NCBI GenBank assembly: GCA_944324805.1
Contig: CALUXS010000003.1
Span: forward strand, 124,001-188,000
Origin: an uncultured Acholeplasmatales bacterium
GTDB taxonomy: Bacteria > Bacillota_I > Bacilli_A > Acholeplasmatales > Anaeroplasmataceae
DNA: 64,000 nt
Direction of reading: 5' to 3'
Part shown: positions 1-64,000 of the stretch, piece by piece
Layout of the letters: each line of letters opens with the position of its first letter
How positions within the stretch are numbered: the first letter of the stretch is position 1
Notes under the pieces: generated by a model
What the model saw: only the letters and a program-made list of their open reading frames with translations
Database searches by the model: none
Told to the model about the DNA's origin: nothing
Made by a program: the position numbers and the translations under genes

Positions 1-1840
<1,840 letters not shown>

Positions 1841-1850
1841 GGCACATCTC

Positions 1851-2864
1851 CTACTTATAAATTTTTGGCAAACTCTTAGCTAAATATTCCATAATTGGAA
1901 CTGTTTGCCTATAGTTCATTCGTTTAGGACCTACCAAAGCGATAGTTCCATATTCATTTTCATCAAGAAAGTATGGAATAGTAATAATTGCACAATCAGA
2001 TAATCCTGCAGCTTCATTTTCTTCACCTATATGAACTTGCAGTCCTTGTCCTCTTTTTAGCATATATTCATTCAAACTACTTTCATCGATAGCTTTTATA
2101 ATCTTTTGCATAACTTGATAGTCTTGAAATTCAGGTTGATGGAAAAGCTTAGCTAATCCTGATTGGTAGCATTCTGTATTTAAAAAGCTTGCAAAGCCTT
2201 TAATCATAAAATTCAAAATGTCATCTCTAAAATCAACCATTTGCCTAATTCTTGGCTTCATAGCCTCTTTGCTAAGTACATCACGTATTTCATATATTGC
2301 TTGATCATACATAGCAACATCAAACATAGACATAATTCTTAGTAAATCTTCCATTTTAAAATTATCAGGTACAATAATTCTTTGACTTCTGACAACTCCT
2401 GAATTAGTAACTATTAGAAGTAATGCATCCTTGTCCGAAAGTGGAACGATTTCCATTTTCTTTACATGTGCGTAACAAGCACTTGAACCAAGAATAGAAA
2501 CATAATAACCTGTCTTATCACTTATATAGTTTATAGACTGTTGTAATGCTTCTTCCTTAGTAGCAAGCTTATTATCTAAAATTCTATCTAATCCCAAATA
2601 GATATCCTTTATTTCTTCATCTCTTGTTAGCAAATTATCAACATAATAGCGATATCCTTTTTCAGATGGAGCTCTACCACTTGAAGTGTGTGTTTTTTCT
2701 AAAAAGCCCGCTTCCTCAAGGTGCTGCATATCATATCTAATTGTTGCCGATGAAAAATCTAGATATGGCTTATTAGTTAAGGATTTTGAACCAACTGGCT
2801 CGTTTGTTACTACATATTCCTCAACAATTGCCTTTAAGATAAGTTTTTGTCGATCAGATAGCAT
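1851..2864 (-). CDS. hrcA: Heat-inducible transcription repressor HrcA
   Basis: HrcA represses class I heat-shock operons by binding CIRCE boxes; its folding depends on GroE, which makes it a stress sensor. The 337-residue protein begins MLSDRQKLILKAIVEEYV, with a winged helix (SSATIRYDMQHLEEAGFLEKTHTSSGR, roughly residues 37-65) and the conserved C-terminal GPKRMNYRQ segment. I chose the ATG at 2864: the in-frame GTG at 2873 is part of the Shine-Dalgarno sequence AGAGGTG. It is the first gene of the operon with grpE and dnaK, directly behind two CIRCE elements, so it is autoregulated. Confidence 0.96.
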   Translation of the reverse strand: MLSDRQKLILKAIVEEYVVTNEPVGSKSLTNKPYLDFSSATIRYDMQHLEEAGFLEKTHTSSGRAPSEKGYRYYVDNLLTRDEEIKDIYLGLDRILDNKLATKEEALQQSINYISDKTGYYVSILGSSACYAHVKKMEIVPLSDKDALLLIVTNSGVVRSQRIIVPDNFKMEDLLRIMSMFDVAMYDQAIYEIRDVLSKEAMKPRIRQMVDFRDDILNFMIKGFASFLNTECYQSGLAKLFHQPEFQDYQVMQKIIKAIDESSLNEYMLKRGQGLQVHIGEENEAAGLSDCAIITIPYFLDENEYGTIALVGPKRMNYRQTVPIMEYLAKSLPKIYK

Positions 2865-2876
2865 TTCTTTCACCTC

Positions 2877-2903
2877 TTTGCACTCTCTTACCCAAAGTGC
2901 AAC
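2877..2903. promoter_or_regulatory. CIRCE operator, proximal copy
   Basis: Imperfect inverted repeat TTTGCACTC - 9 bases - AAGTGCAAC, close to the CIRCE consensus TTAGCACTC-N9-GAGTGCTAA. It sits around the transcription start between the hrcA -10 box and its ribosome site, a typical HrcA repression position. Confidence 0.85.
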
Positions 2904-2906
2904 ATT

Positions 2907-2935
2907 ATTATATAACTTTCTTTTAGCACTGTCAA
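2907..2935 (-). promoter_or_regulatory. Promoter of hrcA-grpE-dnaK
   Basis: On the minus strand a perfect -35 TTGACA (2930-2935) is followed after exactly 17 bases by a perfect -10 TATAAT (2907-2912). The -35 overlaps the distal CIRCE box. A consensus promoter fits a strongly repressed heat-shock operon. Confidence 0.9.
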
Positions 2936-2949
2936 CAATAAAGTGCCAA
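2923..2949. promoter_or_regulatory. CIRCE operator, distal copy
   Basis: Second inverted repeat TTAGCACTG - 9 bases - AAGTGCCAA, overlapping the -35 box of the hrcA promoter. Its left arm matches the CIRCE consensus at 8 of 9 positions and its right arm at 7 of 9. Confidence 0.82.
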
Positions 2950-2950
2950 A

Positions 2951-2990
2951 AAAATAAAAAGAGTCCTAAATATTTTAAGAACTCTTTAAA
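2951..2990 (-). terminator. Intrinsic terminator after the DUF2085 gene
   Basis: Minus-strand hairpin with arms AAAGAGT/ACTCTTT followed by a T-rich run; it begins right after the stop at 2992 and separates the small membrane-gene cluster from the hrcA promoter. Confidence 0.8.
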
Positions 2991-2991
2991 G

Positions 2992-3507
2992 TCAACTTTT
3001 GTTTTTTTTATTTAATCTATACAAAAGAAAAGTTATCATAGCTGCAAAAACGTAGGCAATCGAAAGACCGCCAATAAATCCTGTTATAATTCTTCTTATA
3101 TTATTAGATTCATAATTAAGAAAATATTGTAAAAAGCCATCCATTATAGCTAATATTATGCCACAACAAAATAATATTATTTTCCATAATTTAATTTTTA
3201 CACCATTAACCATAAAAAACAAGAAAAATGAAACAAAACCGTAACATAGAAAAAAACACCTATAGCATAAGGGAAAAACAAAACCATTAATAATAAGAGT
3301 CCTATCTGGCATTCTATTACAAATTGTAGTCTCCCCAATTACAATTTCAAGATTTTCTGGCAGTAAGATATTGAATATTATTGCTACTAAAAAAATTGCG
3401 ATAGTAACTAAAAAAGAGGAAGTTAGAATTCCAATTAAATTGTAAATCAACTTCCCCCTATGATGAACAATATTATTTATACTCAAATAAGGAATCAAAA
3501 ACGACAT
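2992..3507 (-). CDS. DUF2085-like membrane protein
   Basis: Small integral membrane protein (171 residues) with about four transmembrane helices and the DUF2085-type motif CNRMPDR...GFVFPLCYRC (about residues 62-83), where conserved Cys and Arg residues lie between helices. The function of the family is unknown. The ATG at 3507 (a TTG lies just before it) overlaps the upstream gene by 35 bases, and an AAAGGGGA ribosome-site-like sequence lies about a dozen bases upstream inside that gene; no later Met is available until the motif. Last gene of a three-gene cluster of small membrane proteins and followed by a terminator. Confidence 0.65.
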   Translation of the reverse strand: MSFLIPYLSINNIVHHRGKLIYNLIGILTSSFLVTIAIFLVAIIFNILLPENLEIVIGETTICNRMPDRTLIINGFVFPLCYRCFFLCYGFVSFFLFFMVNGVKIKLWKIILFCCGIILAIMDGFLQYFLNYESNNIRRIITGFIGGLSIAYVFAAMITFLLYRLNKKNKS

Positions 3508-3835
3508 CAATATTTATATCCCCTTTTTTCGAAAAATAAATAATAACTACTATATAAGCTATATACAATAGAACATAAAAGGCAAGTCCTAAAATTGTTG
3601 CAACTAATATATTCTTTCTATTGTAGCGTATTTTTTGTTCACCTACAAGATACATTACAAGCCCAAAAATTGGAATCAAAAAAGCTAGTGTTGTCCAAAA
3701 AGCATTTTGCCAAAAAGGTATTTTATTTGCTTTTCTTGCAACTTCTTCTACAATCTCACCTTTTTCTATATCAAATCCACATTTTGGACAAATATTATCA
3801 TTATTTAGCTTGCTTCCACAATTTGAACAATACAT
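3473..3835 (-). CDS. Zinc-ribbon membrane protein
   Basis: A 120-residue protein starting MYCSNCGSKL, with a CxxC...CxxC zinc ribbon (residues 3-19) followed by two or three predicted membrane helices (about 45-65 and 78-105) and a short acidic tail. Zinc-ribbon plus membrane architecture is common in Firmicutes but without an assigned reaction. The start is uncertain: the ATG at 3835 has only a weak ribosome site, and a TTG at 3850 is an alternative. It is probably cotranscribed with its neighbour at 3856-4170, which shares the ribbon-plus-helices layout and the sequence FLIPV/IFGL, so the two may be ancient paralogues. Confidence 0.65.
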   Translation of the reverse strand: MYCSNCGSKLNNDNICPKCGFDIEKGEIVEEVARKANKIPFWQNAFWTTLAFLIPIFGLVMYLVGEQKIRYNRKNILVATILGLAFYVLLYIAYIVVIIYFSKKGDINIDVVFDSLFEYK

Positions 3836-3855
3836 ATAATTACCAACCAAATTTC

Positions 3856-4170
3856 CTAAAATTGTGCGCCACTAGCAGCTACTGCGCAAACACTAAATAT
3901 AGATATTACAATTGATAAACAAACACAAATCAATGCACCTATACCAGCATTTCTTGCATTATTAGGTTTAGAATCATGCCATACTATAAATAAAATTAAA
4001 CCAACAACAGGAATCAAAAAACCTAGAATTCCCCAACCAGCACTTCCGCTATCATATGAAGTTTGATTAGTCATTTTACTATTTTCATTATTTTCCTCTA
4101 AGTTTCCACCACAATAAGGACAAAATTTACTTCCCTCTGCTAATTCTTTTCCACAATGTTTACAAAACAT
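3856..4170 (-). CDS. Zinc-ribbon membrane protein
   Basis: A 104-residue protein, MFCKHCGKEL...FCPYCGG at residues 1-21 forming a four-cysteine zinc ribbon, a polar Asn/Ser-rich linker (25-45), then two hydrophobic helices (about 47-66 and 75-100). A strong AAGGGAG ribosome site precedes the ATG. It is first in the cluster with the genes at 3473 and 2992. No catalytic motif is visible; a membrane-anchored regulatory or scaffolding role is only a guess. Confidence 0.7.
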   Translation of the reverse strand: MFCKHCGKELAEGSKFCPYCGGNLEENNENSKMTNQTSYDSGSAGWGILGFLIPVVGLILFIVWHDSKPNNARNAGIGALICVCLSIVISIFSVCAVAASGAQF

Positions 4171-4236
4171 ATCTAAAACTCCCTTCTATTCTAACTATCT
4201 ATATTTTAACATTTTTATTTAGCAAATTCTATAAAA

Positions 4237-5451
4237 TTATATTTCTACATAAGCAAAAGCTTTTAAACTATTATATTTCACATCAAATTTAGTCTCTATT
4301 TTATTTTTGATATTATCAATATTTTTGATAATTTCATTTAGTGAATCATTAGTAAGATTATTTTTAAATTTAAGATATAACGGTACTCTATTTTCATTAA
4401 CATCAAAACGTTTCTTAAAATCATTTGCCTTATCATCTAAGAAAAATTCTATTTTACCTAAATAAATCATTTCATCAAAAATATAGCCTTTTTCATATTC
4501 AATTGTTCCAATTTTATTTAATGAATAATTAATATTTTTCTTAAGATAAAAAATAACATTAATTTGTTCTAAACACATACTGATTGTTTTGTATTTAAAG
4601 CAAGTCATCTTTACTTCCTTTAAATATTTTTCATCAATTTCAATTAAACTATAGTTTCCTCTTTTAGGAACATAAAATTTATAATTACCATCTTTCTTAT
4701 AAGCATAAAGAATTATATATTTACTTCTATCATTTGAATATAAAAGACACCTATCTGCAAGTTGACTATTTGTACGTTTTAAGCTATCGCCACCATACAA
4801 TAAAAAACAATTTGTTGTATCAATTTTTTCATTTGTAAAGGGATTTTTTAACTCTAAATTAGATAAATCATTTAAAATATAATCATCGCCTTCTTTAATT
4901 AAATTCAAGCTTGATATAAATTCCTCTTGAGAAAAATTTTCAACTTCATATTCAAATAAAGATTCATCATTTGAAGTAAGTTCTTTTAAAGTGGCTTCTA
5001 AATTGAAATTTGATTCTACCTTACTTGAAATATCTTCTTTTTCTTCTTTTAATTCATTAACCTTAGGATTTTTAAGAAGATTATATTTATTTTCTAAAAA
5101 CCTAGTTAACTCAATAATTTTGTTTTCTGTTTCCTTATCATAATTAAAGCCTGCTTCATCAAATTTACTAAACATTAAAAATAAATTATTTATCGCTGGG
5201 CTTTTTGGTTCTACTCTTTTAATGTCAATATTAAATAATTCCCCTAAATCCATACCATCAAGTTTAGAAGATAAGCTTTTTGACATTTCAGTAAACTGAT
5301 CCATAACATCTTTAGGCATACTATCCATGAATTTATTTAGCTCATCATAGATTTCTTCTTTATCACTTGCAAGATTAATTTTTAATCCTTCTTTTGGCTT
5401 TTTTGGTTCATTATCTTGAAATAAAGAGCTATCTAAATTTTTTATTGCCAT
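4237..5451 (-). CDS. Unrecognised protein of the Clp operon
   Basis: I do not recognise this 404-residue protein. It has no signal peptide or membrane segment. Residues 1-90 are polar, with a helical DELNKFMDSMPKDVMDQF stretch; residues 100-175 are Lys/Glu-rich and probably coiled or disordered; from about 185 to the end it looks like an alpha/beta domain with many Phe/Tyr (ending YNSLKAFAYVEI). No Walker, protease or nucleotidyltransferase motif is seen. It starts 4 bases after the ClpP-like gene and shares its transcript, so an adaptor, substrate or regulator of that protease is the natural hypothesis (inference from position only). Confidence 0.6.
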   Translation of the reverse strand: MAIKNLDSSLFQDNEPKKPKEGLKINLASDKEEIYDELNKFMDSMPKDVMDQFTEMSKSLSSKLDGMDLGELFNIDIKRVEPKSPAINNLFLMFSKFDEAGFNYDKETENKIIELTRFLENKYNLLKNPKVNELKEEKEDISSKVESNFNLEATLKELTSNDESLFEYEVENFSQEEFISSLNLIKEGDDYILNDLSNLELKNPFTNEKIDTTNCFLLYGGDSLKRTNSQLADRCLLYSNDRSKYIILYAYKKDGNYKFYVPKRGNYSLIEIDEKYLKEVKMTCFKYKTISMCLEQINVIFYLKKNINYSLNKIGTIEYEKGYIFDEMIYLGKIEFFLDDKANDFKKRFDVNENRVPLYLKFKNNLTNDSLNEIIKNIDNIKNKIETKFDVKYNSLKAFAYVEI

Positions 5452-5455
5452 ATTT

Positions 5456-6058
5456 TTACTCCTTATCGAGCTCTTTTATAAAATCTTCAAGGCTCTTAGT
5501 ATTTTTCTTTACTGGCTTTCTTATGGCATCAATTAATCCAAATTCTAAGGCTTCTTCAGCGTTCATCCAGTAATCATAGGTAGCAATTTCCATGAGTTCA
5601 TCTTCTGTTTTTCCTGTTTTCTTAGATAATATGCTAAATAAGCGTTTATTTAGTTTTTCATCAAATTCAACAGACTTCTTTAAAACTCTAAATTTACCCT
5701 CTACACCAGATGCAAGCTCATGAATCATAAATTGAGCGTTTACAGAACCATATGCATAATCGCAAACAGAACTAATTACAGTTGCCATAGATGCGCAAAT
5801 ACCAGTATTAAAAGCAACGACTGGATTTGGGATTTCGCGAATTTTATCAACAATCGCAAAACCATCTAAAACAGATCCACCACCAGAGCAAATTTCTAAC
5901 TTAATAACTGCATTAGGGTCATCATTTGCAAGCACATCTAAAAATGATGTTACTCTTTGAGCAGTTTGGGTATTTATTTCCCCATCAATTTTAATAATTC
6001 TTGATTGTAAAAGTTGTTCTTCTATATTCCATACGTTTAATTTTGTTCCATTATCCAT
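5456..6058 (-). CDS. ClpP-like serine protease subunit (S14)
   Basis: A 200-residue Clp-fold peptidase. The triad is intact by alignment to ClpP: Ser90 in GICASMATV, His113 in FMIHEL, Asp162 in YDYWMNAEEALEFGLID. It differs from housekeeping ClpP at normally fixed spots: CSGGGSV instead of SPGGSV in the oxyanion region, and MIHEL instead of MIHQP after the His. No N-terminal propeptide-like stretch is obvious. It overlaps the end of the ATPase gene at 6051-8276 by 8 bases, so the two are translationally coupled and very likely partners. A head-maturation-type ClpP is an alternative, but no phage genes are nearby. Confidence 0.85.
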   Translation of the reverse strand: MDNGTKLNVWNIEEQLLQSRIIKIDGEINTQTAQRVTSFLDVLANDDPNAVIKLEICSGGGSVLDGFAIVDKIREIPNPVVAFNTGICASMATVISSVCDYAYGSVNAQFMIHELASGVEGKFRVLKKSVEFDEKLNKRLFSILSKKTGKTEDELMEIATYDYWMNAEEALEFGLIDAIRKPVKKNTKSLEDFIKELDKE

Positions 6059-8276
6059 TTTTTCTTTCCTCCTTAACCTTATTTAAAAATGCAAGTTTAA
6101 CCACATGATCTAAATTTCTAGCTCCAAAGGCCTCTATATCCGCATCTTCCTTGATTTTTTTAATATCAGCAGACTCAAATTCAACCTTTAAGCCAGATAA
6201 TTCTTGATATTTTTCTTTATATCTTGCTATTAGTTCATCACTTACCTTTTCAGTTAAACGATTAAATACGATAATTTTATCTAATCTACCTATAAACTCT
6301 GGTGAAAAGTGTGCGTTAATAGCATCTATTGCTGATTGATTATCATCCTTGCCAAGACTCATGAAGGCCGTACCTTTCTTATTATTTGTTCCAAAACCTA
6401 AATTAGTTGTAAAAATAATAATTGCATTTCTAAAGCTTACCTTATTTCCACCTTTATCAGTGGCGTATCCTTCATCTAAAATATTTAATAATGATTTAAA
6501 TACATTATCATGAGCCTTTTCAATTTCATCAAATAAAACTACACAATTAGGATTTTGCTTTACCTTCGCTAAAAAATCACTAGTTTGCTTAAATCCTACA
6601 TATCCAGGATCTGAGCCAAATAAATAATTAACTGCGGTCTCAGATTGTAATGCTGAACCCTCAACAACAATTAGATTCTTTTCTGAACCTGTAAAGTTCT
6701 TAGCTATTAATTTAGCTGTAAAAGTTTTACCTGTCCCTGATGGACCGGCAAATAGTAAATTACATTTAGGCTTTTCAGGATCAACAATATTAAGCTCAAT
6801 CATATCTAGATACTCAACAACTTCTTTTATTGGCTCATCTTGTCCTAAAACATTTGCCTTTAACTCTTTACTTGTATCAAGACTCTTTGTGTCTGACATA
6901 TTTATATTAAACTGAATTTTTATTGAATTTAAGATATCATCTAAGATAACCTCTTTATTATTTTCACGGCAAACCTTAGAATATGCAAATGCACTTTCAA
7001 GCATTGTTAATGATTTATCCGGATTTGCGGTATGCAAATTATATTGCAATGACAATTCATATATTTTATTTATTAATTCTTCTTCCATTGTTTTAGCGAA
7101 GAATTTTTCATTTACCTCTAGTGTTTCACGCATGATTTGTAAAGTTTCCTCTTTAGAAGGCTCCTCTACTAAGACCTTAATAAAACGTCTAGAAATAGCC
7201 TTATCTTTTTCTAAATATTCATTAAATTCATCGTTAGTAGTAGCACCTATAACTTGAATATCTCCTCTTGATAGATAAGGTTTAATAATATTAGAAGCAG
7301 TCAAATCACCTTCATTTCCACCTGATTTTGCAAGTGTATGCATTTCATCAATAAATAGTATTACATTGTCTAATTTAGATACTATATCTAAAATATTTAA
7401 AATACGTTGTTCAAACTGACCTCTAAATTGGCTACCCGCTACTAAAGCATCAATATGCATTTCATAGATAATTTTATTTTTTAATTGGCTATTTAAGCGA
7501 CTTGAGTTATTGTTAATTGCATCAGCTAATTTATATACTAGCGTTGTTTTACCTGTACCTGCAGGACCAACTAAAACAGCTGATTTTTTAGTTCTTCCGG
7601 CTAAAGCAATCGTAAGCGCGGTAAACTCATTTTCCATACCAATAAATCGTAAGTCACGATGGTTGAAAACATATTTATTAATGTTTGTTAAATATTTTTT
7701 TAGTTTTTCATCCTCTAAGCTTTTTACTTCTCTTACAACAAATTTAGATAATTCTGAAGTAAAATCAGCATATAAAGCATCAACATCAAACCCGCATGTA
7801 GGAAGATCTTCTTCTAGCGTATTATTTTTTATTGCTTCATCATGTTTCTTTTTCATAATTATTGAAACATTATCTAAAACACTAAATAATACATAATTTT
7901 TATTTATAAATAGAACAACTAATAAATCAACAACATCTTCAGTATTACCATCCTCATTAGCCTTCTTCTTCAATTCAGAAATAACATTTAGCATATCATC
8001 ATCTAAATTAGTATCACTATCATAACTTAATGCTTCACTTACTCCAAATAAATTATCATATGCTTCATTTACTGCTAAATAATCAATCTTATATTTAGCT
8101 AGTAAAGTATTAAAATCTTTTTTCAAACGAGAATACTTTTCTTCTTTTACAGTATTCAAAAAATTTATTATAGCTAAAAACACGATTCCTGTATCAATCT
8201 TATTTTTACCTTTATTCAATGCAATCATACTAGCTGATTCTAACACTTTATTTATATTATCACTTAATAATTTCAT
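6051..8276 (-). CDS. ClpA/ClpC-type double AAA+ unfoldase
   Basis: A 741-residue ATPase of the Clp/Hsp100 class I type. Residues 1-150 resemble a degenerate Clp N-domain. AAA1 has Walker A GPAGTGKT (about residue 235) and Walker B VILFIDEMHTLAKSG; AAA2 has Walker A GPSGTGKT (about 509), Walker B VVLFDEIEKAH, and sensor region FSPEFIGRLDKIIVF. There is no long ClpB-type middle domain, so it is an unfoldase for a peptidase and not a disaggregase. At the position of the ClpP-docking IGL/IGF tripeptide it has TAF, which keeps the aromatic. It is first in the operon with a divergent ClpP and an unknown gene. An extended -10 promoter lies just upstream. Confidence 0.85.
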   Translation of the reverse strand: MKLLSDNINKVLESASMIALNKGKNKIDTGIVFLAIINFLNTVKEEKYSRLKKDFNTLLAKYKIDYLAVNEAYDNLFGVSEALSYDSDTNLDDDMLNVISELKKKANEDGNTEDVVDLLVVLFINKNYVLFSVLDNVSIIMKKKHDEAIKNNTLEEDLPTCGFDVDALYADFTSELSKFVVREVKSLEDEKLKKYLTNINKYVFNHRDLRFIGMENEFTALTIALAGRTKKSAVLVGPAGTGKTTLVYKLADAINNNSSRLNSQLKNKIIYEMHIDALVAGSQFRGQFEQRILNILDIVSKLDNVILFIDEMHTLAKSGGNEGDLTASNIIKPYLSRGDIQVIGATTNDEFNEYLEKDKAISRRFIKVLVEEPSKEETLQIMRETLEVNEKFFAKTMEEELINKIYELSLQYNLHTANPDKSLTMLESAFAYSKVCRENNKEVILDDILNSIKIQFNINMSDTKSLDTSKELKANVLGQDEPIKEVVEYLDMIELNIVDPEKPKCNLLFAGPSGTGKTFTAKLIAKNFTGSEKNLIVVEGSALQSETAVNYLFGSDPGYVGFKQTSDFLAKVKQNPNCVVLFDEIEKAHDNVFKSLLNILDEGYATDKGGNKVSFRNAIIIFTTNLGFGTNNKKGTAFMSLGKDDNQSAIDAINAHFSPEFIGRLDKIIVFNRLTEKVSDELIARYKEKYQELSGLKVEFESADIKKIKEDADIEAFGARNLDHVVKLAFLNKVKEERKNG

Positions 8277-8298
8277 TATACTTTTCCTTTCTAATAAT

Positions 8299-8317
8299 AG
8301 TAAGAAAAAAACTTACT
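8299..8317. repeat. Inverted repeat in the Clp operon leader
   Basis: AGTAAG - 7 bases - CTTACT between the -10 box at 8325-8333 and the ribosome site. It covers the likely transcription start, so it may be an operator; a weak leader hairpin is the alternative. Confidence 0.4.
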
Positions 8318-8324
8318 TTGTATA

Positions 8325-8333
8325 ATTATAACA
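8325..8333 (-). promoter_or_regulatory. Extended -10 promoter of the Clp operon
   Basis: Minus-strand TGTTATAAT, an extended -10 element (TGnTATAAT), about 50 bases before the ATPase ATG. No good -35 is visible, as usual for extended -10 promoters. Confidence 0.65.
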
Positions 8334-8433
8334 AAAAAATAGATAAACGCCTAATATTTACACGCTTTTTTCACAAAAAAACATAATTAAACATAATTTT
8401 TTTAATATTTCTCTTAATATAAATAATTATAAA

Positions 8434-8466
8434 TTAAAAAAATCAATCATCGCAAAATGATTGATT
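8434..8466 (-). terminator. Terminator after the WYL regulator gene
   Basis: Perfect 10-bp stem AATCAATCAT/ATGATTGATT with a 6-base loop, followed on the minus strand by seven T. It separates the WYL gene from the Clp operon promoter. Confidence 0.9.
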
Positions 8467-8472
8467 TTTACC

Positions 8473-9888
8473 TTAAATTTTAAAAATATCATAGCAGTAA
8501 AAATATGATTTTACAAAAGGAGGAAATTGTTCTTGCATAACTTCTTTATTTCTAAAGTTTTCTATTATTTTTTCCCTTTCAAGTATAGAAGTCATTCCAT
8601 GTAGTAATATCAAATATTTAAATGATGCATTACTATCCTCTAATCTTCTTTTAGCCTCAAGCATTTTATTATAATCTTCAATATTATTATTTATAATTAC
8701 TTCTTTTTCATTAATTGGGTTCCTGATTGTACAATATTCAACAATTTCATATTTTAATGTAAAGCTATCTTTTTTATACAAATTAGTTTGAAAATCATAT
8801 TCATAACCATTCTTTTTTATGGTATTAGCAAGTTCATTTTTTAGTCCTGTCATATAAGAACGATACGTACTCTTAGAATCAATTGGATTATTATAATAAT
8901 AATTGACAATTGAGCTTTTAAAAACATTCGCTATTTTATCCTTTGACTCTAGTGTTGATAAAACTTTCTTATAGCTATCTATTATGTATTTTTTTATTGA
9001 ACTATCATATATTTCATAAAACAAAGAATACCTAGTACAAAAATCAACAAATAAATCTAAAGGTGCAGTTATTATTGCTTTAGTCTTATTACCATCTTTA
9101 ACTATTTTGTATTTCTTAAAATTCTCACTTATATATTCAAGTGTCCAATCATATAATATTCCAAGCTCATTTATACAATCAATATTAACTATTTTAATTT
9201 CTTCTTTTTCATCTAATATTTTAACATTTTGCATATATTTAATTTTAATTCCACAAAAATTATTCAAAAATATTTTATCTTTAGTATATAAATAATACAT
9301 TCCATTATAGTATTTTATCGCAACAGGTGTTATTTCATAGATGATATTTTTCTCCTTAAATTTTCCTGTTTTGCTGAATGTAAGATATTCAAAAGAAATT
9401 CTTCTTTTTTCATCTATTGCCATTTGAAGTAATTCTAAAAGCTTAACAAGGTTATAATGTTTATTATAATTATATAGTTTCTTATTGTTATTATATGCTT
9501 CTATAACACTATATTTTTTCTTATCACTATCAGATAAATCAATTGTAAGAAAATCATAAATATGCGCCATAGTTAACTCATCAATCGTTTTTTCATTATT
9601 TATTGCATTAAAAAGGATTCCTCGCTCATTATCAGAAATCATGCGTTTGTTAATATAATATCCTTTATTATAATCATGTTTTATTTTAATATCTAAATCT
9701 AAATCAATTAGAATATTTACATAATCTTGAATTGTCTTTCTATCAAGAGAAATTCCAAATTCAATTATCAGCAATTCCTTTATATCTTGAATTCTAAAGT
9801 ATTTTAAATTTGTCGGATTTTCTATTAATAGCCATAATATATTAATGATCGCACCTTTTTTAGAAAGAGAAACTTTAGGTTTTTTCAT
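8473..9888 (-). CDS. WYL-domain transcriptional regulator
   Basis: A 471-residue cytosolic regulator. The N-terminus is a winged helix (residues 10-80; recognition region DRKTIQDYVNILIDLDLDI). Residues about 160-225 look like a WYL domain: RISFEYLTFSKTGK, then YEITPVAIKYYNGMYYLY. The rest, about 240 residues, is long for the family and unrecognised. WYL domains bind nucleic acid or small ligands and often regulate stress or defence genes. It has its own terminator, and the next gene downstream is the Clp ATPase with a separate promoter carrying an inverted repeat, so control of that operon is possible but not shown. Confidence 0.75.
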   Translation of the reverse strand: MKKPKVSLSKKGAIINILWLLIENPTNLKYFRIQDIKELLIIEFGISLDRKTIQDYVNILIDLDLDIKIKHDYNKGYYINKRMISDNERGILFNAINNEKTIDELTMAHIYDFLTIDLSDSDKKKYSVIEAYNNNKKLYNYNKHYNLVKLLELLQMAIDEKRRISFEYLTFSKTGKFKEKNIIYEITPVAIKYYNGMYYLYTKDKIFLNNFCGIKIKYMQNVKILDEKEEIKIVNIDCINELGILYDWTLEYISENFKKYKIVKDGNKTKAIITAPLDLFVDFCTRYSLFYEIYDSSIKKYIIDSYKKVLSTLESKDKIANVFKSSIVNYYYNNPIDSKSTYRSYMTGLKNELANTIKKNGYEYDFQTNLYKKDSFTLKYEIVEYCTIRNPINEKEVIINNNIEDYNKMLEAKRRLEDSNASFKYLILLHGMTSILEREKIIENFRNKEVMQEQFPPFVKSYFYCYDIFKI

Positions 9889-9976
9889 TATATCACTACC
9901 TCCAATTCCCTATTATATTAAAACTCGATAGGAGAAAATTGGATATCAAATTATTAGCTATTGTATTTTACATAAT

Positions 9977-10013
9977 AAAAAAAACAGTTTTAAATTTATC
10001 TTAAAACTGTTTT
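9977..10013 (-). terminator. Terminator after the MBL hydrolase gene
   Basis: 13-bp stem AAAACAGTTTTAA / TTAAAACTGTTTT with a 7-base loop, starting at the stop codon of the MBL gene; a T-run follows on the minus strand. Confidence 0.9.
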
Positions 10014-10615
10014 TAAAAATACATAACATTTTTTTTGCATAAAGCAATAGAGCCACTCTCATCATGGCCAGGATAAACAACGATATTATCATCTAGATTA
10101 AAAAGCTTTTCAAATGATTTTTTTAGTTTTTTAGAATCTCCTGTAGGAAAATCAGTCCTAGGTATTCCATAAACAAACAAACTATCCCCAGAAAATAATT
10201 CTTTATTATCAAATAAATAACATACTGAACCATTTGTATGACCAGGAGTATAAATTACTTTTATTTTAAAACCAATTATTTCTAAGATATCTTTATCCTT
10301 TACGGTTCTAATATCTAACTCTAGGTTCTTATATGGGTTTTCCATATGCATCAAACTATATAAGCTTTCATCAGAATTATAAAAAAATTCTGCATCACTA
10401 AGACCAATATAAATAGGGCAATTGAAATATCTAGCTCCATCAATATGATCTAGATGCCCATGCGTAAGTAATACTGCTTTAACATGATATCTACTATTAA
10501 TTTTTTGTGCATTTTCTTTAAAATTAAGCCCTGGATCAACAACTATTGCCTCATCGCCATTTGAAATCACATAGCTATTAGTAAAAAAAATGCTACCTGT
10601 ATATTTTTCTAGCAT
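10013..10615 (-). CDS. MBL-fold hydrolase, glyoxalase II-like
   Basis: A 200-residue metallo-beta-lactamase-fold hydrolase. The metal motif THGHLDH (about residues 51-57), a second His in YTPGHTNGS (about 124), the bridging Asp in FSGDSLF and the last His in VYPGHDESG are all present, matching the short glyoxalase II-like family without the C-terminal HAGH domain. The substrate is unknown; thioesters such as lactoylglutathione analogues are typical. Its ATG has no ribosome site: the 15 bases before it are the T-run of the rpmG terminator. No separate promoter was found, so expression may rely on read-through. Confidence 0.82.
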   Translation of the reverse strand: MLEKYTGSIFFTNSYVISNGDEAIVVDPGLNFKENAQKINSRYHVKAVLLTHGHLDHIDGARYFNCPIYIGLSDAEFFYNSDESLYSLMHMENPYKNLELDIRTVKDKDILEIIGFKIKVIYTPGHTNGSVCYLFDNKELFSGDSLFVYGIPRTDFPTGDSKKLKKSFEKLFNLDDNIVVYPGHDESGSIALCKKNVMYF

Positions 10616-10621
10616 AAAAAG

Positions 10622-10645
10622 AAAAAAAGCTTTTTAAAAAAGCTT
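10622..10645 (-). terminator. Terminator of rpmG
   Basis: Minus strand AAGC-T-rich/A-rich-GCTT hairpin starting at the rpmG stop, followed by seven T. It ends only a few bases before the MBL start codon. Confidence 0.75.
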
Positions 10646-10793
10646 ACTTCTTTTCTTTATGAACTGTATGTTTGTGGCAATGAGGACAGTATTTCTTTAA
10701 CTCCATTCTTTCAGGAGTAGTTTTCTTATTCTTATCTGTATAATAATTTTCATTTTTGCAATCTGCACAAACTAATTTTACTAAATCACGCAT
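10644..10793 (-). CDS. rpmG: Ribosomal protein L33 (zinc-binding type)
   Basis: A 49-residue large-subunit ribosomal protein read directly from the sequence: [18 protein letters not shown]..., ending [10 protein letters not shown]. Cysteines 9, 12, 36 and 39 (CADC...CPHC) form the zinc site, so this is the C+ form, not the zinc-independent paralogue. A GGAGG ribosome site lies 6 bases upstream, and a TTGCAT-17-TATAAT promoter lies just before it. A hairpin terminator follows immediately. Confidence 0.95.
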
Positions 10794-10830
10794 AATATCC
10801 CTCCAGACATAGTGACATTTACGAATGAAT

Positions 10831-10859
10831 TATACCAAAGTAAAAATAATAATGCAAGT
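10831..10859 (-). promoter_or_regulatory. Promoter of rpmG
   Basis: Minus-strand TTGCAT (10854-10859), 17-base spacer, TATAAT (10831-10836), about 40 bases before the rpmG ATG. Confidence 0.8.
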
Positions 10860-10937
10860 ATTTTCTTTAAAAAGTAATTCTTTTAGACTTCTTATAAGAT
10901 TTTTAACTATATTTTATGTTTTATTTTGCATTAAAAC

Positions 10938-10967
10938 AAAAAAAGAAGCTAAAGAGCTTCTTTTTTT
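10938..10967 (-). terminator. Terminator of the small RNA
   Basis: GAAGCT - AAAG - AGCTTC stem (10945-10960) flanked by seven A on one side and seven T on the other, so it can work in both directions. No gene on the plus strand needs it. Confidence 0.88.
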
Positions 10968-11065
10968 AAAAGGCTGTTGCAAAAAAATTATGAGAAGGAA
11001 AAGGGGGTTCATAACTTGAAACGCTTAAAGTATAGGGGAAATAAAAGCGCTTTTACAACCTTCAC
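10938..11065 (-). ncRNA. Candidate small RNA with two C-rich hairpin loops
   Basis: An intergenic transcription unit of about 128 nt without an ORF. A promoter (TTGACT-16-TATAAT) precedes it and a perfect intrinsic terminator ends it. The minus-strand RNA folds by eye as a three-way junction. A closing stem of 8 bp pairs 11062-11055 with 10977-10970 (AAGGUUGU/ACAGCCUU). It encloses hairpin 1 (arms 11049-11045 and 11026-11022, loop with UUUCCCCUAU) and hairpin 2 (arms UUAUGA/UCAUAA, 11014-11009 and 10993-10988, 15-base loop with ACCCCCUUUUCC). C-rich loops are typical of Firmicutes regulatory RNAs that pair with Shine-Dalgarno sequences. It does not look like SRP RNA, 6S, RNase P RNA or tmRNA. 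Confidence 0.7.
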
Positions 11066-11069
11066 GAGA

Positions 11070-11097
11070 ATTATACCATTATATTTTTTAAAGTCAA
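11070..11097 (-). promoter_or_regulatory. Promoter of the small RNA
   Basis: Minus strand TTGACT (11092-11097), 16 bases, TATAAT (11070-11075), predicting a start near 11064. It lies after the LacI-gene terminator, so the unit is independent. Confidence 0.78.
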
Positions 11098-11130
11098 CTA
11101 CTTTTTTTATTATGTAATACGCTTTCATTA

Positions 11131-11155
11131 AAAAAAAGAGGAAAATTCCTCTTTT
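11131..11155 (-). terminator. Terminator of the LacI-family gene
   Basis: GAGGA/TCCTC hairpin flanked by A and T runs, directly at the stop codon at 11154. Confidence 0.82.
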
Positions 11156-12134
11156 AAGCACTTTCTTTAATAGAAAGATCTGTTTTTATCTCTTCTACTC
11201 TTGCATCCTTATTAGATTCAATCATTTCTTTTAACATTTGAGCAGCCATTTTTGAAGATAATTCAATTTTATTATCAACAGATGTTAGACTAGGACTGCA
11301 CAATTCACCATACTCACTAGCATTAAAGCCAACAACATCAACATCAGTTCCAACCTTGAATCCTTCTTTATTTAAAGCTCTTATTACCCCAATTGAAATT
11401 AAATCTTCTCCACTTATAATTCCATCTACATCACGACAATCAAATAAAATTCTTTCTGTTTGTTCATATCCGCCAAAAATATCATTAGTAAAATAGATTT
11501 GTGGTGATAAGCCTCTTTCTTTCATCGCTCTAACATATCCTGTTGCTTTATTAGAAGCACTAGAATTACTATTATATTGAATATATTTTATTCTTGTACG
11601 TCCTTTGTTTATAAGATATTTAGTAGCTTCATAGATACCATTTTGGTCATCTACATAAACAGCACCACAACGATTTACAGCTAATCTACCATTTGTTAAT
11701 ACTACTGGTATATTTTTTATTTTCGCTAATACATCAGGATAACGATTTAACTCATTAAAAATAGAACCTATAAATATAATACCATCAACATTTAGTTCTA
11801 ATACAGAATCAATATACTTGATACTTGCAGAAATATCCCCAGATGTATTACATACAATTACTCTATAGCCTAAAGGTGAAAGTTCTTTATCAATAAAAAA
11901 AGCTGCATCAGAGTAATGTGGAAGTCTAATATCAACAATCATAACTGCTATTGTTTTCATTGACTTTGTAACTAAGCCTTTTGCAATAGCATTTGGCTTA
12001 AAACCATATTTTGCAATAACTTCTTCTATTCTTTTTTTAGTATCAGGGCGAACATTTTTATTATTTAAAAATCTAGAAACTGTCGAAATTGAAGTACCTG
12101 CTTCTCTAGCAATATCATAAATATTAACTGCCAT
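11154..12134 (-). CDS. LacI/GalR-family transcriptional regulator
   Basis: A 326-residue repressor with N-terminal LacI helix-turn-helix (residues 3-50: IYDIAREAGTSISTVSRFLNN, then hinge KPNAIAKGLVTKS) and a periplasmic-binding-like effector domain (about 60-320, with IGVIRALNKEGFKVGTDVDVVGFN). An AAGGA ribosome site precedes the ATG. No sugar operon is adjacent; it is divergent from ispG and the two promoters overlap. A CcpA-like role is possible since cre-like sites occur before adhE in this window, but the effector pocket could also belong to an ordinary sugar repressor. Confidence 0.9.
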   Translation of the reverse strand: MAVNIYDIAREAGTSISTVSRFLNNKNVRPDTKKRIEEVIAKYGFKPNAIAKGLVTKSMKTIAVMIVDIRLPHYSDAAFFIDKELSPLGYRVIVCNTSGDISASIKYIDSVLELNVDGIIFIGSIFNELNRYPDVLAKIKNIPVVLTNGRLAVNRCGAVYVDDQNGIYEATKYLINKGRTRIKYIQYNSNSSASNKATGYVRAMKERGLSPQIYFTNDIFGGYEQTERILFDCRDVDGIISGEDLISIGVIRALNKEGFKVGTDVDVVGFNASEYGELCSPSLTSVDNKIELSSKMAAQMLKEMIESNKDARVEEIKTDLSIKESA

Positions 12135-12164
12135 TGTTTTCCTTACCTTCTTTCATTTAGTTAA

Positions 12165-12193
12165 ATTATACCTAAAAAAACAACTTTTTTCAA
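12165..12193 (-). promoter_or_regulatory. Promoter of the LacI-family gene
   Basis: Minus strand TTGAAA (12188-12193), 17 bases, TATAAT (12165-12170). Its -35 overlaps the -35 region of the divergent ispG promoter. Confidence 0.82.
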
Positions 12194-12211
12194 TAAAACT
12201 AAGATTAAACA

Positions 12212-12220
12212 TGCTATAAT
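12212..12220 (+). promoter_or_regulatory. Extended -10 promoter of ispG
   Basis: Plus-strand TGCTATAAT, extended -10 element; the -35 position (about 12192-12197) is poor and shared with the LacI-gene promoter. Confidence 0.72.
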
Positions 12221-12242
12221 ATGAATAAAAGTGGAGGTTTAT

Positions 12243-13289
12243 ATGGAACAAATTAGACAACGTAATAAAACTAGACAATTTTTTTTAAAAGGGCTTCCTT
12301 TTGGAGGTAACAATAAAATTTACATACAAAGTATGACAAATACGAAAACAAAAGATGTTGAAGCTACTGTTAAGCAAATTAAAGAGCTTGAAAGAATTGG
12401 TTGCGAAATCATCCGTGTTTGCGTATTAGATAAAGATGATGCTTATGCAATTGGTAAAATAAAGGCTCAAATTAATATTCCATTAGTTGCGGATATTCAT
12501 TTTGATCCTGAGCTTGCCATAATAGCGATTAAAGAAGGCGTTGACAAAATAAGACTTAATCCTGGTAATATTACTAACAAAGATAAGATAAAAGAAATTG
12601 TTACATTATGCAAGGAAAGAAAAATACCGATTAGAATAGGCGTAAATTCAGGAAGCTTACCAAAAGATTTACCTCTTAGTGCTGAAGGAATTGTAGAAGC
12701 TGCAAGAAGACATGTTGAAATTTTAGAAGAGTTAAATTTTTACGATATTGCAATATCTTTAAAAGCATCAAGTATTGACTTATCATATGAAGCTTATAAA
12801 CTAGCTGCAAAAACTTTCCCTTATCCACTTCATGTAGGAATTACAGAAGCAGGTACTTCTTTTAATGGCTTGATAAAAAGTGCTATTGGTATTTCAAAAA
12901 TACTAAATTTAGGAATTGGTAATACAATTCGTGTATCGTTAACAGACGATCCTATTTATGAAGTTAAGGCCGCTAAAGAGATTCTTAAAGATTTAGGATT
13001 ATCTAAAGGTTTCCCTAATTTGACATCTTGTCCAACTTGCGGTAGATGCCAATATAATATGATTCCTATTGCCAAGGCTATTGAAGAATATTTAGATTAT
13101 GTAAAAAAAGACATTCATGTTGCTGTAATGGGATGTGCCGTTAATGGACCAGGCGAAGCTAAAGAAGCTGATCTTGGAGTTGCAGGTGGAATTGGTGAAG
13201 CAATCCTTTTCAAGAAAGGTCAAATAATTAGAAAGATAAAGGAAGAAAACATTCTAGAAGAGCTTAAAAAGGAAATAGATTTGTTTTAA
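12243..13289 (+). CDS. ispG: 4-hydroxy-3-methylbut-2-enyl diphosphate synthase IspG
   Basis: IspG converts MEcPP to HMBPP in the MEP isoprenoid pathway and needs a [4Fe-4S] cluster. The 348-residue protein has the TIM-barrel part (IQSMTNTKTKDVEATVKQI, PLVADIHFDP, KIRLNPGNI) and the C-terminal cluster domain with SCPTCGRC and MGCAVNGPGEA. The ATG at 12243 is the start: the in-frame GTG at 12231 belongs to the GTGGAGG ribosome site. It is one of only two plus-strand genes here, alone on its transcript and ended by a hairpin. No other MEP gene is in the window. Confidence 0.96.
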   Translation: MEQIRQRNKTRQFFLKGLPFGGNNKIYIQSMTNTKTKDVEATVKQIKELERIGCEIIRVCVLDKDDAYAIGKIKAQINIPLVADIHFDPELAIIAIKEGVDKIRLNPGNITNKDKIKEIVTLCKERKIPIRIGVNSGSLPKDLPLSAEGIVEAARRHVEILEELNFYDIAISLKASSIDLSYEAYKLAAKTFPYPLHVGITEAGTSFNGLIKSAIGISKILNLGIGNTIRVSLTDDPIYEVKAAKEILKDLGLSKGFPNLTSCPTCGRCQYNMIPIAKAIEEYLDYVKKDIHVAVMGCAVNGPGEAKEADLGVAGGIGEAILFKKGQIIRKIKEENILEELKKEIDLF

Positions 13290-13290
13290 T

Positions 13291-13327
13291 AAAAAAAAAT
13301 CATACCAGATGGTATGATTTTTATTTT
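13291..13327. terminator. Bidirectional terminator between ispG and the ABC exporter genes
   Basis: Perfect 10-bp stem AAATCATACC/GGTATGATTT with loop AGAT (13297-13320), A-run before and T-rich run after; it serves ispG (+) and the ABC gene (-). Confidence 0.9.
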
Positions 13328-13329
13328 AT

Positions 13330-15096
13330 TCATTTTTTAAGTTCATAATTTTTAGCTTGTAACATAAACAACTTATAATATAAACTTTCCTTCTTCTCCA
13401 TTAATACTTTATGAGGAGCAAAATCAGAAACTTTTCCATTGTCAATAACAAGTATTTTATCACAAAAAATAGATGAAGACATTCGATGTGAAATATAAAA
13501 TGCCATTTTATTTTCAACGAGATTATTAAAGTTCTCATAAATTTCTGCTTCAGCTAATGGATCTAAAGCACTTGTTGGTTCATCTAAAATAATAAGTGAT
13601 GAATCTCTATACAATGCTCTTGCAATGACAAACTTTTGGGCTTCTCCACCCGAAAGCTCTACGCCATCATCAGAAAATTCCTTACCATATGGACTATCAA
13701 TTCCCTTTGGCAATTTTTCAATAACACTTTTCAAACCAACTTTATATGCTTCTTCTTCAGGCTTTGTAGTTTGATCAGATTTAATACTAATATTATCTCT
13801 TAAACTATAGGCAAATAATTTATAATCTTGAAATACTGCACTAATCTTAGAAATATATGAATCATAATCATAGTCTAAAATGGAAATATTATTAACTAGT
13901 ATTTCTCCACTATCTGGCTGATATAATCTACATAATAATTTTATTAGTGTTGTTTTTCCAGCCCCATTTAACCCAACTATAGAGATTTTTTGTCCTTTTT
14001 CAACCTTGAAACTAATATTTTCTAATATTAATTTGTTTGTGCCTGGATATGTGAAATAAACATTTTTAAATTCTACTGTCTCAATTTCTGAATCTAACTT
14101 TTTACTTCCTAAATCCTTTTCTTCAGTTAGTTCCATTAACTGTACATAAGGAACAATATATGCATACGCTCTAGCAAATTGAATTGAAGAATTGATAATT
14201 GAAACTAATGTTTGTGACAAACTAATTGCTGCAGATATATTCAAACTAAATACAGAAATAGATAATTTATCTTTTATTGTTCTTATTGCTACTAATAAAT
14301 ATATTAATAGAAGTTCAACATTTTTAACTATAGTAGAAAGTGAATTAGTAAATGATAGTTTTTTATTAACTGCTGAAAAATATTCTATAACCTTATCACA
14401 ATAAATGCCAAAATTTTCTTTCATTGCACTTCCTACTGCATACATTCTAAAATCTTTTGCATTTTTACTTTCAAATAATTGAGTAAAGTAATAATCATAT
14501 TTTCTATTAATAGGAATTAAGTCGTTATAAAAACGCATTTGTATCCTTAAAGTTAACAAAGTAAAAGCAATTTGGAATACTAAAGCTATCGCAATTACAA
14601 TTACTAAAAATGAGTCAAAAAATACTAATATGGCAGTTAAGCCTAAAAGGGTTAAAATATTTTGTACAATTATTGATAAATTATAAACAAATGTTTCAAT
14701 GACTCCTTGATTTTGAATAGCAAATTTCACTCTTTCTTTAAGTTCAAGATATTCACTATTCTCTAAATATGAAAATGGTACTTTAGTCATATGTAATGCA
14801 GCCATCTCGTTTATTTTTTTAATCGACTTATCTTTATGAATTTCTTTTAAGCGATTTAAATACTTTGTTAAGAAAACAAAGATAAAATTTAAAAGTACAA
14901 CTAAAGCAGCCATAAGCCATAATTTTTCCCATGCTTTTATTTCAGCATAACGTAGGATAATAGAAAGCGAAAATGAATTATATACAACAAGTAAAGCTTG
15001 AACGATTACATCAGCCATAGTCACAAAGTAAAAAGGCTTATGTGCATTATAACTATACTTAATAAATTTGAAAAAAGCAAACTTAGTTTTCTCCAT
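13330..15096 (-). CDS. ABC exporter, fused permease-ATPase (second subunit)
   Basis: Half-transporter of about 589 residues: six membrane helices in residues 15-310 and an ABC domain with Walker A GLNGAGKTT, signature LSGGEAQKFVIARAL and Walker [13 protein letters not shown]. It overlaps the end of the first ABC gene. The ATG at 15096 lies 9 bases after GAGGGGG; another ATG at 15102 lies only 3 bases after it, and upstream in-frame codons run far into the neighbour. It should form a heterodimer with the protein at 15083-16900. The substrate is unknown; peptides, lipids or drugs are typical for the family. Confidence 0.88.
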   Translation of the reverse strand: MEKTKFAFFKFIKYSYNAHKPFYFVTMADVIVQALLVVYNSFSLSIILRYAEIKAWEKLWLMAALVVLLNFIFVFLTKYLNRLKEIHKDKSIKKINEMAALHMTKVPFSYLENSEYLELKERVKFAIQNQGVIETFVYNLSIIVQNILTLLGLTAILVFFDSFLVIVIAIALVFQIAFTLLTLRIQMRFYNDLIPINRKYDYYFTQLFESKNAKDFRMYAVGSAMKENFGIYCDKVIEYFSAVNKKLSFTNSLSTIVKNVELLLIYLLVAIRTIKDKLSISVFSLNISAAISLSQTLVSIINSSIQFARAYAYIVPYVQLMELTEEKDLGSKKLDSEIETVEFKNVYFTYPGTNKLILENISFKVEKGQKISIVGLNGAGKTTLIKLLCRLYQPDSGEILVNNISILDYDYDSYISKISAVFQDYKLFAYSLRDNISIKSDQTTKPEEEAYKVGLKSVIEKLPKGIDSPYGKEFSDDGVELSGGEAQKFVIARALYRDSSLIILDEPTSALDPLAEAEIYENFNNLVENKMAFYISHRMSSSIFCDKILVIDNGKVSDFAPHKVLMEKKESLYYKLFMLQAKNYELKK

Positions 15097-16900
15097 TTCC
15101 ATTTTCCCCCTCTCTATAATATTTACCTTGAACCATAAACATATTATAGTAAACACCTTGTTTAGCTATGAGTTCATCGTGAGTTCCATACTCTAATAAT
15201 CCATCCTTAGAAAATAAGGCAATATGGTCACAAAATTTTGTTGAAGATAGACGATGTGATATGTAAATTGCCGTTTTATTTTTTACTAGATTATCAAATG
15301 ACTTATAGATAGTAGCCTCTGCTAAAGCATCTAATGCACTAGTTGGTTCATCAAGAATTACTAAGTTAGCGTCCTTATATAAAGCACGCGCAATTGCCAG
15401 TTTTTGAGCTTCGCCACCTGATAAATCAACTCCATCAGACTCTAAAACTTTAAGTAAAGGCTGTTCATACTTTTTAGGTAGTTCTTCAACCTTTTTTTCT
15501 AGACCAACTCTATTTATACATTCCTTTGCTCGTTTTAACTTTTTTTCATCCGTAGTTTTACCAACTACATTTTCTAAAAAAGTTCCTGCATAAATATTTA
15601 CTTCTTGGAAAACAGCGGCTATCATATTTTGATATTCAAAAGTATCAAAAAGGGAAATATCTATACCATTAACTAATATTCTTCCTTCTGTTGGCTTGAA
15701 AAAACCACATATAAGTTTTATTATTGTGGATTTACCTGCTCCATTTTCACCAACTATAGCTAATTTTTCACCTGCATTTATTTTAAAATTTAAATTTTTA
15801 AAAATATATTTTTCGGTTTTTGGATATTTGAAGCTTACATTTTCAAAAACTATTTCTAATGGTACATCTTTAGGTAATGCTTTTTGGTTTCCACCTCTAG
15901 TAATTAAATCCTTGCGATCTAAAAATGTTAAATACTCTTGAGTGAATTTTAGATTTCTAGTCATAGTAACCATAGTATTTGCAATTACTCTTAATGCTGT
16001 TGATAAAGCAATTACAACACTTATATAAAATGATAACTCTCCTAAAGTCATTTTTTCTTTAACAAAAGAATCAATTATAAAATAATAAGCAACTGCATCT
16101 TGTAGTAATAATCCTAAAAGCTCAACTAAACCTAGGGCAAAACGTTTGTTAGCAATTTTCTTTATTACATCAATATAAGTATCAATATGAAAATCATACT
16201 TTTTCTTTAATTCATTGCTCATATTGTATACTCTAATATCTTTACCAAATTTAAAGTCAAATAAGGTGTCATAAAAATATCTAACCTTTTTATTTTCTTT
16301 ATTTCTATCCTTTTTGCATGAATCATAATATTTCATTATTTTGCTATTAGCATAAAAAGATATAATAAAACTTATAATAACTGCTATTACAATAATAGGA
16401 TTTAATATTAAAAGAATAATTGTAAAGGCAATTGCTGAAAATAAATTAGGTAAAATCAAGAACAAATTATGATATACACCTTGAAAGCCCATATCATCAC
16501 TGCTTAAAGCCTCAAGTGAATTATTAGCTTCATAAGAGAACTCAGGATCCTCAAAATGTTCATAATCCATCATTTGATATAAACTTACACAGCGCTTGAA
16601 CTCAATTATTCTTAGCTCAAGAAATTTAGTTTGAGCAATACCATTACAAATGGCTGAAGTAACGCCTAATATTAAATTGATTCCACATAAAATTAAAATA
16701 ATACGTGTTACTTCTTCTGTGGTATTACCAATTTCAATTGCATTTACTATAAGACGTAACATGTATGTACTTAATATTGGTAAAAGACCACCACAAATAA
16801 ATTCAATAATATATAGAAAATAAATGCCATATTTTCTATTACTATTTATTAGTTTAATCTGTCTTAAAAATGTTTCTTTAAGAGTAATATTATTAGTCAT
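15083..16900 (-). CDS. ABC exporter, fused permease-ATPase (first subunit)
   Basis: A 605-residue ABC exporter half: transmembrane domain (residues about 20-320, six helices) and ATPase domain with Walker A GENGAGKSTIIKLICG, signature LSGGEAQKLAIARALY and Walker [13 protein letters not shown]. Signature and catalytic Asp are intact in both this and the partner subunit, so neither ATP site looks degenerate. Good ribosome site (AAGGAGGAG). The upstream region has a TATAAT box and an inverted repeat overlapping the expected -35, so the pair may be regulated. No substrate gene or bacteriocin precursor is seen. Confidence 0.88.
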   Translation of the reverse strand: MTNNITLKETFLRQIKLINSNRKYGIYFLYIIEFICGGLLPILSTYMLRLIVNAIEIGNTTEEVTRIILILCGINLILGVTSAICNGIAQTKFLELRIIEFKRCVSLYQMMDYEHFEDPEFSYEANNSLEALSSDDMGFQGVYHNLFLILPNLFSAIAFTIILLILNPIIVIAVIISFIISFYANSKIMKYYDSCKKDRNKENKKVRYFYDTLFDFKFGKDIRVYNMSNELKKKYDFHIDTYIDVIKKIANKRFALGLVELLGLLLQDAVAYYFIIDSFVKEKMTLGELSFYISVVIALSTALRVIANTMVTMTRNLKFTQEYLTFLDRKDLITRGGNQKALPKDVPLEIVFENVSFKYPKTEKYIFKNLNFKINAGEKLAIVGENGAGKSTIIKLICGFFKPTEGRILVNGIDISLFDTFEYQNMIAAVFQEVNIYAGTFLENVVGKTTDEKKLKRAKECINRVGLEKKVEELPKKYEQPLLKVLESDGVDLSGGEAQKLAIARALYKDANLVILDEPTSALDALAEATIYKSFDNLVKNKTAIYISHRLSSTKFCDHIALFSKDGLLEYGTHDELIAKQGVYYNMFMVQGKYYREGENGNGEN

Positions 16901-16922
16901 AATCTCTCCTCCTTATGCTAAT

Positions 16923-16928
16923 ATTATA
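16923..16928 (-). promoter_or_regulatory. -10 box of the ABC exporter operon
   Basis: Minus-strand TATAAT about 25 bases before the ATG; the matching -35 position falls in the left arm of the inverted repeat at 16942-16976 and is a poor match. Confidence 0.55.
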
Positions 16929-16941
16929 TTCATTTTTTCTG

Positions 16942-16976
16942 GTTGAGTTTACAACTAAATAGAGGTTTAACTCAAC
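16942..16976. repeat. Inverted repeat, possible operator of the ABC exporter
   Basis: GTTGAGTT and AACTCAAC arms 19 bases apart, from the stop codon of the DUF3137-like gene to the -35 region of the exporter promoter. No T-run follows, so it is not a good terminator; an operator is more likely. Confidence 0.45.
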
Positions 16977-17680
16977 TATTTGTTGCGAAATAACTCAACA
17001 AAGGCCAAAATACGTGCTCTTTGTTCTAAATACTGTTCTTTTACCTCAGCACTTGTTGATAATCCCTCAAACCAGTCAATTTCATCATTAACTCCATATA
17101 TAATATGACTATCTATATAGGCTAAAAACAATTTCCCTCCACACTTCTCTTCAAGTTCCATTAATTTTTTTATTACCACTGGTGTAAAAAGATGAAATGC
17201 TTCTTCTTGTTCACTAACATATAGATTAAATTTTTTATTAAAGGAAATAAGTTCTAAATTTAGAAGTGTATAACCTGAAGGTGATCTATCTAATATTTCT
17301 TCTTTCAAGATAAAATTACATTTTACATTTTTTTCTTGAAATACATCATACATTCTCCCTTTAAAATCAACTACCTTATGACTACTTTTACCAGTATGGA
17401 CCATATGGTATGCTTCTAAATCATATGATGTGATATTTTCATCAATTATTAGATCAGTCTCTATATACCTATTTGCAGAAGGTACTAAGCAATATAAAGA
17501 ATTAATACTATCAAATCTACTTTGTTTAGGCTCATATTCATAATAAATACTTTTATTATATTCTTGTAAGCCTTTCTTTATTACTTTATTTTTATAAGGA
17601 ATTACAACTTTTATTTTATATAAATATCTCCCTCCCCAAATTAATAATGCAATAATTAAAAAAAAGATAAAGAAATACAT
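16976..17680 (-). CDS. DUF3137-like membrane-anchored protein
   Basis: A 234-residue protein with one N-terminal membrane helix (residues 2-20) and a cytosolic domain. Parts such as VVDFKGRMYDVFQ, FNLYVSEQEEAFHLFTPVVIKKLMELE and a late LYxxD-like strand resemble DUF3137 proteins, whose function is unknown. Strong ribosome site (TTTAGGAGG) and an extended -10 (TGTTATAAT, minus strand, near 17707-17715). It precedes the ABC exporter pair, separated by 75 bases with an inverted repeat and a -10 box, so cotranscription is uncertain. The family assignment rests on recall, not on a search. Confidence 0.55.
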   Translation of the reverse strand: MYFFIFFLIIALLIWGGRYLYKIKVVIPYKNKVIKKGLQEYNKSIYYEYEPKQSRFDSINSLYCLVPSANRYIETDLIIDENITSYDLEAYHMVHTGKSSHKVVDFKGRMYDVFQEKNVKCNFILKEEILDRSPSGYTLLNLELISFNKKFNLYVSEQEEAFHLFTPVVIKKLMELEEKCGGKLFLAYIDSHIIYGVNDEIDWFEGLSTSAEVKEQYLEQRARILAFVELFRNK

Positions 17681-17755
17681 ATGAAACCTCCTAAATATAT
17701 GAAAACATTATAACATACAAGAGATAATTAAAATAGAGAATTTTATCAAAAAAAG

Positions 17756-17780
17756 AAAAAGACAAGAAAAACTTGTCTTT
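17756..17780 (-). terminator. Terminator of the pst-pho operon
   Basis: AAAGACAAG - AAAAA - CTTGTCTTT hairpin (9 bp) right after the phoR stop, followed on the minus strand by T-rich sequence. Confidence 0.88.
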
Positions 17781-19436
17781 TTACCAATATATTGAAATTT
17801 TTGTTCCTTTATCAAGAATACTTTCTAATTCTATTTTATAGCCAAAATGCTCACATATGTGTTTTACAATTGCTAGTCCTAAGCCAGTACCACCGGATTG
17901 TTTACTCTTCGCTTTATCAACACGATAAAATCTTTCGAAAACTCTTGTTTGGTCTTCCTTAGAAATACCGATTCCTGTATCTTCAACGCTAAAGCAATTG
18001 CTATTAAGAGTAATTTTTATTTTTCCATTATTGATATTATATTTAATAGCATTATCTAAAAGATTGCTAAATATCTCATCAATTTGCATAACACTTACTT
18101 CTTTTACTACATCTTCAACATTTAACTCAAGTTTTATCTTTTTCGAATTAAGCTTATTGTGATACCTTTCGATGACATCATCTAAGATTGTTTTAATATT
18201 AGTTGATACCATTTCAAAATCTTTTTGATATTCTAAATTAGATAATTCTAGCATATCAATAATAATTTGGTTCATTCGATTTGCTTCTTTTAACGTTTTT
18301 TCGGCAGCTTCAAATATCTCATTTTTATCTTCTATTATTCCTGCTGTTATCATTTGTTGATAACCTATAATCGTAGTTAAAGGACTTTTTAATTCATGAG
18401 ATGCATTAGCAAAGAAATCCTTTTTGATTTGATCCATTTTTTGTTTTGTTGTTATATCAATAAATGTTATTATACTTCTATTTTGATTCCAATCTGTTTT
18501 AGGAAAACTTATTGTGAAAAAATAACATCTACCATCAATCTCAATTGTTAAATCTGTTGTTTTTTTGTCCTTTAAAGCACTTTGTAGCCATTTTTGTAAT
18601 GATATATCTCTAATACAATAAAAGTAATTTTTTCTTAGCACTGTATCAAGCGAAACATTAAATAGTTTTAAAGCAGCTGGATTTATTAATTCAATATCTT
18701 CTCCACTTAAAAGAATTAAGCCTTGTTCCATACTATCTAAAATAGTTTGATTTTTTTCTTTTTCAGATTGTAAAAGATAAATATGATTTTCAATCTCTTT
18801 TCTTAAAACAGCAATAATTTTAGGTAAATCATCGACATCCTTTAATGTATAATTTTGCTTATCTTCTATCAAACTAGCTAAATCGGATACTGATTGATTT
18901 ACAGGTTTCATCATTTGCTTAGATGCTAAATATAGCATACCTACACCAGCTACTAAAATTACTAAAATACCTACAAAACCTATTTCAAAATATGTAGTAG
19001 CAATGTTATTAATTACACTTATTTCATATGCCAATCTAATATAATATCCTGAATCTAAGTCTGCAATATACATCATTTTATAACCTAGTGAGTCAGAATT
19101 TCTTGTATATATATCTCCTAGATTTTGTAATTCAGGTCTATTAATATGATTATCTAAATTAGAAACATCAAAACCATATTCCGAATCATAGATTACTGTT
19201 CCTTCTTTATCTATAAATGTAATACGCAAATTTGAATCAGCTGCACTAAGCATAAGAGCAGTTTCTTCAAAATTAGTACCATCAAAATCCTTACATGCAA
19301 TTATCAAATAACTTTTTATTTCTTCTTTTGATTTATCAGTATGATCCTTTAGCATTGTTAAAAAAGATGCCAAAAAAAGTACTAGTAAAGATAAAAACAA
19401 AACAAGAGAACTTAAGAATATTATTCTTTTTTTCAT
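17781..19436 (-). CDS. phoR: Phosphate-sensing histidine kinase PhoR
   Basis: A 551-residue sensor kinase: TM1 (about 8-28), extracytoplasmic sensor (30-145), TM2 (150-170), HAMP-like linker, PAS domain (about 225-330), HisKA with the phospho-His in FFANASHELKSPLTTI (about 345), and HATPase with N box NLLDNAIKYN, G1 VEDTGIGIS and G2 GGTGLGLAIVKHIC. Domain order matches PhoR of Bacillus. It overlaps the response regulator gene by 4 bases and ends the pst-pho operon, so phosphate limitation should induce its own sensor. The exact ligand is inferred from the operon. Confidence 0.93.
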   Translation of the reverse strand: MKKRIIFLSSLVLFLSLLVLFLASFLTMLKDHTDKSKEEIKSYLIIACKDFDGTNFEETALMLSAADSNLRITFIDKEGTVIYDSEYGFDVSNLDNHINRPELQNLGDIYTRNSDSLGYKMMYIADLDSGYYIRLAYEISVINNIATTYFEIGFVGILVILVAGVGMLYLASKQMMKPVNQSVSDLASLIEDKQNYTLKDVDDLPKIIAVLRKEIENHIYLLQSEKEKNQTILDSMEQGLILLSGEDIELINPAALKLFNVSLDTVLRKNYFYCIRDISLQKWLQSALKDKKTTDLTIEIDGRCYFFTISFPKTDWNQNRSIITFIDITTKQKMDQIKKDFFANASHELKSPLTTIIGYQQMITAGIIEDKNEIFEAAEKTLKEANRMNQIIIDMLELSNLEYQKDFEMVSTNIKTILDDVIERYHNKLNSKKIKLELNVEDVVKEVSVMQIDEIFSNLLDNAIKYNINNGKIKITLNSNCFSVEDTGIGISKEDQTRVFERFYRVDKAKSKQSGGTGLGLAIVKHICEHFGYKIELESILDKGTKISIYW

Positions 19437-20101
19437 CTTAACACCTTATACCCTATTCCGTAAATTGTTTTTATAATATTTTGCTCAGGATCAATTTTGT
19501 TTCTCAAAGATTTAATATGCATATCAAGCGCACGTGATTCAAGTATTTGATTTGTATTCCAAATTTTTTCAAATATTTCTTCTCTACTAACTACATTTCC
19601 ACTCTTTTGAGTTAAAAGAACTAATATATCGAATTCTTTATTTGTTAATTCAACAATTTTACCTGCTTTTTTACATTCACGTTTATTTAAATCGATAGTA
19701 ACATCTTGTATTTCTAAAACCATACTTTGTCTATATCTTCTAACTTTAACTCCAACCCTACTCATTAACTCTAATAAATCAAATGGTTTTTCTATATAAT
19801 CATCTGCTCCTAAATCTAAACCATCTACCTTATCCATTAGCATATGATTTGCAGAGATTATAATTATTTCAATATCATCATTTTTCCTATCAGCTCTAAT
19901 CTTTTTTAATATTTCACTTCCAGAATAATCAGGAAGCATCATATCTAACAAAATCATATTAGGTTTCTTTTCTTCAAACTTTTTGAAAAAGCTTGTTCCA
20001 TCATAAAATGTTTCAACAGTATATCCTTGTTTAGAAAGGGTTCTATTAATAATTTGAGCGATATCCTTATCATCCTCAATTGAATAAATTAGGTATTCCA
20101 C
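19433..20101 (-). CDS. phoP: Response regulator PhoP/PhoB, OmpR family
   Basis: A 222-residue regulator: receiver domain with acidic pair ED (residues 9-10), phospho-Asp in ILLDMMLPDYSGSE (about 53), and Lys in DDYIEKPFDLLEL, followed by an OmpR winged helix ending KTIYGIGYKV. The start is a GTG (20099-20101) with AAAGGA 8 bases upstream; no in-frame ATG fits. It sits between phoU and phoR. It probably binds the TTTACA direct repeats before pstS, and maybe those before ppx. Confidence 0.93.
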   Translation of the reverse strand: MEYLIYSIEDDKDIAQIINRTLSKQGYTVETFYDGTSFFKKFEEKKPNMILLDMMLPDYSGSEILKKIRADRKNDDIEIIIISANHMLMDKVDGLDLGADDYIEKPFDLLELMSRVGVKVRRYRQSMVLEIQDVTIDLNKRECKKAGKIVELTNKEFDILVLLTQKSGNVVSREEIFEKIWNTNQILESRALDMHIKSLRNKIDPEQNIIKTIYGIGYKVLR

Positions 20102-20121
20102 TTTACCATTCCTTTCTTTAA

Positions 20122-20757
20122 CTAGTAGATTTTTTTGTCCTTATGATAGCCACTTACGATGTAAACAACCCATTCTGCAATATTAACACAATGGTCAGCT
20201 ATTCTTTCTAAATATTTTACCACTAAAGTAGTATAAATTGCAAAAGGAAGATAATTTTCTCCTTCTTTTTGAGGATGTGCAAGCATTTCAACTATTTCTT
20301 CATACTTTTCATCTACGTAATCATCAGATTTTATTACCTGGTTTGCTAGTTCTACATCACTATTTACATAAGATAAAATTGATTTTTTCAACATTTCTAG
20401 TACAAAAGAAGTTAATTTATCTACTGCTTCCATATGTTCTGAAGGAAATTGATTTAACTTTGTTGCAAACTGCATAATATCTTCTGCATGATCACCAATT
20501 CTTTCGACATCAGCTACTAGTTTTAAAATTCCTGTTACTTGTTTTAAATCACTTGCATATGGTCTTTCTCTTAACAAAATAGTTAAACAAATTTCTTCGA
20601 TTAAACGTTCGTATTGATCAACTAAGTCATCATTTATAATTGAAGCTTCTTTTTTTCCTACATAAACTAATATTGCTTCACTTATATTTTCTACAACTGT
20701 ATCACTCATTTTCAAAAGCATTTCTTTTAAATTTTCGATTTCTTTTTCAAGTCTCAT
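20122..20757 (-). CDS. phoU: Phosphate-signalling regulator PhoU
   Basis: A 211-residue all-helical protein with two three-helix bundles, each carrying the PhoU metal-binding type motif: VADVERIGDHAEDI (about 81-94) and VVKYLERIADHCVNIAEW (about 178-195). PhoU links PstSCAB to the PhoR-PhoP system and restrains phosphate uptake. It lies 12 bases after pstB and before phoP, the standard order. Confidence 0.95.
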   Translation of the reverse strand: MRLEKEIENLKEMLLKMSDTVVENISEAILVYVGKKEASIINDDLVDQYERLIEEICLTILLRERPYASDLKQVTGILKLVADVERIGDHAEDIMQFATKLNQFPSEHMEAVDKLTSFVLEMLKKSILSYVNSDVELANQVIKSDDYVDEKYEEIVEMLAHPQKEGENYLPFAIYTTLVVKYLERIADHCVNIAEWVVYIVSGYHKDKKIY

Positions 20758-20769
20758 ACTTTATAACTC

Positions 20770-21516
20770 CTATCCAAATCTACCTGTAATATAATCTTCT
20801 GTCTTTTTCTTTTGTGGATTTTTGAATAATTCTTCTGTTTCGTTATATTCAATAACCTCACCTAATAAGAAAAAGGCTGTATAATCTGAAACACGGGTTG
20901 CTTGTTGCATATTATGTGTAACTATCACTATAGTATAGTCTTTCTTTAATTCACCTATTAATTCTTCAATTTTTAAAGTTGCAATCGGATCAAGAGCACT
21001 AGTTGGCTCATCCATTAAAATTACTTCTGGTTTCATAGCAATAGCTCTAGCAATGCATAAGCGTTGTTGTTGACCTCCAGATAACCCTAAAGCATTATCC
21101 TTTAATCTATCTTTTACCTCATCATATAAAGATGCTTTCTTTAAAGAATCTACTACTATTTCCATCAATTTTTCCTTGTTTTTAATTCCACTACAACGTG
21201 GTCCATATGCTACATTATCAAAAATAGACATTGGAAATGGATTTGGTTGTTGGAAAACCATACCTACTTTTGTTCTTAAATCAATTGGATTTAGTTCTAA
21301 AATATTATCATCTTTAAATAGAATTTCTCCTTCTACACGGCAATTTGGTATAAGATCATTCATTCTATTTAAACAACGTAATAAAGTTGATTTACCACAA
21401 CCTGATGGTCCGATAAAGGCTGTAACCTTATTATGATAAATATCTAAATTTACATCCTTTAATACATGCTTTTCTCCATAGAAAAGATTAACATTTTTTA
21501 TTGTAAAATCGTTCAT
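20770..21516 (-). CDS. pstB: Phosphate ABC transporter ATPase PstB
   Basis: A 248-residue ATPase of the phosphate importer: Walker [20 protein letters not shown], the PstB-typical [13 protein letters not shown], signature [16 protein letters not shown], Walker [15 protein letters not shown] and switch His in [13 protein letters not shown]. Its start codon overlaps the pstA stop (TAATG arrangement). Length is normal. Confidence 0.97.
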
Positions 21517-22757
21517 TATTGTCCTACCGCCATTTTATTCATTTTCTTTGATATTAATTTAACAGCTAAAGATAGTAGCAATACAACTATCAAAATAAAA
21601 ATTGCAATTGCTGAAGCTGTACCATAATTTGGATTTTCACCTTGCATAATTGACCAAATATGTAAAGATAGAGATGTAGATGCCTTTGTAACACTTATAT
21701 CATCTTGAATACTTGTACCCATTACAAAAATCAACGCAGCAGATTCTCCTATAATTCTACCTATTGAAAGTAATGTTGCAGTCAAAATACCTGGTAATGA
21801 ATTTGGTAAAATAACTTTGAATACTGTTTGGGTTTTAGAGGCGCCAAGCGCTAAAGAAGCCATTGTAAAATGAGCTGGAATAACCTTTAATGATTCTGAG
21901 GTGGTTTTTATAATTGTTGGTAGTAAAATAATAACCATTGTAAAAGCACCAGCTAGTATACTAAACCCGTTTGTTTTAAAGGTTCCATCACAAAATGGAA
22001 TAAAAATTAATGCGCCACAAAAACCAAAAATAATTGATGGTATACCACTTGTCATATCTATCATTGTTAATAAAGTAGATTTAATTTTACCAGGCTTTGC
22101 ATACTCTTCAAGGAATATAGCAGCGCCAACACCTATTGGTAAAGCGATTGCTAAAGTAATTAAAATTAAATAAAGAGTTGTAATTAGAGAACCTCTAGCT
22201 CCCCCACCAGAAGTTTTACATTGTATTTGGTTTATAATAACAGAGGAATTTAGTGTATCTGCAATTTTTTCTGCTCCCTTTTTTGCGCCAACAATGCTTG
22301 TTTTACCGTTTGCATCTTGGCATCTTATTGCATCAATTCTTACCCCAGTTTCTAATTTATATACTGATTGTCCATCTAATGATTTAGCAGATTGAAATGG
22401 AGAATTTGAAGCAACATATGTTACTACTACACAATCCGATCCATCTGTTGCCTTTGAATCTTTTATTGCAATGCCATAATTTGAAACAAAATATGAACCT
22501 TCAATATTTGGATCATCGAAATCATTTTCACTTGCTAAAACTGTAACTGTATTTAATTTTTCTGCGTTATCAGATGTCAATAATTTCAAATTAAAATTAG
22601 GGATACCTTGAACTAATACGTAAATTATTATACCAAAAAGTACTACAACTAAAAATAATGTTGACAAATACGTAGGAACTAATCTAGCAATATCTGCAAT
22701 CTTTCTACTTGTTGTAAGTGCTGTTGATTTTTCTTTCGGAGTTTTATTATTTTTCAT
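21516..22757 (-). CDS. pstA: Phosphate ABC transporter permease PstA with a long extracellular insertion
   Basis: Membrane subunit of the Pst importer. It is 413 residues, about 110-130 longer than usual. The extra part lies between TM1 (about 28-52) and TM2 (about 190-215): a polar, probably extracytoplasmic segment ([14 protein letters not shown] to [13 protein letters not shown]). The permease core is standard, with the EAA-type loop [21 protein letters not shown] and [11 protein letters not shown]. It overlaps pstC and pstB by one base each (TAATG). The insertion could touch the substrate-binding protein, which is itself unusual here. Confidence 0.93.
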
Positions 22758-23674
22758 TATATTTCCTCCATTTTCTTTTTAATAGCATTTAAGCCAATAT
22801 TAGTTATTAAAATTATCACAATCAAAACAATTCCAACACTAAAACGAATATCATAATCTAGTCCACTACTTTCATGTAAGCCTAACATCATTGTTGAAGT
22901 CAGTGTTCTTGTAATAGAAAATAATCCAAAGTTTGGACCAGTAATAGCATTACCGCAAACCATTGAAACCGCAGTTGCTTCTCCTAAAGCACGTCCAATA
23001 CCAAGAATCAAAGCTGCAAATATTCCCGATTTAGCACCACTAATTACGATTTTAAAATCTGTTTGTGTTTTTGAAGCTCCCAAAGCTAATGAGGCTTGGA
23101 TAGTTGTAGACTTAACAGCCTTCATACTAGTAACACTTAACATTGTGATAGTAGGTAACATCATGATTACTAGCACTAATATTGTAGATAAATTTGACAT
23201 ACCGCCTGCAGTTTGTAAACCAAATGCATTAGCTAGGCTCTTAACAATTGGATTAATAACACCCATTCCAAATAAACCAAAAATTATTGATGGAATAGCA
23301 GCAAGAATCTCTACAACATTGTTAACAAAAATACTTAACCAGCGTGGTGCAATTCTTACTATAAATAGCGATGTTAGAACTGAAACCGGTAAAGCTATTA
23401 GCGTTGCTATTAATGTTACATAAATTGTATTAATTAACGCTCCTAAAATACCATATGTTGATTCTGTCCAACTAGTTTTAGAAATAAAATCCCAAAAGTT
23501 TGCTTTTGTCATTCCAAAATCATTTACAGGGTAAGTTTTAACAAATGGTTGTATACCATTTTTTAGAATAAAAACTACAATGAAAATAATTGAAGATGAT
23601 GCTAAAATTGCGATTAATAGGAAAATAATCATGAATATTTTATCGATTATAGTTTTATTTTTACTATTTGTCAT
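22757..23674 (-). CDS. pstC: Phosphate ABC transporter permease PstC
   Basis: A 305-residue permease with six helices and the EAA loop [20 protein letters not shown] followed by LGIGRALGEATAVSMV. I chose the ATG at 23674 because AAGGAG lies 6 bases upstream; an in-frame GTG at 23698 would add eight residues but has no ribosome site and falls on the hairpin between pstS and pstC. It pairs with PstA. Confidence 0.95.
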   Translation of the reverse strand: MTNSKNKTIIDKIFMIIFLLIAILASSSIIFIVVFILKNGIQPFVKTYPVNDFGMTKANFWDFISKTSWTESTYGILGALINTIYVTLIATLIALPVSVLTSLFIVRIAPRWLSIFVNNVVEILAAIPSIIFGLFGMGVINPIVKSLANAFGLQTAGGMSNLSTILVLVIMMLPTITMLSVTSMKAVKSTTIQASLALGASKTQTDFKIVISGAKSGIFAALILGIGRALGEATAVSMVCGNAITGPNFGLFSITRTLTSTMMLGLHESSGLDYDIRFSVGIVLIVIILITNIGLNAIKKKMEEI

Positions 23675-23696
23675 TTTTTTCTCCTTATTCTTATAC

Positions 23697-23722
23697 ACAA
23701 AAATAGGCCACTATGGGCCTAT
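23697..23722 (-). terminator. Partial terminator between pstS and pstC
   Basis: ATAGGCC/GGCCTAT stem (7 bp, 6-base loop) followed on the minus strand by five T. A leaky terminator here would give more PstS than permease, as is usual in pst operons. Confidence 0.65.
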
Positions 23723-23745
23723 AAATGGCATTTAATCTCTAATTA

Positions 23746-24738
23746 TTAAGCTTCAACAGCTTTTTTAACATCTTCCCAAGTTTTATATTCACCGCTGAAG
23801 ATATTCCATAAAATTTCTGAATCTGCATCTTCTAAAACATCATTTTCAGGACTTACAATTGCAACGATACCATCTTTACAAATTGTACCTTTTGTTTCTT
23901 CTGATGCATCTTCACCAGATTCAAAATCTCTAGATAAGAAACCAATGTCTAACTTGTTTGCTCCATCTTTTTCTGAACCTTGTGTACATTTATATGCATC
24001 ACCTGAACCTGTATGGTTATGTGAAGGAATAAAATTAACATCATCTTTAATAGCTTCCTTAAATGCAGCACTTAATGCCTTAGCAATTTTTTCAACTGAT
24101 GTCGAACCACCAAACTTAAGTGTGACATCTGTTGTAATAGCTAATGCTTCTTTAACTTTTTCATCATTAGCTTTAATATCATTCCATGTTTGTGCACTAT
24201 CTAAAACTGCTTGATCAACAATTCCGTCATTAGCTGCAACAATTGTTAATCCTTCTAGTGAGAACATATACTTAACAAAGGCATAAGTCATTTTTGCCTC
24301 ATTAGAACCATCATCAACTCTAGTAATATAATTAAAGTTACGTGATAATTTATAAGTTCCGTCAATTACAGAATCCTCTGTAGCTTCTACACCATTAAAT
24401 GTCAATCCCTTTACATCATCTGATTCTGCAACTGATGATAATGAAGCATAACCTATACCATATTCATCACCTGCAACTGCACTCATCATAGCACCGTTAT
24501 TAGCAACAGTAACTGCTCCATCTGCCAATAACTTATCATTAGATTTAGCTTCTGAATGACCAATTGCTGTAAAGAAGCCATCACGTGTTCCTGATTTTGT
24601 ATCTCTTGTGTAAACTGTTATATTTTTTGAAGTGTCAAATTTAGATTCATTTCCGCCATTTTCTGTAGAATTGTTACAACTTGCTAATGTAAATAATCCT
24701 ACAAATAAACTTACTAAACCAACAAATATTTTTTTCAT
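23746..24738 (-). CDS. pstS: Phosphate-binding lipoprotein PstS, apparently circularly permuted
   Basis: Lipoprotein substrate-binding subunit of the Pst importer: signal peptide 1-20, lipobox LASC with Cys21, 330 residues. Normal PstS reads GSTSV... - SRxxxxxE - DGIAvivnP - IFsGxxxxWxDV, and then R..SGTR..F - GIGY - LSR. Here the second half comes first: TRDTKSGTRDGFF (44-56), YGIGYASL (93-100), YKLSRNFNYI (129-138). The usual first half follows: FGGSTSVEKIA (209-219), GSGD (244-247), DIGFLSRDFESGE (264-276), CKDGIVAIVSPENDV (287-301), NIFSGEYKTWEDV (312-324). All phosphate-site motifs are kept, so function is probably retained. A strong GAGGAG site and Pho-box repeats lie upstream. Confidence 0.9.
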   Translation of the reverse strand: MKKIFVGLVSLFVGLFTLASCNNSTENGGNESKFDTSKNITVYTRDTKSGTRDGFFTAIGHSEAKSNDKLLADGAVTVANNGAMMSAVAGDEYGIGYASLSSVAESDDVKGLTFNGVEATEDSVIDGTYKLSRNFNYITRVDDGSNEAKMTYAFVKYMFSLEGLTIVAANDGIVDQAVLDSAQTWNDIKANDEKVKEALAITTDVTLKFGGSTSVEKIAKALSAAFKEAIKDDVNFIPSHNHTGSGDAYKCTQGSEKDGANKLDIGFLSRDFESGEDASEETKGTICKDGIVAIVSPENDVLEDADSEILWNIFSGEYKTWEDVKKAVEA

Positions 24739-24775
24739 TTTAAATATCTCCTCTTTATTTTTGATTTACAGCTGT

Positions 24776-24781
24776 ATTATA
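24776..24781 (-). promoter_or_regulatory. -10 box of the pst operon
   Basis: Minus-strand TATAAT; the TTGACA further up is only 13 bases away and looks like part of the Pho-box array, so the promoter probably depends on the activator. Confidence 0.65.
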
Positions 24782-24794
24782 TATAAATTTACAA

Positions 24795-24840
24795 TGTCAA
24801 AAAATCGTAAATCTGTAAAGAATTGTAAAGAGATTGTAAA
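24795..24840 (-). promoter_or_regulatory. Pho box: five TTTACA-like direct repeats
   Basis: On the minus strand TTTACA, TTTACA, TTTACA, TTTACG and TTGACA occur at plus positions 24835, 24824, 24814, 24806 and 24795, with spacings of 11, 10, 8 and 11 bases. PhoP-type regulators bind such TT(A/T/C)ACA repeats at about 11-base period. The array ends 14 bases before the -10 box of pstS. Confidence 0.8.
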
Positions 24841-24842
24841 GA

Positions 24843-24866
24843 AAAAAGGGTCAAACGACCCTTTTC
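24843..24866 (-). terminator. Terminator of the giant surface-protein gene
   Basis: AAAAGGGTC - loop - GACCCTTTT stem (9 bp, 4-base loop) plus T-run, a few bases after the stop at 24874. Confidence 0.9.
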
Positions 24867-24873
24867 CTATCAT

Positions 24874-27800
24874 TTATACTGCACTATAATTACCAGTATC
24901 ATAATAAACATTTACATTTGAGTTTACAAATAAACTGTTTGTACCTGTCATTGTAATTTGAACATAATCATTCCAGCGCTTCTTCACTGAGTAATCAGTG
25001 TAATAAGTTCTATTGTTTGCTCCTATACCAATTAAAGAGAATTCTCCTTCCTCTACTATAAGAGTTTCTTCCACCTTAGCCTCAGCATATCCAGCTAGAC
25101 CCCATACACGTCTTGTTAAACCATTCAAATATACATAGTACGCATTTTTATAAACAACCTCTAATGAGAAATCACTATTAATAATAACTTCATCACCATC
25201 TTTGTATTTATTATTAGAAAAACCATCTTTAACAACTAATTTTTCTTCCACTAAATATACATCTTTGTTAGTATTATAAGTTTTTATATCTGATTCAGTT
25301 AAAGTTGGAACTACAAATTTATATCCACTTTCTACCCATGTATCAATTGCATTGCCTTGTTTATCATCATAGTGAATTTTATACATATCCTCGAAAATAG
25401 GATAAATTGCAAAATCACCTTTAACTAGATAATCTTTAATAAGTTCACCATCTTTACTTAATGACCAACCAAGAAGTTTATGCTCCCTATTATTAAAATA
25501 AGTTGGTATAGTCGGTAAAACATTTAGATTTAAGTTAGTACCTAAAGCTATTTCAATTGTAGAATGAATATTACCCTCACCATCATATATAGTTAAATTA
25601 GCTGGAGTTATTTCTTTATACCATAAATATAAAACTAAATTTTCTCCTGGCATATTTACAAGATTAAACTCATTACTATATGCTGAATCAAAATATAATC
25701 CACTATATTCATATGTTTTTGAATCAATTTCTAAAACTCGATCAAATTCAGGTAAAATTATTGGCATACCTTCATAAAATGAATAAGTTGTATCTCCTAA
25801 CATTTCATTTTTAATTGTAATTTCATATGTAGGAACCTCTTCCCACCTTGCGTAAAGCATTCCACCATTACGAGGCATTTTATTATTTGTAAATAAAGTT
25901 CCTTCTTCAAAAGTACTTGATGTGTACCAGCCTAAGAAATAATAGTATTTACCATCTATTAAAGTATATTTATCATATGTAGGTAAGTTAATTTCTGAAG
26001 AAGGTAGAGCTGTAATATCATTAACAAGAGGCCCTCCATTTTCTTCAAAATATAAAGTAACATTATTTGTAGCTATATGCCAAGAACCATCATATTCCCA
26101 GAAAATATCCTCTTGATAAGAATAATTATTTACATACTCTATAAGGTTATTCAAATCAACACTTTGCTTAATATCTACTAATTCTAAACTATCGGTAGAT
26201 AACTTCATACTTACAGCATCTGCTAAAGGCATGTTCATACTAAACGAAGCTTTGTATAAATAATCCTCTTCATCGATAACTTTTGTGTATAATTCCAAGT
26301 CAAAATTACCTAATTGGCTGTTATTAGTAAGCTCTGCAAGATTAATACTTAATACATATTTACTATTTACATCATCATAATGATAATCTTTAAGGACATT
26401 AGTAAAATCAATAGGTGGACGTTCTCCTGTATTCATACTACTATTGATTGCATCCATAATAGAATCACTAAAGCCAAAACCGAACTTTAATAAATAATAC
26501 AAAGGATCCTCTAAAAGAGTGGTATCACTAATCATTAATTTCTTTTCATATTGTCTTCCTGTTGATGAAGCAAAAACAGGGATAGTTTCAGTTCTATGGA
26601 AATAAACCATATGATCCTTATAATATATATTTAAAATACGATTCATACCTGGAGAACCATTACTTACAGTATCACCAAATTTATAAGGGACATCATTATT
26701 AACTCCAGTTATAACAGGAATTGCTCCAATTCTTGCATAAATTTCAGGATAAACGCTTCCTTCAATCATCTTTATCTTGATATCAATAGGAACACTCATA
26801 TTGATGTTTATACCAATTATATTAGCATTAACATTTATTGTTGATGTTATATGGAAATCCTTTAATTTAGCATCATTAAAAATAGATTTAATTAATGGAT
26901 TTAAACTTGATAAATCATAGAAATTATCTAAATTGCTAGGTATTTCTATAGTAAAATCTTCATCATTAATTTCAAGTGCAAAATTCAAGTTATAACCTAA
27001 AGCATATAAGTTATTTACTTCTAGTCCTGAAATACTATTGCCATTCATCGCTAAAGAAATTATTAAGTCATCTGTACTACCTAATAACTCTTTTGCCAAT
27101 ACTATAGCTAAATTATCCTTAGATATACTAATGTCTTTAATAATCTTTGCGAAATCAATTTTATTTATCAAATCAAAAATATTAAATCCTTCAACTTTAT
27201 CTATTGTGTCTTCAATTTGACTAAAGTCAAAATTTAAGAATTCAGAAATAGTATTTAATAGTCCCATTAAGTCAGAAGTATTTGCCATCAATGATAATGA
27301 ATTTGGACTATCTAAATTATTTTTATATGTGATGTAGAATCTTCCATCCTTTAAAATTATTTTAAAGAAATGAGAATTATAGTTTACTTGTGATGTTGTT
27401 AATGATAGTAAAGCCTCAAAACCTAAATTATCTTTTTCAGATAAATTTAATTTTAAAGAACCACTTAATACATATGATACATTATCAACATTCATATTGC
27501 CATTTAATACTAAACTTAATTTGTCCTCTTTACAAACATCAATAAAACTTCTAACATAATCTAACAATAAACTTAGTGAATTATAATCTATGTATTTAAC
27601 TTCAGGAATAGTAATATCAAAATTTGGCATTTCTGTTATTGTAAGCGATGTATCGCTAATGCTAACAGCGTTATTTATAATATTTCCTATACTAATATTT
27701 AGATTTTTATCGATTATTAGGCTTAGATTACCTAATAATATGCTAGTTTTATCAGCACTAGATTTAACGTTAATTTTAGAAATAATTTCTAATATACCTA

Positions 27801-30800
27801 AATTATCTATTTTTGGAAGAGACAAGTCCATATTAAATGTTTGCTCTATTTTATTTATCAAAGACCCTAATTCATTTAATCTAAGCTTTATACCAATATT
27901 ACCATATTGAACATAAATCGTCTCATCATATAAATAAGCATTAACTTTATGAATAACTCCTTCATTAGTTATAAAATCAACATTTAATTCCATAGCTAAA
28001 GTATTTCTAAAATCTAACTTTAATAATCCTTCAACCTTGAAGTTTGTACTATTTAAATTTAGGTTAGTTGAAAAGTTGATTGCAATCATTTTTGAATCTA
28101 TTACATTAAATAATTTATTAATAGTATCAAAAATAGTTTTAATACCAATTGAATCTATATAATCAGATACTTCAATTTCTAATGGTTCATTAGCAGTAGA
28201 TTCCATAGATAATTTTAAATTTCTTAATGATATACTTTCGGAAATAATATCACTAATAGAGATACATACCATCTCATTTTCATACTTAATGCCTAAATCA
28301 ATATTTAATCCATTAATATTCAATGATAATGTTGTAATTCCATCAACATACTTAATACCACTAATCATATCTGCAAGATTAATATTATTTAAATCAAAAT
28401 TAAATAAAGGCAAAATCTCTGCTATGTCGGTTAAAGATGTTTTTATCTTAATATTTCCAACAATTACGTTTAAATTACTATCTAGCAATGAAATCTTAGT
28501 GATTAAATTAGTTGTTCCGTCAGTTATATAACCATCAAAAGAAAAGCCATTTTTGAAATCAACAAGAATTTTACCACATAAATTATAATTTGCACCTAGT
28601 ATTTCAATAGTAGTATTTACATCTATAGATAAATTACTTCCTTTTAATATTTCTAGTATAAATGGTATAAATGGCTTTAAATTAGCTATATCATAATATT
28701 CGCCATTTACATTACCTATATTTTCTTTTGTTCCTTCTATATTTCCTTCAATACTTATATTTCCTGCTAAAATATTTAATTTAATCTCATTTTCATAATC
28801 TATTTTTATTCCTAAGCTTTCTTTTCCTTCTAATAAAACATTAAAGCTTAATTCCTTTTCTTTTATTTCTAGATTATTTATTAAATTATTTAAATCTACT
28901 TTAGCTACTAGATCTTCTATTATCTTTCTTATTGATAAATCATATACATTTAATATCTCATCTGCTATTTCTATTAAGGTTTTTAAATCACCTTTTACCT
29001 TTAAATTTCCATAGCTTATATACAAGGTATTTCCTATCTTATTAAAACTTATTTCATTATTATATAGATTTATACTTCCGCTAATATTTAGATTCTTATC
29101 AACAATCAAATTCAAATTAATATTTTCATTAATTTTCATATTGATATTAACGTTATTAGCCATTAATTCTTCTATTTTTCCTACTAAATTCATTAAATTA
29201 TCAATATTTTCTTTGGTTATATTATTTTCCTTTGGTTGATATTCCTCATATTCCTTACTTGTTCTTATGTCTAAACTTGTATCTGTTAACTTTATAGATC
29301 CTAATTCTATTTCTTCTAATACAATATTAATACCATTGTCATTTGGAGATATTGCTAAGCCTATTTCTTTTCCTAACAGATTTAACTTTAATATCATTTT
29401 GCCATTTTCATTTTCAATAGAATTAATGATATTGCTGATATCTATTTTTGAACTATTTTCACCAAGTAATGAAGCTATTTCTTCATTTGAAAGTTTTATA
29501 CTTAAATTATTTCCTAATTCTAAATAGAAATATCCATCCTTTGATGCGAGAATAATATCTAAGGTTTTTCCTAAAATATTAGCTTTTAATTTACCATTTA
29601 CTCCGAATTCTTTTAAGTTAATCTTAATATTTCCGCTAACTTGGCAATTAACTCCTAATACCTCAATAGTAGTATTTACATCTATAGATAAATTACTTCC
29701 TTTTAATATTTCTAGTATAAATGGTATAAATGGCTTTAAATTAGCTATATCATAATATTCGCCATTTACATTACCTATATTTTCTTTTGTTCCTTCTATA
29801 TTTCCTTCAATACTTATATTTCCTGCTAAAATATTTAATTTAATCTCATTTTCATAATCTATTTTTATTCCTAAGCTTTCTTTTCCTTCTAATAAAACAT
29901 TAAAGCTTAATTCCTTTTCTTTTATTTCTAGATTATTTATTAAATTATTTAAATCTACTTTAGCTACTAGATCTTCTATTATCTTTCTTATTGATAAATC
30001 ATATACATTTAATATCTCATCTGCTATTTCTATTAAGGTTTTTAAATCACCTTTTACCTTTAAATTTCCATAGCTTATATACAAGGTATTTCCTATCTTA
30101 TTAAAACTTATTTCATTATTATATAGATTTATACTTCCGCTAATATTTAGATTCTTATCAACAATCAAATTCAAATTAATATTTTCATTAATTTTCATAT
30201 TGATATTAACGTTATTAGCCATTAATTCTTCTATTTTTCCTACTAAATTCATTAAATTATCAATATTTTCTTTGGTTATATTATTTTCCTTTGGTTGATA
30301 TTCCTCATATTCCTTACTTGTTCTTATGTCTAAACTTGTATCTGTTAACTTTATAGATCCTAATTCTATTTCTTCTAATACAATATTAATACCATTGTCA
30401 TTTGGAGATATTGCTAAGCCTATTTCTTTTCCTAACAGATTTAACTTTAATATCATTTTGCCATTTTCATTTTCAATAGAATTAATGATATTGCTGATAT
30501 CTATTTTTGAACTATTTTCACCAAGTAATGAAGCTATTTCTTCATTTGAAAGTTTTATACTTAAATTATTTCCTAATTCTAAATAGAAATATCCATCCTT
30601 TGATGCGAGAATAATATCTAAGGTTTTTCCTAAAATATTAGCTTCTAATTTACCATTTACTCCGAATTCTTTTAAGTTAATCTTAATATTTCCGCTAACA
30701 GGAATATTTATGAAACCATAAGAAATTTTTGTGTTTAAGGTCATGTCTATTACACCATTATTATAAATTTCTTTTATAATTGGTAAATATTCTTTTAGCG

Positions 30801-32784
30801 TACGAATATCAAAATAAGGGCCATCAGGTAATGTTATTTCTTCAATGCTTGTTTGTCTATTTATTTGCAGTTTTAAATTAAGTGTACTACAATCAATGGC
30901 AAAACCATCATTTGTATCATATATCTTAATTTTTAAACTATCTAGATTTTCATTAAATACATTTAAGTTAACATCTAAATCTAATTTACCATCATCAATT
31001 TCTAAACTATTAATTACTTGTTGCCATGGCAAATTAATTAATAATCTTAAAATTTGATTTAAGTCAAAATTCATATTAAAATCATCAATTGGCATTGATA
31101 ACTTTAATTTACCTATTTCTATAACAACAAGATTTTCCTTATAAGTAGCAACTAATGCGATATCATTACCTTTATAGTTAATTGTAGCATTAACTAACAT
31201 TGCTACTTCATTAGCAAAGTGAATCTCTCCTGCTCCATTAATAAGTAAATCTTCTTTAGAAAATTCAAAATTAAAACTAAATTTACCGCTTTCGATTATA
31301 TTCTTTAAATCTTCAAATAAGAATCTTAAGTCATTTATATTTTCATATTCGTTAGGATCTAATTCATATTCAAATTTATTGTTACTATTACTTAAAGAGA
31401 TAGATAGATTTAGATCTTTAATATTTAAATTTGCCTCAATTCCTTTTAATGAGATATCTGTTTTTGATTCCTCATTAAAATGGAATATAACAGGTACTAC
31501 TTCTCCTAGAAGTGGAATATTTACATTTAGTTTTACATCATTACCATTTTTTTCAATTGTAGCCTCTTGCAAGGCATTCATTATACCATCTAAATCAATT
31601 AAGTTTGCTAAATCATTGCTACTTTTTTTAGAATCAATTAGTCCAAATAATTCATCGATATTCATTCTTAACTTTAAACCAGCTATAGATAAATATACGT
31701 CCTTATTTTCAACAATAAGACTTAAATTATCACTTATAAATGCGTATTTATTATTTAATATATCAAGGGCTAATCTACCATTTATTGTCTTATCTTGAAT
31801 TGATAGTTCTACATCAAAGTAGCCAACTTCACCACTTAAATAATCGCCAAAACCATACATCAAATAGTCCATTGGTCCTAATTCTGGAGTTGGAATATCT
31901 TCCCCATCAGATGGCTTTAAATCTTTATACTGTTCAAAATAATCCTTTTGCTCAATATTTAAATCTGAATATGTAAATTTTTCAGTTAAAGTTCCTGTAC
32001 ATGTAATACTTCCAATAACAGGCATAGTTATGTCATATATTTCTACTGTATCAATTTGCTTTAATACCCATTCATCATCAAATGTAACTTTCATATTAAC
32101 ACTTGAAAAACTTGGAAATTCACTAGCACCACCATATGCCTTAACTTCATATTGATAATTTGCCGGAGCTTTTGAAGGATCTAAACTAATTTCAAGGTAA
32201 TAATTGCCAAATTCATCTGTTTTTAAGTCACTAATAGAAACTATTGTTTCTTTGCATAAAATATATGATGAAATTTGATTTGGTAACCAACCATATACTC
32301 CTAAATATTGCTTATTTGAATAAACAGTAGGTAATCCGTCTTTCCAAGTAGTATTTTCACCAGCAATTTTATTTGGTTCTCTAGTAAGTACTTTATTTTG
32401 ATCTAGGAAAAAATATTTTTGCTGACCAACACTTTTTAATGAACTTTCACTTATTGCTTGCTGAAAAGCTCTATTATCTATAACGGTTCTTACATTATAT
32501 ACATTTTGTGTATATTTCATAAATGCCACATTAGCATTAACTTCACCATTAGTTATACCAGTAAAATTATTTTTTTCCATCAAACCAGCAACAATAGCTA
32601 AGTTATCATATGAATCAAAATCAGTAGGATCTCCTGATTCTGGTTTATCCATAGTTGTAGTTGTATATCCTAAGGCACTAATAGGTCCTTTATTTCCTGT
32701 TCTTTTATTTACAACTGAAGTGACACCAACAGCTGAAAATATCATTGATAAAATTAAAACTAGAAAGATTAGTTTTCTTTTCAT
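24874..32784 (-). CDS. Giant secreted repeat protein with C-terminal InlB-type repeats
   Basis: A 2636-residue exported protein of unknown function. Residues 1-21 form a signal peptide (MKRKLIFLVLILSMIFSAVG). Residues about 30-300 are a unique domain. Residues about 300-2200 are many degenerate units of about 175 residues, each with a pattern like GxLxLDL...xxIYLSYGNLKxKxxLxEL, rich in Asn/Ile/Leu and probably beta-sheet. Residues about 2235-2560 hold roughly four InlB/Listeria-Bacteroides-type repeats (FLGWYTSS...MLYARW). No LPxTG, C-terminal helix or lipobox is visible, so anchoring is unclear. A 353-residue double unit is duplicated almost exactly (696-1041 and 1049-1394). AGAGGG ribosome site; own promoter and terminator. 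Adhesin or envelope-structure role is a guess. Confidence 0.85.
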   Translation of the reverse strand: MKRKLIFLVLILSMIFSAVGVTSVVNKRTGNKGPISALGYTTTTMDKPESGDPTDFDSYDNLAIVAGLMEKNNFTGITNGEVNANVAFMKYTQNVYNVRTVIDNRAFQQAISESSLKSVGQQKYFFLDQNKVLTREPNKIAGENTTWKDGLPTVYSNKQYLGVYGWLPNQISSYILCKETIVSISDLKTDEFGNYYLEISLDPSKAPANYQYEVKAYGGASEFPSFSSVNMKVTFDDEWVLKQIDTVEIYDITMPVIGSITCTGTLTEKFTYSDLNIEQKDYFEQYKDLKPSDGEDIPTPELGPMDYLMYGFGDYLSGEVGYFDVELSIQDKTINGRLALDILNNKYAFISDNLSLIVENKDVYLSIAGLKLRMNIDELFGLIDSKKSSNDLANLIDLDGIMNALQEATIEKNGNDVKLNVNIPLLGEVVPVIFHFNEESKTDISLKGIEANLNIKDLNLSISLSNSNNKFEYELDPNEYENINDLRFLFEDLKNIIESGKFSFNFEFSKEDLLINGAGEIHFANEVAMLVNATINYKGNDIALVATYKENLVVIEIGKLKLSMPIDDFNMNFDLNQILRLLINLPWQQVINSLEIDDGKLDLDVNLNVFNENLDSLKIKIYDTNDGFAIDCSTLNLKLQINRQTSIEEITLPDGPYFDIRTLKEYLPIIKEIYNNGVIDMTLNTKISYGFINIPVSGNIKINLKEFGVNGKLEANILGKTLDIILASKDGYFYLELGNNLSIKLSNEEIASLLGENSSKIDISNIINSIENENGKMILKLNLLGKEIGLAISPNDNGINIVLEEIELGSIKLTDTSLDIRTSKEYEEYQPKENNITKENIDNLMNLVGKIEELMANNVNINMKINENINLNLIVDKNLNISGSINLYNNEISFNKIGNTLYISYGNLKVKGDLKTLIEIADEILNVYDLSIRKIIEDLVAKVDLNNLINNLEIKEKELSFNVLLEGKESLGIKIDYENEIKLNILAGNISIEGNIEGTKENIGNVNGEYYDIANLKPFIPFILEILKGSNLSIDVNTTIEVLGVNCQVSGNIKINLKEFGVNGKLKANILGKTLDIILASKDGYFYLELGNNLSIKLSNEEIASLLGENSSKIDISNIINSIENENGKMILKLNLLGKEIGLAISPNDNGINIVLEEIELGSIKLTDTSLDIRTSKEYEEYQPKENNITKENIDNLMNLVGKIEELMANNVNINMKINENINLNLIVDKNLNISGSINLYNNEISFNKIGNTLYISYGNLKVKGDLKTLIEIADEILNVYDLSIRKIIEDLVAKVDLNNLINNLEIKEKELSFNVLLEGKESLGIKIDYENEIKLNILAGNISIEGNIEGTKENIGNVNGEYYDIANLKPFIPFILEILKGSNLSIDVNTTIEILGANYNLCGKILVDFKNGFSFDGYITDGTTNLITKISLLDSNLNVIVGNIKIKTSLTDIAEILPLFNFDLNNINLADMISGIKYVDGITTLSLNINGLNIDLGIKYENEMVCISISDIISESISLRNLKLSMESTANEPLEIEVSDYIDSIGIKTIFDTINKLFNVIDSKMIAINFSTNLNLNSTNFKVEGLLKLDFRNTLAMELNVDFITNEGVIHKVNAYLYDETIYVQYGNIGIKLRLNELGSLINKIEQTFNMDLSLPKIDNLGILEIISKINVKSSADKTSILLGNLSLIIDKNLNISIGNIINNAVSISDTSLTITEMPNFDITIPEVKYIDYNSLSLLLDYVRSFIDVCKEDKLSLVLNGNMNVDNVSYVLSGSLKLNLSEKDNLGFEALLSLTTSQVNYNSHFFKIILKDGRFYITYKNNLDSPNSLSLMANTSDLMGLLNTISEFLNFDFSQIEDTIDKVEGFNIFDLINKIDFAKIIKDISISKDNLAIVLAKELLGSTDDLIISLAMNGNSISGLEVNNLYALGYNLNFALEINDEDFTIEIPSNLDNFYDLSSLNPLIKSIFNDAKLKDFHITSTINVNANIIGININMSVPIDIKIKMIEGSVYPEIYARIGAIPVITGVNNDVPYKFGDTVSNGSPGMNRILNIYYKDHMVYFHRTETIPVFASSTGRQYEKKLMISDTTLLEDPLYYLLKFGFGFSDSIMDAINSSMNTGERPPIDFTNVLKDYHYDDVNSKYVLSINLAELTNNSQLGNFDLELYTKVIDEEDYLYKASFSMNMPLADAVSMKLSTDSLELVDIKQSVDLNNLIEYVNNYSYQEDIFWEYDGSWHIATNNVTLYFEENGGPLVNDITALPSSEINLPTYDKYTLIDGKYYYFLGWYTSSTFEEGTLFTNNKMPRNGGMLYARWEEVPTYEITIKNEMLGDTTYSFYEGMPIILPEFDRVLEIDSKTYEYSGLYFDSAYSNEFNLVNMPGENLVLYLWYKEITPANLTIYDGEGNIHSTIEIALGTNLNLNVLPTIPTYFNNREHKLLGWSLSKDGELIKDYLVKGDFAIYPIFEDMYKIHYDDKQGNAIDTWVESGYKFVVPTLTESDIKTYNTNKDVYLVEEKLVVKDGFSNNKYKDGDEVIINSDFSLEVVYKNAYYVYLNGLTRRVWGLAGYAEAKVEETLIVEEGEFSLIGIGANNRTYYTDYSVKKRWNDYVQITMTGTNSLFVNSNVNVYYDTGNYSAV
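28604..29640 (-). repeat. Long direct repeat, copy 1
   Basis: About 1037 bases nearly identical to 29663-30699 at a fixed offset of 1059 bases, inside the giant gene and in frame (353 codons). I saw one difference, T at 29586 versus C at 30645 (Lys versus Glu). Not every base was compared. Confidence 0.92.
29663..30699 (-). repeat. Long direct repeat, copy 2
   Basis: Second copy of the 1037-base repeat; the 22 bases between the copies (29641-29662) differ from the flanks. The near identity implies a recent duplication or ongoing gene conversion. Confidence 0.92.
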
Positions 32785-32800
32785 TTTAACCCTCTTTCCT

Positions 32801-32817
32801 GTGAATTAACAATTCAC
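32801..32817. repeat. Palindrome in the leader of the giant gene
   Basis: Perfect inverted repeat GTGAATT - AAC - AATTCAC just downstream of the predicted transcription start and upstream of the ribosome site; a repressor operator is likely. Confidence 0.55.
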
Positions 32818-32827
32818 ATTGTCTCAC

Positions 32828-32856
32828 ATTTTATCTTAATTTGTAAAAATTGTCAA
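32828..32856 (-). promoter_or_regulatory. Promoter of the giant gene
   Basis: Minus strand TTGACA (32851-32856), 17 bases, TAAAAT (32828-32833). Confidence 0.82.
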
Positions 32857-32869
32857 GTCTATTTGACAA
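32850..32869. repeat. Inverted repeat over the -35 box of the giant gene
   Basis: TTGTCAA - 6 bases - TTGACAA, perfect 7-base arms; one arm contains the -35 hexamer. With the palindrome at 32801 this makes two candidate operators at one promoter. Confidence 0.55.
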
Positions 32870-32881
32870 AACGAGGCTATT

Positions 32882-32906
32882 AAAAAAGAGATTTGCATCT
32901 CTTTTT
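32882..32906 (-). terminator. Terminator of the ABC-F gene
   Basis: AAAAGAGAT - TTGC - ATCTCTTTT stem, T-run on the minus strand. Confidence 0.88.
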
Positions 32907-32923
32907 CACAATATATTCACATT

Positions 32924-34465
32924 TTATTCAAAATATAGTTCATCATCAACTAGTTCATCATAGAAATCCTTTTCATGACTTACAAGAATCAAAACGCCAG
33001 GAAATTGATTTAATGCATCAAATAGTTCCATTTTTGTTATTGGGTCTAAGTGGTTAGTAGGTTCATCTAAAATTAAAACATTGCTTTTTTTCATAGTCAT
33101 TAAAGCTAGTCTAACTTTTGTTCTTTCCCCACCTGAAAGTTCTTTTATAGGTTTAACAACTAAATCTTTTCCTATTCCTACCTTAGCTAAAATGGCTCTT
33201 AATTCTCCATCTGTTTTTAAATGATAATAATAACGCAAATAATTTATAGGAGTAACGTCATCAAAATCATGATCTTCTTGGCTAAAAAAATTGATATCCA
33301 CACTAGGATTCCAATTAAATGTGCCTGATAATGCTGGGAGTTTTCCTATAATTGTTTTTAAAATTGTAGTTTTACCTACTCCATTACGTCCTATAATAGC
33401 TATTTTTTTATTTTGCTTTAACAAATAATTTAAAGGACCTAAAATAGGCTTATCACTATTATATCCAACAACTAAATTTTCTAATTTTAATACCTCTTGA
33501 CCGGTTTGTTTAGAGTAAGGAAATACTAATTTCATTGGAACATGATTCTTTGGCTTTTCTAAAAGCTCCATTTTTTCAAGCATCTTACGTCTAGATTGTG
33601 CTCTTTTAGTTGTAGTAGCTCTAACAATATTTCTATCAATAAAATCCTTTATTTCTTTTACCTTTTTTTGTTGATTTTGATAAGCTTTCTCATACATTTC
33701 TTCTCTAATTTCGCGTTCCTTTAAATAATGACTATAATCCATTTTATATCTTGTGAATACGCCATTAGTTAAGGAATAAACAACTGTTGCAATTTCTTTT
33801 AGAAATCCTTCATCATGAGATATAACAATAAATGCTCCACTAAAATTTTTCAAATATTTAGTTAACCAAATAATATGCTCTGCATCTAAAAAATTTGTTG
33901 GTTCATCCATTAATAATACATCAGGAGCTTCTAATAATAATTTTGCTAAATATACCTTAACTTTTTGTCCGCCTGATAAAGTATTCATTTTTGTATCTAA
34001 TCCGTAAGCATCTATCCCAAGGCCATTAACTACATTCCCTACAGTTGAAGAAATTTGATAAAAATTATTATCCTCTAAATATTGATTAATATTTTCAGCC
34101 TTACGCATGATTTTCTCATAATCTGATTCCTTAGCAGTTGCTAGAGAATCGTATAATGCCTGCATCTCATGTTCTTTTTGAAATAGTTCATAAAATACGT
34201 TTGTTAAATATTTTTCTATTGTATCTTCATTTTTCATCTCAAGATGTTGATCTAAATAAGAGTAACTGATATGAGGTAACCATGATATTGTTCCGGCATC
34301 AGGAATTAAATTTTTGCTTATGAGTTTCATAAATGTAGATTTCCCGCTGCCATTATCCCCTACTAGGACAACATGTTCTTTAGGTTCTAAGTGAAATTCG
34401 GCATTTTTATATAATTCTATATCCTTATATTTAAACTTTAATCCTGTAACATCTAGAATTCCCAT
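32924..34465 (-). CDS. ABC-F family ATPase (ribosome-associated type)
   Basis: A 513-residue soluble protein with two ABC domains and no membrane part. Walker A GDNGSGKSTFMKL and GRNGVGKTTILKT, signatures LSGGQKVKVYLAKLL and LSGGERTKVRLALM, Walker B VLLMDEPTNFLD and VLILDEPTNHLD, and a charged linker (about 245-320) with KRAQSRRKMLEKMELL. ABC-F proteins act at the ribosomal E site as translation factors; YbiT/YkpA-like housekeeping members and resistance members cannot be told apart by eye. The start is the ATG at 34465 with GGGAGG upstream; in-frame upstream codons lack a ribosome site. Confidence 0.9.
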   Translation of the reverse strand: MGILDVTGLKFKYKDIELYKNAEFHLEPKEHVVLVGDNGSGKSTFMKLISKNLIPDAGTISWLPHISYSYLDQHLEMKNEDTIEKYLTNVFYELFQKEHEMQALYDSLATAKESDYEKIMRKAENINQYLEDNNFYQISSTVGNVVNGLGIDAYGLDTKMNTLSGGQKVKVYLAKLLLEAPDVLLMDEPTNFLDAEHIIWLTKYLKNFSGAFIVISHDEGFLKEIATVVYSLTNGVFTRYKMDYSHYLKEREIREEMYEKAYQNQQKKVKEIKDFIDRNIVRATTTKRAQSRRKMLEKMELLEKPKNHVPMKLVFPYSKQTGQEVLKLENLVVGYNSDKPILGPLNYLLKQNKKIAIIGRNGVGKTTILKTIIGKLPALSGTFNWNPSVDINFFSQEDHDFDDVTPINYLRYYYHLKTDGELRAILAKVGIGKDLVVKPIKELSGGERTKVRLALMTMKKSNVLILDEPTNHLDPITKMELFDALNQFPGVLILVSHEKDFYDELVDDELYFE

Positions 34466-34521
34466 TTTTTTACCTCCCTTTTTCCTCACTATTCTAACAC
34501 AATTTTTCAAAAATTTAAACC

Positions 34522-34550
34522 CAAAAAAAGAGCTACAAGATGTAGCTCTA
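34522..34550 (-). terminator. Terminator of thrS
   Basis: AGAGCTACA - AGA - TGTAGCTCT stem (9 bp) followed by seven T on the minus strand. Confidence 0.92.
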
Positions 34551-34554
34551 AAAA

Positions 34555-36453
34555 TTATTTTAAATTATTTATTTCGTCATGTAATAAATTAATGAAATCA
34601 GAAACACTAACTGTTATTTGTTCTTGTGTTCCATGCTTACGATAAGTAACTGTATTATTATTTACCTCATTATCACCAATTACTAATGTATATGGTAATT
34701 TCTTTGTTTGTGATTCACGAATCTTATAACCTAATTTTTCATCACGATAATCAGTTTCAACACGGAAATTTTCATCCATAAATTTATTTTTCAATTCTTC
34801 GCAGTAAGCTTTATGAGCGTCACTTACAGGAATAATTCTAACTTGATATGGACTTAACCATGTTGGGAATGCACCTGCATAATGTTCAGTTATAATACCG
34901 ATAAAGCGTTCTAATGATCCGAAAAGTGCACGATGTGCCATAACAGGACGTTTCTTTGAACCATCTTCAGCAATATAAGTTAAATCGAAACGTTCTGGCA
35001 AATTCATATCTAATTGAATTGTACCACATTGCCAAATTCTATTCATTGAATCACGTAATTTAAAGTCTAATTTAGGACCATAGAAAGCACCATCACCAGG
35101 ATTAACTTTAAAATCGAATCCTGCTTTGTGACAAGCTTCTGCTAAAGCAGCTTCAGATTTATCCCAAATTGCAATATCACCAATATATTTCTTTTCAGGA
35201 CGTGTAGAAAGCTCAATATGGAATTTTAATCCGAATACATCATATACCTTTTTATATAATTGAATGATATTAGCTATTTCTTCACTTATTTGATCTTCAG
35301 TCATAAAGATATGAGCATCATCTTGAGTAAATGTTCTTACTCTAAATAGACCACTCAAAGCTCCACTTGCTTCATGACGATGAACTAAACCAAGTTCGGC
35401 TAAACGTAATGGGAAGTCTCTATATGAATGAATTTGATTCTTATAAACTAACATTCCACCAGGGCAGTTCATTGGTTTAATAGCAAATTCTTTATCATCA
35501 ATTGTAGAAGTATACATATTTTCTTTGTAGTTATACCAGTGACCTGATGTTTCCCATAATTCACGATTTAACATAATAGGAGTTTGAATAAATTGATATC
35601 CAGCTTTTGTATGAATTTTCATCCAGAAATCAGTTAAAGCATTCTTTAAAAGCATTCCCTTTGGTAACCAGAATGGGAAACCAGGACCATAATCAGATAT
35701 CATAAATAAATCTAATTCTTTTCCTAATTTACGATGATCACGAGCTTTTCTTTCTTCAATAATTCTTAAATAATTTTCTACTTCCTCTTCTTTGAAGAAA
35801 GCAATACCATAAACACGAGTTAACATTTCATTATTAGAATCACCACGCCAATATGCTCCGGCAACATTTAACAATTTAAAATGTTTTAATTTTGCAGTAG
35901 ATATAACGTGTGGTCCACGACATACATCTGTGTAATCTCCTTGTTTATAAATATTAACCTCATCACCAGGAATATCATTTATTAATTCCATTTTATATTT
36001 ATCATTTTTGAATAATTCTAAAGCTTCAGCTTTAGATACAACGCTATGCTCAATAGAAATATTTTCTTTTACAATCTTCTTCATCTCATTTTCAATTTTT
36101 GGTAAATCAGAAATTGTAATTTGAGTAGGTAAAGCCATATCATAATAGAATCCCTCTTCAATAGTAGGTCCTACTCCGAATAATGCTCCCTTATATAAGC
36201 GTGAAACTGCATGAGCCAATAAATGAGCTGTACTATGATTTAATACCTCTAAAGCTTCTTTATCTTCTTCAGTAATAACTTCTAGCTTAGCATCACAAGT
36301 TAATTTATCCTTTAAATCAACAAGCTTATCATTTAATCTAACTACAACAGCTTTCTTTGCTAATGAACTTGATAATCCCTTAACAAAGTCAATAATTAAC
36401 ATATTTTCTTCTGCTTCTTTTATAGAACCATCTTTAAGTGTAATTTTTAACAT
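34555..36453 (-). CDS. thrS: Threonyl-tRNA synthetase
   Basis: Class II aminoacyl-tRNA synthetase charging tRNA-Thr. The 632-residue protein has a TGS domain (1-60), the editing domain with HSTAHLLAHA (about 74-83) and VCRGPHV, the catalytic core (240-530) with MNCPGGM and FRVRTFTQDDAHIF, the class II motif 3 region near HRALFGSLERFIG, and the anticodon-binding domain (about 540-632). AAGGAGG ribosome site. A T-box leader controls it in response to uncharged tRNA-Thr. Confidence 0.97.
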   Translation of the reverse strand: MLKITLKDGSIKEAEENMLIIDFVKGLSSSLAKKAVVVRLNDKLVDLKDKLTCDAKLEVITEEDKEALEVLNHSTAHLLAHAVSRLYKGALFGVGPTIEEGFYYDMALPTQITISDLPKIENEMKKIVKENISIEHSVVSKAEALELFKNDKYKMELINDIPGDEVNIYKQGDYTDVCRGPHVISTAKLKHFKLLNVAGAYWRGDSNNEMLTRVYGIAFFKEEEVENYLRIIEERKARDHRKLGKELDLFMISDYGPGFPFWLPKGMLLKNALTDFWMKIHTKAGYQFIQTPIMLNRELWETSGHWYNYKENMYTSTIDDKEFAIKPMNCPGGMLVYKNQIHSYRDFPLRLAELGLVHRHEASGALSGLFRVRTFTQDDAHIFMTEDQISEEIANIIQLYKKVYDVFGLKFHIELSTRPEKKYIGDIAIWDKSEAALAEACHKAGFDFKVNPGDGAFYGPKLDFKLRDSMNRIWQCGTIQLDMNLPERFDLTYIAEDGSKKRPVMAHRALFGSLERFIGIITEHYAGAFPTWLSPYQVRIIPVSDAHKAYCEELKNKFMDENFRVETDYRDEKLGYKIRESQTKKLPYTLVIGDNEVNNNTVTYRKHGTQEQITVSVSDFINLLHDEINNLK

Positions 36454-36473
36454 AATTTTCCTCCTTAATTAAT

Positions 36474-36690
36474 AAAAAAAACGTCCTTAATCATAAGGAC
36501 GTATATATACGCGGTACCACCTTAGTTCTAGCATCTTGCTAGCACCTCAAAGCTTTAACGCAGCTAACGTAGTGGCATTTGACCACCTTCTACAAAGGGA
36601 GTAACAACATATCTATCTTAGCAGTTTCCACCATCCTGCCTCTCTAGCAAGAATCAATAAGTTATCTTATCCTTCTTCCGAATTCACTAA
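36474..36690 (-). promoter_or_regulatory. T-box riboswitch before thrS
   Basis: Leader with the T-box core AAGGTGGTACCGCG (minus strand, within 36510-36524), a stem I apical loop of the GGUGGAAA type flanked by GCAG/CUGC, a stem III CUAGC/GCUAG, and the terminator stem ACGTCCTTA/TAAGGACGT (36481-36502) followed by eight T. The best specifier candidate is ACU (Thr), just before CCCUUUG at the base of stem I. Uncharged tRNA-Thr should favour the antiterminator. Confidence 0.92.
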
Positions 36691-36691
36691 T

Positions 36692-36719
36692 ATTTTATAC
36701 TTTTTTTCATTATTGTCAA
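36692..36719 (-). promoter_or_regulatory. Promoter of the thrS leader
   Basis: Minus strand TTGACA (36714-36719), 16 bases, TAAAAT (36692-36697). Confidence 0.8.
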
Positions 36720-36731
36720 GTATTTAGTTTT

Positions 36732-37592
36732 CTATTTTTTGTATTGTTCTTTTCCTAGATTAAAGAACTCTGTTAATCCTAAAATTCTACTTACAATTCT
36801 TGTGGCCTTAGTCTTTTCAATGCTATCATTACTAAGCATTAAATGATTAATAATTTGTTCAGCAGTTAGGTTTGAAGATATAAATAGTGCCTTACCTTCT
36901 GCTAAACGATAATTAAGGATTGGCCCTAAAATTTCATCTCGTAACCATGGAGTCATTGTTTCACTACCAAAATCATCTAGCATTAAAACATCAATTTCCT
37001 TTAGATTATTTACAATCTCTTCAAAGCGTTCGCTACCTAATGAATTTTTTAATTCTCTAATTAAATCTGGAAAATAAATTAACAAACTTTTGATATTCTT
37101 CTTTGCTAATTCAGCTGCCGTAGCACCTAATAAATACGTCTTACCACAACCAAACCCACCAGTCAAAAATAATCCTTTAATAAACTTTTCTTTTCCATAT
37201 CCATTAACAAAATCATTTGCTAATTTCATAGCCTTAGCTCTTGCAGGAGTATTTAATGTAAAATCTGAAAAATTAGCTTCTTTAATGCTCTTTGGCATAT
37301 ATAAGGTATGGATTAATTCACTTTGACTATTTTTTAAATCTTCTGCTACCTTCTTACTACAACGGACTAACAAAAACTTATCACCATTCATTTTAAGCAT
37401 ATAGCCAGGTTGATGATTTTTACATTTATCAAGCCCAGCACAATTTATACAATTTTCCTTCTCACTTAAAAATAACAAACATTCATTAAGATTATCTTCG
37501 CTTATAGGAAATTCTTTAAAATAAGGGTTTTTAGCAAGATCTCTTAAAACTTTATTTATATCAACATCTGATTTTAAATTAATCTTTTGCAT
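36732..37592 (-). CDS. dnaI: Primosomal protein DnaI (helicase loader)
   Basis: AAA+ helicase loader of the Bacillus type (286 residues). The N-terminal domain has a zinc-site-like CINCAGLDKCKNH (about 53-65); the ATPase domain has Walker A GGFGCGKTYLL (about 145), Walker B VLMLDDFGSE and sensor 1 LFISSN. It loads the replicative helicase with DnaB and DnaD. It overlaps dnaB by 14 bases, so translation is coupled. Confidence 0.92.
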   Translation of the reverse strand: MQKINLKSDVDINKVLRDLAKNPYFKEFPISEDNLNECLLFLSEKENCINCAGLDKCKNHQPGYMLKMNGDKFLLVRCSKKVAEDLKNSQSELIHTLYMPKSIKEANFSDFTLNTPARAKAMKLANDFVNGYGKEKFIKGLFLTGGFGCGKTYLLGATAAELAKKNIKSLLIYFPDLIRELKNSLGSERFEEIVNNLKEIDVLMLDDFGSETMTPWLRDEILGPILNYRLAEGKALFISSNLTAEQIINHLMLSNDSIEKTKATRIVSRILGLTEFFNLGKEQYKK

Positions 37593-38787
37593 TAATATCT
37601 AACCCCTTTAAAACATTATCAATACTTTCTTTTTGCCAATCCTCTAATTGTATATCTGGATTACTTTTCTTTCTTTTAATACTACCATAATTAGTTATTT
37701 CATTAGGATAACTTCCACTTTCAATATATGTGATAGCTAAACTTGTATTAACAATACCTTTTTCTTGCCAAGAATCAGCAACTTTAAGAAAATAACTAAG
37801 TGCAGGTATAGTTTGTTTTTCATTATATAAATAGGCAATCATAACATTGATAACTCCACGTGGAAGTCTTACTTTTTCATATAGCTCTGCTATCTTTCTT
37901 AAATAAATACTAGGATAATCATTACTTCCTACAATTTGAGTTAATAATTCTAATGCTGTCATATTATCAAATTTGGCAACATTATCATTGGCATCATTTT
38001 TAATTAGTAACTCAGGACCATTATTATTAGTCAAATATGTAAATAAACTATTTGACTTGCGTTTAAATGTGTCATAGTCAAAGTTACCATTCTTATCAAT
38101 TGCGTCATTATATAAATTAACCATTTGTTCAATCGAAAATCCATAAACATAAGCAATTGATAATATTCTCTTTTTAAATTCTTCTGTAATTCCATCAGGT
38201 AAAAATTCTTTTTGAATCTTACTTAAAAATAAATCAATATCAAAATCACAATTTGAAACTACTGAACCCTTATTTGGTTTTCTACCAATAATATTACCAT
38301 TAATTGGAGTATTATTAGTAATAATGGCAGTTTTAAAAACTTCATCAAATGATTTCGTTACATTTTGATATCCATTTAAATCTATACTAGGAATTCTAAA
38401 ACGATCAACTAAATGATTATAAACATCTTCTCCTACTTTACTACTTAAATAAAATCCTAAATTTGAATCTGTTAAAAAGTTTTTTGGAGTCATAGGAGCA
38501 AGCAAAATAATTATAGAATCATCGTCTTTTTTATAGCTTCTTATTAGATTTAGGCCTTCTAATTTTGTCTTTGCTTCCTCGTATTTTTTTAATCGCCACC
38601 CTAATAGTTCTAGTAAAGTTTCATCATCTAAACTTTCACTTTTAATAGTGACCCTATTTAATAAACTATGCCAAAATAAATACAAACTAACTGCATCATT
38701 TCCAATTAGTGGCATATACAGTAAAAACAAACAATTCAAATCATCATTTGAAATAGTAAAACGACTATAAATCGTAGTTTTATTCAT
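37579..38787 (-). CDS. dnaB: Replication initiation protein DnaB (Firmicutes type)
   Basis: A 402-residue primosome protein of the DnaB/DnaD superfamily (not the helicase). N-terminal winged-helix part (MNKTTIYSRFTISNDDLNCL to about 130) and a C-terminal DDBH2-like region (about 270-345: LRKIAELYEKVRLPRGVINVMIAYLYNEK). It remodels origin DNA and recruits DnaI with helicase. Cotranscribed with dnaI and with the upstream genes (8-base gap). Confidence 0.88.
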   Translation of the reverse strand: MNKTTIYSRFTISNDDLNCLFLLYMPLIGNDAVSLYLFWHSLLNRVTIKSESLDDETLLELLGWRLKKYEEAKTKLEGLNLIRSYKKDDDSIIILLAPMTPKNFLTDSNLGFYLSSKVGEDVYNHLVDRFRIPSIDLNGYQNVTKSFDEVFKTAIITNNTPINGNIIGRKPNKGSVVSNCDFDIDLFLSKIQKEFLPDGITEEFKKRILSIAYVYGFSIEQMVNLYNDAIDKNGNFDYDTFKRKSNSLFTYLTNNNGPELLIKNDANDNVAKFDNMTALELLTQIVGSNDYPSIYLRKIAELYEKVRLPRGVINVMIAYLYNEKQTIPALSYFLKVADSWQEKGIVNTSLAITYIESGSYPNEITNYGSIKRKKSNPDIQLEDWQKESIDNVLKGLDINAKD

Positions 38788-38795
38788 ATTATCAC

Positions 38796-39146
38796 CTAAG
38801 CGTGTAAGCCTAAGCCCTTAAATTCAAACTTTTTACCTATAAATGAATAAATAGCTTGTAAAGTTTGAATAGCTTGCTTTTTACCACCTAGAAAATTAAA
38901 TGCTTCAACAAAGAAATCAATACTTGTTTCACGTGGATTTTGCATAATAATTTTTACTGTTAGGGAAATCTTTTTATTAACAATAATCCCCTCAGAAAAC
39001 TCATCATTCCATGTTTGAACATCAAAGCCATTTTGCTTTGCAAATTCAAAAATTGCTTGCTTCATATTATCATAGCTAGTTTTATAATAATGAGTCTTAA
39101 AAATCTCTAAATTATCTGTTTCATTAGTTTCATAAGAAAATGCCAT
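38796..39146 (-). CDS. Unrecognised small protein between coaE and dnaB
   Basis: A 116-residue soluble protein, not recognised. It looks alpha/beta, with SYDNMKQAIFEFAKQNGFDVQTW at 22-44 (exceeds no motif I know) and a C-terminal helix EFKGLGLHA. No metal or nucleotide motif. It overlaps the mutM-coaE gene by 17 bases and precedes dnaB by 8, so it is expressed with replication and repair genes; in Bacillus this slot holds nrdR, which this protein does not resemble. Confidence 0.6.
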   Translation of the reverse strand: MAFSYETNETDNLEIFKTHYYKTSYDNMKQAIFEFAKQNGFDVQTWNDEFSEGIIVNKKISLTVKIIMQNPRETSIDFFVEAFNFLGGKKQAIQTLQAIYSFIGKKFEFKGLGLHA

Positions 39147-40518
39147 CGTATATTTCCTCCAATAATTTAATTATTTTTTCATTAGTTTCTTTAAAAGATC
39201 CACTTGTGTCTATTATATAATCTGCTTTATTTTTTTTCAATTCTAAATCCATTTGTGATGAAATTTTCTTTAAAGCATATTCTAGTGAAATATTGTCTCT
39301 TGCCATTAAACGTTCTACTTCAACATTTTTAGGCAAAGAAGTACAAATTACCTTATCACATAGGCTTTCTAAACCAGTTTCATATAATAAAGGAATATCT
39401 AAAAATAAAAAATCGTGTTTATTAATATCTTCCTTTAATTTTTGTATTACAAAAGGATGAATAATACTGTTAAGTTCTTCTCTTCTAGTTTCATTAGAAA
39501 AAATTATCTCAGCAATAACTTTTTTATCTATAATTGAATCTTTATAGGCTTCTTTAAAGACTATTTTTAATTTATTTAAAATTATTTCATCATTATATGC
39601 TTCTTTGACAAAACTATCAGAATCACTTACAAAATATCCTAACTCTCGCAAATTTGCTACGATATTACTTTTTCCTGTAGCTATACCACCAGTGATTCCT
39701 ATCACCTTTTTTATCCCTTTATTTTGACAAAATGGACAATAATAAGATGTTCTTCCGCCAACTTTCATTTTAAAAATTTTATGACCTAAAGGGCAATTTT
39801 CTTTTGTGTGAACCTTTAAAAAATTTTGATAATTTCCCTTTACCCCTAAGCTTGATGTATAAGTTCTAATTGTAGTTCCTTTTTCAATAATAGCATGATT
39901 TAAAATTTCTTTAGCAGCTTCAACTATTTTCTTAAAATCATTAAAACTTACTAATTTGGCTGGATAATTTGGTAGTAATTTAGCTTCATATAAAACCTCA
40001 TCAACATAAATATTACCTAATCCAGCAATAAAACTTTGATCTAATAGCAATGCTTTAATTGGTAGTCTTGATTTAAGTAGTTTTTCATACAATTCAACTA
40101 ATGATGTATCTGATATATTATTAGCATCAGGCCCCAATTTTAAGTCTAATCTTAATGAGTCTAGATCATCATAATAGTGCATTCTACCAAATTTTCTAAC
40201 ATCTTGATAGATTAGTGAATAGCCATTTTCAAAATCAATTGCCACATGCATATGCTTATTTAAATCTGTTGTAGAAGGTAAATAGAAATATTTTCCTTCC
40301 ATTCGTAAATGTGATAGTAAATATCCTTTTTCTAGAATAAATATTAAATATTTACCTTTTCTATCAATATCTTTTATTTGATTACCAATCAATTCATTTA
40401 CTCTATCACTATTTTCAAATATAGGCTCATAAAGTAGTCTAACTGACTTTATTTTTTTATCAATTAATTCTTCCTTTAAAACTCTTCTTACAGTTTCTAC
40501 TTCAGGTAGTTCTGGCAT
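39130..40518 (-). CDS. mutM-coaE: Fusion of formamidopyrimidine-DNA glycosylase (MutM) and dephospho-CoA kinase (CoaE)
   Basis: A 462-residue bifunctional protein. Residues 1-268 are MutM/Fpg: catalytic N-terminus MPELPEVETVRRVL, HLRMEGKY, DVRKFGRM, GLGNIYVDEVL, and the zinc finger with CPLGH...YYCPFC, in which His replaces the usual second Cys. Residues 270-462 are CoaE: Walker A GITGGIATGKS, DIPLLYETGLE, and a lid region. In Bacillus the two genes are neighbours; here no stop separates them and both halves look complete. It repairs 8-oxoguanine and makes CoA. Start overlaps the previous stop (TAATG). Confidence 0.93.
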   Translation of the reverse strand: MPELPEVETVRRVLKEELIDKKIKSVRLLYEPIFENSDRVNELIGNQIKDIDRKGKYLIFILEKGYLLSHLRMEGKYFYLPSTTDLNKHMHVAIDFENGYSLIYQDVRKFGRMHYYDDLDSLRLDLKLGPDANNISDTSLVELYEKLLKSRLPIKALLLDQSFIAGLGNIYVDEVLYEAKLLPNYPAKLVSFNDFKKIVEAAKEILNHAIIEKGTTIRTYTSSLGVKGNYQNFLKVHTKENCPLGHKIFKMKVGGRTSYYCPFCQNKGIKKVIGITGGIATGKSNIVANLRELGYFVSDSDSFVKEAYNDEIILNKLKIVFKEAYKDSIIDKKVIAEIIFSNETRREELNSIIHPFVIQKLKEDINKHDFLFLDIPLLYETGLESLCDKVICTSLPKNVEVERLMARDNISLEYALKKISSQMDLELKKNKADYIIDTSGSFKETNEKIIKLLEEIYDGIFL

Positions 40519-41030
40519 TATTTCACCCTATTCCAATAAATCTTATTAATATCTGTTTTTTGTTTATCAAAGAAAGCATCTTCCGATAAAGGATATCCTA
40601 AAGCAATAAGTGAATAAACAAAATCATTATTATTTACTCCTAAAACTTGATTTGCTTTTTTTACTCTATCTTCAATCGGATAGATTCCTATCCAACAAGA
40701 ACCTATTTTATTGGCTGTAGCCTCTATCAAAATATTTTCTGTTGCCGCTCCTAAATCACATTCTTGCATTTCTCTTGTAATTAACTCTTCAGGATTAACA
40801 CCTATTACTGCAATTGCAGCTACAGCCTTTTTCAATACTCTTGCTCCAGGCGAAACAGTTGATAATTCATCTAAAATAGCTTTATCATTAATAATCACGA
40901 AAGCTCTAGAGCTTTGATTTCTAGCTGTAGGAGCAGCAAAACCTGCTTCTACTAAATGATATAGTGAATCATTAGAAAGCTCTTCTTCTTTAAAATCTCT
41001 AACTGAACGTCTTAAAAATATCTCTTTCAT
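40518..41030 (-). CDS. Nitroreductase family protein
   Basis: A 170-residue FMN-dependent NAD(P)H oxidoreductase. FMN-binding residues appear in RRSVRDFKEEE (7-17) and APTARNQSSRAFVI; the later GSCWIGIYP and ALGYPL segments are typical. The natural substrate is unknown. It lies between polA and mutM-coaE in the same direction, 21 bases after polA, so it is probably cotranscribed with repair genes. Confidence 0.88.
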   Translation of the reverse strand: MKEIFLRRSVRDFKEEELSNDSLYHLVEAGFAAPTARNQSSRAFVIINDKAILDELSTVSPGARVLKKAVAAIAVIGVNPEELITREMQECDLGAATENILIEATANKIGSCWIGIYPIEDRVKKANQVLGVNNNDFVYSLIALGYPLSEDAFFDKQKTDINKIYWNRVK

Positions 41031-41051
41031 TTTATGGATCCTCCTAAAAAA

Positions 41052-43664
41052 TTATTTTAATTCATACCAATTTTTACCAAATGAATCACCAATCTCTAAT
41101 GGCACATTCAATTTAATCACATGAATCATTTTATCAGTTACTAACTTTTGAAGTTCTTCTTCTTCACCTTTAGAAACTTCAAAAACAAGTTCATCATGCA
41201 CCTGACAAATTAATTTGCTCTTAAGATTTCTTTTTTCTAGCTCTAAATCAATTTGAACCATTGCCATCTTTATTATGTCAGCCGCACTGCCTTGTATAGG
41301 AGCATTCATTGCCATTCTTTTTGCAAATTCACGTTCCATATAGTTTTTAGAATTTATCTCAGGAATGTATCTACGACGATTTTTTATAGTCTTAACATAT
41401 CCATTAAGCTTACAAAATTCTAAGACTTCATTCATGTAAAGATCAATTTCCGGATTTATTTCCTTGTATTTAGTGATAAAATCCTTGGCCTCATACTGAG
41501 GAACATCAAGGTCATTTGCCAAACCAAAAGCACTAATACCATAAACAATACCAAAATTAACTGCCTTTGCTTTTCTTCTTTCAAGTGAAGAAATATCATC
41601 ATGACCAAAAATTTTTCTTGCCGTTGAGGCATGTATATCCTCATTGTTATTAAAAGCTTCTATAAAATGCTTAACATTAGCTACACTTGCTAATACTCTT
41701 AATTCAATTTGCGAATAATCAGCTGAATAAAGAGTATTTTCGCTATTTTCTGGAACAAACATCTTACGAATTAAGTGCCCTTGCTCAGTTCTAATTGGAA
41801 TATTTTGCAAATTAGGCTCAACGCTAGATAATCTTCCGGTTTCAGTTAAAGCTTGTTCAAAAATTGAATGCACCTTTTGATCTGGGAAAATTTGTTCACG
41901 TAATCCTTTAATATATGTTCCGTATAGCTTAGTCAATTGACGATACATAATTATATCTTCTACAATAGGATTTTGGTTTTTAATAGCCTCTAAAATACCT
42001 ATTTCCGTTGAATAACCTTTTTTTGCATTTCCTGGATAAGGAATAGCTAATCTATTAAATAATACATCAGCAAGTTGCTTTGGTGATGAAATATTAAACT
42101 CAAGTCCTGCTAGATTGTAAATATCTCTTTCTAATTGACCTATTCTTGTTGTTAATTCACTATCCTGACGATTTAATTCTTCTAAATCAACCTTCATTCC
42201 GTTAAATTCCATTTTTCCAAGAACATAGCTTAAAGGAATTTCAATTTCTTCTAATAAAGATAATTGTTCTGTTTCAATTAGTTTTGCTTTTGCAATATTG
42301 AAAAATTTCATTACTTCGCTAGCTTTTTTAGCAATTTGATCGTATACCTTGCTTATTTCAGGAATTGCTCTTTTTACACCTTTACCATAAATTTCTTCAT
42401 CATAGGCAACAATTGAATCACCATACGATTCTGATACTATTCTAAATTCTTTATTGTTCAATTTAGAATTCAAAATATACGTTGCTAACAATAAATCAAA
42501 TCCTACACCCTTTGTATCAATTCCGTAATGCTTTAAAGCAACAAAAATACGTTTGTAATCATAAAGAATTTTATTGTTATTATCTTCCATAAATGCTTTA
42601 AAGCTAGGGGTTTTAAATAGTTGTGGTAAGATTACAAAAGTTCCCTTATCATTTGCAATACCAATTGATAATATAGGATTTTTGTGATAATTATAGTTAA
42701 ACATTTCACATACTACACTACTATTTGGAAGTAATATGCCTTCTAATTTACTTTCATCATCAATTAAAGTATAGGAAATTGTTTTATCTGTTGTCATTCC
42801 TTGACTTGCTTCTTTCATGAATGAATGAAATTCTAAATCTTGATAAAATTTATACAATAATTCCTTATCTTCATCTTTCTTCAAGGTATCTTCTAGATTT
42901 ATTTCTAAAGGAGCAACACGAAGTATTGTAGCCATTTTTTTACATAACCTTGCTTGATCATCATAGTTTAAAAATTTATCATGATCCGCGCCCTTTATTT
43001 CATCTTTGTGAGCTAAAAGTTCCTCTAAGGAACCATATTGTTTTAAATACTTAATAGCCTTTTTCTCACCAATTCCTGGTACACCAGGTATATTATCACT
43101 TTTATCACCCATTAATGCCTTTAAATCTACAAAAGCAGCAACAGGAATATCATATACCTCTTTAAAATGTTCAGGAGTGTAATCTTCTAATTCTGTCATA
43201 CCTTTTTTTGTTAGATGAACAGTTGTATTATCAGAAATAAGCTGTAATAAATCCTTATCAGAAGAATAAATATCTACATGAAATCCTGCATCTTCCCCTT
43301 GTTTAGCCATAGTACCTATAATATCATCAGCTTCATAAAGAGGTACCTCATAGCGTTTAATACGTTTCAAATCTAAATACTCTTTAATATATGCGATTTG
43401 CATACGCATTTCATCTGGCATTGGAGCTCTTCCGGCCTTATAATCATCCATAAAATCATGACGGAAAGTTTTTTTCCCTGCATCAAATGCAACTAAAATT
43501 GCATCATAATCTTTATTTAAAGTTAATGTGTTCATCATTCTTGCAAATGCATATGTTGCATTAGTATAGATTCCTTTTGAATTGGTCATCATTTTATTAT
43601 TAACCATTCCAAAGTATGCTCTATACATTAATGAATTACCATCTACTAAAATTAGCCTTTTCAA
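41052..43664 (-). CDS. polA: DNA polymerase I
   Basis: A 870-residue repair polymerase: 5'-3' exonuclease (1-290; LVDGNSLMYRAYFG, DKDLLQLI, GDKSDNIPGVPGIGEKKA), a degenerate 3'-5' exonuclease domain (about 300-460) that lacks the DxE proofreading motif, and the polymerase domain (DYSQIELRVLA, RRKAKAVNFGIVYG, QVHDELVFE). The start is a TTG at 43662-43664: AAGGGGTG lies 6 bases before it and MKRLILVDGNS matches the family N-terminus. An in-frame GTG at 43673 sits inside that ribosome site. Follows yhbY closely. Confidence 0.95.
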   Translation of the reverse strand: MKRLILVDGNSLMYRAYFGMVNNKMMTNSKGIYTNATYAFARMMNTLTLNKDYDAILVAFDAGKKTFRHDFMDDYKAGRAPMPDEMRMQIAYIKEYLDLKRIKRYEVPLYEADDIIGTMAKQGEDAGFHVDIYSSDKDLLQLISDNTTVHLTKKGMTELEDYTPEHFKEVYDIPVAAFVDLKALMGDKSDNIPGVPGIGEKKAIKYLKQYGSLEELLAHKDEIKGADHDKFLNYDDQARLCKKMATILRVAPLEINLEDTLKKDEDKELLYKFYQDLEFHSFMKEASQGMTTDKTISYTLIDDESKLEGILLPNSSVVCEMFNYNYHKNPILSIGIANDKGTFVILPQLFKTPSFKAFMEDNNNKILYDYKRIFVALKHYGIDTKGVGFDLLLATYILNSKLNNKEFRIVSESYGDSIVAYDEEIYGKGVKRAIPEISKVYDQIAKKASEVMKFFNIAKAKLIETEQLSLLEEIEIPLSYVLGKMEFNGMKVDLEELNRQDSELTTRIGQLERDIYNLAGLEFNISSPKQLADVLFNRLAIPYPGNAKKGYSTEIGILEAIKNQNPIVEDIIMYRQLTKLYGTYIKGLREQIFPDQKVHSIFEQALTETGRLSSVEPNLQNIPIRTEQGHLIRKMFVPENSENTLYSADYSQIELRVLASVANVKHFIEAFNNNEDIHASTARKIFGHDDISSLERRKAKAVNFGIVYGISAFGLANDLDVPQYEAKDFITKYKEINPEIDLYMNEVLEFCKLNGYVKTIKNRRRYIPEINSKNYMEREFAKRMAMNAPIQGSAADIIKMAMVQIDLELEKRNLKSKLICQVHDELVFEVSKGEEEELQKLVTDKMIHVIKLNVPLEIGDSFGKNWYELK

Positions 43665-43676
43665 TACATTCACCCC

Positions 43677-43964
43677 TTAAAGTTTAATCGGATCTTTAAC
43701 GTCATCTGAATGCTTATATAGCACTAATGTTCTACCAATTTTTTGAACAAATGTAATGCCTGCATAGTTAAAATATTGAATAGCTTCTTCTAAGTCAAAA
43801 TCACAATTTTGTAGTACAGAAACTTTCATTAGCTCATGCTTATGTAAATAATTTAATAAATCATTTATTAGTTGTTCATGAATTCCATCTTTTCCAATTT
43901 GAAAAACTGGTTTTAATGGATGTGCTAAACTCTTTAATTTTGCAATTTGTTTTGTCGTTAACAT
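43677..43964 (-). CDS. yhbY: Ribosome-assembly RNA-binding protein YhbY
   Basis: A 95-residue CRM-domain protein that binds pre-50S RNA. Family marks are LKSLAHPLKPVFQIGKDGI (11-29) with the GxxG-type loop region, and IGRTLVLYKHS near the end. A GAGGTG ribosome site precedes the ATG. It heads the operon yhbY-polA-nitroreductase-mutM/coaE-hyp-dnaB-dnaI, and its stop overlaps the polA ribosome site. Confidence 0.93.
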   Translation of the reverse strand: MLTTKQIAKLKSLAHPLKPVFQIGKDGIHEQLINDLLNYLHKHELMKVSVLQNCDFDLEEAIQYFNYAGITFVQKIGRTLVLYKHSDDVKDPIKL

Positions 43965-43986
43965 ATTATAACACCTCTTTTATATC

Positions 43987-44060
43987 ATACCATAAAAGTT
44001 TAGAAAATGCATTTAAAAGTATTATTTTCCTTATTCTCTTATATTGCATTTTTATGGTAT
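43987..44060. promoter_or_regulatory. Divergent promoters of yhbY and the TPR-DUF4037 gene
   Basis: Exact 11-base inverted repeat ATACCATAAAA (43987-43997) / TTTTATGGTAT (44050-44060). Read outward, each arm gives TGG followed by a TATRAT-like -10 (TGGTATAAA on plus, TGGTATGAT on minus), so the repeat can be explained as two extended -10 promoters. A second plus-strand TATAAT is at 44078-44083. Confidence 0.55.
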
Positions 44061-44101
44061 AAATAGTTAGATTTTTGTATAATGCAAATGAGGTGTTATA
44101 T

Positions 44102-46336
44102 ATGGAAGATTTTTTTAAAAAATTAAATTCATTACTAAAAGATGGTAAATTAGATGAAACAAAAAAATTTCTAGAAGATTCGTTAGAAACTGCTATTAAT
44201 AGTAAAGATAGTAATATGATTTTAGCAATATTAAATGAATTAGTAGGATTTTACCGTGACATTACACAATATGATGAAGCTTTAAAATATGCGAAAGCAA
44301 TTTTACCTCTAATTGAAAAGCTAGGATTAAAAAATACCATTTATCACGTTAAAAGCTTAATAAATATTGCTAATATAAAAAGATTTTCTAATAATATAGA
44401 TGAATCTATTAATATTTCTAAAAATGCAATTACTATATATGAAGAAAACAACCTAAATGATTCAATTACTAAAGCTTCTATATATAATAATTTAGCATTG
44501 GCATATCAACAAAAAGAAAATTATTCAGATGCAATCACCTATCTTAATAATGCAATTGAAATTATAAAAAAAGAAAATGACGAAATAAAGTTGGCTACTT
44601 CTTATTCTAATCTATCACTTTGCTATTTAAAAATGAACAATTTAGATAAAGCTGAATTTTATTTAAATAAAGCAAAATTAGTTTTTGAACAAAATAAAAA
44701 TGATTTTCACTTTACTGGTTTCTTATCTAATTTAGCTGAATTCTATTATCTTAAAAACAAACTTGAAAAAGCTAAAGAAACGTATGAAATGGCCTGTGCT
44801 TATTTATTAAAAAATACAGGATATTCATTAAGTTATTATACTATACGAGATAATTTATTTAAGGTGTATGATGCACTTAATATTAGTCATCATAAACAAG
44901 GTCTTATTTTAGCAAAAGAATATTACGAAAAATATTTTGAAAAGCAAATAGACTCCTTACCAAGTAAAATCAAAGAAAATATGATTGTAGGTTTATTTGG
45001 CTATGGAAGCGAATGCTACAAAGAATCTGATATTATATCTGAAGACCATGACTTTGATCAAGGATTCATTGTCTTACTTGATAAAAGCGTTAGTAAAGAA
45101 GATTTTAATTATATAAAATCAATTTATGAAAACATGCCTTTAATTTTTGAGCGTTACTATAGATTTAATAATAAGCGGAAAGGTGTATTTTATTTAGATG
45201 ACTATCTAAACTATCTAGTCAGTACAAATAATTATAGAGAAATAAATAATCTAACTGAGGAAGATATTTCCCTATTAACTAATGGTGAAATTTGGTACGA
45301 TCCCAAAAATACTTTTAAGGATTTAAGAAGCAAATTACTAGAAAGTATGGAAGAAAGTTACTTAAAAAGAATTATTGAAAATACCTTATATATAGGACAA
45401 ACTTATCAGTACAATCTTCCTAGAATAGAAAAAAGAAATGATATTCTAACATATGATTATTTACTTTATGATTTGCCAAATACTATACTAAAGCTTCTAT
45501 ACACAATAAATCATACGCCTCTACCTCATCCTAAAATTAGAATGAAATTGGCATCTAAATTACGCTTTAAATCATATTTTTTTAAGGCTATTGAGGCTCT
45601 TTACAATAAAAATTTAGAAAGTAAAGATATAAGTGATTTTATTAAGCTTATCCTGCTAATTTTAAAGCGAGAAGGTCTTATTGCAAATATTTCTTCTTTT
45701 TATATATGTGATTATAAAGACGAAATGATAAAAAACTATGAGTACGCAAAGAAAAAAATATATATCATTAAAAAAATAATTAATTATGAATGGCAAATGC
45801 TTCAAACAACAATAAATGAGGGTGGTAGAGCAAATTGCCAAGATAATATCGAATACTTTACTTTAATGCGTAAAAGTCAGTTTATGGCATGGAATATAGA
45901 ATTATTAGAAAGTTATTTTAATGATTTGAAGGAAGCATTCATTCTTAATCGTAATCTAATTACAGAAAAATATGCATATATGGAAAAAGTTAGAGATCCT
46001 GAGTTTTATAATAACGTGACTAAATATTTACCTAAACATGATAAAAAAAGAACTTCACTTCAAGAGGAAATAATAAAAGTTCAATTAGATATGTTGCTAG
46101 AATTTAAAAAGGATAATAATTCTATTGTAAGCAATATGCGAACTATTTATTCTAAAGATGATTCTATGCAAGAGATTTCTTACGAGACATATCTTAGAGG
46201 AGAATTATCTACCTACTCTGAAAGAACTCTAATTGAGTATGCTAAGCAAATAATTAATTGTGAAAAGAATAATATTAATCTTGTTAAGACTATAATTGAT
46301 AATTCCTTTTATCTTTTAGGAAATGAAAAATTATAA
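44102..46336 (+). CDS. TPR - DUF4037 (nucleotidyltransferase-like) - DUF4125 protein
   Basis: A 744-residue cytosolic protein with three parts. Residues 1-265 are TPR repeats (e.g. ASIYNNLALAYQQKENYSDAITYLNNA...). Residues about 290-470 resemble DUF4037: LFGYGSECYKES...SEDHDFDQGF has the GS and D-x-D spacing of the nucleotidyltransferase fold. Residues about 555-740 resemble DUF4125 (EWQMLQTTINEGGRANCQD, MRKSQFMAW, NLITEKYAYM). No characterised activity is known to me. The ATG at 44102 has GAGGTG 6 bases upstream; the in-frame TTG at 44075 overlaps the -10 box. Monocistronic, plus strand against the grain of the window. Confidence 0.75.
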   Translation: MEDFFKKLNSLLKDGKLDETKKFLEDSLETAINSKDSNMILAILNELVGFYRDITQYDEALKYAKAILPLIEKLGLKNTIYHVKSLINIANIKRFSNNIDESINISKNAITIYEENNLNDSITKASIYNNLALAYQQKENYSDAITYLNNAIEIIKKENDEIKLATSYSNLSLCYLKMNNLDKAEFYLNKAKLVFEQNKNDFHFTGFLSNLAEFYYLKNKLEKAKETYEMACAYLLKNTGYSLSYYTIRDNLFKVYDALNISHHKQGLILAKEYYEKYFEKQIDSLPSKIKENMIVGLFGYGSECYKESDIISEDHDFDQGFIVLLDKSVSKEDFNYIKSIYENMPLIFERYYRFNNKRKGVFYLDDYLNYLVSTNNYREINNLTEEDISLLTNGEIWYDPKNTFKDLRSKLLESMEESYLKRIIENTLYIGQTYQYNLPRIEKRNDILTYDYLLYDLPNTILKLLYTINHTPLPHPKIRMKLASKLRFKSYFFKAIEALYNKNLESKDISDFIKLILLILKREGLIANISSFYICDYKDEMIKNYEYAKKKIYIIKKIINYEWQMLQTTINEGGRANCQDNIEYFTLMRKSQFMAWNIELLESYFNDLKEAFILNRNLITEKYAYMEKVRDPEFYNNVTKYLPKHDKKRTSLQEEIIKVQLDMLLEFKKDNNSIVSNMRTIYSKDDSMQEISYETYLRGELSTYSERTLIEYAKQIINCEKNNINLVKTIIDNSFYLLGNEKL

Positions 46337-46341
46337 AATAA

Positions 46342-46376
46342 AAAAAGATGTGTAAATTTATCTTACACATCTTTTT
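46342..46376. terminator. Bidirectional terminator between the TPR gene and adhE
   Basis: 14-base stem AAAAAGATGTGTAA / TTACACATCTTTTT with a 7-base loop; A and T runs serve both convergent genes. Confidence 0.93.
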
Positions 46377-46385
46377 ATTTTAAAA

Positions 46386-49019
46386 TTACTTGTTTTCTTC
46401 TTTATCTAAGAATTCTTCAGTATAATAAGCATCCTTTAAGATTTGCATCATATCTGCTACCATAGGAACTCTTGGGTTAGCAGGAGAACATTGATCTTCA
46501 TATGCTAGATATGCTAATTTTTCAATATTAGCTAAATATTCTTTTTCATCTAAGCCTTGGCTCTTGAAGTTCATCTTGATACCTAAACGTTTTGCCAATT
46601 CACCACAAGCTTTAGCATATGATTCAACACCCTCTTCAACTGTTGAACATGGTAAACCTAAGATTCTAGCTAATTCTGCATAACGCTCATCAGCACGATA
46701 ATAGTTATATTTTGGCCATGTAGATAATTTTTGAGGACGAACACCATTATAACGAATAGTAAATGGTAATAAAATTGCATTTGCACGTCCATGAGGAACA
46801 TGGAACTCGCCACCAATCTTGTGAGCCATAGAGTGGTTCATACCTAAGAATGCATTAGCAAAAGCCATACCTGCTAAACATGAAGCATTATGCATCTTTT
46901 CACGAGCTTCAGGATCTTTAGCACCATTATTATATGAACGTTCAAGATATTGGAATACCATCTTAATAGCTTGAATTGCTAGACCATCTGTAAAGTCATT
47001 AGCTAATGTTGATACATATGCTTCAGTAGCATGTGTTAAAACATCCATACCTGTATCAGCTGTAATTGATCTTGGTAAATTATAAGTTAATACTGGGTCA
47101 AGAATTGCTACTGTTGGAGTTAAAGAATAATCTGTTAATGGATATTTCTTATGTTCAAGTTTATCAGTAATAACTGCGAATGGAGTTACTTCTGAACCTG
47201 TACCTGATGTAGTTGGAATACATACTAATTTTGCTTTATGACCTAATTCAGGATATTGGAAAGCACGTTTACGAATATCCATAAATTTTTGTTTTAAATC
47301 GTTAAAGTTAACTTCTGGTTGTTCATAGAATAACCACATACCCTTAGCAGCATCCATTGATGAACCACCACCTAAAGCGATGATTGTATCTGGTTCAAAG
47401 CTGCGCATCAATTCAACACCCTTTTGAACTGTTTGGATTGATGGATCTGGTTCAACATCACAGAAAATTGAATAAGGAACCTTTGGAGAACGTAACTCTA
47501 ATTGATCAGTTACCTTTCTTACAAATCCTAAATCAACCATTGAACGGTCAGTAATAATCATTACTTTCTTCATTTCTTTCATTTGATGTAAATATTCAAT
47601 TGCATCTCTTTCGAAATAAATCTTTGATGGGATCTTGAACCATTGCATGTTGTTTCTTCTACGACCTACTTTCTTAATATTTAATAGGTTGATAGCACTA
47701 ACGTTACCTGCAACTGAGTTATGACCATAAGAACCACAACCTAAAGTCAATGATGGTAAGAATGAGTTATAAACGTTACCAATACCACCGAATGTTGATG
47801 GTGAATTCCAAATAATACGAATAGCTGGAATAATATGTCCAAATCTATCAGCTAATTCTTGTGAAGCTGTATGGATAGCAGCACTGTGTCCTAAACCATT
47901 AAATTCAACCATATTCTTAGCATATTCAATACCTTGTTCAGTTGTTTTAACCTTTAAAATAGCTAAAACAGGAGATAATTTTTCACGAGTTAATGGTTCA
48001 TCAACGCCAACCTTAGAGCATTCAGCAGCAATAATTGGAGTTTTTGGATCTACTGTAAATCCAGATTGTTCAGCAATCCATGTTGCATATTTACCAACAA
48101 CATTTGGATTTAATTTAGCAAGTGGCTTATCCTCTTTCTTTTCAACGCCAAACATGAATTTTTCAAGTTTCTTCTTTTCATCCTTAGTAGCAAAATGAAC
48201 TCCATATTTCTTGAATTCAGCAACTACTTGATCATAAATTTCCTCATCAATGATAACAGCTTGTTCAGAAGCACAAACCATACCATTATCAAATGATTTA
48301 GACATTACTACATCATTTACAGCTTGACGTACATTACATGTCTTTTCAAAATATGCAGGAACGTTACCAGCACCTACACCTAATGCAGGTTTACCACATG
48401 AATATGCAGCCTTAACCATTGCATTACCACCAGTTGCAAGAATTGTTGATACACCTGGATGATTCATTAAAGCTGTTGTAGCTTCCATTGAAGGATGTTC
48501 AATCCATTGAATACAATTTGCTGGTGCCCCCGCAGCAATAGCAGCATCGTATACAACCTTTGCAGCCATAACACTACATTTTTGTGCATTTGGATGGAAT
48601 GCAAATACGATTGGATTTCTAGTTTTTAAACAAATTAATGATTTGAAAATTGCTGTAGATGTTGGATTTGTAACAGGAGTGATACCAGCTACAACACCAA
48701 CTGGTTCTGCAATTTCAGTTAAACCAGTTACATCATCTTCCTTAATGATACCAACTGTTTTTAAACGTTTCATATTATGAGTTACATATTCACAAGCAAA
48801 TAAGTTTTTTGTAGCCTTATCTTCGAATACACCACGACCAGTTTCTTCGATTGCAGCTTTAGCCAAATTACCATGTTGATCTAGAGCAGCAACACTACAT
48901 TTTGCAACAATGAAATCAATTTGCTCTTGTGTGAAAGAAGCATATTCGTCTAATGCCTTTAATGCTTTTTCAACTAAGCCATTTACTTCTTCTTGCGCAG
49001 AAATAATTTTTTCTTCCAT
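46386..49019 (-). CDS. adhE: Bifunctional aldehyde-alcohol dehydrogenase AdhE
   Basis: An 877-residue fermentation enzyme reducing acetyl-CoA to acetaldehyde and then ethanol with NADH. Residues 1-440 are the CoA-acylating aldehyde dehydrogenase ([10 protein letters not shown], catalytic Cys in [10 protein letters not shown]); after linker [16 protein letters not shown], residues 455-870 are the iron alcohol dehydrogenase ([13 protein letters not shown], iron ligands around [25 protein letters not shown] and [11 protein letters not shown]). CGGAGG ribosome site. The promoter is flanked upstream by two cre-like sites, suggesting catabolite control. Confidence 0.97.
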
Positions 49020-49059
49020 AAATATCCTCCGATTTTTTTAATAGTTCTTTGCACCTTTT

Positions 49060-49087
49060 ATTATACATTATTAAAAGATAATGTAAA
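49060..49087 (-). promoter_or_regulatory. Promoter of adhE
   Basis: Minus strand TTTACA (49082-49087), 16 bases, TATAAT (49060-49065). Confidence 0.8.
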
Positions 49088-49089
49088 AC

Positions 49090-49103
49090 TGTAAACGTTT
49101 TTA
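49090..49103. promoter_or_regulatory. cre-like site 1 before adhE
   Basis: TGTAAACGTTTTTA matches the CcpA operator consensus TGWAANCGNTNWCA at 13 of 14 positions and lies just upstream of the adhE -35 box. Confidence 0.65.
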
Positions 49104-49120
49104 CTTTTTCTTTATAGCAT

Positions 49121-49134
49121 TAAAAACGTTTTTA
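49121..49134. promoter_or_regulatory. cre-like site 2 before adhE
   Basis: TAAAAACGTTTTTA matches the consensus at 12 of 14 positions. Its centre is 31 bases from that of site 1, about three helical turns, so both sites face the same side of the DNA. Confidence 0.5.
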
Positions 49135-49138
49135 TTGG

Positions 49139-49172
49139 TAAAAAAAATAAAAAGCAGCCCTAAAAAGCTGCT
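49139..49172 (-). terminator. Terminator of the DUF212 gene
   Basis: AGCAGC / GCTGCT stem with 8-base loop and a long T-rich tail on the minus strand; it starts at the stop codon. Confidence 0.88.
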
Positions 49173-49687
49173 CATATTATTACAAAATAACCAATTATTC
49201 CAACTATTAATCCGAAAACAAAACCACCTAGTACTTCAAAACCTTTGTGACCAAGCAACTCTTTTAATTTACCCTTCTTACCAAAACCTAAGTCTTGTTT
49301 TGTCTTTATATCTTCTGCTGAAACCAAATTATTTAATATTTTAGCGTGTTTTGAGGCTTCAAGACGAACACCCATTGCATCATGAACAACAATCATTCCA
49401 AATACTAAAGCCACAGCAAAAGAATAATCTAGATTTCCATTATCATGCATTTGTAGCATTCCCATTGAAACAATAAGAGTTGTAACAGTTGCTGTATGAC
49501 TAGAAGGCATTCCACCAGTTGTAAATAAAGTTGAAAACATTATTTTTTTGTTTCTAATTGAAAAAATCATGAATTTCAAGAACTGACATAAAAACATGGA
49601 AATAATTCCTAGAATAATAACTTGAATAGTTCTAAGACTCATTAATGATTCTAAATCATCGTACCAATTATTTGATGTCAAGATCAT
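49172..49687 (-). CDS. Divergent PAP2-family (DUF212/YuiD) membrane protein
   Basis: A 171-residue membrane protein with about four helices and the acid-phosphatase-like GGMPSSHTATVTTL (residues about 58-71) and VVHDAMGVRLEASKHA (about 100-115). Family DUF212 is related to PAP2 lipid phosphatases; its substrate is unknown. The ATG at 49687 has GGAG 9 bases upstream and overlaps the nfu gene by 20 bases. It ends in TGA, a second direct proof that TGA is a stop here. Last gene of the yutD-nfu operon. Confidence 0.85.
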   Translation of the reverse strand: MILTSNNWYDDLESLMSLRTIQVIILGIISMFLCQFLKFMIFSIRNKKIMFSTLFTTGGMPSSHTATVTTLIVSMGMLQMHDNGNLDYSFAVALVFGMIVVHDAMGVRLEASKHAKILNNLVSAEDIKTKQDLGFGKKGKLKELLGHKGFEVLGGFVFGLIVGIIGYFVII

Positions 49688-49940
49688 AATTATCCGCTCC
49701 AATATCATCGTTTATTACCTCAATAACTTCAGGTACTGTCTCTACTAATAATGCTTCTATACCATCTTTAAGTGTATAATCTAATGTTGCGCATCCTACA
49801 CAAGCACCTAACATTCTGACATGAACAATTCCATCTGCATAACTAACAAATTCTACGTCTCCACCTTCAGCATTTAAGTATGGTCTTATCTTATTTAATG
49901 TTTTTACAATTTGTTCTTCTACTACTTTTTGCTCGCGCAT
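49668..49940 (-). CDS. NifU-like iron-sulfur scaffold protein (Nfu)
   Basis: A 90-residue NifU C-terminal-domain protein. It has LNAEGGDVEFV (22-32) and the cluster-binding GACVGCATLDYTLKDGIEA (45-63, CxxC). It carries or delivers Fe-S clusters to apo-proteins. GAGG ribosome site. It follows yutD by 3 bases and overlaps the DUF212 gene. Confidence 0.92.
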   Translation of the reverse strand: MREQKVVEEQIVKTLNKIRPYLNAEGGDVEFVSYADGIVHVRMLGACVGCATLDYTLKDGIEALLVETVPEVIEVINDDIGADNYDLDIK

Positions 49941-49943
49941 AGA

Positions 49944-50555
49944 TTAAACCTCTTTTCGATTTTGATTTTTCTTTTTATCGCGATTACGCTTACGATTATT
50001 ATTAAAATTATTATTTTTTGGTTTTGGAACGAAGCCTTCAGATGCAGTTATAACAGTTACAGTCTTCTCTTCTACTTCAGTTCCCTCTTTCAAATCTGCT
50101 GGCAAAACGCCAATTGGAACCTTATTAAATTTATTAGAATCTAAAACTATCCTTGGTTTAGCTTTAGGTGTAGATTCTAATACTAAACTTTCTTTGTCAA
50201 AATTCTCTTTTTCTAGTGTTTTATGAACAATCTCTTTTCCTTCATTTACAGGCTTATTTTTAGCCTCAATGCGCTTATATTCATCATCACTAGTTATTCT
50301 ACGCAAAACATAATAAGGAGCCTCAAATGCACATGACTCTTCAATGTATGTATCAATATTTTTATAAAAATTTGAATTTTTAGCATCTGTTGAAAATCCT
50401 TTAAGTCTTAAAATATTATCACTTAAATCGCCAACAACGTAAGGATATTTATCAAAACATTCTTCAATATATGCTTCTTCAAAATTAGCTAAATTAAAAG
50501 CATTTTTGAAATTTGTAATTATTTCATAATAACCTTTCTTACTTTTAAATACCAT
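49944..50555 (-). CDS. yutD: YutD-like protein (DUF1027)
   Basis: A 203-residue cytosolic protein. Residues 1-95 match the YutD family pattern: KYPYVVGDLSDNILRLKGF and YIEESCAFEAPYYVLRR. The C-terminal half is low-complexity and very basic at the end (NNNRKRNRDKKKNQNRK), so it may bind nucleic acid. Function unknown. The ATG at 50555 is used; the GTG at 50564 is part of the CAGGTG ribosome site. First gene of the operon with nfu, behind a good promoter. Confidence 0.8.
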   Translation of the reverse strand: MVFKSKKGYYEIITNFKNAFNLANFEEAYIEECFDKYPYVVGDLSDNILRLKGFSTDAKNSNFYKNIDTYIEESCAFEAPYYVLRRITSDDEYKRIEAKNKPVNEGKEIVHKTLEKENFDKESLVLESTPKAKPRIVLDSNKFNKVPIGVLPADLKEGTEVEEKTVTVITASEGFVPKPKNNNFNNNRKRNRDKKKNQNRKEV

Positions 50556-50571
50556 AAAAATCACCTGAAAA

Positions 50572-50600
50572 ATTATATCATATTATAAATCTTTTTTCAA
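50572..50600 (-). promoter_or_regulatory. Promoter of yutD-nfu-DUF212
   Basis: Minus strand TTGAAA (50595-50600), 17 bases, TATAAT (50572-50577). Confidence 0.82.
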
Positions 50601-50605
50601 AAGAT

Positions 50606-51307
50606 TTATTGTTCAACTATTTTATCAACTTTAAATAGGTCAACAAGGAAGTTAAATGTTTTATCATAGTTAAACATATTTAAATATGTAAGTCCCTTTT
50701 CCTTGAAAAAAGGAACATATATTTGATTAGTATTATTGTCTAAAATAACACTCATTTTATTATCTGTTCTAATAGATGTAGTATCTAGTTTATGTTTTAA
50801 AACGCCATCAACTATTAAAACTTCTATCGCTCTTCTTTGTTTAAGCTCGCCCTTAACAAAATATGTAGTAATTTTATATTTCTTATGCAAGTACGTTCTC
50901 GCTTCATTACGAAGCCTATAATATTCCTTCCTAGTATTAAGGTAATAAAAACAAATGGTGTCAATTTTCTTTTTTTCAACAAAAGTCTTTATAAATATTT
51001 GGTTTGAAACAACCTCTAGTTCCTTTAAAAATGTATCTTTGTCAACATTTGAATTTAAAACCATATAATTTTTATGCCTTTTTATCTCTGCATTAAAGGC
51101 TTTTATATACCAAATTGAACTTGCAGCAACCAAGATCACCGCAACAACAATAAATGTAAAAACTGTAAATATTCCGTAGTACCCTTTTAAATTATAGTAG
51201 GCTAAAAAGCTACATAATGATGCTAATACAAAAGACAAAATGAGCAACCCCACTTCAAGATATGTATAAATCATTAATTTATTATATGGTTTTTTTATTT
51301 TTTCCAT
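50606..51307 (-). CDS. Unrecognised membrane protein after tRNA-Arg
   Basis: A 233-residue protein, not recognised. Two membrane helices (about 15-37 and 43-67) form an N-terminal hairpin; residues 70-233 are a soluble alpha/beta domain with many Lys/Tyr (KEYYRLRNEARTYLHKKY). AGAGGTG ribosome site. It starts 21 bases after the 3' end of tRNA-Arg with no terminator between, so it is probably made from the tRNA transcript. No catalytic motif is seen. Confidence 0.65.
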   Translation of the reverse strand: MEKIKKPYNKLMIYTYLEVGLLILSFVLASLCSFLAYYNLKGYYGIFTVFTFIVVAVILVAASSIWYIKAFNAEIKRHKNYMVLNSNVDKDTFLKELEVVSNQIFIKTFVEKKKIDTICFYYLNTRKEYYRLRNEARTYLHKKYKITTYFVKGELKQRRAIEVLIVDGVLKHKLDTTSIRTDNKMSVILDNNTNQIYVPFFKEKGLTYLNMFNYDKTFNFLVDLFKVDKIVEQ

Positions 51308-51327
51308 CGATAGACACCTCTTTTTCT

Positions 51328-51402
51328 TGGCGTGCCTAGGAGGAATCGAACCTGCATCACAACCTTCGGAGGGTTATATTTTATCCATTAAACTATAGGC
51401 AC
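51328..51402 (-). tRNA. tRNA-Arg (anticodon CCG)
   Basis: 75 nt with CCA encoded. Acceptor GUGCCUA/UAGGCAC, anticodon stem UAACC/GGUUG, loop CUCCGAA giving anticodon CCG (plus 51367-51369), T loop UUCGAUU. The T stem GCAGG/CCUCC has one C-C mismatch. It reads CGG codons. Confidence 0.9.
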
Positions 51403-51412
51403 ACTACTAAAT

Positions 51413-51441
51413 ATGATAATAAAAAAGTAAATAAATGTCAA
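51413..51441 (-). promoter_or_regulatory. Promoter of tRNA-Arg
   Basis: Minus strand TTGACA (51436-51441), 17 bases, TATCAT (51413-51418), 10 bases before the tRNA 5' end. Confidence 0.8.
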
Positions 51442-51466
51442 ATATTTGCAACCTTTCTATATTATC

Positions 51467-51503
51467 AAATAAAAAGCCTACAAACATAGTTTGTAAGCTT
51501 TTT
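51467..51503 (-). terminator. Terminator of the EamA gene
   Basis: 15-base stem with one G-U pair and a 3-base loop (AAAAAGC...ACAAAC / GTTTGTA...GCTTTTT), overlapping the stop codon. Confidence 0.9.
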
Positions 51504-52527
51504 AGATTATAACATCCTTAAGTTCTATTTCCTTATGGCTATGTAGATGATTTTCTTTTCTACCATGCTCATGTATATGCGAATGAATTATTGTTGTTTG
51601 ATGTATTTTTCCTTGATAAAAATATGTTAATTCGTGCACATGTATATGTTCATGAAGTTTTTTAGAAGAATCAATAATAACAAAAATTGTTCCTAGTAGC
51701 ATTAAACTTAACGCAAAATAATAATTAATATTAATTGGCTCATTTAATATCAATAAAGATAATAATGAACTAATAAAAGGTGCAAATGCATAATACATAC
51801 TAGTTTTACTAGCCCCTAATACTGACTGAGCCTTAATATAAAATGTTATACTTAACCCATAAGCTACAAAGCCTAAAACTAAAGCTCCTAAAATATAAGA
51901 AAAGGCTGGTAAGTTTGCTTTGATAATAAAGGATATTAATAAAGATGTTGTTCCACTTCCAAGTCCTTTTATCATAACTATTTGGTATGTATCTTTATGA
52001 GATATTTTTTTTGTGAAATTATTTTCGAATCCCCAACAAATAGTAGCTAATAATACTAATAGTGAACCAAAAGAAAATTCTAAATTACTAAAATCATTTA
52101 CAGTTAAAATTATACTTGCTGATGTAATGAGTAATAAAGCTATAATCAGCCTCTTTGACACAAATTCTTTAAAAACCAAAAAAGCTATTATTGTAGTTGC
52201 AACTATTTCAAAATTATTTAATAGTGATGAACTTGCGGAAGTTGTATTTTTAAGACCATACATAAGCAATATTGGTGCAATTACATCTAGTATTACCATG
52301 CCAACTACATATGGTAAATCACTTTTATTTAAATAAATTGTATTTTTACTTTTTCTTTTGTTAATTATAAATATTATTCCTATCCCAATTCCCGCACCTA
52401 AGTACAAAAAACCTGCTAACATTGTCGGATTAAAATTTTCTAATAACAATTTTGAAACAGGACTATTCAGTGCATAAAATATAGCAGCAAGCAAAGCAAA
52501 AATTGATGGAATTATCATTTTTTTCAT
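51502..52527 (-). CDS. EamA/DMT-family transporter with a histidine-rich tail
   Basis: A 341-residue membrane protein with ten predicted helices in two EamA halves (1-145 and 150-285). The C-terminal 45 residues are cytosolic or external and hold about 14 His (HEHIHVHE, HSHIHEHGRKENHLHSH), suggesting binding of zinc, nickel or cobalt. DMT transporters move varied small metabolites; metal transport is only suggested by the tail. Weak ribosome site (AGAAGAT). It lies 38 bases after the CoA-transferase gene. Confidence 0.85.
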   Translation of the reverse strand: MKKMIIPSIFALLAAIFYALNSPVSKLLLENFNPTMLAGFLYLGAGIGIGIIFIINKRKSKNTIYLNKSDLPYVVGMVILDVIAPILLMYGLKNTTSASSSLLNNFEIVATTIIAFLVFKEFVSKRLIIALLLITSASIILTVNDFSNLEFSFGSLLVLLATICWGFENNFTKKISHKDTYQIVMIKGLGSGTTSLLISFIIKANLPAFSYILGALVLGFVAYGLSITFYIKAQSVLGASKTSMYYAFAPFISSLLSLLILNEPININYYFALSLMLLGTIFVIIDSSKKLHEHIHVHELTYFYQGKIHQTTIIHSHIHEHGRKENHLHSHKEIELKDVII

Positions 52528-52565
52528 ATATCTTCTATATTGATTAAATGTGACATATTAAATTG

Positions 52566-54176
52566 CTATTTTTTAAAACCTAAATTTCCATCACTAAATG
52601 CCATATTTTTAACTAAATCAGGATAACTAGAATTATATGTAGCAGGACTAGGGAAACCTACACTTCCTAAATTTTTAGTCTCAACGTATACTCTTAGTTT
52701 ATTGAATTTATCGTTATTTTCTTCGCTAATATTAGTTTTTATAGAAATATCATTTGTTTTCTCACATAAATCTGTTGCTTCATGTAAATAAACAGCACCT
52801 CTAGTTAATGAAGTTGTAACCTCAAGATTTGAACCATCTATAAGCTTTTTCTTTATTGCTAATAAAGTTCCTAGTGCTAAAAAGAATCCTGGAATATAAT
52901 CTAGTGGAACACCATTCAAGTTTACTGGTTTTTCTAAAGAACCATTTCGAACTGATAAACCTGTTATATCCTCTGCACAAGGTGCCCATCCAGGTAAATC
53001 ACGCCATACAGTATCTGAAAAACACATTAAATGAGAATAAATTACATTAGGATTAAGTTTTCTTATTTCTTCTATTGATAGTCCAAATTTATCAAATGCT
53101 CCATCTTGATATGAGTAAGTTATTACATCTACTTCTTTAATTAACTCTTTCATTCGCTTTAAATCATCTTCAATATTAAGATCTAAATTAATTGCTCTCT
53201 TTCCTGCCCAACCATCAAGTTCAAGCATTGATTGCTCTTGGTTCATTAATTTACCTCTTCTAACTAATAGTACATCTGCACCATATTCAGCTAAAATTCT
53301 TGAACATGCAGGACCTGCAATTATATGAGTTAAATCTAAAACCTTTATACCAGAAAGTGGACCATTATCACTCATTTTACTAAAATTAGCCCTAGATTTT
53401 CCATATTCCTTAAAAGAGACCAATGGCATATTAACAACTGCCTTACCAACCTCAGTTGCTTCCCATTCAGAGCGTGAACGAATCATACACCCACATGCCT
53501 GAGCATCAATAAATGCCATTTTTTCTAATTCAAGTGCATCGTAATTTTTTGTAATACTAGCTAAGTATTTTATATCTCGCTTAGTAGATAAAAATTTAAA
53601 CTTTTCTGATGATTTATTAGACTTTAAAACTTTATTTAATCTTTCTTGTTGTGATTGATAATAAACATGGAAAGAAACATATCTATTATCCTTTGTTTTA
53701 TATTTGTAGAAAGAACCATTATAGGCATTATCAACGCGCATAGCACTAGCCAATCTTGCTTTTTTAAATTTCTTATCATAATAATTTGCCATATAAAGTC
53801 TTATAGCTTGCAATCCCGCGAATGAAATATCGCAATCAATAGTCGTATTATCTACATTATCACCACGTAATTTTCCAATGCTTGTTGCGACATTACTACA
53901 TAAAGCCAAAACAGCAGCTATAACAGGAGTCTGTAATACTTTTTCTTCTAAAAACAACTTTTCAACTGCACCTTTTCGTATTTTAGCAAGAGCAAAGGCT
54001 ATTACATTAGGAAACGGATTTTCCTTTAGATAGCTTTTCTTGAACAACTTTTCCGTTTCACTATTCGCAATAAATGTTGTTGGATATAAATCATCAATAT
54101 TAAATCTTTTAACAAGATCATCATAAATAACTTGAGCTTCTGCAGCTTTTTTTAACAAAATATCTTTTGTACTCAT
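52566..54176 (-). CDS. CaiB/BaiF family (class III) CoA-transferase, two-part
   Basis: A 536-residue protein. The family N-terminal signature GPLSGIKVLDLTHIIAGPAC and LAEYGADVLLV is at about 272-306, followed by KRAINLDLN, DVITYSYQDGAFDKFGLS and NPNVIYSHLM. Residues 1-265 look like a C-terminal half of the same fold (SFYKYKTKDNRYVSFHVYYQ; GCMIRSRSEWEATEVGKAV), so the order of halves differs from single-domain enzymes; such long forms exist in the family. Substrate unknown. AAGGGGTG ribosome site, extended -10 upstream. Confidence 0.83.
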   Translation of the reverse strand: MSTKDILLKKAAEAQVIYDDLVKRFNIDDLYPTTFIANSETEKLFKKSYLKENPFPNVIAFALAKIRKGAVEKLFLEEKVLQTPVIAAVLALCSNVATSIGKLRGDNVDNTTIDCDISFAGLQAIRLYMANYYDKKFKKARLASAMRVDNAYNGSFYKYKTKDNRYVSFHVYYQSQQERLNKVLKSNKSSEKFKFLSTKRDIKYLASITKNYDALELEKMAFIDAQACGCMIRSRSEWEATEVGKAVVNMPLVSFKEYGKSRANFSKMSDNGPLSGIKVLDLTHIIAGPACSRILAEYGADVLLVRRGKLMNQEQSMLELDGWAGKRAINLDLNIEDDLKRMKELIKEVDVITYSYQDGAFDKFGLSIEEIRKLNPNVIYSHLMCFSDTVWRDLPGWAPCAEDITGLSVRNGSLEKPVNLNGVPLDYIPGFFLALGTLLAIKKKLIDGSNLEVTTSLTRGAVYLHEATDLCEKTNDISIKTNISEENNDKFNKLRVYVETKNLGSVGFPSPATYNSSYPDLVKNMAFSDGNLGFKK

Positions 54177-54239
54177 AAAAATACACCCCTTATTATTTCA
54201 TTATTAGTATCGGAAGATTAAAATAACTTTCATATATAA

Positions 54240-54248
54240 ATTATATCA
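54240..54248 (-). promoter_or_regulatory. Extended -10 promoter of the CoA-transferase gene
   Basis: Minus strand TGATATAAT, about 65 bases before the ATG; no clear -35. Confidence 0.6.
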
Positions 54249-54298
54249 AATTTTTAATAAATCTAAAATAGATAATTATATAATATTTCATTTTAATT

Positions 54299-54745
54299 CT
54301 AGATACTAATTTCAACAACAATTTCTTTTTTTCCTAATATTTCTAAGAGTTTTTCTTTAGTAGCATTTTCAATGCTACCTAGTTTTGTAAATGAATATGA
54401 ATTTGTATCATAATAAATTACAAATTGATTACCCTGATATAAAATGATATCTCCTGGTTTTGTAGTAAAATATTCATCATTTCTTGGTAATGAAAATGGA
54501 AGTCTACCTACCTTTTCAAAATTACCATAATCTTGCATGCTTATAATAATATTTTCTTTTTTTAAATGACTAATTAATTCATGTGCTGAAGAATTGTCTT
54601 CTAAATTGACTATCAATTCATAACCATTTACTTTTATTTTCATATTGTTATACTCCTCATTTGTTATTTTATCTTTTGTTGAACAACTACTAAAAGTTAA
54701 AATCGAAACGAAAAAAATAATTAGAAGTATTATTTTTTTAATCAT
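54299..54745 (-). CDS. Lipoprotein with cyclophilin-like domain
   Basis: A 148-residue exported lipoprotein: signal peptide with lipobox FSSC (Cys21), then a cyclophilin-like domain (about 34-148: KIKVNGYELIVNLEDNSSAHEL, GRLPFSLPRNDEYF, KPGDIILYQGNQFVIYYD, YSFTKLGSIE). This small beta-barrel family is common near cupins and oxidoreductases; peptidyl-prolyl isomerase activity is not expected. It overlaps the CMD-cupin gene by 8 bases and is the last gene of the MarR operon. Confidence 0.8.
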   Translation of the reverse strand: MIKKIILLIIFFVSILTFSSCSTKDKITNEEYNNMKIKVNGYELIVNLEDNSSAHELISHLKKENIIISMQDYGNFEKVGRLPFSLPRNDEYFTTKPGDIILYQGNQFVIYYDTNSYSFTKLGSIENATKEKLLEILGKKEIVVEISI

Positions 54746-55490
54746 AACTTTCCTCTTTTGCTATTAAATCATAATATTCATCTGAAACCGGTTCTAACCA
54801 TTCGTTAGAGGTATTTTCTCCAGGAACCTCAATTGCAATATGTGAAAACCAACCATTTGGTGTAGCTCCATGCCAATGCTTAACGTTAGGATTTATTACA
54901 ACAACATCCCCTTCCTTTAGTCTTTTTACCTCTTTACCTTCCTCCTGATAAAGACCATTACCTGAGATACAAATTAGTATTTGGCCACCATCTCTAGTAG
55001 AATGATGTATATGCCAATTATTTCTACATCTAGGCTCAAATGTAACATTATTGATAGATAAATTTGTAGTTTTAGCAACTTGTTTTAGGTACGATGTACC
55101 AATAAAATATTTTTCATATTCTATATTCTTTTCACCCAAACCTAAGAAGCCACCATGAGTATTTAAATCATCTTCTTTATAAACTTCCTTTGCTATATTA
55201 AACGCTGCCCACGCATTTGGCCATCCGGCATAGAAAGCAATATGTGTAATTATTTCTGCCATTTCTTCTTTAGATACTCCGTTATTTTTAGCATTTTGTA
55301 TATGATACTTCAATGAATCATCAACAAAACCCTTACTAACTAGTGCTGTAACTGTTATTATAGTTCTAATTTTTAATGACAGCTTATCTTCTCTTGACCA
55401 AACTTCTCCAAATAAAACATCATCATTTAGTTGCGCAAATTTATTTGCAAAATCTCCTAATTTTTCTCTTCCTGCAGTTTGTTTTTCCAT
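54738..55490 (-). CDS. Carboxymuconolactone decarboxylase-cupin fusion
   Basis: A 250-residue protein. Residues 10-110 are a CMD/AhpD-fold domain (KIRTIITVTALVSKGF, HIAFYAGWPNAWAAFN) without the AhpD CxxC. Residues 140-235 are a cupin with metal ligands in NNWHIHHSTRDGGQ and the second motif VKHWHGATPNGWFSHIAIE. Such fusions are commonly annotated but rarely assigned a reaction. Behind a MarR gene (18-base gap) and in front of a lipoprotein gene. Confidence 0.85.
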   Translation of the reverse strand: MEKQTAGREKLGDFANKFAQLNDDVLFGEVWSREDKLSLKIRTIITVTALVSKGFVDDSLKYHIQNAKNNGVSKEEMAEIITHIAFYAGWPNAWAAFNIAKEVYKEDDLNTHGGFLGLGEKNIEYEKYFIGTSYLKQVAKTTNLSINNVTFEPRCRNNWHIHHSTRDGGQILICISGNGLYQEEGKEVKRLKEGDVVVINPNVKHWHGATPNGWFSHIAIEVPGENTSNEWLEPVSDEYYDLIAKEESYD

Positions 55491-55508
55491 TTTTATTACC
55501 TCTTCTTG

Positions 55509-55940
55509 TTAATTTCTTTTCATTATACTTTTATAAATTGAAGGCATCTTCTCAAGGGTTTCTATAATCAAATAATCTTTTGAATCTAAACTTTCAAATA
55601 CTTGCTTTTCTAATTCATATATATCTTTTAAAGCTTCATCAGCAAATTTTTTTCCATTTTCCGTTAGATTTATCGCCATTTTTCTTCTTGTACCTTCAAT
55701 ATGTACTAATTCAACAAAACCTCTTTTTTGAAAATTGCTAATAACTGTATTTACAGTTGTTTTTGGTAAATCCCAATCTCTACTAATTTCAATTTGTGTA
55801 TGAATACTACCATCATTTAATGCATATAATACCCATAGTTCTGAACTAGATAACTCTTTATTTTTAGCTAGTTCAGCATATATATAATCTAATCTATATA
55901 ATGCCTTTCCTAGTCTAAAAAAGAATTCTTTAGCATTCAT
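55509..55940 (-). CDS. MarR-family transcriptional regulator
   Basis: A 143-residue winged-helix repressor: SSSELWVLYALNDGSIHTQIEI, recognition helix SRDWDLPKTTVNTVISNFQKRG (about 57-78) and wing VHIEGTRRKMAINLTENG. GGAGGG ribosome site. First gene of the operon; an inverted repeat over the transcription start fits autoregulation. Ligand unknown. Confidence 0.9.
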   Translation of the reverse strand: MNAKEFFFRLGKALYRLDYIYAELAKNKELSSSELWVLYALNDGSIHTQIEISRDWDLPKTTVNTVISNFQKRGFVELVHIEGTRRKMAINLTENGKKFADEALKDIYELEKQVFESLDSKDYLIIETLEKMPSIYKSIMKRN

Positions 55941-55960
55941 TTTGTTTTCCCTCCTATTTT

Positions 55961-55980
55961 AAAGTTCTATTTCGTACTTT
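55961..55980. promoter_or_regulatory. Candidate MarR operator
   Basis: AAAGTTC - 6 bases - GTACTTT, 7-base arms with one mismatch, lying directly downstream of the -10 box and over the expected start of the marR transcript. Confidence 0.6.
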
Positions 55981-55981
55981 T

Positions 55982-56010
55982 ATTATATAACGCTTCTTCC
56001 AAAAAGTCAA
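55982..56010 (-). promoter_or_regulatory. Promoter of the marR operon
   Basis: Minus strand TTGACT (56005-56010), 17 bases, TATAAT (55982-55987). Confidence 0.85.
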
Positions 56011-56075
56011 ACTAGTTTCATCACTATAAGTTTTAATTTAATAGACATGATTTAAATACTTTTAGATATAAAAAT

Positions 56076-56106
56076 GGAAAAAGGTTTGACACAATTGTAT
56101 CAAACC
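56076..56106 (-). terminator. Terminator after the four-helix membrane-protein gene
   Basis: 26-base near-perfect palindrome, arms AGGTTTGA/TCAAACCT around ACAATTGT, followed by five T on the minus strand. It lies about 105 bases after the stop at 56213. Confidence 0.75.
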
Positions 56107-56212
56107 TCTACTTTTAAAATAAATATTCAAAAATACAAATACAAGTATCAATGCCTTATTTTATCATGTCATCAGATTATCTAGTTATATCAATTCTATA
56201 AATTATATACCT

Positions 56213-56638
56213 TTAATAAGAAATATCATTACTAAAATGTTTTCTATTTTTGAGGAAAAAGAAACTACTAATAATAAATTCTATAGTAATTATTAAAATA
56301 ATAATCCATTGATAAATAGTCACATTACCAGTTAAAAATACTGAGGTAATGAAAAACAAAATAAACAATGCTCTAGTAAAAAAACAAATTCTTTTTAGTT
56401 TTTTATTCTTACATAGCAAATTCAATAAACTTAAAAAAATTAATATGATATTTAAAACAGCTGATGGAAGCGCAAAAATATCTCCAGAACCAAAAACGAT
56501 AATATCAAAGTATGAGTAATAATTTATAAACGTTTCTATACCATTACTACCTATAAAAGATATTGAATTTTTAAAACACATCATAATTAATATAACAATA
56601 TTAAAAACAATTAAAATATATTCCTTTACATTTTTCAT
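56213..56638 (-). CDS. Unrecognised four-helix membrane protein
   Basis: A 141-residue integral membrane protein with four predicted helices (about 7-25, 50-75, 85-105, 110-132), Ile/Phe-rich, no charged motif. Not recognised. The ATG at 56638 has AAGGG about 9 bases upstream; the ATG at 56647 directly abuts that site. It lies in a loosely packed patch with other small orphan genes. Confidence 0.55.
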   Translation of the reverse strand: MKNVKEYILIVFNIVILIMMCFKNSISFIGSNGIETFINYYSYFDIIVFGSGDIFALPSAVLNIILIFLSLLNLLCKNKKLKRICFFTRALFILFFITSVFLTGNVTIYQWIIILIITIEFIISSFFFLKNRKHFSNDISY

Positions 56639-56800
56639 AATTACCATCCCTTTACTATATTATATAGCATTAATTAACCATTTTGATAAAAAATCATTAC
56701 AAATTATAAAAAATATTTATTATGATATATCATAATATAATTTACTACTATGCTACTGCTTTATTATCTATTCTTTTTAACAATAAAAATTATAGTGTAA

Positions 56801-56842
56801 AATTTCTATAACCCAATCTCTATAATACAATTTCTACAGTGG
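56801..56842. repeat. Three degenerate 14-base tandem repeats
   Basis: AATTTCTATAA, AATCTCTATAA and AATTTCTACAG begin at 56801, 56815 and 56829, an exact 14-base period with diverged last bases. Confidence 0.45.
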
Positions 56843-56940
56843 CAACTTCCTACATTATATCTACATAAATATTATAATTTCGCTACTTTGAAGAATTTCA
56901 TAAAACATCTCAATTTTACATATTTTTAACAAAAAGTAAC

Positions 56941-56967
56941 AAAAAAGGACCAATGCATATTGATCCT
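56941..56967 (-). terminator. Terminator of the 121-residue hypothetical gene
   Basis: AGGATCAAT/ATTGGTCCT stem (one G-U pair) with loop ATGC and six T on the minus strand. Confidence 0.88.
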
Positions 56968-56990
56968 CATTTCATAAAATAATCTCAACT

Positions 56991-57356
56991 TTATTTAAAC
57001 ATTGCTAAAAAGAAAAATGGTCCAGTGTATTGTTTATATTCTTTCATATTTTTAATTTCAGTAACGTTATTAATTTTTTCAATTAATTTCTTTCCAGATT
57101 CTGATTTCCAACATTTTCTTGGTGAACAGAATACTAATTCTCCTTTATCTAATTCACATTGTAACCATAAGTTACCACTACCAATACCAAATTCAGCTGT
57201 TTTAAATTCTGAAAGCAAAATATCAACAACAATATTTGATTCTTTCTTTGATGTGCATACAATTTTATCATCAAGTATTTCTACTGAATATTGTGTCCAC
57301 ATTTTACCTGGTAATATATTATTTTCTTTTGCTAAAACAATCAAAAAATCTTTCAT
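56991..57356 (-). CDS. Unrecognised small cytosolic protein
   Basis: A 121-residue soluble protein, not recognised. The middle (about 20-85) alternates strands (YSVEILDDKIVCTSKKESNI, GSGNLWLQCELDKGELVFC) and could be a PH-like or small beta-barrel domain; a helix KKLIEKINNVTEI follows. Good GGAGGAG ribosome site and a clean terminator show that it is a real gene. Confidence 0.65.
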   Translation of the reverse strand: MKDFLIVLAKENNILPGKMWTQYSVEILDDKIVCTSKKESNIVVDILLSEFKTAEFGIGSGNLWLQCELDKGELVFCSPRKCWKSESGKKLIEKINNVTEIKNMKEYKQYTGPFFFLAMFK

Positions 57357-57456
57357 TATAACTCCTCCATTAACTTAATAAAATGACAAGATAATATTAT
57401 ATTTTTAATAATATATTGTCAATATTTAAACATTTTTATTATAATTATCTTTAAAA

Positions 57457-57819
57457 CTATTTACATTTTAATTTTATCCAAATATTTAATATAACCACAT
57501 CAATTAATAATATTACCACCATAAAAATTGCAGGTATAAAGCAATAAAACCATTCTAGATTATATTTAAACATAATTATTAGTGTAGCAATATCTACAAA
57601 CAAAGAAATAACCATAGAGATAATTATAATCCACATAGCTCTTTTATTTGCCCACTGCCATATTTCATCTGATGATAAAGTTAATTTATTTCGATAACCA
57701 AAACTACCATTTCGATCAATTCTTTTTATAAGAAAATATGAACACATACAAATAATTCCAATCATAATGACGCCAAACAATAAATCCAAAAAAATAGGAA
57801 GCCATGGTGCATCATTCAT
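57457..57819 (-). CDS. SdpI-like membrane protein
   Basis: A roughly 120-residue membrane protein with three helices and the SdpI-family-like segment GSFGYRNKLTLSSDEIWQWANK (about residues 37-58). SdpI of Bacillus gives immunity to the toxin SDP and helps sense it; many SdpI-like proteins are orphans. No toxin gene is seen nearby. The start is uncertain: the ATG at 57819 and one at 57873 both have weak ribosome sites, and the later one gives a protein that starts right before the first helix. Confidence 0.65.
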   Translation of the reverse strand: MNDAPWLPIFLDLLFGVIMIGIICMCSYFLIKRIDRNGSFGYRNKLTLSSDEIWQWANKRAMWIIIISMVISLFVDIATLIIMFKYNLEWFYCFIPAIFMVVILLIDVVILNIWIKLKCK

Positions 57820-57966
57820 TATTTCATCTTTAGCTAATAATATTTTTAGCGTTAAAATTTTAAAATTACACATATTATTCAATCCAATCTAATTTATTAA
57901 ATTATTTTATGCATTTTAACAAGACTAAATACTAATAACTCATTTTGATAATTATAACATTAAATT

Positions 57967-58007
57967 ATTAAAAAGGCTTGATACTTATTTTTATTTGTAT
58001 CAAACCT
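57967..58007 (-). terminator. Terminator of the tRNA pair
   Basis: AGGTTTGATAC/GTATCAAGCCT stem (one G-U pair) followed by T-rich sequence on the minus strand, 13 bases after tRNA-Leu. Confidence 0.85.
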
Positions 58008-58019
58008 ATACTATCTAAA

Positions 58020-58104
58020 TGGTGCGGCCAATGAGACTTGAACTCACACGGATATATCCATACGCCCCTCAAACGTACGCGTCTACCAATTTCGCCATGA
58101 CCGC
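58020..58104 (-). tRNA. tRNA-Leu (anticodon GAG)
   Basis: 85 nt with CCA encoded and a long variable arm (UGGAUAUAUCCG), as expected for Leu. Acceptor GCGGUCA/UGGCCGC; anticodon stem UACGU/GCGUA; loop UUGAGGG gives GAG; T loop UUCAAGU. Reads CUC/CUU. Confidence 0.93.
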
Positions 58105-58113
58105 ATATTTTAG

Positions 58114-58190
58114 TGGTCGGAATAGTGGGATTTGAACCCACGATCTCTAGCTCCCGAAGCTAGCGCTTTACCAAGCTAAGCCATATTCCG
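58114..58190 (-). tRNA. tRNA-Pro (anticodon CGG)
   Basis: 77 nt with CCA encoded. Acceptor CGGAAUA/UAUUCCG, anticodon stem CUAGC/GCUAG, loop UUCGGGA gives CGG, T stem GUGGG/CCCAC. It is upstream of tRNA-Leu by 9 bases on the same transcript and reads CCG. Confidence 0.93.
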
Positions 58191-58203
58191 CTTGCACCTA
58201 ATA

Positions 58204-58209
58204 ATTATA
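58204..58209 (-). promoter_or_regulatory. -10 box of the tRNA pair
   Basis: Minus strand TATAAT 13 bases before the tRNA-Pro 5' end; the -35 is weak (TTTATT at the right distance). Confidence 0.55.
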
Positions 58210-58220
58210 CACTATTTAGA

Positions 58221-58253
58221 AAAAAAATAAACCCGGAGTGGGTTTATTTTTTT
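58221..58253 (-). terminator. Terminator of ppx-ppk
   Basis: Long AT stem capped by AACCC/GGGTT with loop GGAGT, followed by T-rich sequence on the minus strand; it overlaps the ppk stop. Confidence 0.88.
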
Positions 58254-60619
58254 AGTTTATCAACAAGTTCTTCTAAGTTGTCAATAGTATAACAATTTAT
58301 ACCTAATGTCTTTAATCTTTTTAAATAAGAATCCTCTACTTTATTCTTTAGTACAATTATCATTTCTATGTTCTTAGATGAGAAAATACTATTTAGTAGA
58401 TAATATTTTTCGTAAAACCTTCTCATTCCTTCTTCTGAATAGCCAATGTTAACAACTAAAACATATTTATTAGCTATAATATAATCTACTATCAACTTTG
58501 TACCTAGTGATTCTAATATTATTGATTGATTTTTCTTGCATTCTATTTTATTTATAGCTATTAGTTTATTAAGGGCCATTTTTACAAAAATAACATTCTT
58601 CTTATTTTTTTCAATTTCCGGTTTATGTAGGAAATATTCATGTGAATTAACAACTAAAGTTTCATTATTTAGACTAACATAATCACCTGTTGAAGTTAAT
58701 TTTCTACCATTAATATTATCATGAAGCATAATATTGATATGTTCTTTTATCTCTTCTTTTATATCATTTTCTAATATAGGTACTGCTATTTCTACTCTTC
58801 TAATTGTATTTCTTGTCATCATATCGGCTGATGATATATATATTTTTGCTGAATTACCTTTTCCAAACATATAGATACGAGAATGCTCTAAAAAGCGCCC
58901 TACAATACTCATTATTGATATATTTTCTGTATATCTAGGTATTTCTGGTAAAATCGTACAAATTCCTCTTATAATTAATTCAATCTTAACTCCAGCTTTA
59001 GAGGCTTCACTTAGTTTATTAATAATATTTATATCAGTTATTGAATTTAATTTAAAGAAAATATAACCATTACTACCCTTTTTTATTTCTTCATCAATTA
59101 AACTAATGATTTGAGGTCTTAAAGCATGAGGAGCAACTAATAATTCATTATATTCTCCATATAAATTACCTAATAACATATTTTGAAAAAAATTATGGGC
59201 ATCAACTCCAATTTTAGGATTGGCAGTCATTAGTGAATAATCGGTATATAAATTTACAGTTTTTTCGTTATAATTACCTGTACCTATTTGTGTTATATAG
59301 CTTACTTTATTATCTATTTTTAAGGTTATAAAGCAAATTTTTGAATGAACTTTAAATTCATCAAACCCATACATTACATGACAACCAGACTCTTCTAGCT
59401 TCTCACTATAATTAATATTGCTATTTTCATCAAATCTAGCTCTTAATTCTATTAAAGCTGTTACTTCTTTACCATTTTCTGCCGCCTGACATAAATAATC
59501 AACTAACCTAGAATGTTGACTTAATCTATATATAGTTATTTGGATGGCAGTAACATTTTTATCATTGGCAGCTTCCTTTATAAGACGTAAAAATGGTTCC
59601 ATCCTCTCAAAAGGATAGAATAATAATACATCTTTTTTCCTTATTTGGTTTATTATTCCTTTATTTATATCAATATAACTATTATCTTTTTGCTCTAATT
59701 TAGGATATAAAAAATCCTTGTATTCAGCTTTATTGATTATATTATAGATAAAATTTAATGAAAACGGAGATTTTGATACAAAAAATTCATTATTTTCAAT
59801 TTTTAATTTTTCTTTTAAAAATAATTCTGTTTGATATTGCAACGTTTTATGACACTCTACTCTAACAGGATTTAATCTATTTCTTTTCTTTATGAGTTGC
59901 CTCATAACCTTTCTAAAATCATCTTGTAATTCTAACTCACCATCTTCAACGTTTAAATCTGCATTTCTAGTCACTCTTATAATGTTTTTATTTTTAATCT
60001 TATATCCTTTAAATACTATATCACTAAGATCATAAATTAATTTCTCTGAAAAAATATAATTTCCATCAAATTCTAAATAACTAGGAATACTATCAGGTAC
60101 TGCTACTATCCCATATGTATCGATTTTTTCATTAGATTCTAGAATAGTAATTATGTAACTTCTTTTATTCTCTAAATGTGGAAAAGGATGGTTTATATCT
60201 ATTATTTGTGCTGATAAATATGGTAATATTTCCTGTTTGAAGAATTTTCTTATTTTCTTCTCATCTTTATAATTTTTTAATTGTAAGAAACTTATACCAT
60301 TTTTAGAAATTTCTTCTACCAGGCTTTTATAAATATTATCCTTTTTATTATATATTTTTCTTACTGCATCGTATATTTTAATTAGTTGTTCTTTAGGTGT
60401 CATACCAGTCTTACTATCAATAACACCACTTTTAATAGAATCTAAGTCTTTCAATGAACCAACTCTTATCATAAAGAATTCATCTAAATTAGAATTAAAT
60501 ATTTCGAAAAATTTTATTCTTTCTAATAATGGAATATCGCTATTATTTGCTTCCTCAAGTACTCGTTCATTGAACTTTAACCACGATAATTCACGATTTT
60601 GTGTAAATTCATAAGCCAT
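58244..60619 (-). CDS. ppk: Polyphosphate kinase PPK1 with a C-terminal extension
   Basis: PPK1 makes polyphosphate reversibly from ATP. Residues 1-690 cover the N, head, C1 and C2 domains: RELSWLKFNERVLEEA, FFMIRVGSL, the phospho-His region GFDEFKVHSKICFI (His about 425), GTGNYNEKT and the second catalytic His in FLEHSRIYMFGKG. At 791 residues it is about 90-100 longer than usual; the extra tail (about 695-791) has alpha/beta character (YVLVVNIGYSEEGMRRFYEKY, IEMIIVLKN) and is not recognised. It lies 8 bases after ppx. Confidence 0.95.
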   Translation of the reverse strand: MAYEFTQNRELSWLKFNERVLEEANNSDIPLLERIKFFEIFNSNLDEFFMIRVGSLKDLDSIKSGVIDSKTGMTPKEQLIKIYDAVRKIYNKKDNIYKSLVEEISKNGISFLQLKNYKDEKKIRKFFKQEILPYLSAQIIDINHPFPHLENKRSYIITILESNEKIDTYGIVAVPDSIPSYLEFDGNYIFSEKLIYDLSDIVFKGYKIKNKNIIRVTRNADLNVEDGELELQDDFRKVMRQLIKKRNRLNPVRVECHKTLQYQTELFLKEKLKIENNEFFVSKSPFSLNFIYNIINKAEYKDFLYPKLEQKDNSYIDINKGIINQIRKKDVLLFYPFERMEPFLRLIKEAANDKNVTAIQITIYRLSQHSRLVDYLCQAAENGKEVTALIELRARFDENSNINYSEKLEESGCHVMYGFDEFKVHSKICFITLKIDNKVSYITQIGTGNYNEKTVNLYTDYSLMTANPKIGVDAHNFFQNMLLGNLYGEYNELLVAPHALRPQIISLIDEEIKKGSNGYIFFKLNSITDINIINKLSEASKAGVKIELIIRGICTILPEIPRYTENISIMSIVGRFLEHSRIYMFGKGNSAKIYISSADMMTRNTIRRVEIAVPILENDIKEEIKEHINIMLHDNINGRKLTSTGDYVSLNNETLVVNSHEYFLHKPEIEKNKKNVIFVKMALNKLIAINKIECKKNQSIILESLGTKLIVDYIIANKYVLVVNIGYSEEGMRRFYEKYYLLNSIFSSKNIEMIIVLKNKVEDSYLKRLKTLGINCYTIDNLEELVDKLKK

Positions 60620-60627
60620 ATTTTCAC

Positions 60628-61512
60628 CTACTTAGTATTTGCTAATAAATAACCTTCCCTAACACCATAATTGCTTATATAAACTTGCTTTGAATCATAA
60701 TATTTCATTATTGTTCTTAGCACCATAAGGCCGCATGTAAAAGTAAAAATTCTTTCTGGAATGACCTTTAAAATAGCTATTTGCCATTCTTTTGGTTCTT
60801 CCTTGCATTTACTTATCATCAAATCAATATCATCATAAGATAAGTATGTATTATCAAGATTAGGATATAAAGATTTCTTTAATTTTAAGGCTGCTCTAAT
60901 TGTTCCTCCTACACCGCATATATTTTCCCACTTTTCATTCTGATTAATTTCTTCTAAATATTTTTTTACAACATTTTTGATTTTATGCAATTCCTTTGTG
61001 GTAGGAATAATATCATCTACGTATTTTGAGTATAAATTTAAACTTCCAACAGGAAGTGATGTTTTATAAATAATTTCTTTATTTTTAAAAAAAACAAGCT
61101 CCGAACTTCCACCACCAATATCTATCATTAGACCATCTGATAGATGATATTTTAATTTTGATCCAATAAAATCATATTCAGCTTCTTCTGTGCCAGATAA
61201 TATTTTCACTTCATATCCAACTTCATCTTTAATTCTTTTTACTACTTCACTAGTATTATTAACATTTCTTAATGATGCTGTAGCAAAAATAAACATCTTT
61301 TCAATAATAACATTTTCTAAACTCTGCTTATATTCGAATAATACCGCAATACATTTTTCAATGCCTAGTTCCGTTAAATTGCCAAACTTATCAACATAAT
61401 TTGCTAAACAAGCAAAATTCTTTTTATCAAAAACAGTATATAAATTATTATTTTTAATTTCATATGTTTTTAATCTTATCGTATTTGAACCTATATCAAT
61501 TACACCATACAT
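60628..61512 (-). CDS. ppx: Exopolyphosphatase, Ppx/GppA family
   Basis: A 294-residue Ppx/GppA-domain phosphatase removing terminal phosphates from polyphosphate or pppGpp: phosphate-1 motif VIDIGSNTIRLKTYEI (4-19), LSGTEEAEYDFIGS, phosphate-2 motif LMIDIGGGSSELVFF. Only the two-lobe core is present, without the HD-like C-terminal domain of longer forms. AGGGGTG ribosome site. First gene of the pair with ppk; TTTACA repeats upstream suggest PhoP control. Confidence 0.93.
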   Translation of the reverse strand: MYGVIDIGSNTIRLKTYEIKNNNLYTVFDKKNFACLANYVDKFGNLTELGIEKCIAVLFEYKQSLENVIIEKMFIFATASLRNVNNTSEVVKRIKDEVGYEVKILSGTEEAEYDFIGSKLKYHLSDGLMIDIGGGSSELVFFKNKEIIYKTSLPVGSLNLYSKYVDDIIPTTKELHKIKNVVKKYLEEINQNEKWENICGVGGTIRAALKLKKSLYPNLDNTYLSYDDIDLMISKCKEEPKEWQIAILKVIPERIFTFTCGLMVLRTIMKYYDSKQVYISNYGVREGYLLANTK

Positions 61513-61547
61513 AAATAATCACCCCTAAGACTATACTTATTTATTTT

Positions 61548-61602
61548 ATTATAATATAGGTCTTTTAAAATAAAAAGAAATCAATTGTAAATTGTTTGTA
61601 AA
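61548..61602 (-). promoter_or_regulatory. ppx-ppk promoter with Pho-box-like repeats
   Basis: Minus strand TATAAT at 61548-61553 without a good -35, and two TTTACA repeats exactly 11 bases apart (61586-61591 and 61597-61602), the same hexamer and spacing as at the pst promoter. The distance to the -10 box (32 bases) is larger than at pstS (14). Confidence 0.55.
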
Positions 61603-61603
61603 C

Positions 61604-61636
61604 AAAAAAAGGGGTTATGAAATTTCATAACCCCTT
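61604..61636 (-). terminator. Terminator of pyrH-frr
   Basis: Perfect palindrome with arms AAGGGGTTATGAAA / TTTCATAACCCCTT and a T-run on the minus strand, 7 bases after frr. Confidence 0.93.
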
Positions 61637-61642
61637 AATTAA

Positions 61643-62188
61643 CTAAATATGCATTAATTCTTCTGATTTCTTAGCAGTTGCAACTTCTACTTCTTTAATC
61701 TTCTTATCTGTTAAAGTTTGAACATCTTCTAAATATCCTTTTTCATCGTCTTCAGTTAATTTTAATTTTTTTAATGCTTCATTAGCATCACGACGGATAT
61801 TACGGATTGCAACCTTTGTACCTTCTTCAAGTTTACCAACTTGCTTAACTAATTCTTTACGACGTTCTTCAGTCATCTTTGGAATAATTAAACGAATTCC
61901 ATTACCATCATTTTGAGGTGGTAAACCTAAATTTGACATTTGGATAGCTGTTTCAATTTGCTTCAAAACACTCTTATCATATGGTTTAATATAAAGTTGA
62001 GAAGCTTCAGGAACACTAACTTGAGCAACTTGACGAATTGATGTAGGAACACCATAATAATCAATTGAAATTTGATCTAATAAATTTGCATTTGCTCTTC
62101 CTGTTCTAATTGTTTGAAGCTCACTTGCATAATTTTGGATAGCTTTATCCATCTTTTCTTCAGCTTCTAATAAAATCATATCAGGCAT
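61643..62188 (-). CDS. frr: Ribosome recycling factor
   Basis: A 181-residue tRNA-mimic that splits post-termination ribosomes with EF-G. Family marks: RTGRANANLLDQISIDYYGVPT (28-49), LPPQNDGNGIRLIIPKMTEERRKEL and VAIRNIRRDANEALKK. AAGGAG ribosome site 8 bases upstream. It follows pyrH by 15 bases. Confidence 0.97.
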   Translation of the reverse strand: MPDMILLEAEEKMDKAIQNYASELQTIRTGRANANLLDQISIDYYGVPTSIRQVAQVSVPEASQLYIKPYDKSVLKQIETAIQMSNLGLPPQNDGNGIRLIIPKMTEERRKELVKQVGKLEEGTKVAIRNIRRDANEALKKLKLTEDDEKGYLEDVQTLTDKKIKEVEVATAKKSEELMHI

Positions 62189-62203
62189 AATTTTTTCTCC
62201 TTT

Positions 62204-62911
62204 CTATCTTTTTACATGAGTACCAATTTTTTCGCCCTTAACTGCCTTTACAATATTACCCTCTTTATTCATATTGAAGACAATTAATTCTAAACTATTA
62301 TCCTTACATAAGGATGCAGCAGTTGAGTCCATAACTGCAAGGTCCTTTGCTAAAATTTCATTGAAAGTCAATTCAGAATATAATTTAGCATCAGGATTTT
62401 TTCTTGGATCAGAGTCGTAAACACCCTCTGTTTTATTTTTAGCCATCAATATTACATCTGCATTAATTTCAGCAGCACGTAAGACACAGGCTGTATCAGT
62501 TGAAAAATATGGGGAACCAATACCACCAACAAATATACATACACGACCCTTTTCTAGATGTCTAATAGCACGTCTTCTAATATATGGTTCAGCTACTTGA
62601 TTAATCTCTAATGCTGTCAAAACTCTAGTTGGTACACCTGCTTGCTCTAAAGCATCTTGAAGTGCTAAACCATTCATTACTGTAGCAAGCATTCCCATAT
62701 AGTCAGCTTGTGCACGGTCCATTCCAATTTCTGAGGCTGTTTTTCCTCTCCAAATGTTTCCGCCACCAACAACTATACCAATTTCAACACCTAAGTCATG
62801 AGCTTCTTTAACTTGTTTTGCAATACTTTTAACAGTATCTGCATCAATTCCAAATGGTGTTTCACCTTTTATAGCTTCACCACTCATCTTTAATAATACA
62901 CGTTTATACAT
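62204..62911 (-). CDS. pyrH: UMP kinase
   Basis: A 235-residue UMP kinase of the amino-acid-kinase fold: [29 protein letters not shown] (about 45-57), [13 protein letters not shown]-type segment [16 protein letters not shown] and [17 protein letters not shown]. Phosphorylates UMP with ATP. Own AAGGAG site; separated from tsf by a terminator-like hairpin, so partial termination or read-through sets its level. Confidence 0.97.
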
Positions 62912-62929
62912 ATTTGGTTCTCCTTTTTT

Positions 62930-62960
62930 AAAAAAAGAGGAGCATAGTAGCCCCTCTTTA
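62930..62960 (-). terminator. Terminator between tsf and pyrH
   Basis: 10-bp stem AAAGAGGGGC/GCTCCTCTTT (one G-U pair), 6-base loop, seven T on the minus strand. Confidence 0.88.
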
Positions 62961-62963
62961 GTT

Positions 62964-63860
62964 TTACTTGTTTAATCCTGCTTGTGCAGCTACTTCAGCA
63001 GCAAAATCAACAACTTCTTTTTCAATACCTTCGCCAACTTTTAAGCGAACAAATGCTTTAACAGAAGCTTTACCTAAATGAGCCTCTACAGTTTGATCTG
63101 GATTCTTAACGAATGGTTGAGATAATAAGCAGATTTCTTTTAAACCTTTTTCTAAACGTCCTGGAACAATCTTTTCAGCAATGATATTTTCAGGTTTTGG
63201 TTTAGCAGATTCTTTATTTTCATTTAAAGCTTGATGTAAAATAATTTCTCTTTCCTTAGCAATTTCTTCTGCAGGAATATCGTCTTTTGAAACGAAACGA
63301 GGGCTAGATGCAGCTACATGCATAGCCATATCTTTAGCTAACTCTTCATCACCATTTGCAAGTACAACAACAGAAACAATTGAACCACCCATATGCTTAT
63401 AAGCACCGAATAACTCAGCATCTTCTTTTGTTAATACAGTTACACGACGTAAAGAAATTTTTTCACCAATTACACCAGAAGCCTCTAATATAGAAGTTTC
63501 TAAAGTCTTACCATCAACTGTAACTTTTAAAGCTTCTTCAGTATTAGTTGCAGATGAATTAACAATTGTATTACCAACAAATTCAACTAAATTAACAAAC
63601 TTTTCATTCTTAGCAACGAAGTCAGTTTCACTATTTAATTCAAATAAAACTGCTTTATTACCAGAAATAGCATAGCTACATAAACCTTCAGCAGCAACTC
63701 TATCAGCTTTTTTACCAGCTTTAGCGATACCACGTTCACGTAACCATACCACAGCCTTAGCCATATCGCCTTCGCATTCAACTAAAGCTTTTTTACAATC
63801 CATCATACCAGCTTCAGTTTTATCACGAAGCTCTTTAACCATTGCAGCAGTAACTGTCAT
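62964..63860 (-). CDS. tsf: Elongation factor Ts
   Basis: EF-Ts recycles EF-Tu-GDP. The 298-residue protein has the N-terminal UBA-like [20 protein letters not shown] (7-26), the conserved [15 protein letters not shown], and the dimerisation core to residue 298. Its ribosome site CAAGGAGGAC lies inside the last codons of rpsB, 2 bases before the start, so it is coupled to rpsB. Confidence 0.97.
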
Positions 63861-63862
63861 GA

Positions 63863-64000
63863 TTAGTCCTCCTTGTTTTCTTTATTTTCTTTTCTTGGTT
63901 GACGAGGTTTACGAGGAGCCTTTGCTTTTTCTTCATCAGCTTTTGACATTTCCTCATTCATATTTACTTCTTCCTCGTTATATTTTTCAACAACACCACC
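63863..64000 (-). CDS. rpsB: Ribosomal protein S2, C-terminal end only
   Basis: The last 45 codons of an open frame entering from the window edge: GVVEKYNEEEVNM, then an acidic and Lys/Arg/Pro-rich tail ending RKENKENKED. Its place directly before tsf and the extended charged tail fit S2 of Firmicutes. The 5' part lies outside. Confidence 0.85.
   Translation of the reverse strand, partial: GGVVEKYNEEEVNMNEEMSKADEEKAKAPRKPRQPRKENKENKED

Follow-up and report, generated by a model that had tools for sequence, protein, structure and literature searches.

A conserved three-gene locus for the putative sole Clp protease of an Acholeplasmatales genus, with a predicted non-canonical docking interface

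The genome of an uncultured Acholeplasmatales bacterium contains a ClpA-like double AAA+ unfoldase gene, a divergent clpP and a gene for a 404-residue protein without a known family (P3). In the genus of this bacterium, the three genes form a conserved unit in which the P3 gene always lies alongside the other two. As far as can be judged from sequence, the docking interface between unfoldase and ClpP is non-canonical. On a slight balance of probability, the trio would be a ClpAP-like protease specific to this lineage, with its own docking code and with P3 as a dedicated partner that most likely serves as adaptor or activator. The trio was found in a stretch of 64,000 nucleotides (referred to as the window) and was compared with the corresponding loci in a set of 60 related genomes, its own included. 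The features of the locus are:

4237..5451, minus strand: P3, 404 amino acid residues, without known family; N-terminal motif M[AP]IKNLDxSLF and C-terminal tail conserved
5456..6058, minus strand: divergent ClpP, 200 amino acid residues, with Ser90-His113-Asp162 (ORF, PF00574)
6051..8276, minus strand: ClpA-like double AAA+ unfoldase, 741 amino acid residues (ORF; Pfam AAA and AAA_2), with a divergent Clp-type N-domain (about 1-185), D1 (about 186-460) and D2 (about 461-741) and without M-domain
6363..6371, minus strand: TAF codons (unfoldase residues 636-638) in the docking-tripeptide position, derived from the ORF and the sequence
8299..8317, no strand assigned: inverted repeat in the leader (arms 8299-8304 and 8312-8317), found upstream of the trio in this genome only
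8325..8330, minus strand: TATAAT of a putative extended -10 promoter, read from the sequence and found in 7/7 trio-bearing genus members

The genes run on the minus strand from 8276 to 4237 in the order unfoldase, clpP and P3. The initial annotation of the window had described an unfoldase gene overlapping clpP, followed after 4 bases by an unrecognised 404-residue protein. Both descriptions held: the overlap is 8 bases, the unfoldase matches Pfam AAA and AAA_2, the gap before P3 is 4 bases and P3 has no significant Pfam match. Seven of the eight genus genomes carried the trio, in one and the same gene order and with genes overlapping or nearly abutting; the unfoldase was found in these seven and P3 in the same seven, next to the other two genes in each. 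The overlaps between the unfoldase gene and clpP ranged from 8 to 23 bases in all six measurable (intact) cases, and the gaps between clpP and the P3 gene ranged from 2 to 4 bases in 7/7, with a GGAG site at the end of clpP. All three ORFs were open in six of the seven trio-bearing members. In the remaining one (G006), a gap of 19 bases in comparison with its nearest relative breaks clpP (L080:2990-3579), and the unfoldase and P3 ORFs were open; this could be an assembly error, or the unfoldase and P3 could work without ClpP.

TATAAT was found 22-54 bases upstream of the unfoldase gene in 7/7 members, and the extended TG in 6/7. Thus, of the extended -10 promoter with an inverted repeat that had been attributed to the trio, the promoter largely recurred in the genus and the repeat did not. 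Neither CIRCE nor CtsR boxes were found upstream of the trio in any of the seven. The hrcA-grpE genes were near the trio in the six loci that were long enough (G000, G001, G002, G003, G006 and G007, the window's own included), with other genes in between in some. In five relatives whose loci reached that far, an MBL-like gene immediately preceded the trio. In the window, the gene for a 471-residue protein with a weak WYL-domain match (8473-9888, minus strand) lies between the trio and the gene for an MBL-fold hydrolase.

The trio had also been proposed to stand apart from a housekeeping ClpP. This part of the proposal failed, as a family search of the window's own genome (1.83 Mb, 96% complete) found a single PF00574 place, that of the trio, and no second ClpP. 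Of the two outcomes named beforehand as refuting the proposal, the first, a genome without further Clp genes for a housekeeping protease, thus applies. One other Clp-type double AAA+ protein was found in this genome, a ClpB without the N-domain (L068:2604-4715, minus strand), whose match begins at position 147 of the ClpB profile. ClpX above the cut-off was found in no genus genome and in one of the 60 related genomes. Given one ClpP place, no ClpX and only ClpB besides, the trio would be the only Clp protease of the lineage, beside Lon, for which Lon_C matches of 286-294 bits were found in 7/8 genus genomes. Among the other six trio-bearing genomes, four had one ClpP place, G006 had two fragments of one gene, and G003 had a second ClpP match of 20.8 bits covering 23-98 of 182. 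What remained of the proposal was a specialised machine with its own third protein, with which the conserved trio and its predicted non-canonical docking agree.

ClpP of any kind was found in 25 of the 60 genomes: 7/8 in the genus, 17/28 in other genera of the family and 1/24 in other families of the order. The sizes of the genus genomes ranged from 1.1 to 1.8 Mb. The eighth genus genome (G005; 91% complete, 1.1 Mb) lacked all three trio genes. It also had no ClpB match, and its only Lon match was of 42 bits, none being full-length. As a contig ends 834 bases from its hrcA, the locus may have fallen into an assembly gap, although the search covered the entire genome. Either protein quality control is strongly reduced in G005 or parts of its assembly are missing.

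Outside the genus, P3 was found neither in 395 genomes of the class, where matches came from five genus members only (own included), nor in 392 genomes of the phylum, a set that overlaps the former and in which four genus members matched. It was also absent from phages and plasmids, and no relative was found in viral contigs with the patterns used. The P3 profile gave no match with an E value between 1e-30 and 10 among 1964 ORFs of the window and the loci. P3 is thus, as far as searched at the sequence level, a genus-restricted protein. The ClpP profile scored 440-448 bits within the genus and no more than 103 bits elsewhere, with some match in 154 of the 395 class genomes; in viral contigs it identified one locus, in which a ClpP-like gene stood amid phage structural genes. 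The unfoldase profile matched four distant double-AAA proteins in viral contigs. For the plasmid relatives of the unfoldase (Roseomonas, Caulobacter and Limimaricola), no adjoining clpP was annotated, and two of them adjoin ftsH. A profile scan of contigs, which may leave out genomes very near the window's own, returned six loci, all from the same six relatives, whose titles read uncultured Acholeplasmatales or uncultured bacterium. No description of the trio was found in the open-licence literature; PMC10868615, which covers the related orders RF39, RFN20 and Acholeplasmatales, mentions clpP once.

By its sequence, the unfoldase is best classed as ClpA-like. Both Walker A/B pairs, the D1 arginine fingers, the pore loops (QFRG in D1 and GYVGF in D2) and sensor 2 were intact in all seven aligned trio proteins. 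The M-domain that defines ClpC was absent in 7/7; two intact AAA+ rings without this domain are as in ClpA. The IGL-type tripeptide of ClpA was not found, as the position at which the alignment places IGL of ClpA and VGF of ClpC is occupied by TAF, invariant in the seven genus members; the initial annotation had read this tripeptide correctly. The best NCBIfam match was ClpA TIGR02639 with 398.6 bits, under the equivalog cut-off of 993.15, and the best PHROG match was phrog_4871, "ATP-dependent protease", with 494 bits. The structural model had a mean pLDDT of 58, with a helical N-domain (ten-residue blocks of 70-94 over residues 1-180) and a mostly poor remainder. When it was compared by VIA-align, chains of ClpC, ClpA and ClpB/Hsp104 were at the top (best Z 17.1, rmsd 15.5, 397 residues); such a model would identify the superfamily correctly but not the fine classification. 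The mean pairwise identity of the N-domain was 0.64, versus 0.86 for each AAA+ ring. A role as a defence system was also considered and rejected: neither P3 nor ClpP had a PADLOC match, and the 19 matches of the unfoldase were taken as general ATPase similarity.

The trio ClpP matched CLP_protease PF00574 with 123.9 bits (cut-off 20.2). Its score was 87.9 bits against TIGR00493, the canonical housekeeping ClpP, for which the equivalog cut-off is 308.6, and 99.6 bits against NF045542, the ClpP-related phage head maturation protease, for which the cut-off is 120. Nor does the trio lie in a virion gene context; its neighbours include the MBL-fold hydrolase gene and hrcA-grpE. Ser90, His113 and Asp162, which align with S97, H122 and D171 of E. 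coli, as well as the SGGGSV and MIHEL variants, were as first annotated, and the catalytic residues were kept in all six intact ClpPs. The docking pocket, which we take to comprise E. coli positions 48, 49, 60, 62, 82, 90, 112, 114 and 189, read D-V-K-E-E-F-Y-S-R in 6/6 trio ClpPs and is thus not the hydrophobic pocket of canonical ClpPs. Five of the nine residues were charged in each of the six, compared with none (34 rows), one (13) or two (2) in 49 canonical rows and 0-2 in seven phage rows. The overall charged fractions were alike (0.238 for trio versus 0.228 for canonical ClpPs). In addition, the axial N-terminus was short, with 8-11 residues before position 17 in the trio and at least 17 in 45/49 canonical rows. 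The oligomerization sensor Glu/Asp169-Arg170 was replaced by Thr-Tyr in 6/6 trio ClpPs, with Arg170 present in 47/49 canonical rows, and the QxT motif (Gln131-x-Thr/Ser133) was replaced by Lys-Phe-Arg. With the ring-ring sensor pair and the QxT motif both changed, a 14-mer is not to be taken for granted. A review (PMC9035409) lists four functional parts of ClpP: its N-terminal loops, the H sites in which IGF loops dock, the QxT motif and the oligomerization sensor. All four of them were altered in the trio ClpP. TAF does not match the docking tripeptide (L/I/V)-G-(F/L) given in PMC8745299. The tripeptide and the pocket residues together support a non-canonical docking interface.

The identities between P3 of the window and its homologs in the genus were 40-43%. 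The best-kept parts of P3 were its first 12 and last 13 residues (mean pairwise identities 0.82 and 0.79), and the least-kept were residues 13-33 (0.38) and 96-167 (0.39). Its structural model had a mean pLDDT of 56, poor in residues 1-148 and fair in much of 168-404. Comparisons of P3 with Pfam, NCBIfam, PDB sequences and folds gave nothing above chance, a result that leaves a shared fold possible. The matches taken as chance included the folds found by VIA-align (best Z 3.5) and Foldseek (E 0.36 in PDB and 0.034 in viral models) and the families thyX (E 0.063), HSBP1 (best E 0.023, 5/7 members), DUF6714 (E 0.002, 1/7 members), NF010223 (E 0.0014) and phrog_17788 (E 0.005).

The dN/dS values of clpP ranged from 0.05 to 0.07 (5 printed pairs), making it the most constrained gene of the trio. 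Those of the unfoldase gene and of the P3 gene ranged from 0.02 to 0.17 and from 0.11 to 0.43, respectively (6 printed pairs each), and those of the flanking hrcA from 0.12 to 0.16 in three of four printed pairs; the sequences of the fourth were too similar for a measurement. For the wider pairs, synonymous change is near saturation.

Given the intact ATPase and peptidase residues, the tight operon, the joint presence of the genes and the strong constraint, a working ATP-dependent protease is the likeliest product of the locus. It would be the only Clp protease of the genus, within a lineage otherwise largely without ClpP and ClpX. A ClpA-like hexameric unfoldase would thread substrates via its two active AAA+ rings into ClpP, a compartmental serine peptidase. 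As the loop and the pocket were changed together and both are fixed in the genus, a private coupling is suggested: instead of inserting an Ile/Leu/Val-Gly-Phe/Leu loop into a greasy pocket, as is usual, the pair may use a mutually adapted contact between a TAF loop and a pocket lined by acidic and basic residues. The hydrophobic docking pocket is the binding site of ADEP antibiotics, and neither canonical unfoldases nor ADEP-type compounds that mimic the loop would be expected to engage the trio ClpP. In PMC9035409 and PMC8745299, the flexible contact of a loop in a hydrophobic pocket is described as general in Clp proteases. The only ClpP of a genus, carrying a conserved charged pocket, would thus serve as a test of what the contact between a six-fold motor and a seven-fold peptidase must supply. 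The trio would also show Clp proteolysis reshaped in a lineage mostly without ClpX and ClpP, and it is possibly an orthogonal protease for cell engineering.

We infer the role of P3, which is encoded last in the tightly packed operon, from the place of its gene. Most likely it is a dedicated partner that would act as adaptor or activator at the fast-evolving N-domain of the unfoldase. This role is favoured because P3 and the unfoldase N-domain vary while the rest of the machine is conserved, a pattern that could mark the side facing substrates. P3 could also be a substrate, an inhibitor or a bystander. That it is an obligate substrate, co-produced with the protease and broken down except when a signal protects it, with its conserved N-terminal peptide as the degron, is in our view unlikely: the start of P3 2-4 bases after clpP in 7/7 members, the near-invariant 12-residue N-terminus (0.82) beside a poorly kept stretch (0.38), and the low-confidence, perhaps disordered residues 1-148 agree with such a substrate, but a degraded regulator would usually have a recognisable output domain and none was found in P3. 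It is rather improbable that P3 is instead a structural coupler or gate bridging unfoldase and ClpP in a three-component protease, where it would replace the hydrophobic contact and the axial loops and make ATP-driven proteolysis P3-dependent. Equally improbable is an ordinary ClpAP that has drifted in a fast-evolving lineage, with TAF inserting in a reshaped pocket and P3 as an unrelated passenger. The small genus genomes (1.1-1.8 Mb) and the retention of all AAA+ and peptidase catalytic residues are as this would have it. However, the low dN/dS of clpP indicates strong constraint, TAF and all nine pocket residues are the same in each intact member and hence do not look like drift in progress, relatives within the family have retained xGF and pockets that are mostly hydrophobic, and P3 is in place in 7/7. 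An unfoldase uncoupled from ClpP, working with P3 as a remodelling machine beside ClpP as a lone peptidase, is the least probable of these readings; it would account for the absence of canonical docking residues from both partners, the partial loss of the axial N-terminus and the open unfoldase and P3 genes of G006 beside a broken clpP. Against it stand the gene overlap and fixed order among the members and the position of clpP as the most constrained of the three genes; moreover, a closed ClpP without a partner would presumably have little to do.

Compatible with a dedicated ClpAP-like protease is a phage origin of the unfoldase/ClpP pair, as a module of the jumbo-phage ClpA/ClpP type domesticated by the ancestor of the genus; we regard this as possible and hold it with low confidence. 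Besides phrog_4871 being the best PHROG match of the unfoldase, the top tblastn phage matches, at about 300 bits, were from the jumbo phages RaK2, K64-1 and GAP32, the trio stood beside RaK2/GAP32 in two of three unfoldase trees (80/81; 84/94), and ClpPs of jumbo and mega-phages were nearest in the first ClpP tree. However, the joins in the ClpP trees are on very long branches, for which the tool warned of false joining, and one unfoldase tree left the trio outside all others. Nor did AU tests reject a clade of the trio ClpP with the family's own ClpP (p-AU 0.193) or of the unfoldase with the family's ClpC-like proteins (p-AU 0.152). The absence of P3 from phages, and from viral contigs with the patterns used, and the proximity of the locus to hrcA-grpE in the six loci long enough also speak against a phage source. 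The trees and AU tests are compatible with a phage-like as well as with a vertical origin.

Similar to ClpAP of E. coli with its ClpS adaptor, the trio combines a double AAA+ unfoldase without M-domain with a Ser-His-Asp serine peptidase, and the adaptor gene clpS directly adjoins clpA in E. coli. Different from E. coli ClpAP, the trio has TAF instead of IGL, a charged instead of a hydrophobic pocket and a shortened ClpP N-terminus, its unfoldase gene and clpP overlap in one operon, and its 404-residue P3 has no Pfam match above chance. ClpCP of Bacillota, in which MecA and McsB exemplify the adaptor principle, shares the two-ring unfoldase and the Clp-type N-domain; the trio differs from it by lacking the M-domain and VGF, and P3 is unlike any family found. 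The ClpA-like proteins of jumbo phages (phrog_4871; RaK2 and GAP32) resemble the trio unfoldase in their PHROG profile, in a possible neighbourhood in the trees and in lacking an M-domain. The central Gly of the tripeptide is, however, kept in RaK2 and GAP32 (IGV and LGM), and their genes stand amid virion genes; the stretches compared have neither clpP nor P3 in their annotation.

ClpC-like proteins of the same family, which occur with canonical ClpP, also have a Clp-type N-domain and no long M-domain. Different from the trio unfoldase, their second ring lacks Walker A and B (15/15), and the xGF tripeptide is kept in all 15 such proteins, which come from same-family genomes with canonical ClpP. 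They are 625-659 amino acid residues in length (L146:3311-5269, minus strand, and one each in L147-L160), and their pore-loop region is kept. A ClpC-like protein of this type was found in 16/17 family genomes with canonical ClpP and in 0/11 without it, and it is thus probably the main motor of the canonical ClpP. In two family genomes (L144:4007-6216 and L145:4518-6700, plus strand), a different, second ClpP gene is directly followed by a gene for a protein of 530-539 amino acid residues without known family and by a third gene that, by eye, resembles a conjugation coupling ATPase.

Follow-up and report, generated by a model that had tools for sequence, protein, structure and literature searches.

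A candidate LacI-controlled small RNA with two C-rich loops and predicted rhamnogalacturonan-degradation targets in an uncultured Acholeplasmatales bacterium

Between the gene for ribosomal protein L33 (rpmG) and a gene encoding a LacI-family regulator, the genome of an uncultured Acholeplasmatales bacterium carries a short stretch with the signals of a transcription unit. A sequence-only reading had proposed that it encodes a small RNA (sRNA) acting in trans on ribosome sites, which raises the questions of whether the gene is real, what might control it and which mRNAs it might address. The window, i.e. the whole stretch of DNA that was analysed, comprises 64,000 nucleotides, and coordinates given without a prefix refer to it.

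The locus and the predicted RNA

The promoter consists of the -35 hexamer TTGACT (11097-11092, assigned by sequence match) and the -10 hexamer TATAAT (11075-11070) with a TG extension (11078-11077), separated by a 16-nt spacer and together matching the consensus at 11 of 12 positions. It was found where the sequence-only reading had placed it, on the minus strand, which that reading had not named and on which all genes and signals described in this section lie. The transcript is predicted to be ~127 nt long (about 11063 to 10937), its 5′ end being set ~7 nt past the -10 hexamer and its 3′ end by an intrinsic terminator (10968-10937; 14 pairs, loop of 4, T-tail). The regulator gene lacI1 (11154..12134; 326 aa) is separated from the sRNA gene by a terminator of its own (11155-11134), and rpmG (10644..10793), the next gene downstream, is preceded by what by eye appears to be its own TATAAT. 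ORFs overlapping the sRNA, likewise inspected by eye, either have no ribosome site or extend through the terminator, leaving no credible ORF; a leaderless peptide of 18 codons (GTG at 11065) was rejected, as its start would lie upstream of the expected transcription start. The ORF-free stretch and the perfect terminator with its 14-bp stem were thus confirmed, and the promoter, the terminator and the lack of a credible ORF support the proposal of an independent gene. The locus is best read as a real, independently transcribed, noncoding sRNA gene, as predicted from its sequence. An upstream TGAAAGCGTATTACA is a weak candidate for a CcpA-type cre site.

The core of the RNA (10969..11063) is predicted to fold into a closed three-way junction with two exposed C-rich hairpin loops, in agreement with the stem-loops described previously. 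Stem P1 (9 bp; 11063-11055/10977-10969) starts at the predicted first base of the transcript and closes the junction, P2 (8 bp; 11052-11045/11026-11019) carries loop 1 (18 nt; 11027..11044; UUAUUUCCCCUAUACUUU), and P3 (9 bp; 11017-11009/10993-10985) carries loop 2 (15 nt; 10994..11008; AACCCCCUUUUCCUU). Eleven of the 12 G residues of the core are paired and 15 of the 22 C residues unpaired, and in the predicted fold all nine C of the two C-runs have an unpaired probability of 1.0. None of 200 shuffles was as stable as the fold including the terminator (z = -5.8), and none of 2000 dinucleotide shuffles was as stable as the core alone (z = -4.3). Holding the palindrome described below fixed gave z = -3.8 (4/2000 shuffles as stable), and fixing both strands of P2 gave z = -3.1 (14/2000); the plus strand gave a poorer fold (z = -1.7). 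Fold stability alone is nevertheless weak evidence, because 67 of 804 noncoding 95-nt segments of a 461-kb sample, terminators included, reach z ≤ -3.5.

An operator-like palindrome behind the promoter

A perfect palindrome resembling a LacI-type operator, TAAAAGCGCTTTTA (11042..11055, no strand), lies 14 nt past the -10 hexamer; the sequence-only reading, though correct about the other sequence elements, had overlooked it. The same DNA also encodes the 5′ strand of P2. The 1.83-Mb genome contains just two exact copies of its core, AAAAGCGCTTTT, and both follow a lacI paralogue: the copy at the sRNA locus lies ~100 bp downstream of lacI1, and the other, at G000:C6:18124, ~180 bp downstream of lacI2. 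The latter gene heads a hexuronate locus with uxuA (C6:22631; TIGR00695, 387.9 bits) and an adjoining gene for a fructuronate-reductase-type dehydrogenase (sub-cutoff in NCBIfam, Mannitol_dh in Pfam). LacI1 and LacI2 are 55% identical and share an identical SISTVS stretch, which we take to be the recognition helix.

The motif WWAAAGCGCTTTWW has 22 sites in eight genomes of the genus, and the loci of 15 of them were read. In sister species it lies 11-15 nt past the -10 hexamer of mannonate-dehydratase and fructuronate-reductase-type promoters; among the promoters fetched from relatives, six of the uxuA/uxuB type have a perfect TATAAT, and the distance from this hexamer to the start of the site is 11, 12, 12, 12, 15 and 15 nt, comparable to the 14 nt at the sRNA. 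We infer that this spacing is the position of a repressor blocking the start of transcription; the sRNA gene has the operator motif at the repressor position of its promoter, as would a member of a LacI-type hexuronate regulon. For several of the 15 loci, no connection with uronates was apparent, and in the relatives the motif accompanies lacI2, not lacI1. The only other TAAAAGCGCTTTTA among the fetched sequences was found in genome G004, ahead of an operon that matches GH88 weakly (22.3 bits against a cutoff of 26.6).

Two further LacI-operator-like palindromes in the window, TGTAAACGTTTTTA (49090-49103) and TAAAAACGTTTTTA (49121-49134), are 31 bp apart and lie a short way upstream of a gene for an AdhE-type aldehyde/alcohol dehydrogenase (46386-49019). 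At the uxuA promoters of L069, L070 and L080, GAAAACGCTTGC(A/T)A sites, presumably cre-like by consensus, overlap the -35 region, suggesting that these promoters may be under dual CcpA/LacI control.

Predicted targets of the two loops

Whole-genome pattern searches for ribosome sites complementary to the loops yielded the first predicted target of loop 2, the ribosome site of a gene resembling rhamnogalacturonan (RG) lyase 11 (G000:C3:77295; -20.9 kcal/mol), which is also the top loop-2 site in the 461-kb sample. The product is an FG-GAP protein of 656 aa with an RGL11_C match of 25.6 bits (cutoff 27), and the RG-lyase label is weak; a GH28 gene (polygalacturonase; 110.5 bits) follows in the same operon. 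The whole genome was also searched with RRGGRRRRGGGG, which describes every 12-mer that pairs fully with the loop segment CCCCUUUUCCUU, G-U pairs allowed, in a register picked after the first target had been seen. Besides the complement of the sRNA itself, the pattern has two genomic sites (one for the reversed control pattern), and both are ribosome sites of pectin genes with 12-13 bp of full pairing with loop 2. The second (G000:C10:18984; 13 bp, -24.0) belongs to a GH88 gene (304.7 bits), the best solved relatives of whose product are YteR-like (321 bits; GH88/105). When the opening of the mRNA is counted, the energies are -21.5 for GH88 and -16.6 for the RG lyase, while loop 2 averages -4.7 (sd 3.8) over 382 sampled starts, with a best value of -16.9 at one start. 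By eye, both leaders are apparently very short, and the pairing region lies just behind a TATAAT. The second-best loop-2 site of the 461-kb sample (-20.7 to -23.9, depending on the loop length used) is located inside the RG-lyase-like coding region (L112 about 16714-16730, G000:C3:76714-76730, minus strand).

For loop 1, the G-rich positions on both strands of the 461-kb sample were considered. The top site, AAAGUAUAGGGGGAA (G000:C3:116323-116337), forms 15 contiguous pairs including one G-U (-21.5 kcal/mol) and, ending 6 nt upstream of the start codon, is the ribosome site of a gene for a GDSL protein of 237 aa. This protein matches rhamnogalacturonan acetylesterase 1deo with 45 bits and YxiM 2o14 with 47.6 bits, and the label RG-acetylesterase is based on the former PDB match together with a sub-cutoff match to the pectin acetylesterase PaeY. 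RG lyase, unsaturated rhamnogalacturonyl hydrolase and RG acetylesterase share the same polymer substrate.

Several further observations concern these genes and loops. The acetylesterase-like gene starts right after a strong terminator-like hairpin, apparently that of rpsU (L114 about 16317-16370, G000:C3), and has no clear promoter of its own. A few codons past the start of a 107-aa ORF (L126 12580-12903, G000:C5, minus strand) lies TATAGGGGAAAT, 12 bp perfectly complementary to loop 1 and a possible extra target. The start of lacI2 pairs with loop 1 over 9 bp and was rejected as not distinctive (rank 10 for this loop). Between the operator at lacI2 and a gene resembling a transporter gene (L079; G000:C6:17945-18260), the leader contains TTTAAAAGGGGTAGAA, which is complementary to loop 2 over 8 bp and does not lie at the start codon.

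A scan of the start regions of 382 ORFs from the 461 kb allowed the previously suggested targets to be evaluated. polA, the ABC exporter and the CoA-transferase do have ribosome sites containing GGGG, as described, yet these are not the best matches of the loops: the ABC exporter ranked 7th of the 382 ORFs, and polA and the CoA-transferase fell outside the top 30. What stood was the trans-acting, ribosome-site-blocking design, supported by the fact that both loops matched ribosome sites within a single pathway; in place of the named targets, genes of rhamnogalacturonan degradation were matched, which had been overlooked. The loops were then permuted with their C-runs preserved (150 permutations per loop), using a set of five pectin genes. 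A top site at a start of this set was obtained with 8/150 permutations of loop 1 and 1/150 of loop 2, and an equally strong or stronger site with 7/150 and 44/150, respectively. Because permuted loops reach them, the duplex energies are ordinary, and the weight thus rests on place and pathway. The product of the two location rates is of the order of 1 in 1000 and does not yet take the post hoc choice of the gene set into account. The GH88 site lies outside the permutation sample and adds support.

In 861 kb, a site is carried by two of seven pectin-set genes; uxuA, uxuB, the pectinesterase gene and kdgA have none. A 400-kb hold-out contained no start site as strong, its best loop sites (-18.3 and -18.4) both lying away from starts, and its two GH28-like genes were likewise without sites. 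In the relatives, six orthologues of the RG lyase (59-64% identical), all in genomes without the sRNA, gave loop-2 energies of -4.0 to -10.1, and the seventh relative has no orthologue. The RG-lyase site therefore appears to be confined to the genome with the RNA, although this amounts to a single event in a single gene.

The loops are complementary to the ribosome sites of three functionally related pectin genes, with the caveats from the permuted loops, and it has to be asked whether they are the targets that matter. The sRNA could be real and LacI-controlled and act mainly on other mRNAs, the rhamnogalacturonan matches being coincidences of G-rich ribosome sites. Permuted loops often reach equally strong duplexes, GGGG occurs in 23 of the 360 sampled ORFs with a clear ribosome site, and there are other strong sites such as those of loop 1 with the 107-aa ORF (L126 12580) and an ORF start at L109 10877. 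We consider this explanation unlikely, since the three best fully paired ribosome sites found share a pathway that makes up ~1% of the sampled ORFs, and the RG-lyase site is absent from the six orthologues in relatives without the sRNA.

Apparent lineage specificity, proposed circuit and related systems

Rfam contains no family that matches the RNA at gathering score, and the sub-threshold matches of a permissive scan were not credible; a known housekeeping RNA, which the sequence-only reading had wished to see excluded, was thus not matched. BLASTN within the genus returned only promoter-like and terminator-like matches; nine of these were inspected and turned out to be unrelated loci, one of them apparently a tRNA promoter. 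A covariance model built from the single sRNA sequence was run against 55 genomes of the family, eight of them of the genus and the own genome included. It recovered only the locus itself and no homologue in the seven relatives of the genus or the 47 other family genomes; seven weak matches (E 0.26-0.93; one in the own genome) were read and rejected. Exact and gapped DNA patterns searched in public genomes and viral contigs gave no match or one match, in a GC-rich archaeal coding sequence, that was judged to be due to chance. Conservation of stems and loops in relatives, on which the sequence-only reading had made its proposal depend, was hence not found (0/7 genus relatives, 0/47 other family genomes), and a covariation test was impossible because none of the 54 other family genomes holds a homologue. 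The sRNA looks lineage-specific.

The syntenic lacI1 locus of the seven relatives, in which LacI1 is 58-64% identical, contains neither the sRNA nor the operator. In five of them, a pectinesterase-like ORF (PF01095, 69.8 bits in the one of the five that was scanned) directly follows lacI1, in the other two different genes do so, and rpmG follows at the locus in four of the seven. As the pectinesterase-like ORF is missing at the sRNA locus, the promoter and operator could be left over from lost pectin genes and give rise to a short terminated leader without RNA function; furthermore, both strands of P2 resemble operator half-sites, so that P2 could be a by-product of DNA palindromes. However, in the relatives this ORF follows lacI1 without an operator between them, the fold is still unusual when the two strands of P2 are held constant, P1 closes where the transcript is predicted to begin, and neither C-run is paired, which makes such a remnant improbable. 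That the palindrome, ~100 bp behind lacI1, serves only as a distal DNA operator for lacI1 autoregulation, with an incidental RNA, is very improbable, because the promoter in front of it is near consensus and the palindrome occupies the place of a repressor there, spaced as at the uxu promoters.

We thus return to the reading that we regard as probable, a LacI-controlled trans-acting sRNA that represses rhamnogalacturonan breakdown. Sequence elements, motif distribution and complementarity are its observed basis; transcription, the identity of the repressor, the inducer and the sign of regulation are inferred. A hexuronate/pectin-type LacI repressor, either LacI1 from the neighbouring gene or the paralogous LacI2, would bind the palindrome at approximately +9 to +22 and block transcription, until an inducer, probably a uronate or pectin breakdown product, frees the promoter. 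The released sRNA would expose its two C-rich loops on the three-way junction, loop 2 pairing with the ribosome sites of the RG-lyase-11-like gene of the GH28 operon and of the YteR-like GH88/GH105 hydrolase gene, and loop 1 with that of the RG-acetylesterase-like gene. Translation initiation would be blocked, and rhamnogalacturonan breakdown throttled while uronates are plentiful. More tentatively, and with slightly more doubt than confidence, we suggest that a pathway-dedicated RNA extends the LacI hexuronate regulon to genes without an operator: one palindrome would be both repressor site in the DNA and stem in the RNA, the two loops would be antisense to different steps of rhamnogalacturonan-I degradation (lyase/hydrolase and acetylesterase) in a product feedback, and the RNA and the ribosome sites that match it in its targets would have emerged jointly within a single lineage.

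CcpA belongs to the LacI family. The Staphylococcus aureus sRNA RsaI is CcpA-repressed and prevents the translation of sugar genes by base-pairing with their ribosome sites (PMC9266662), much as is proposed here; its regulator is the global CcpA rather than a hexuronate-type LacI, its targets are glcU_2, fn3K and icaR, and the two are likened by description. In IsrR of staphylococci, C-rich single-stranded loops pair with ribosome sites and a repressor box lies immediately downstream of the start (PMC9410917), both of which are predicted here; unlike the present RNA, IsrR is under iron/Fur control, addresses iron enzymes, is conserved through its genus and has three stem-loops instead of one closed three-way junction. 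RsaE/RoxS and FsrA also direct a C-rich motif towards ribosome sites (UCCC in the case of RsaE; PMC9266662, PMC9410917), with SrrAB (RsaE) and Fur (FsrA) as regulators, whereas the sRNA described here has no Rfam match. GibS is an sRNA of the gut bacterium Bacteroides thetaiotaomicron, reported in the context of glycan metabolism; it belongs to another phylum and no relation is claimed. A literature search, with most subscription papers outside its scope, returned no LacI- or uronate-controlled sRNA and no sRNA acting on rhamnogalacturonan or pectin genes.

To our knowledge, few sRNAs have been mapped in poorly studied low-GC bacteria. The sRNA is a candidate member of a known functional class, the trans-acting sRNAs of Firmicutes with C-rich loops, in a predicted circuit that is specific and testable. 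If the circuit is true, a complete path from sugar to RNA to enzyme in pectin degradation could be tested directly, as a regulator and three targets are already proposed. It would also show a lineage-specific sRNA and the ribosome sites of its targets arising together, because in close relatives the RG-lyase-like gene is present, whereas the RNA and the site matching it are both missing.

Follow-up and report, generated by a model that had tools for sequence, protein, structure and literature searches.

A circularly permuted PstS at the head of an Acholeplasmatales pst operon, with tandem, re-cut and apparently reverted forms among its relatives

The first gene of an intact pstSCAB-phoU operon in an uncultured Acholeplasmatales bacterium encodes one complete PstS whose halves stand in swapped order. 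We consider it very likely (a probability of roughly 0.92) that this gene, found in a window of 64,000 nucleotides (the whole stretch of DNA that was analysed), is a single permuted PstS, most likely working normally, which was made by a process of gene duplication and trimming that has continued in its relatives.

One PstS domain with exchanged halves

The pstS open reading frame (23746..24738, minus strand, as are the genes, their parts and the Pho boxes given below) encodes a phosphate-binding lipoprotein of 330 residues, in which the PF12849 and TIGR02136 domains are found swapped. We call the half with the SGTR motif A and the half with the GSTS motif B, so that standard PstS is BA and the window PstS is AB. 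Behind a lipoprotein signal peptide that ends at the lipobox cysteine Cys21 (LASC; 24676..24738), half A (residues 37-172; 24223..24630) corresponds to the C-terminal half of standard PstS, positions 130-265 of PF12849, and contains R45, S49-G50-T51 (SGTR), GIGYASL, LSRNF and the last helix. A 32-residue linker, predicted to be helical (residues 173-204; 24127..24222), then bridges the former C and N termini and leads into half B (residues 205-325; 23764..24126), the N-terminal half of standard PstS (PF12849 positions 10-125), with GSTSV, TGSGD, SRDF, DGIVAIVSPEND and IFSGEYKTWEDV.

When the 267-position PF12849 profile was split, as the initial annotation had proposed, and its halves were scanned separately, positions 130-265 fell on residues 37-160 and positions 10-125 on about residues 205-323, each half being found once and in reversed order; a profile scan of the whole genome found both pieces again, within a single frame. 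Nearly the whole of PF12849 is covered (positions 10-126 and 130-265) and the domain content is complete for both families, in an order other than the standard B-then-A. TIGR02136 likewise matches in two stretches, its C-terminal half first, and because the halves are swapped its score of 102.8 bits lies under the NCBIfam cut-off of 206.6. Sequence alignment to the standard PstS structures 4Q8R and 4GD5 gives two swapped pieces, and alignment to 1TWY gives a significant swapped A piece and a B piece that is not significant. The initial annotation had read the motif order as the reverse of normal PstS, with the cut between the IFSG..W.DV and R..SGTR elements and the old ends joined near residues 178-205; the profiles and the standard structures agree with it on both order and cut, and half A ends near residue 172 and half B begins near residue 205, which bears out the estimated joint.

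The AlphaFold2 model, built from an alignment of 42 relatives, is confident (mean pLDDT 92.4), with high-confidence linker helices at residues 176-181, 185-191 and 193-199, and its chain does not run in the standard order. Each PF12849 half occurs once, which makes the protein a single permuted domain rather than a pair of partial copies; neither of the outcomes named initially as refuting the swap was thus seen. That the frame might hold two partial copies in tandem, or result from a fusion or from faulty assembly, is a reading to which we give a negligible probability: the model is one compact fold, and a crystal structure (4H1X, below) and many independently assembled genomes have the same order. 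The collinear match to that structure, together with the genome survey, refutes it.

Known structures and the distribution of the AB order

An order-dependent Foldseek search of the PDB with the window model placed 4H1X at the top (E 7e-23, TM 0.85 by target length), followed by OpuAC and other distant binding proteins; standard PstS was absent among the best 50 matches listed. The next-best collinear fold match, betaine-binding OpuAC of Bacillus subtilis (3CHG, 2B4L), reaches a TM of 0.5 or less. 4H1X is PstS2 (SP_2084) of Streptococcus pneumoniae, released in October 2012, and has the same A-linker-B order as the window PstS from end to end, in both sequence and fold: by sequence it aligns collinearly over residues 32-325 (E 5.6e-21), with identities of about 41% in A and 32% in B, and against 4Q8R, 4GD5 and 1TWY it too shows the swap. 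Its linker is shorter, at 16 residues against about 30, and a constraint that puts 4H1X into a single clade with the main AB group gave a borderline AU p of 0.0495; the AB order of 4H1X may thus come from a separate permutation event. Standard PstS proteins (4GD5, 4Q8R, 1TWY, 4EXL) share domain family, motifs and operon role with the window PstS but carry B before A, and the window halves align to 4GD5, 4Q8R and 1TWY only as swapped pieces.

The permuted topology is therefore not new, having been in the PDB since 2012 as 4H1X. The initial annotation had known of no described permuted PstS, and this holds as far as text is concerned, our literature search (with most subscription papers outside its reach) having found no description of one; it does not hold for the structure, which has long been public, or for the order, which is common in the class. 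The novelty that 4H1X takes away is regained, on other grounds, through the relatives with tandem, re-cut and reverted forms described below. A natural circularly permuted substrate-binding lipoprotein is known in TpMglB-2 (Tp0684) of Treponema pallidum, whose topology occurs in Gram-positive bacteria too (PMC4990184). It is, however, a type I glucose-binding protein with an unrelated cut site, and no tandem or reverted forms of it, unlike the PstS relatives here, are reported in the available portion of that source (PMC4990184).

We surveyed 296 genomes of the window's class, as had been suggested initially, and found the AB order to be common: 114 genomes have a match, and in 89 of the 296, by count of rows, it is a single collinear full-length match, which is the AB order, with split matches, the standard order, in roughly 20. 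The named relatives belong to Acholeplasmatales, Anaeroplasmataceae, Izemoplasmatales and related Bacilli and Mycoplasmatota MAGs. Both orders are present in one genome of the survey, G202 (loci L064 and L065), and, to judge from the structures 4EXL and 4H1X, the pneumococcus seems to have both likewise. Three loci (L035, L062, L069) each hold a pair of adjacent but separate PstS genes, both AB or both BA, from which in-frame fusions could arise.

Operon, Pho control and probable function

The swapped protein retains its lipobox and its ligand motifs, as initially noted: Cys21, R45, S49, G50, S212, S214, S245 and S269 are invariant in the alignment of 42 permuted PstS proteins. The motifs R..SGT, GSTS, GS and SR are mostly common to standard-order proteins too, and from general knowledge of E. 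coli PstS we take the positions R45, S49-G50, S212/S214, S245 and S269 to be those that contact phosphate.

The gene is followed by pstC (22757..23698; TIGR02138, 219.6 bits, cut-off 196.45), pstA (21516..22757; TIGR00974, 205.5 bits, cut-off 193.45), pstB (20770..21516; TIGR00972, 417.7 bits, cut-off 343.2) and phoU (20122..20757; TIGR02135, 166.9 bits, cut-off 130.25), and then by open reading frames for a PhoB/PhoP-like response regulator (19433..20101) and a PhoR-like histidine kinase (17781..19436, with an HELKSPLTTI H-box and GTGLGLAI), both assigned by reading rather than by profile. Upstream of pstS lies a Pho box (24806..24840), read from the sequence as TTTACA at 24840-24835, 24829-24824 and 24819-24814 and TTTACG at 24811-24806. 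An exact motif search found perfect TTTACA-N5-TTTACA at only two places in the 64 kb, before pstS and before ppx-ppk (61586..61602), so that the box before pstS is real, and a second one before ppx-ppk is what a Pho regulon would predict. The genes behind the second box read as an exopolyphosphatase (ppx, 60628-61512) and a polyphosphate kinase (ppk, 58244-60619), suggesting that polyphosphate metabolism may belong to the Pho regulon of this bacterium. A terminator-like hairpin of the upstream gene (24843-24866) stands directly before the pstS Pho box, and the same layout is seen before ppx. Further upstream, 24874-32784 (minus strand) encodes a secreted-looking protein of 2636 residues with long, nearly identical internal repeats; its C-terminal region presumably resembles listerial B repeats.

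The initial annotation's view of an intact pst operon under a Pho box is thus upheld, and its suggestion that the permuted protein is probably functional gains from the invariant motifs, the confident model, the operon and the Pho box. The window PstS, encoded with pstCAB under Pho control and the sole protein above the PF12849 cut-off in its genome, probably serves ordinary high-affinity phosphate capture. It would be a lipid-anchored, two-lobed clamp, in which R45 and SGT from one lobe would hold phosphate and the other lobe would contribute the GSTS, GSG and SR motifs, and it would pass phosphate to PstCA under Pho control. We regard it as highly improbable that it binds another ligand, or is only a sensor or surface lipoprotein. 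Phosphate affinity is only predicted and the TIGR02136 score is below cut-off (102.8 against 206.6), but the low score comes from the swapped order, and a two-unit relative (G144, below) passes the cut-off, with its inner B1-A2 stretch as the best match; the invariant binding motifs, the operon, the Pho box and its place as the genome's only PstS all speak for phosphate.

Tandem, re-cut and reverted relatives and the origin of the swap

Two-unit ABAB proteins, each in one open frame, occur in six genomes (G144, G033, G110, G158, G261, G389), three of them (G158, G261, G389) in the window's genus, and a three-unit ABABAB protein, also in one open frame, occurs in G280; each has a single signal peptide. 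G360 has one more tandem, which a frameshift disrupts: in its ABAB gene (L080, 2920-4729, on a 1.6 Mb contig) the frame breaks inside the first A unit, through sequencing error or decay. This broken frame and the degraded reading of G350 were excluded from the trees. A 670-residue frame in G314 was rejected as a tandem, being an unrelated protein read through in frame upstream of a single AB unit. An assembly artefact is unlikely in G144, whose genome stands in one contig of 1.88 Mb and whose tandem copies differ in DNA sequence by 17%.

Between tandem units DNA identity is 81-98%, and in the tree the units of one tandem protein group together, joined in the case of G280 by a closely related single-unit protein; the tree forces the tandem label to change five times or more. 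Because the copies in a tandem are most closely related to one another, the duplications could be fewer or older than they look, masked by concerted evolution. At the B1-A2 joint there are usually 8-12 residues (15-20 in G280), against 5 in standard PstS, so that each tandem holds a complete standard-order B1A2 module. Indeed the whole G144 protein scores 251.6 bits with TIGR02136, above the cut-off of 206.6, its best NCBIfam match being the inner B1-A2 stretch (residues 177-444). The copies are too alike for a pairing of A1B1 with A2B2 to be told from B1A2 nested between A1 and B2. These two- and three-unit lipoproteins raise the question of whether several binding modules on one anchor help phosphate scavenging.

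In one genome, G199 (L034), the pstS before pstC-pstA has a third cut point, inside A: signal, last A helices, linker, B and then the first three quarters of A. Its model (pLDDT 91.9) is placed by Foldseek with standard PstS (1TWY, 4GD5, 4Q8R) and not with 4H1X. Its sister in the tree is the AB protein from Acholeplasma granularum (support 100/96), and because of its linker we take it to derive from an AB form.

Three genomes of the window's own family (G370, G387, G388) carry the BA order, in proteins with a C-terminal tail (L077, L078, L079), at the head of intact pst operons with 56-85% identity to that of the window. Half for half, these proteins show 51-59% identity with the window PstS, where canonical BA proteins reach 26-40%. 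Independently of any tree, the tail shows homology with the A-B linker, as when GILTTKISDAKSWEEIKNSNKDFKELCSK is compared with GILETSIGSATKWSDILKKAENTDVKEICNK of the AB protein L103; a profile of AB linkers (23-33 residues long in the main AB clade) scores these tails at 24-26 bits, canonical tails at 0.9 or less and 600 shuffles at 9.0 or less. We infer that PstS in these three genomes has returned to the standard BA order, with the former A-B linker as C-terminal tail. If the tailed BA proteins instead kept the ancestral order and gave rise to the clade's AB forms, the standard order would be accounted for, and the larger quick tree is compatible with this, rejecting their exclusion from the AB clade weakly (AU p 0.106). 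The careful tree, however, nests L077-L079 inside the AB clade by three strongly supported branches (97/92, 97/91 and 100/99) and rejects their exclusion (AU p 0.003); in the next AB group outward, linkers are short and lack the W..IK element, and no tailed BA is known there; and L077 and L078 keep, at the B-A joint, the FDTSK typical of AB mature N-termini. We therefore hold an ancestral tailed BA to be very unlikely, and a return to BA the better account. A search beside the reverted and re-cut genes turned up no leftover A or B fragments.

Permutation by duplication starts from an in-frame doubling of a gene and ends with the trimming of both its ends, and duplicated intermediates trimmed to a new order have been described for DNA methyltransferases and for saposin/swaposin (PMC3320104). 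The series of AB, ABAB, re-cut and BA forms most likely reflects such a process. A PstS gene would have duplicated in frame and both its ends would then have been trimmed to give the AB order; in relatives the same process would continue, giving two- and three-unit tandems, the cut inside A and BA again. Thus it is likely that in Acholeplasmatales and their neighbours the order of PstS has been re-permuted repeatedly, from AB through ABAB or ABABAB to a cut inside A, and back to a tailed BA. The first swap is older than the tandem, re-cut and reverted forms, and no ABAB protein exactly ancestral to the reverted or re-cut forms was found among the relatives. For that first, ancient swap there is no known intermediate, which would suit fission and fusion of two half-genes in place of duplication and trimming; but separate half-genes are not seen in intact loci, and tandems, the intermediates that duplication predicts (PMC3320104), were found several times, so we think fission and fusion unlikely and prefer duplication.

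Permuted PstS proteins may be mislabelled, as they fall below the NCBIfam cut-off, and structure searches bound to chain order overlook their kinship to ordinary PstS. As a rule, only the two end states of a circular permutation are known. Within one bacterial order, and in contrast to the DNA methyltransferases and saposin/swaposin, PstS here occurs as tandems, with a third cut and with its original order restored; one orthologous operon gene thus offers end states, intermediate-like tandems, an alternative cut and a reversion, so that each step can be made and assayed. If true, a reversion whose proposed intermediates are found in extant relatives would allow a stepwise test of permutation by duplication.
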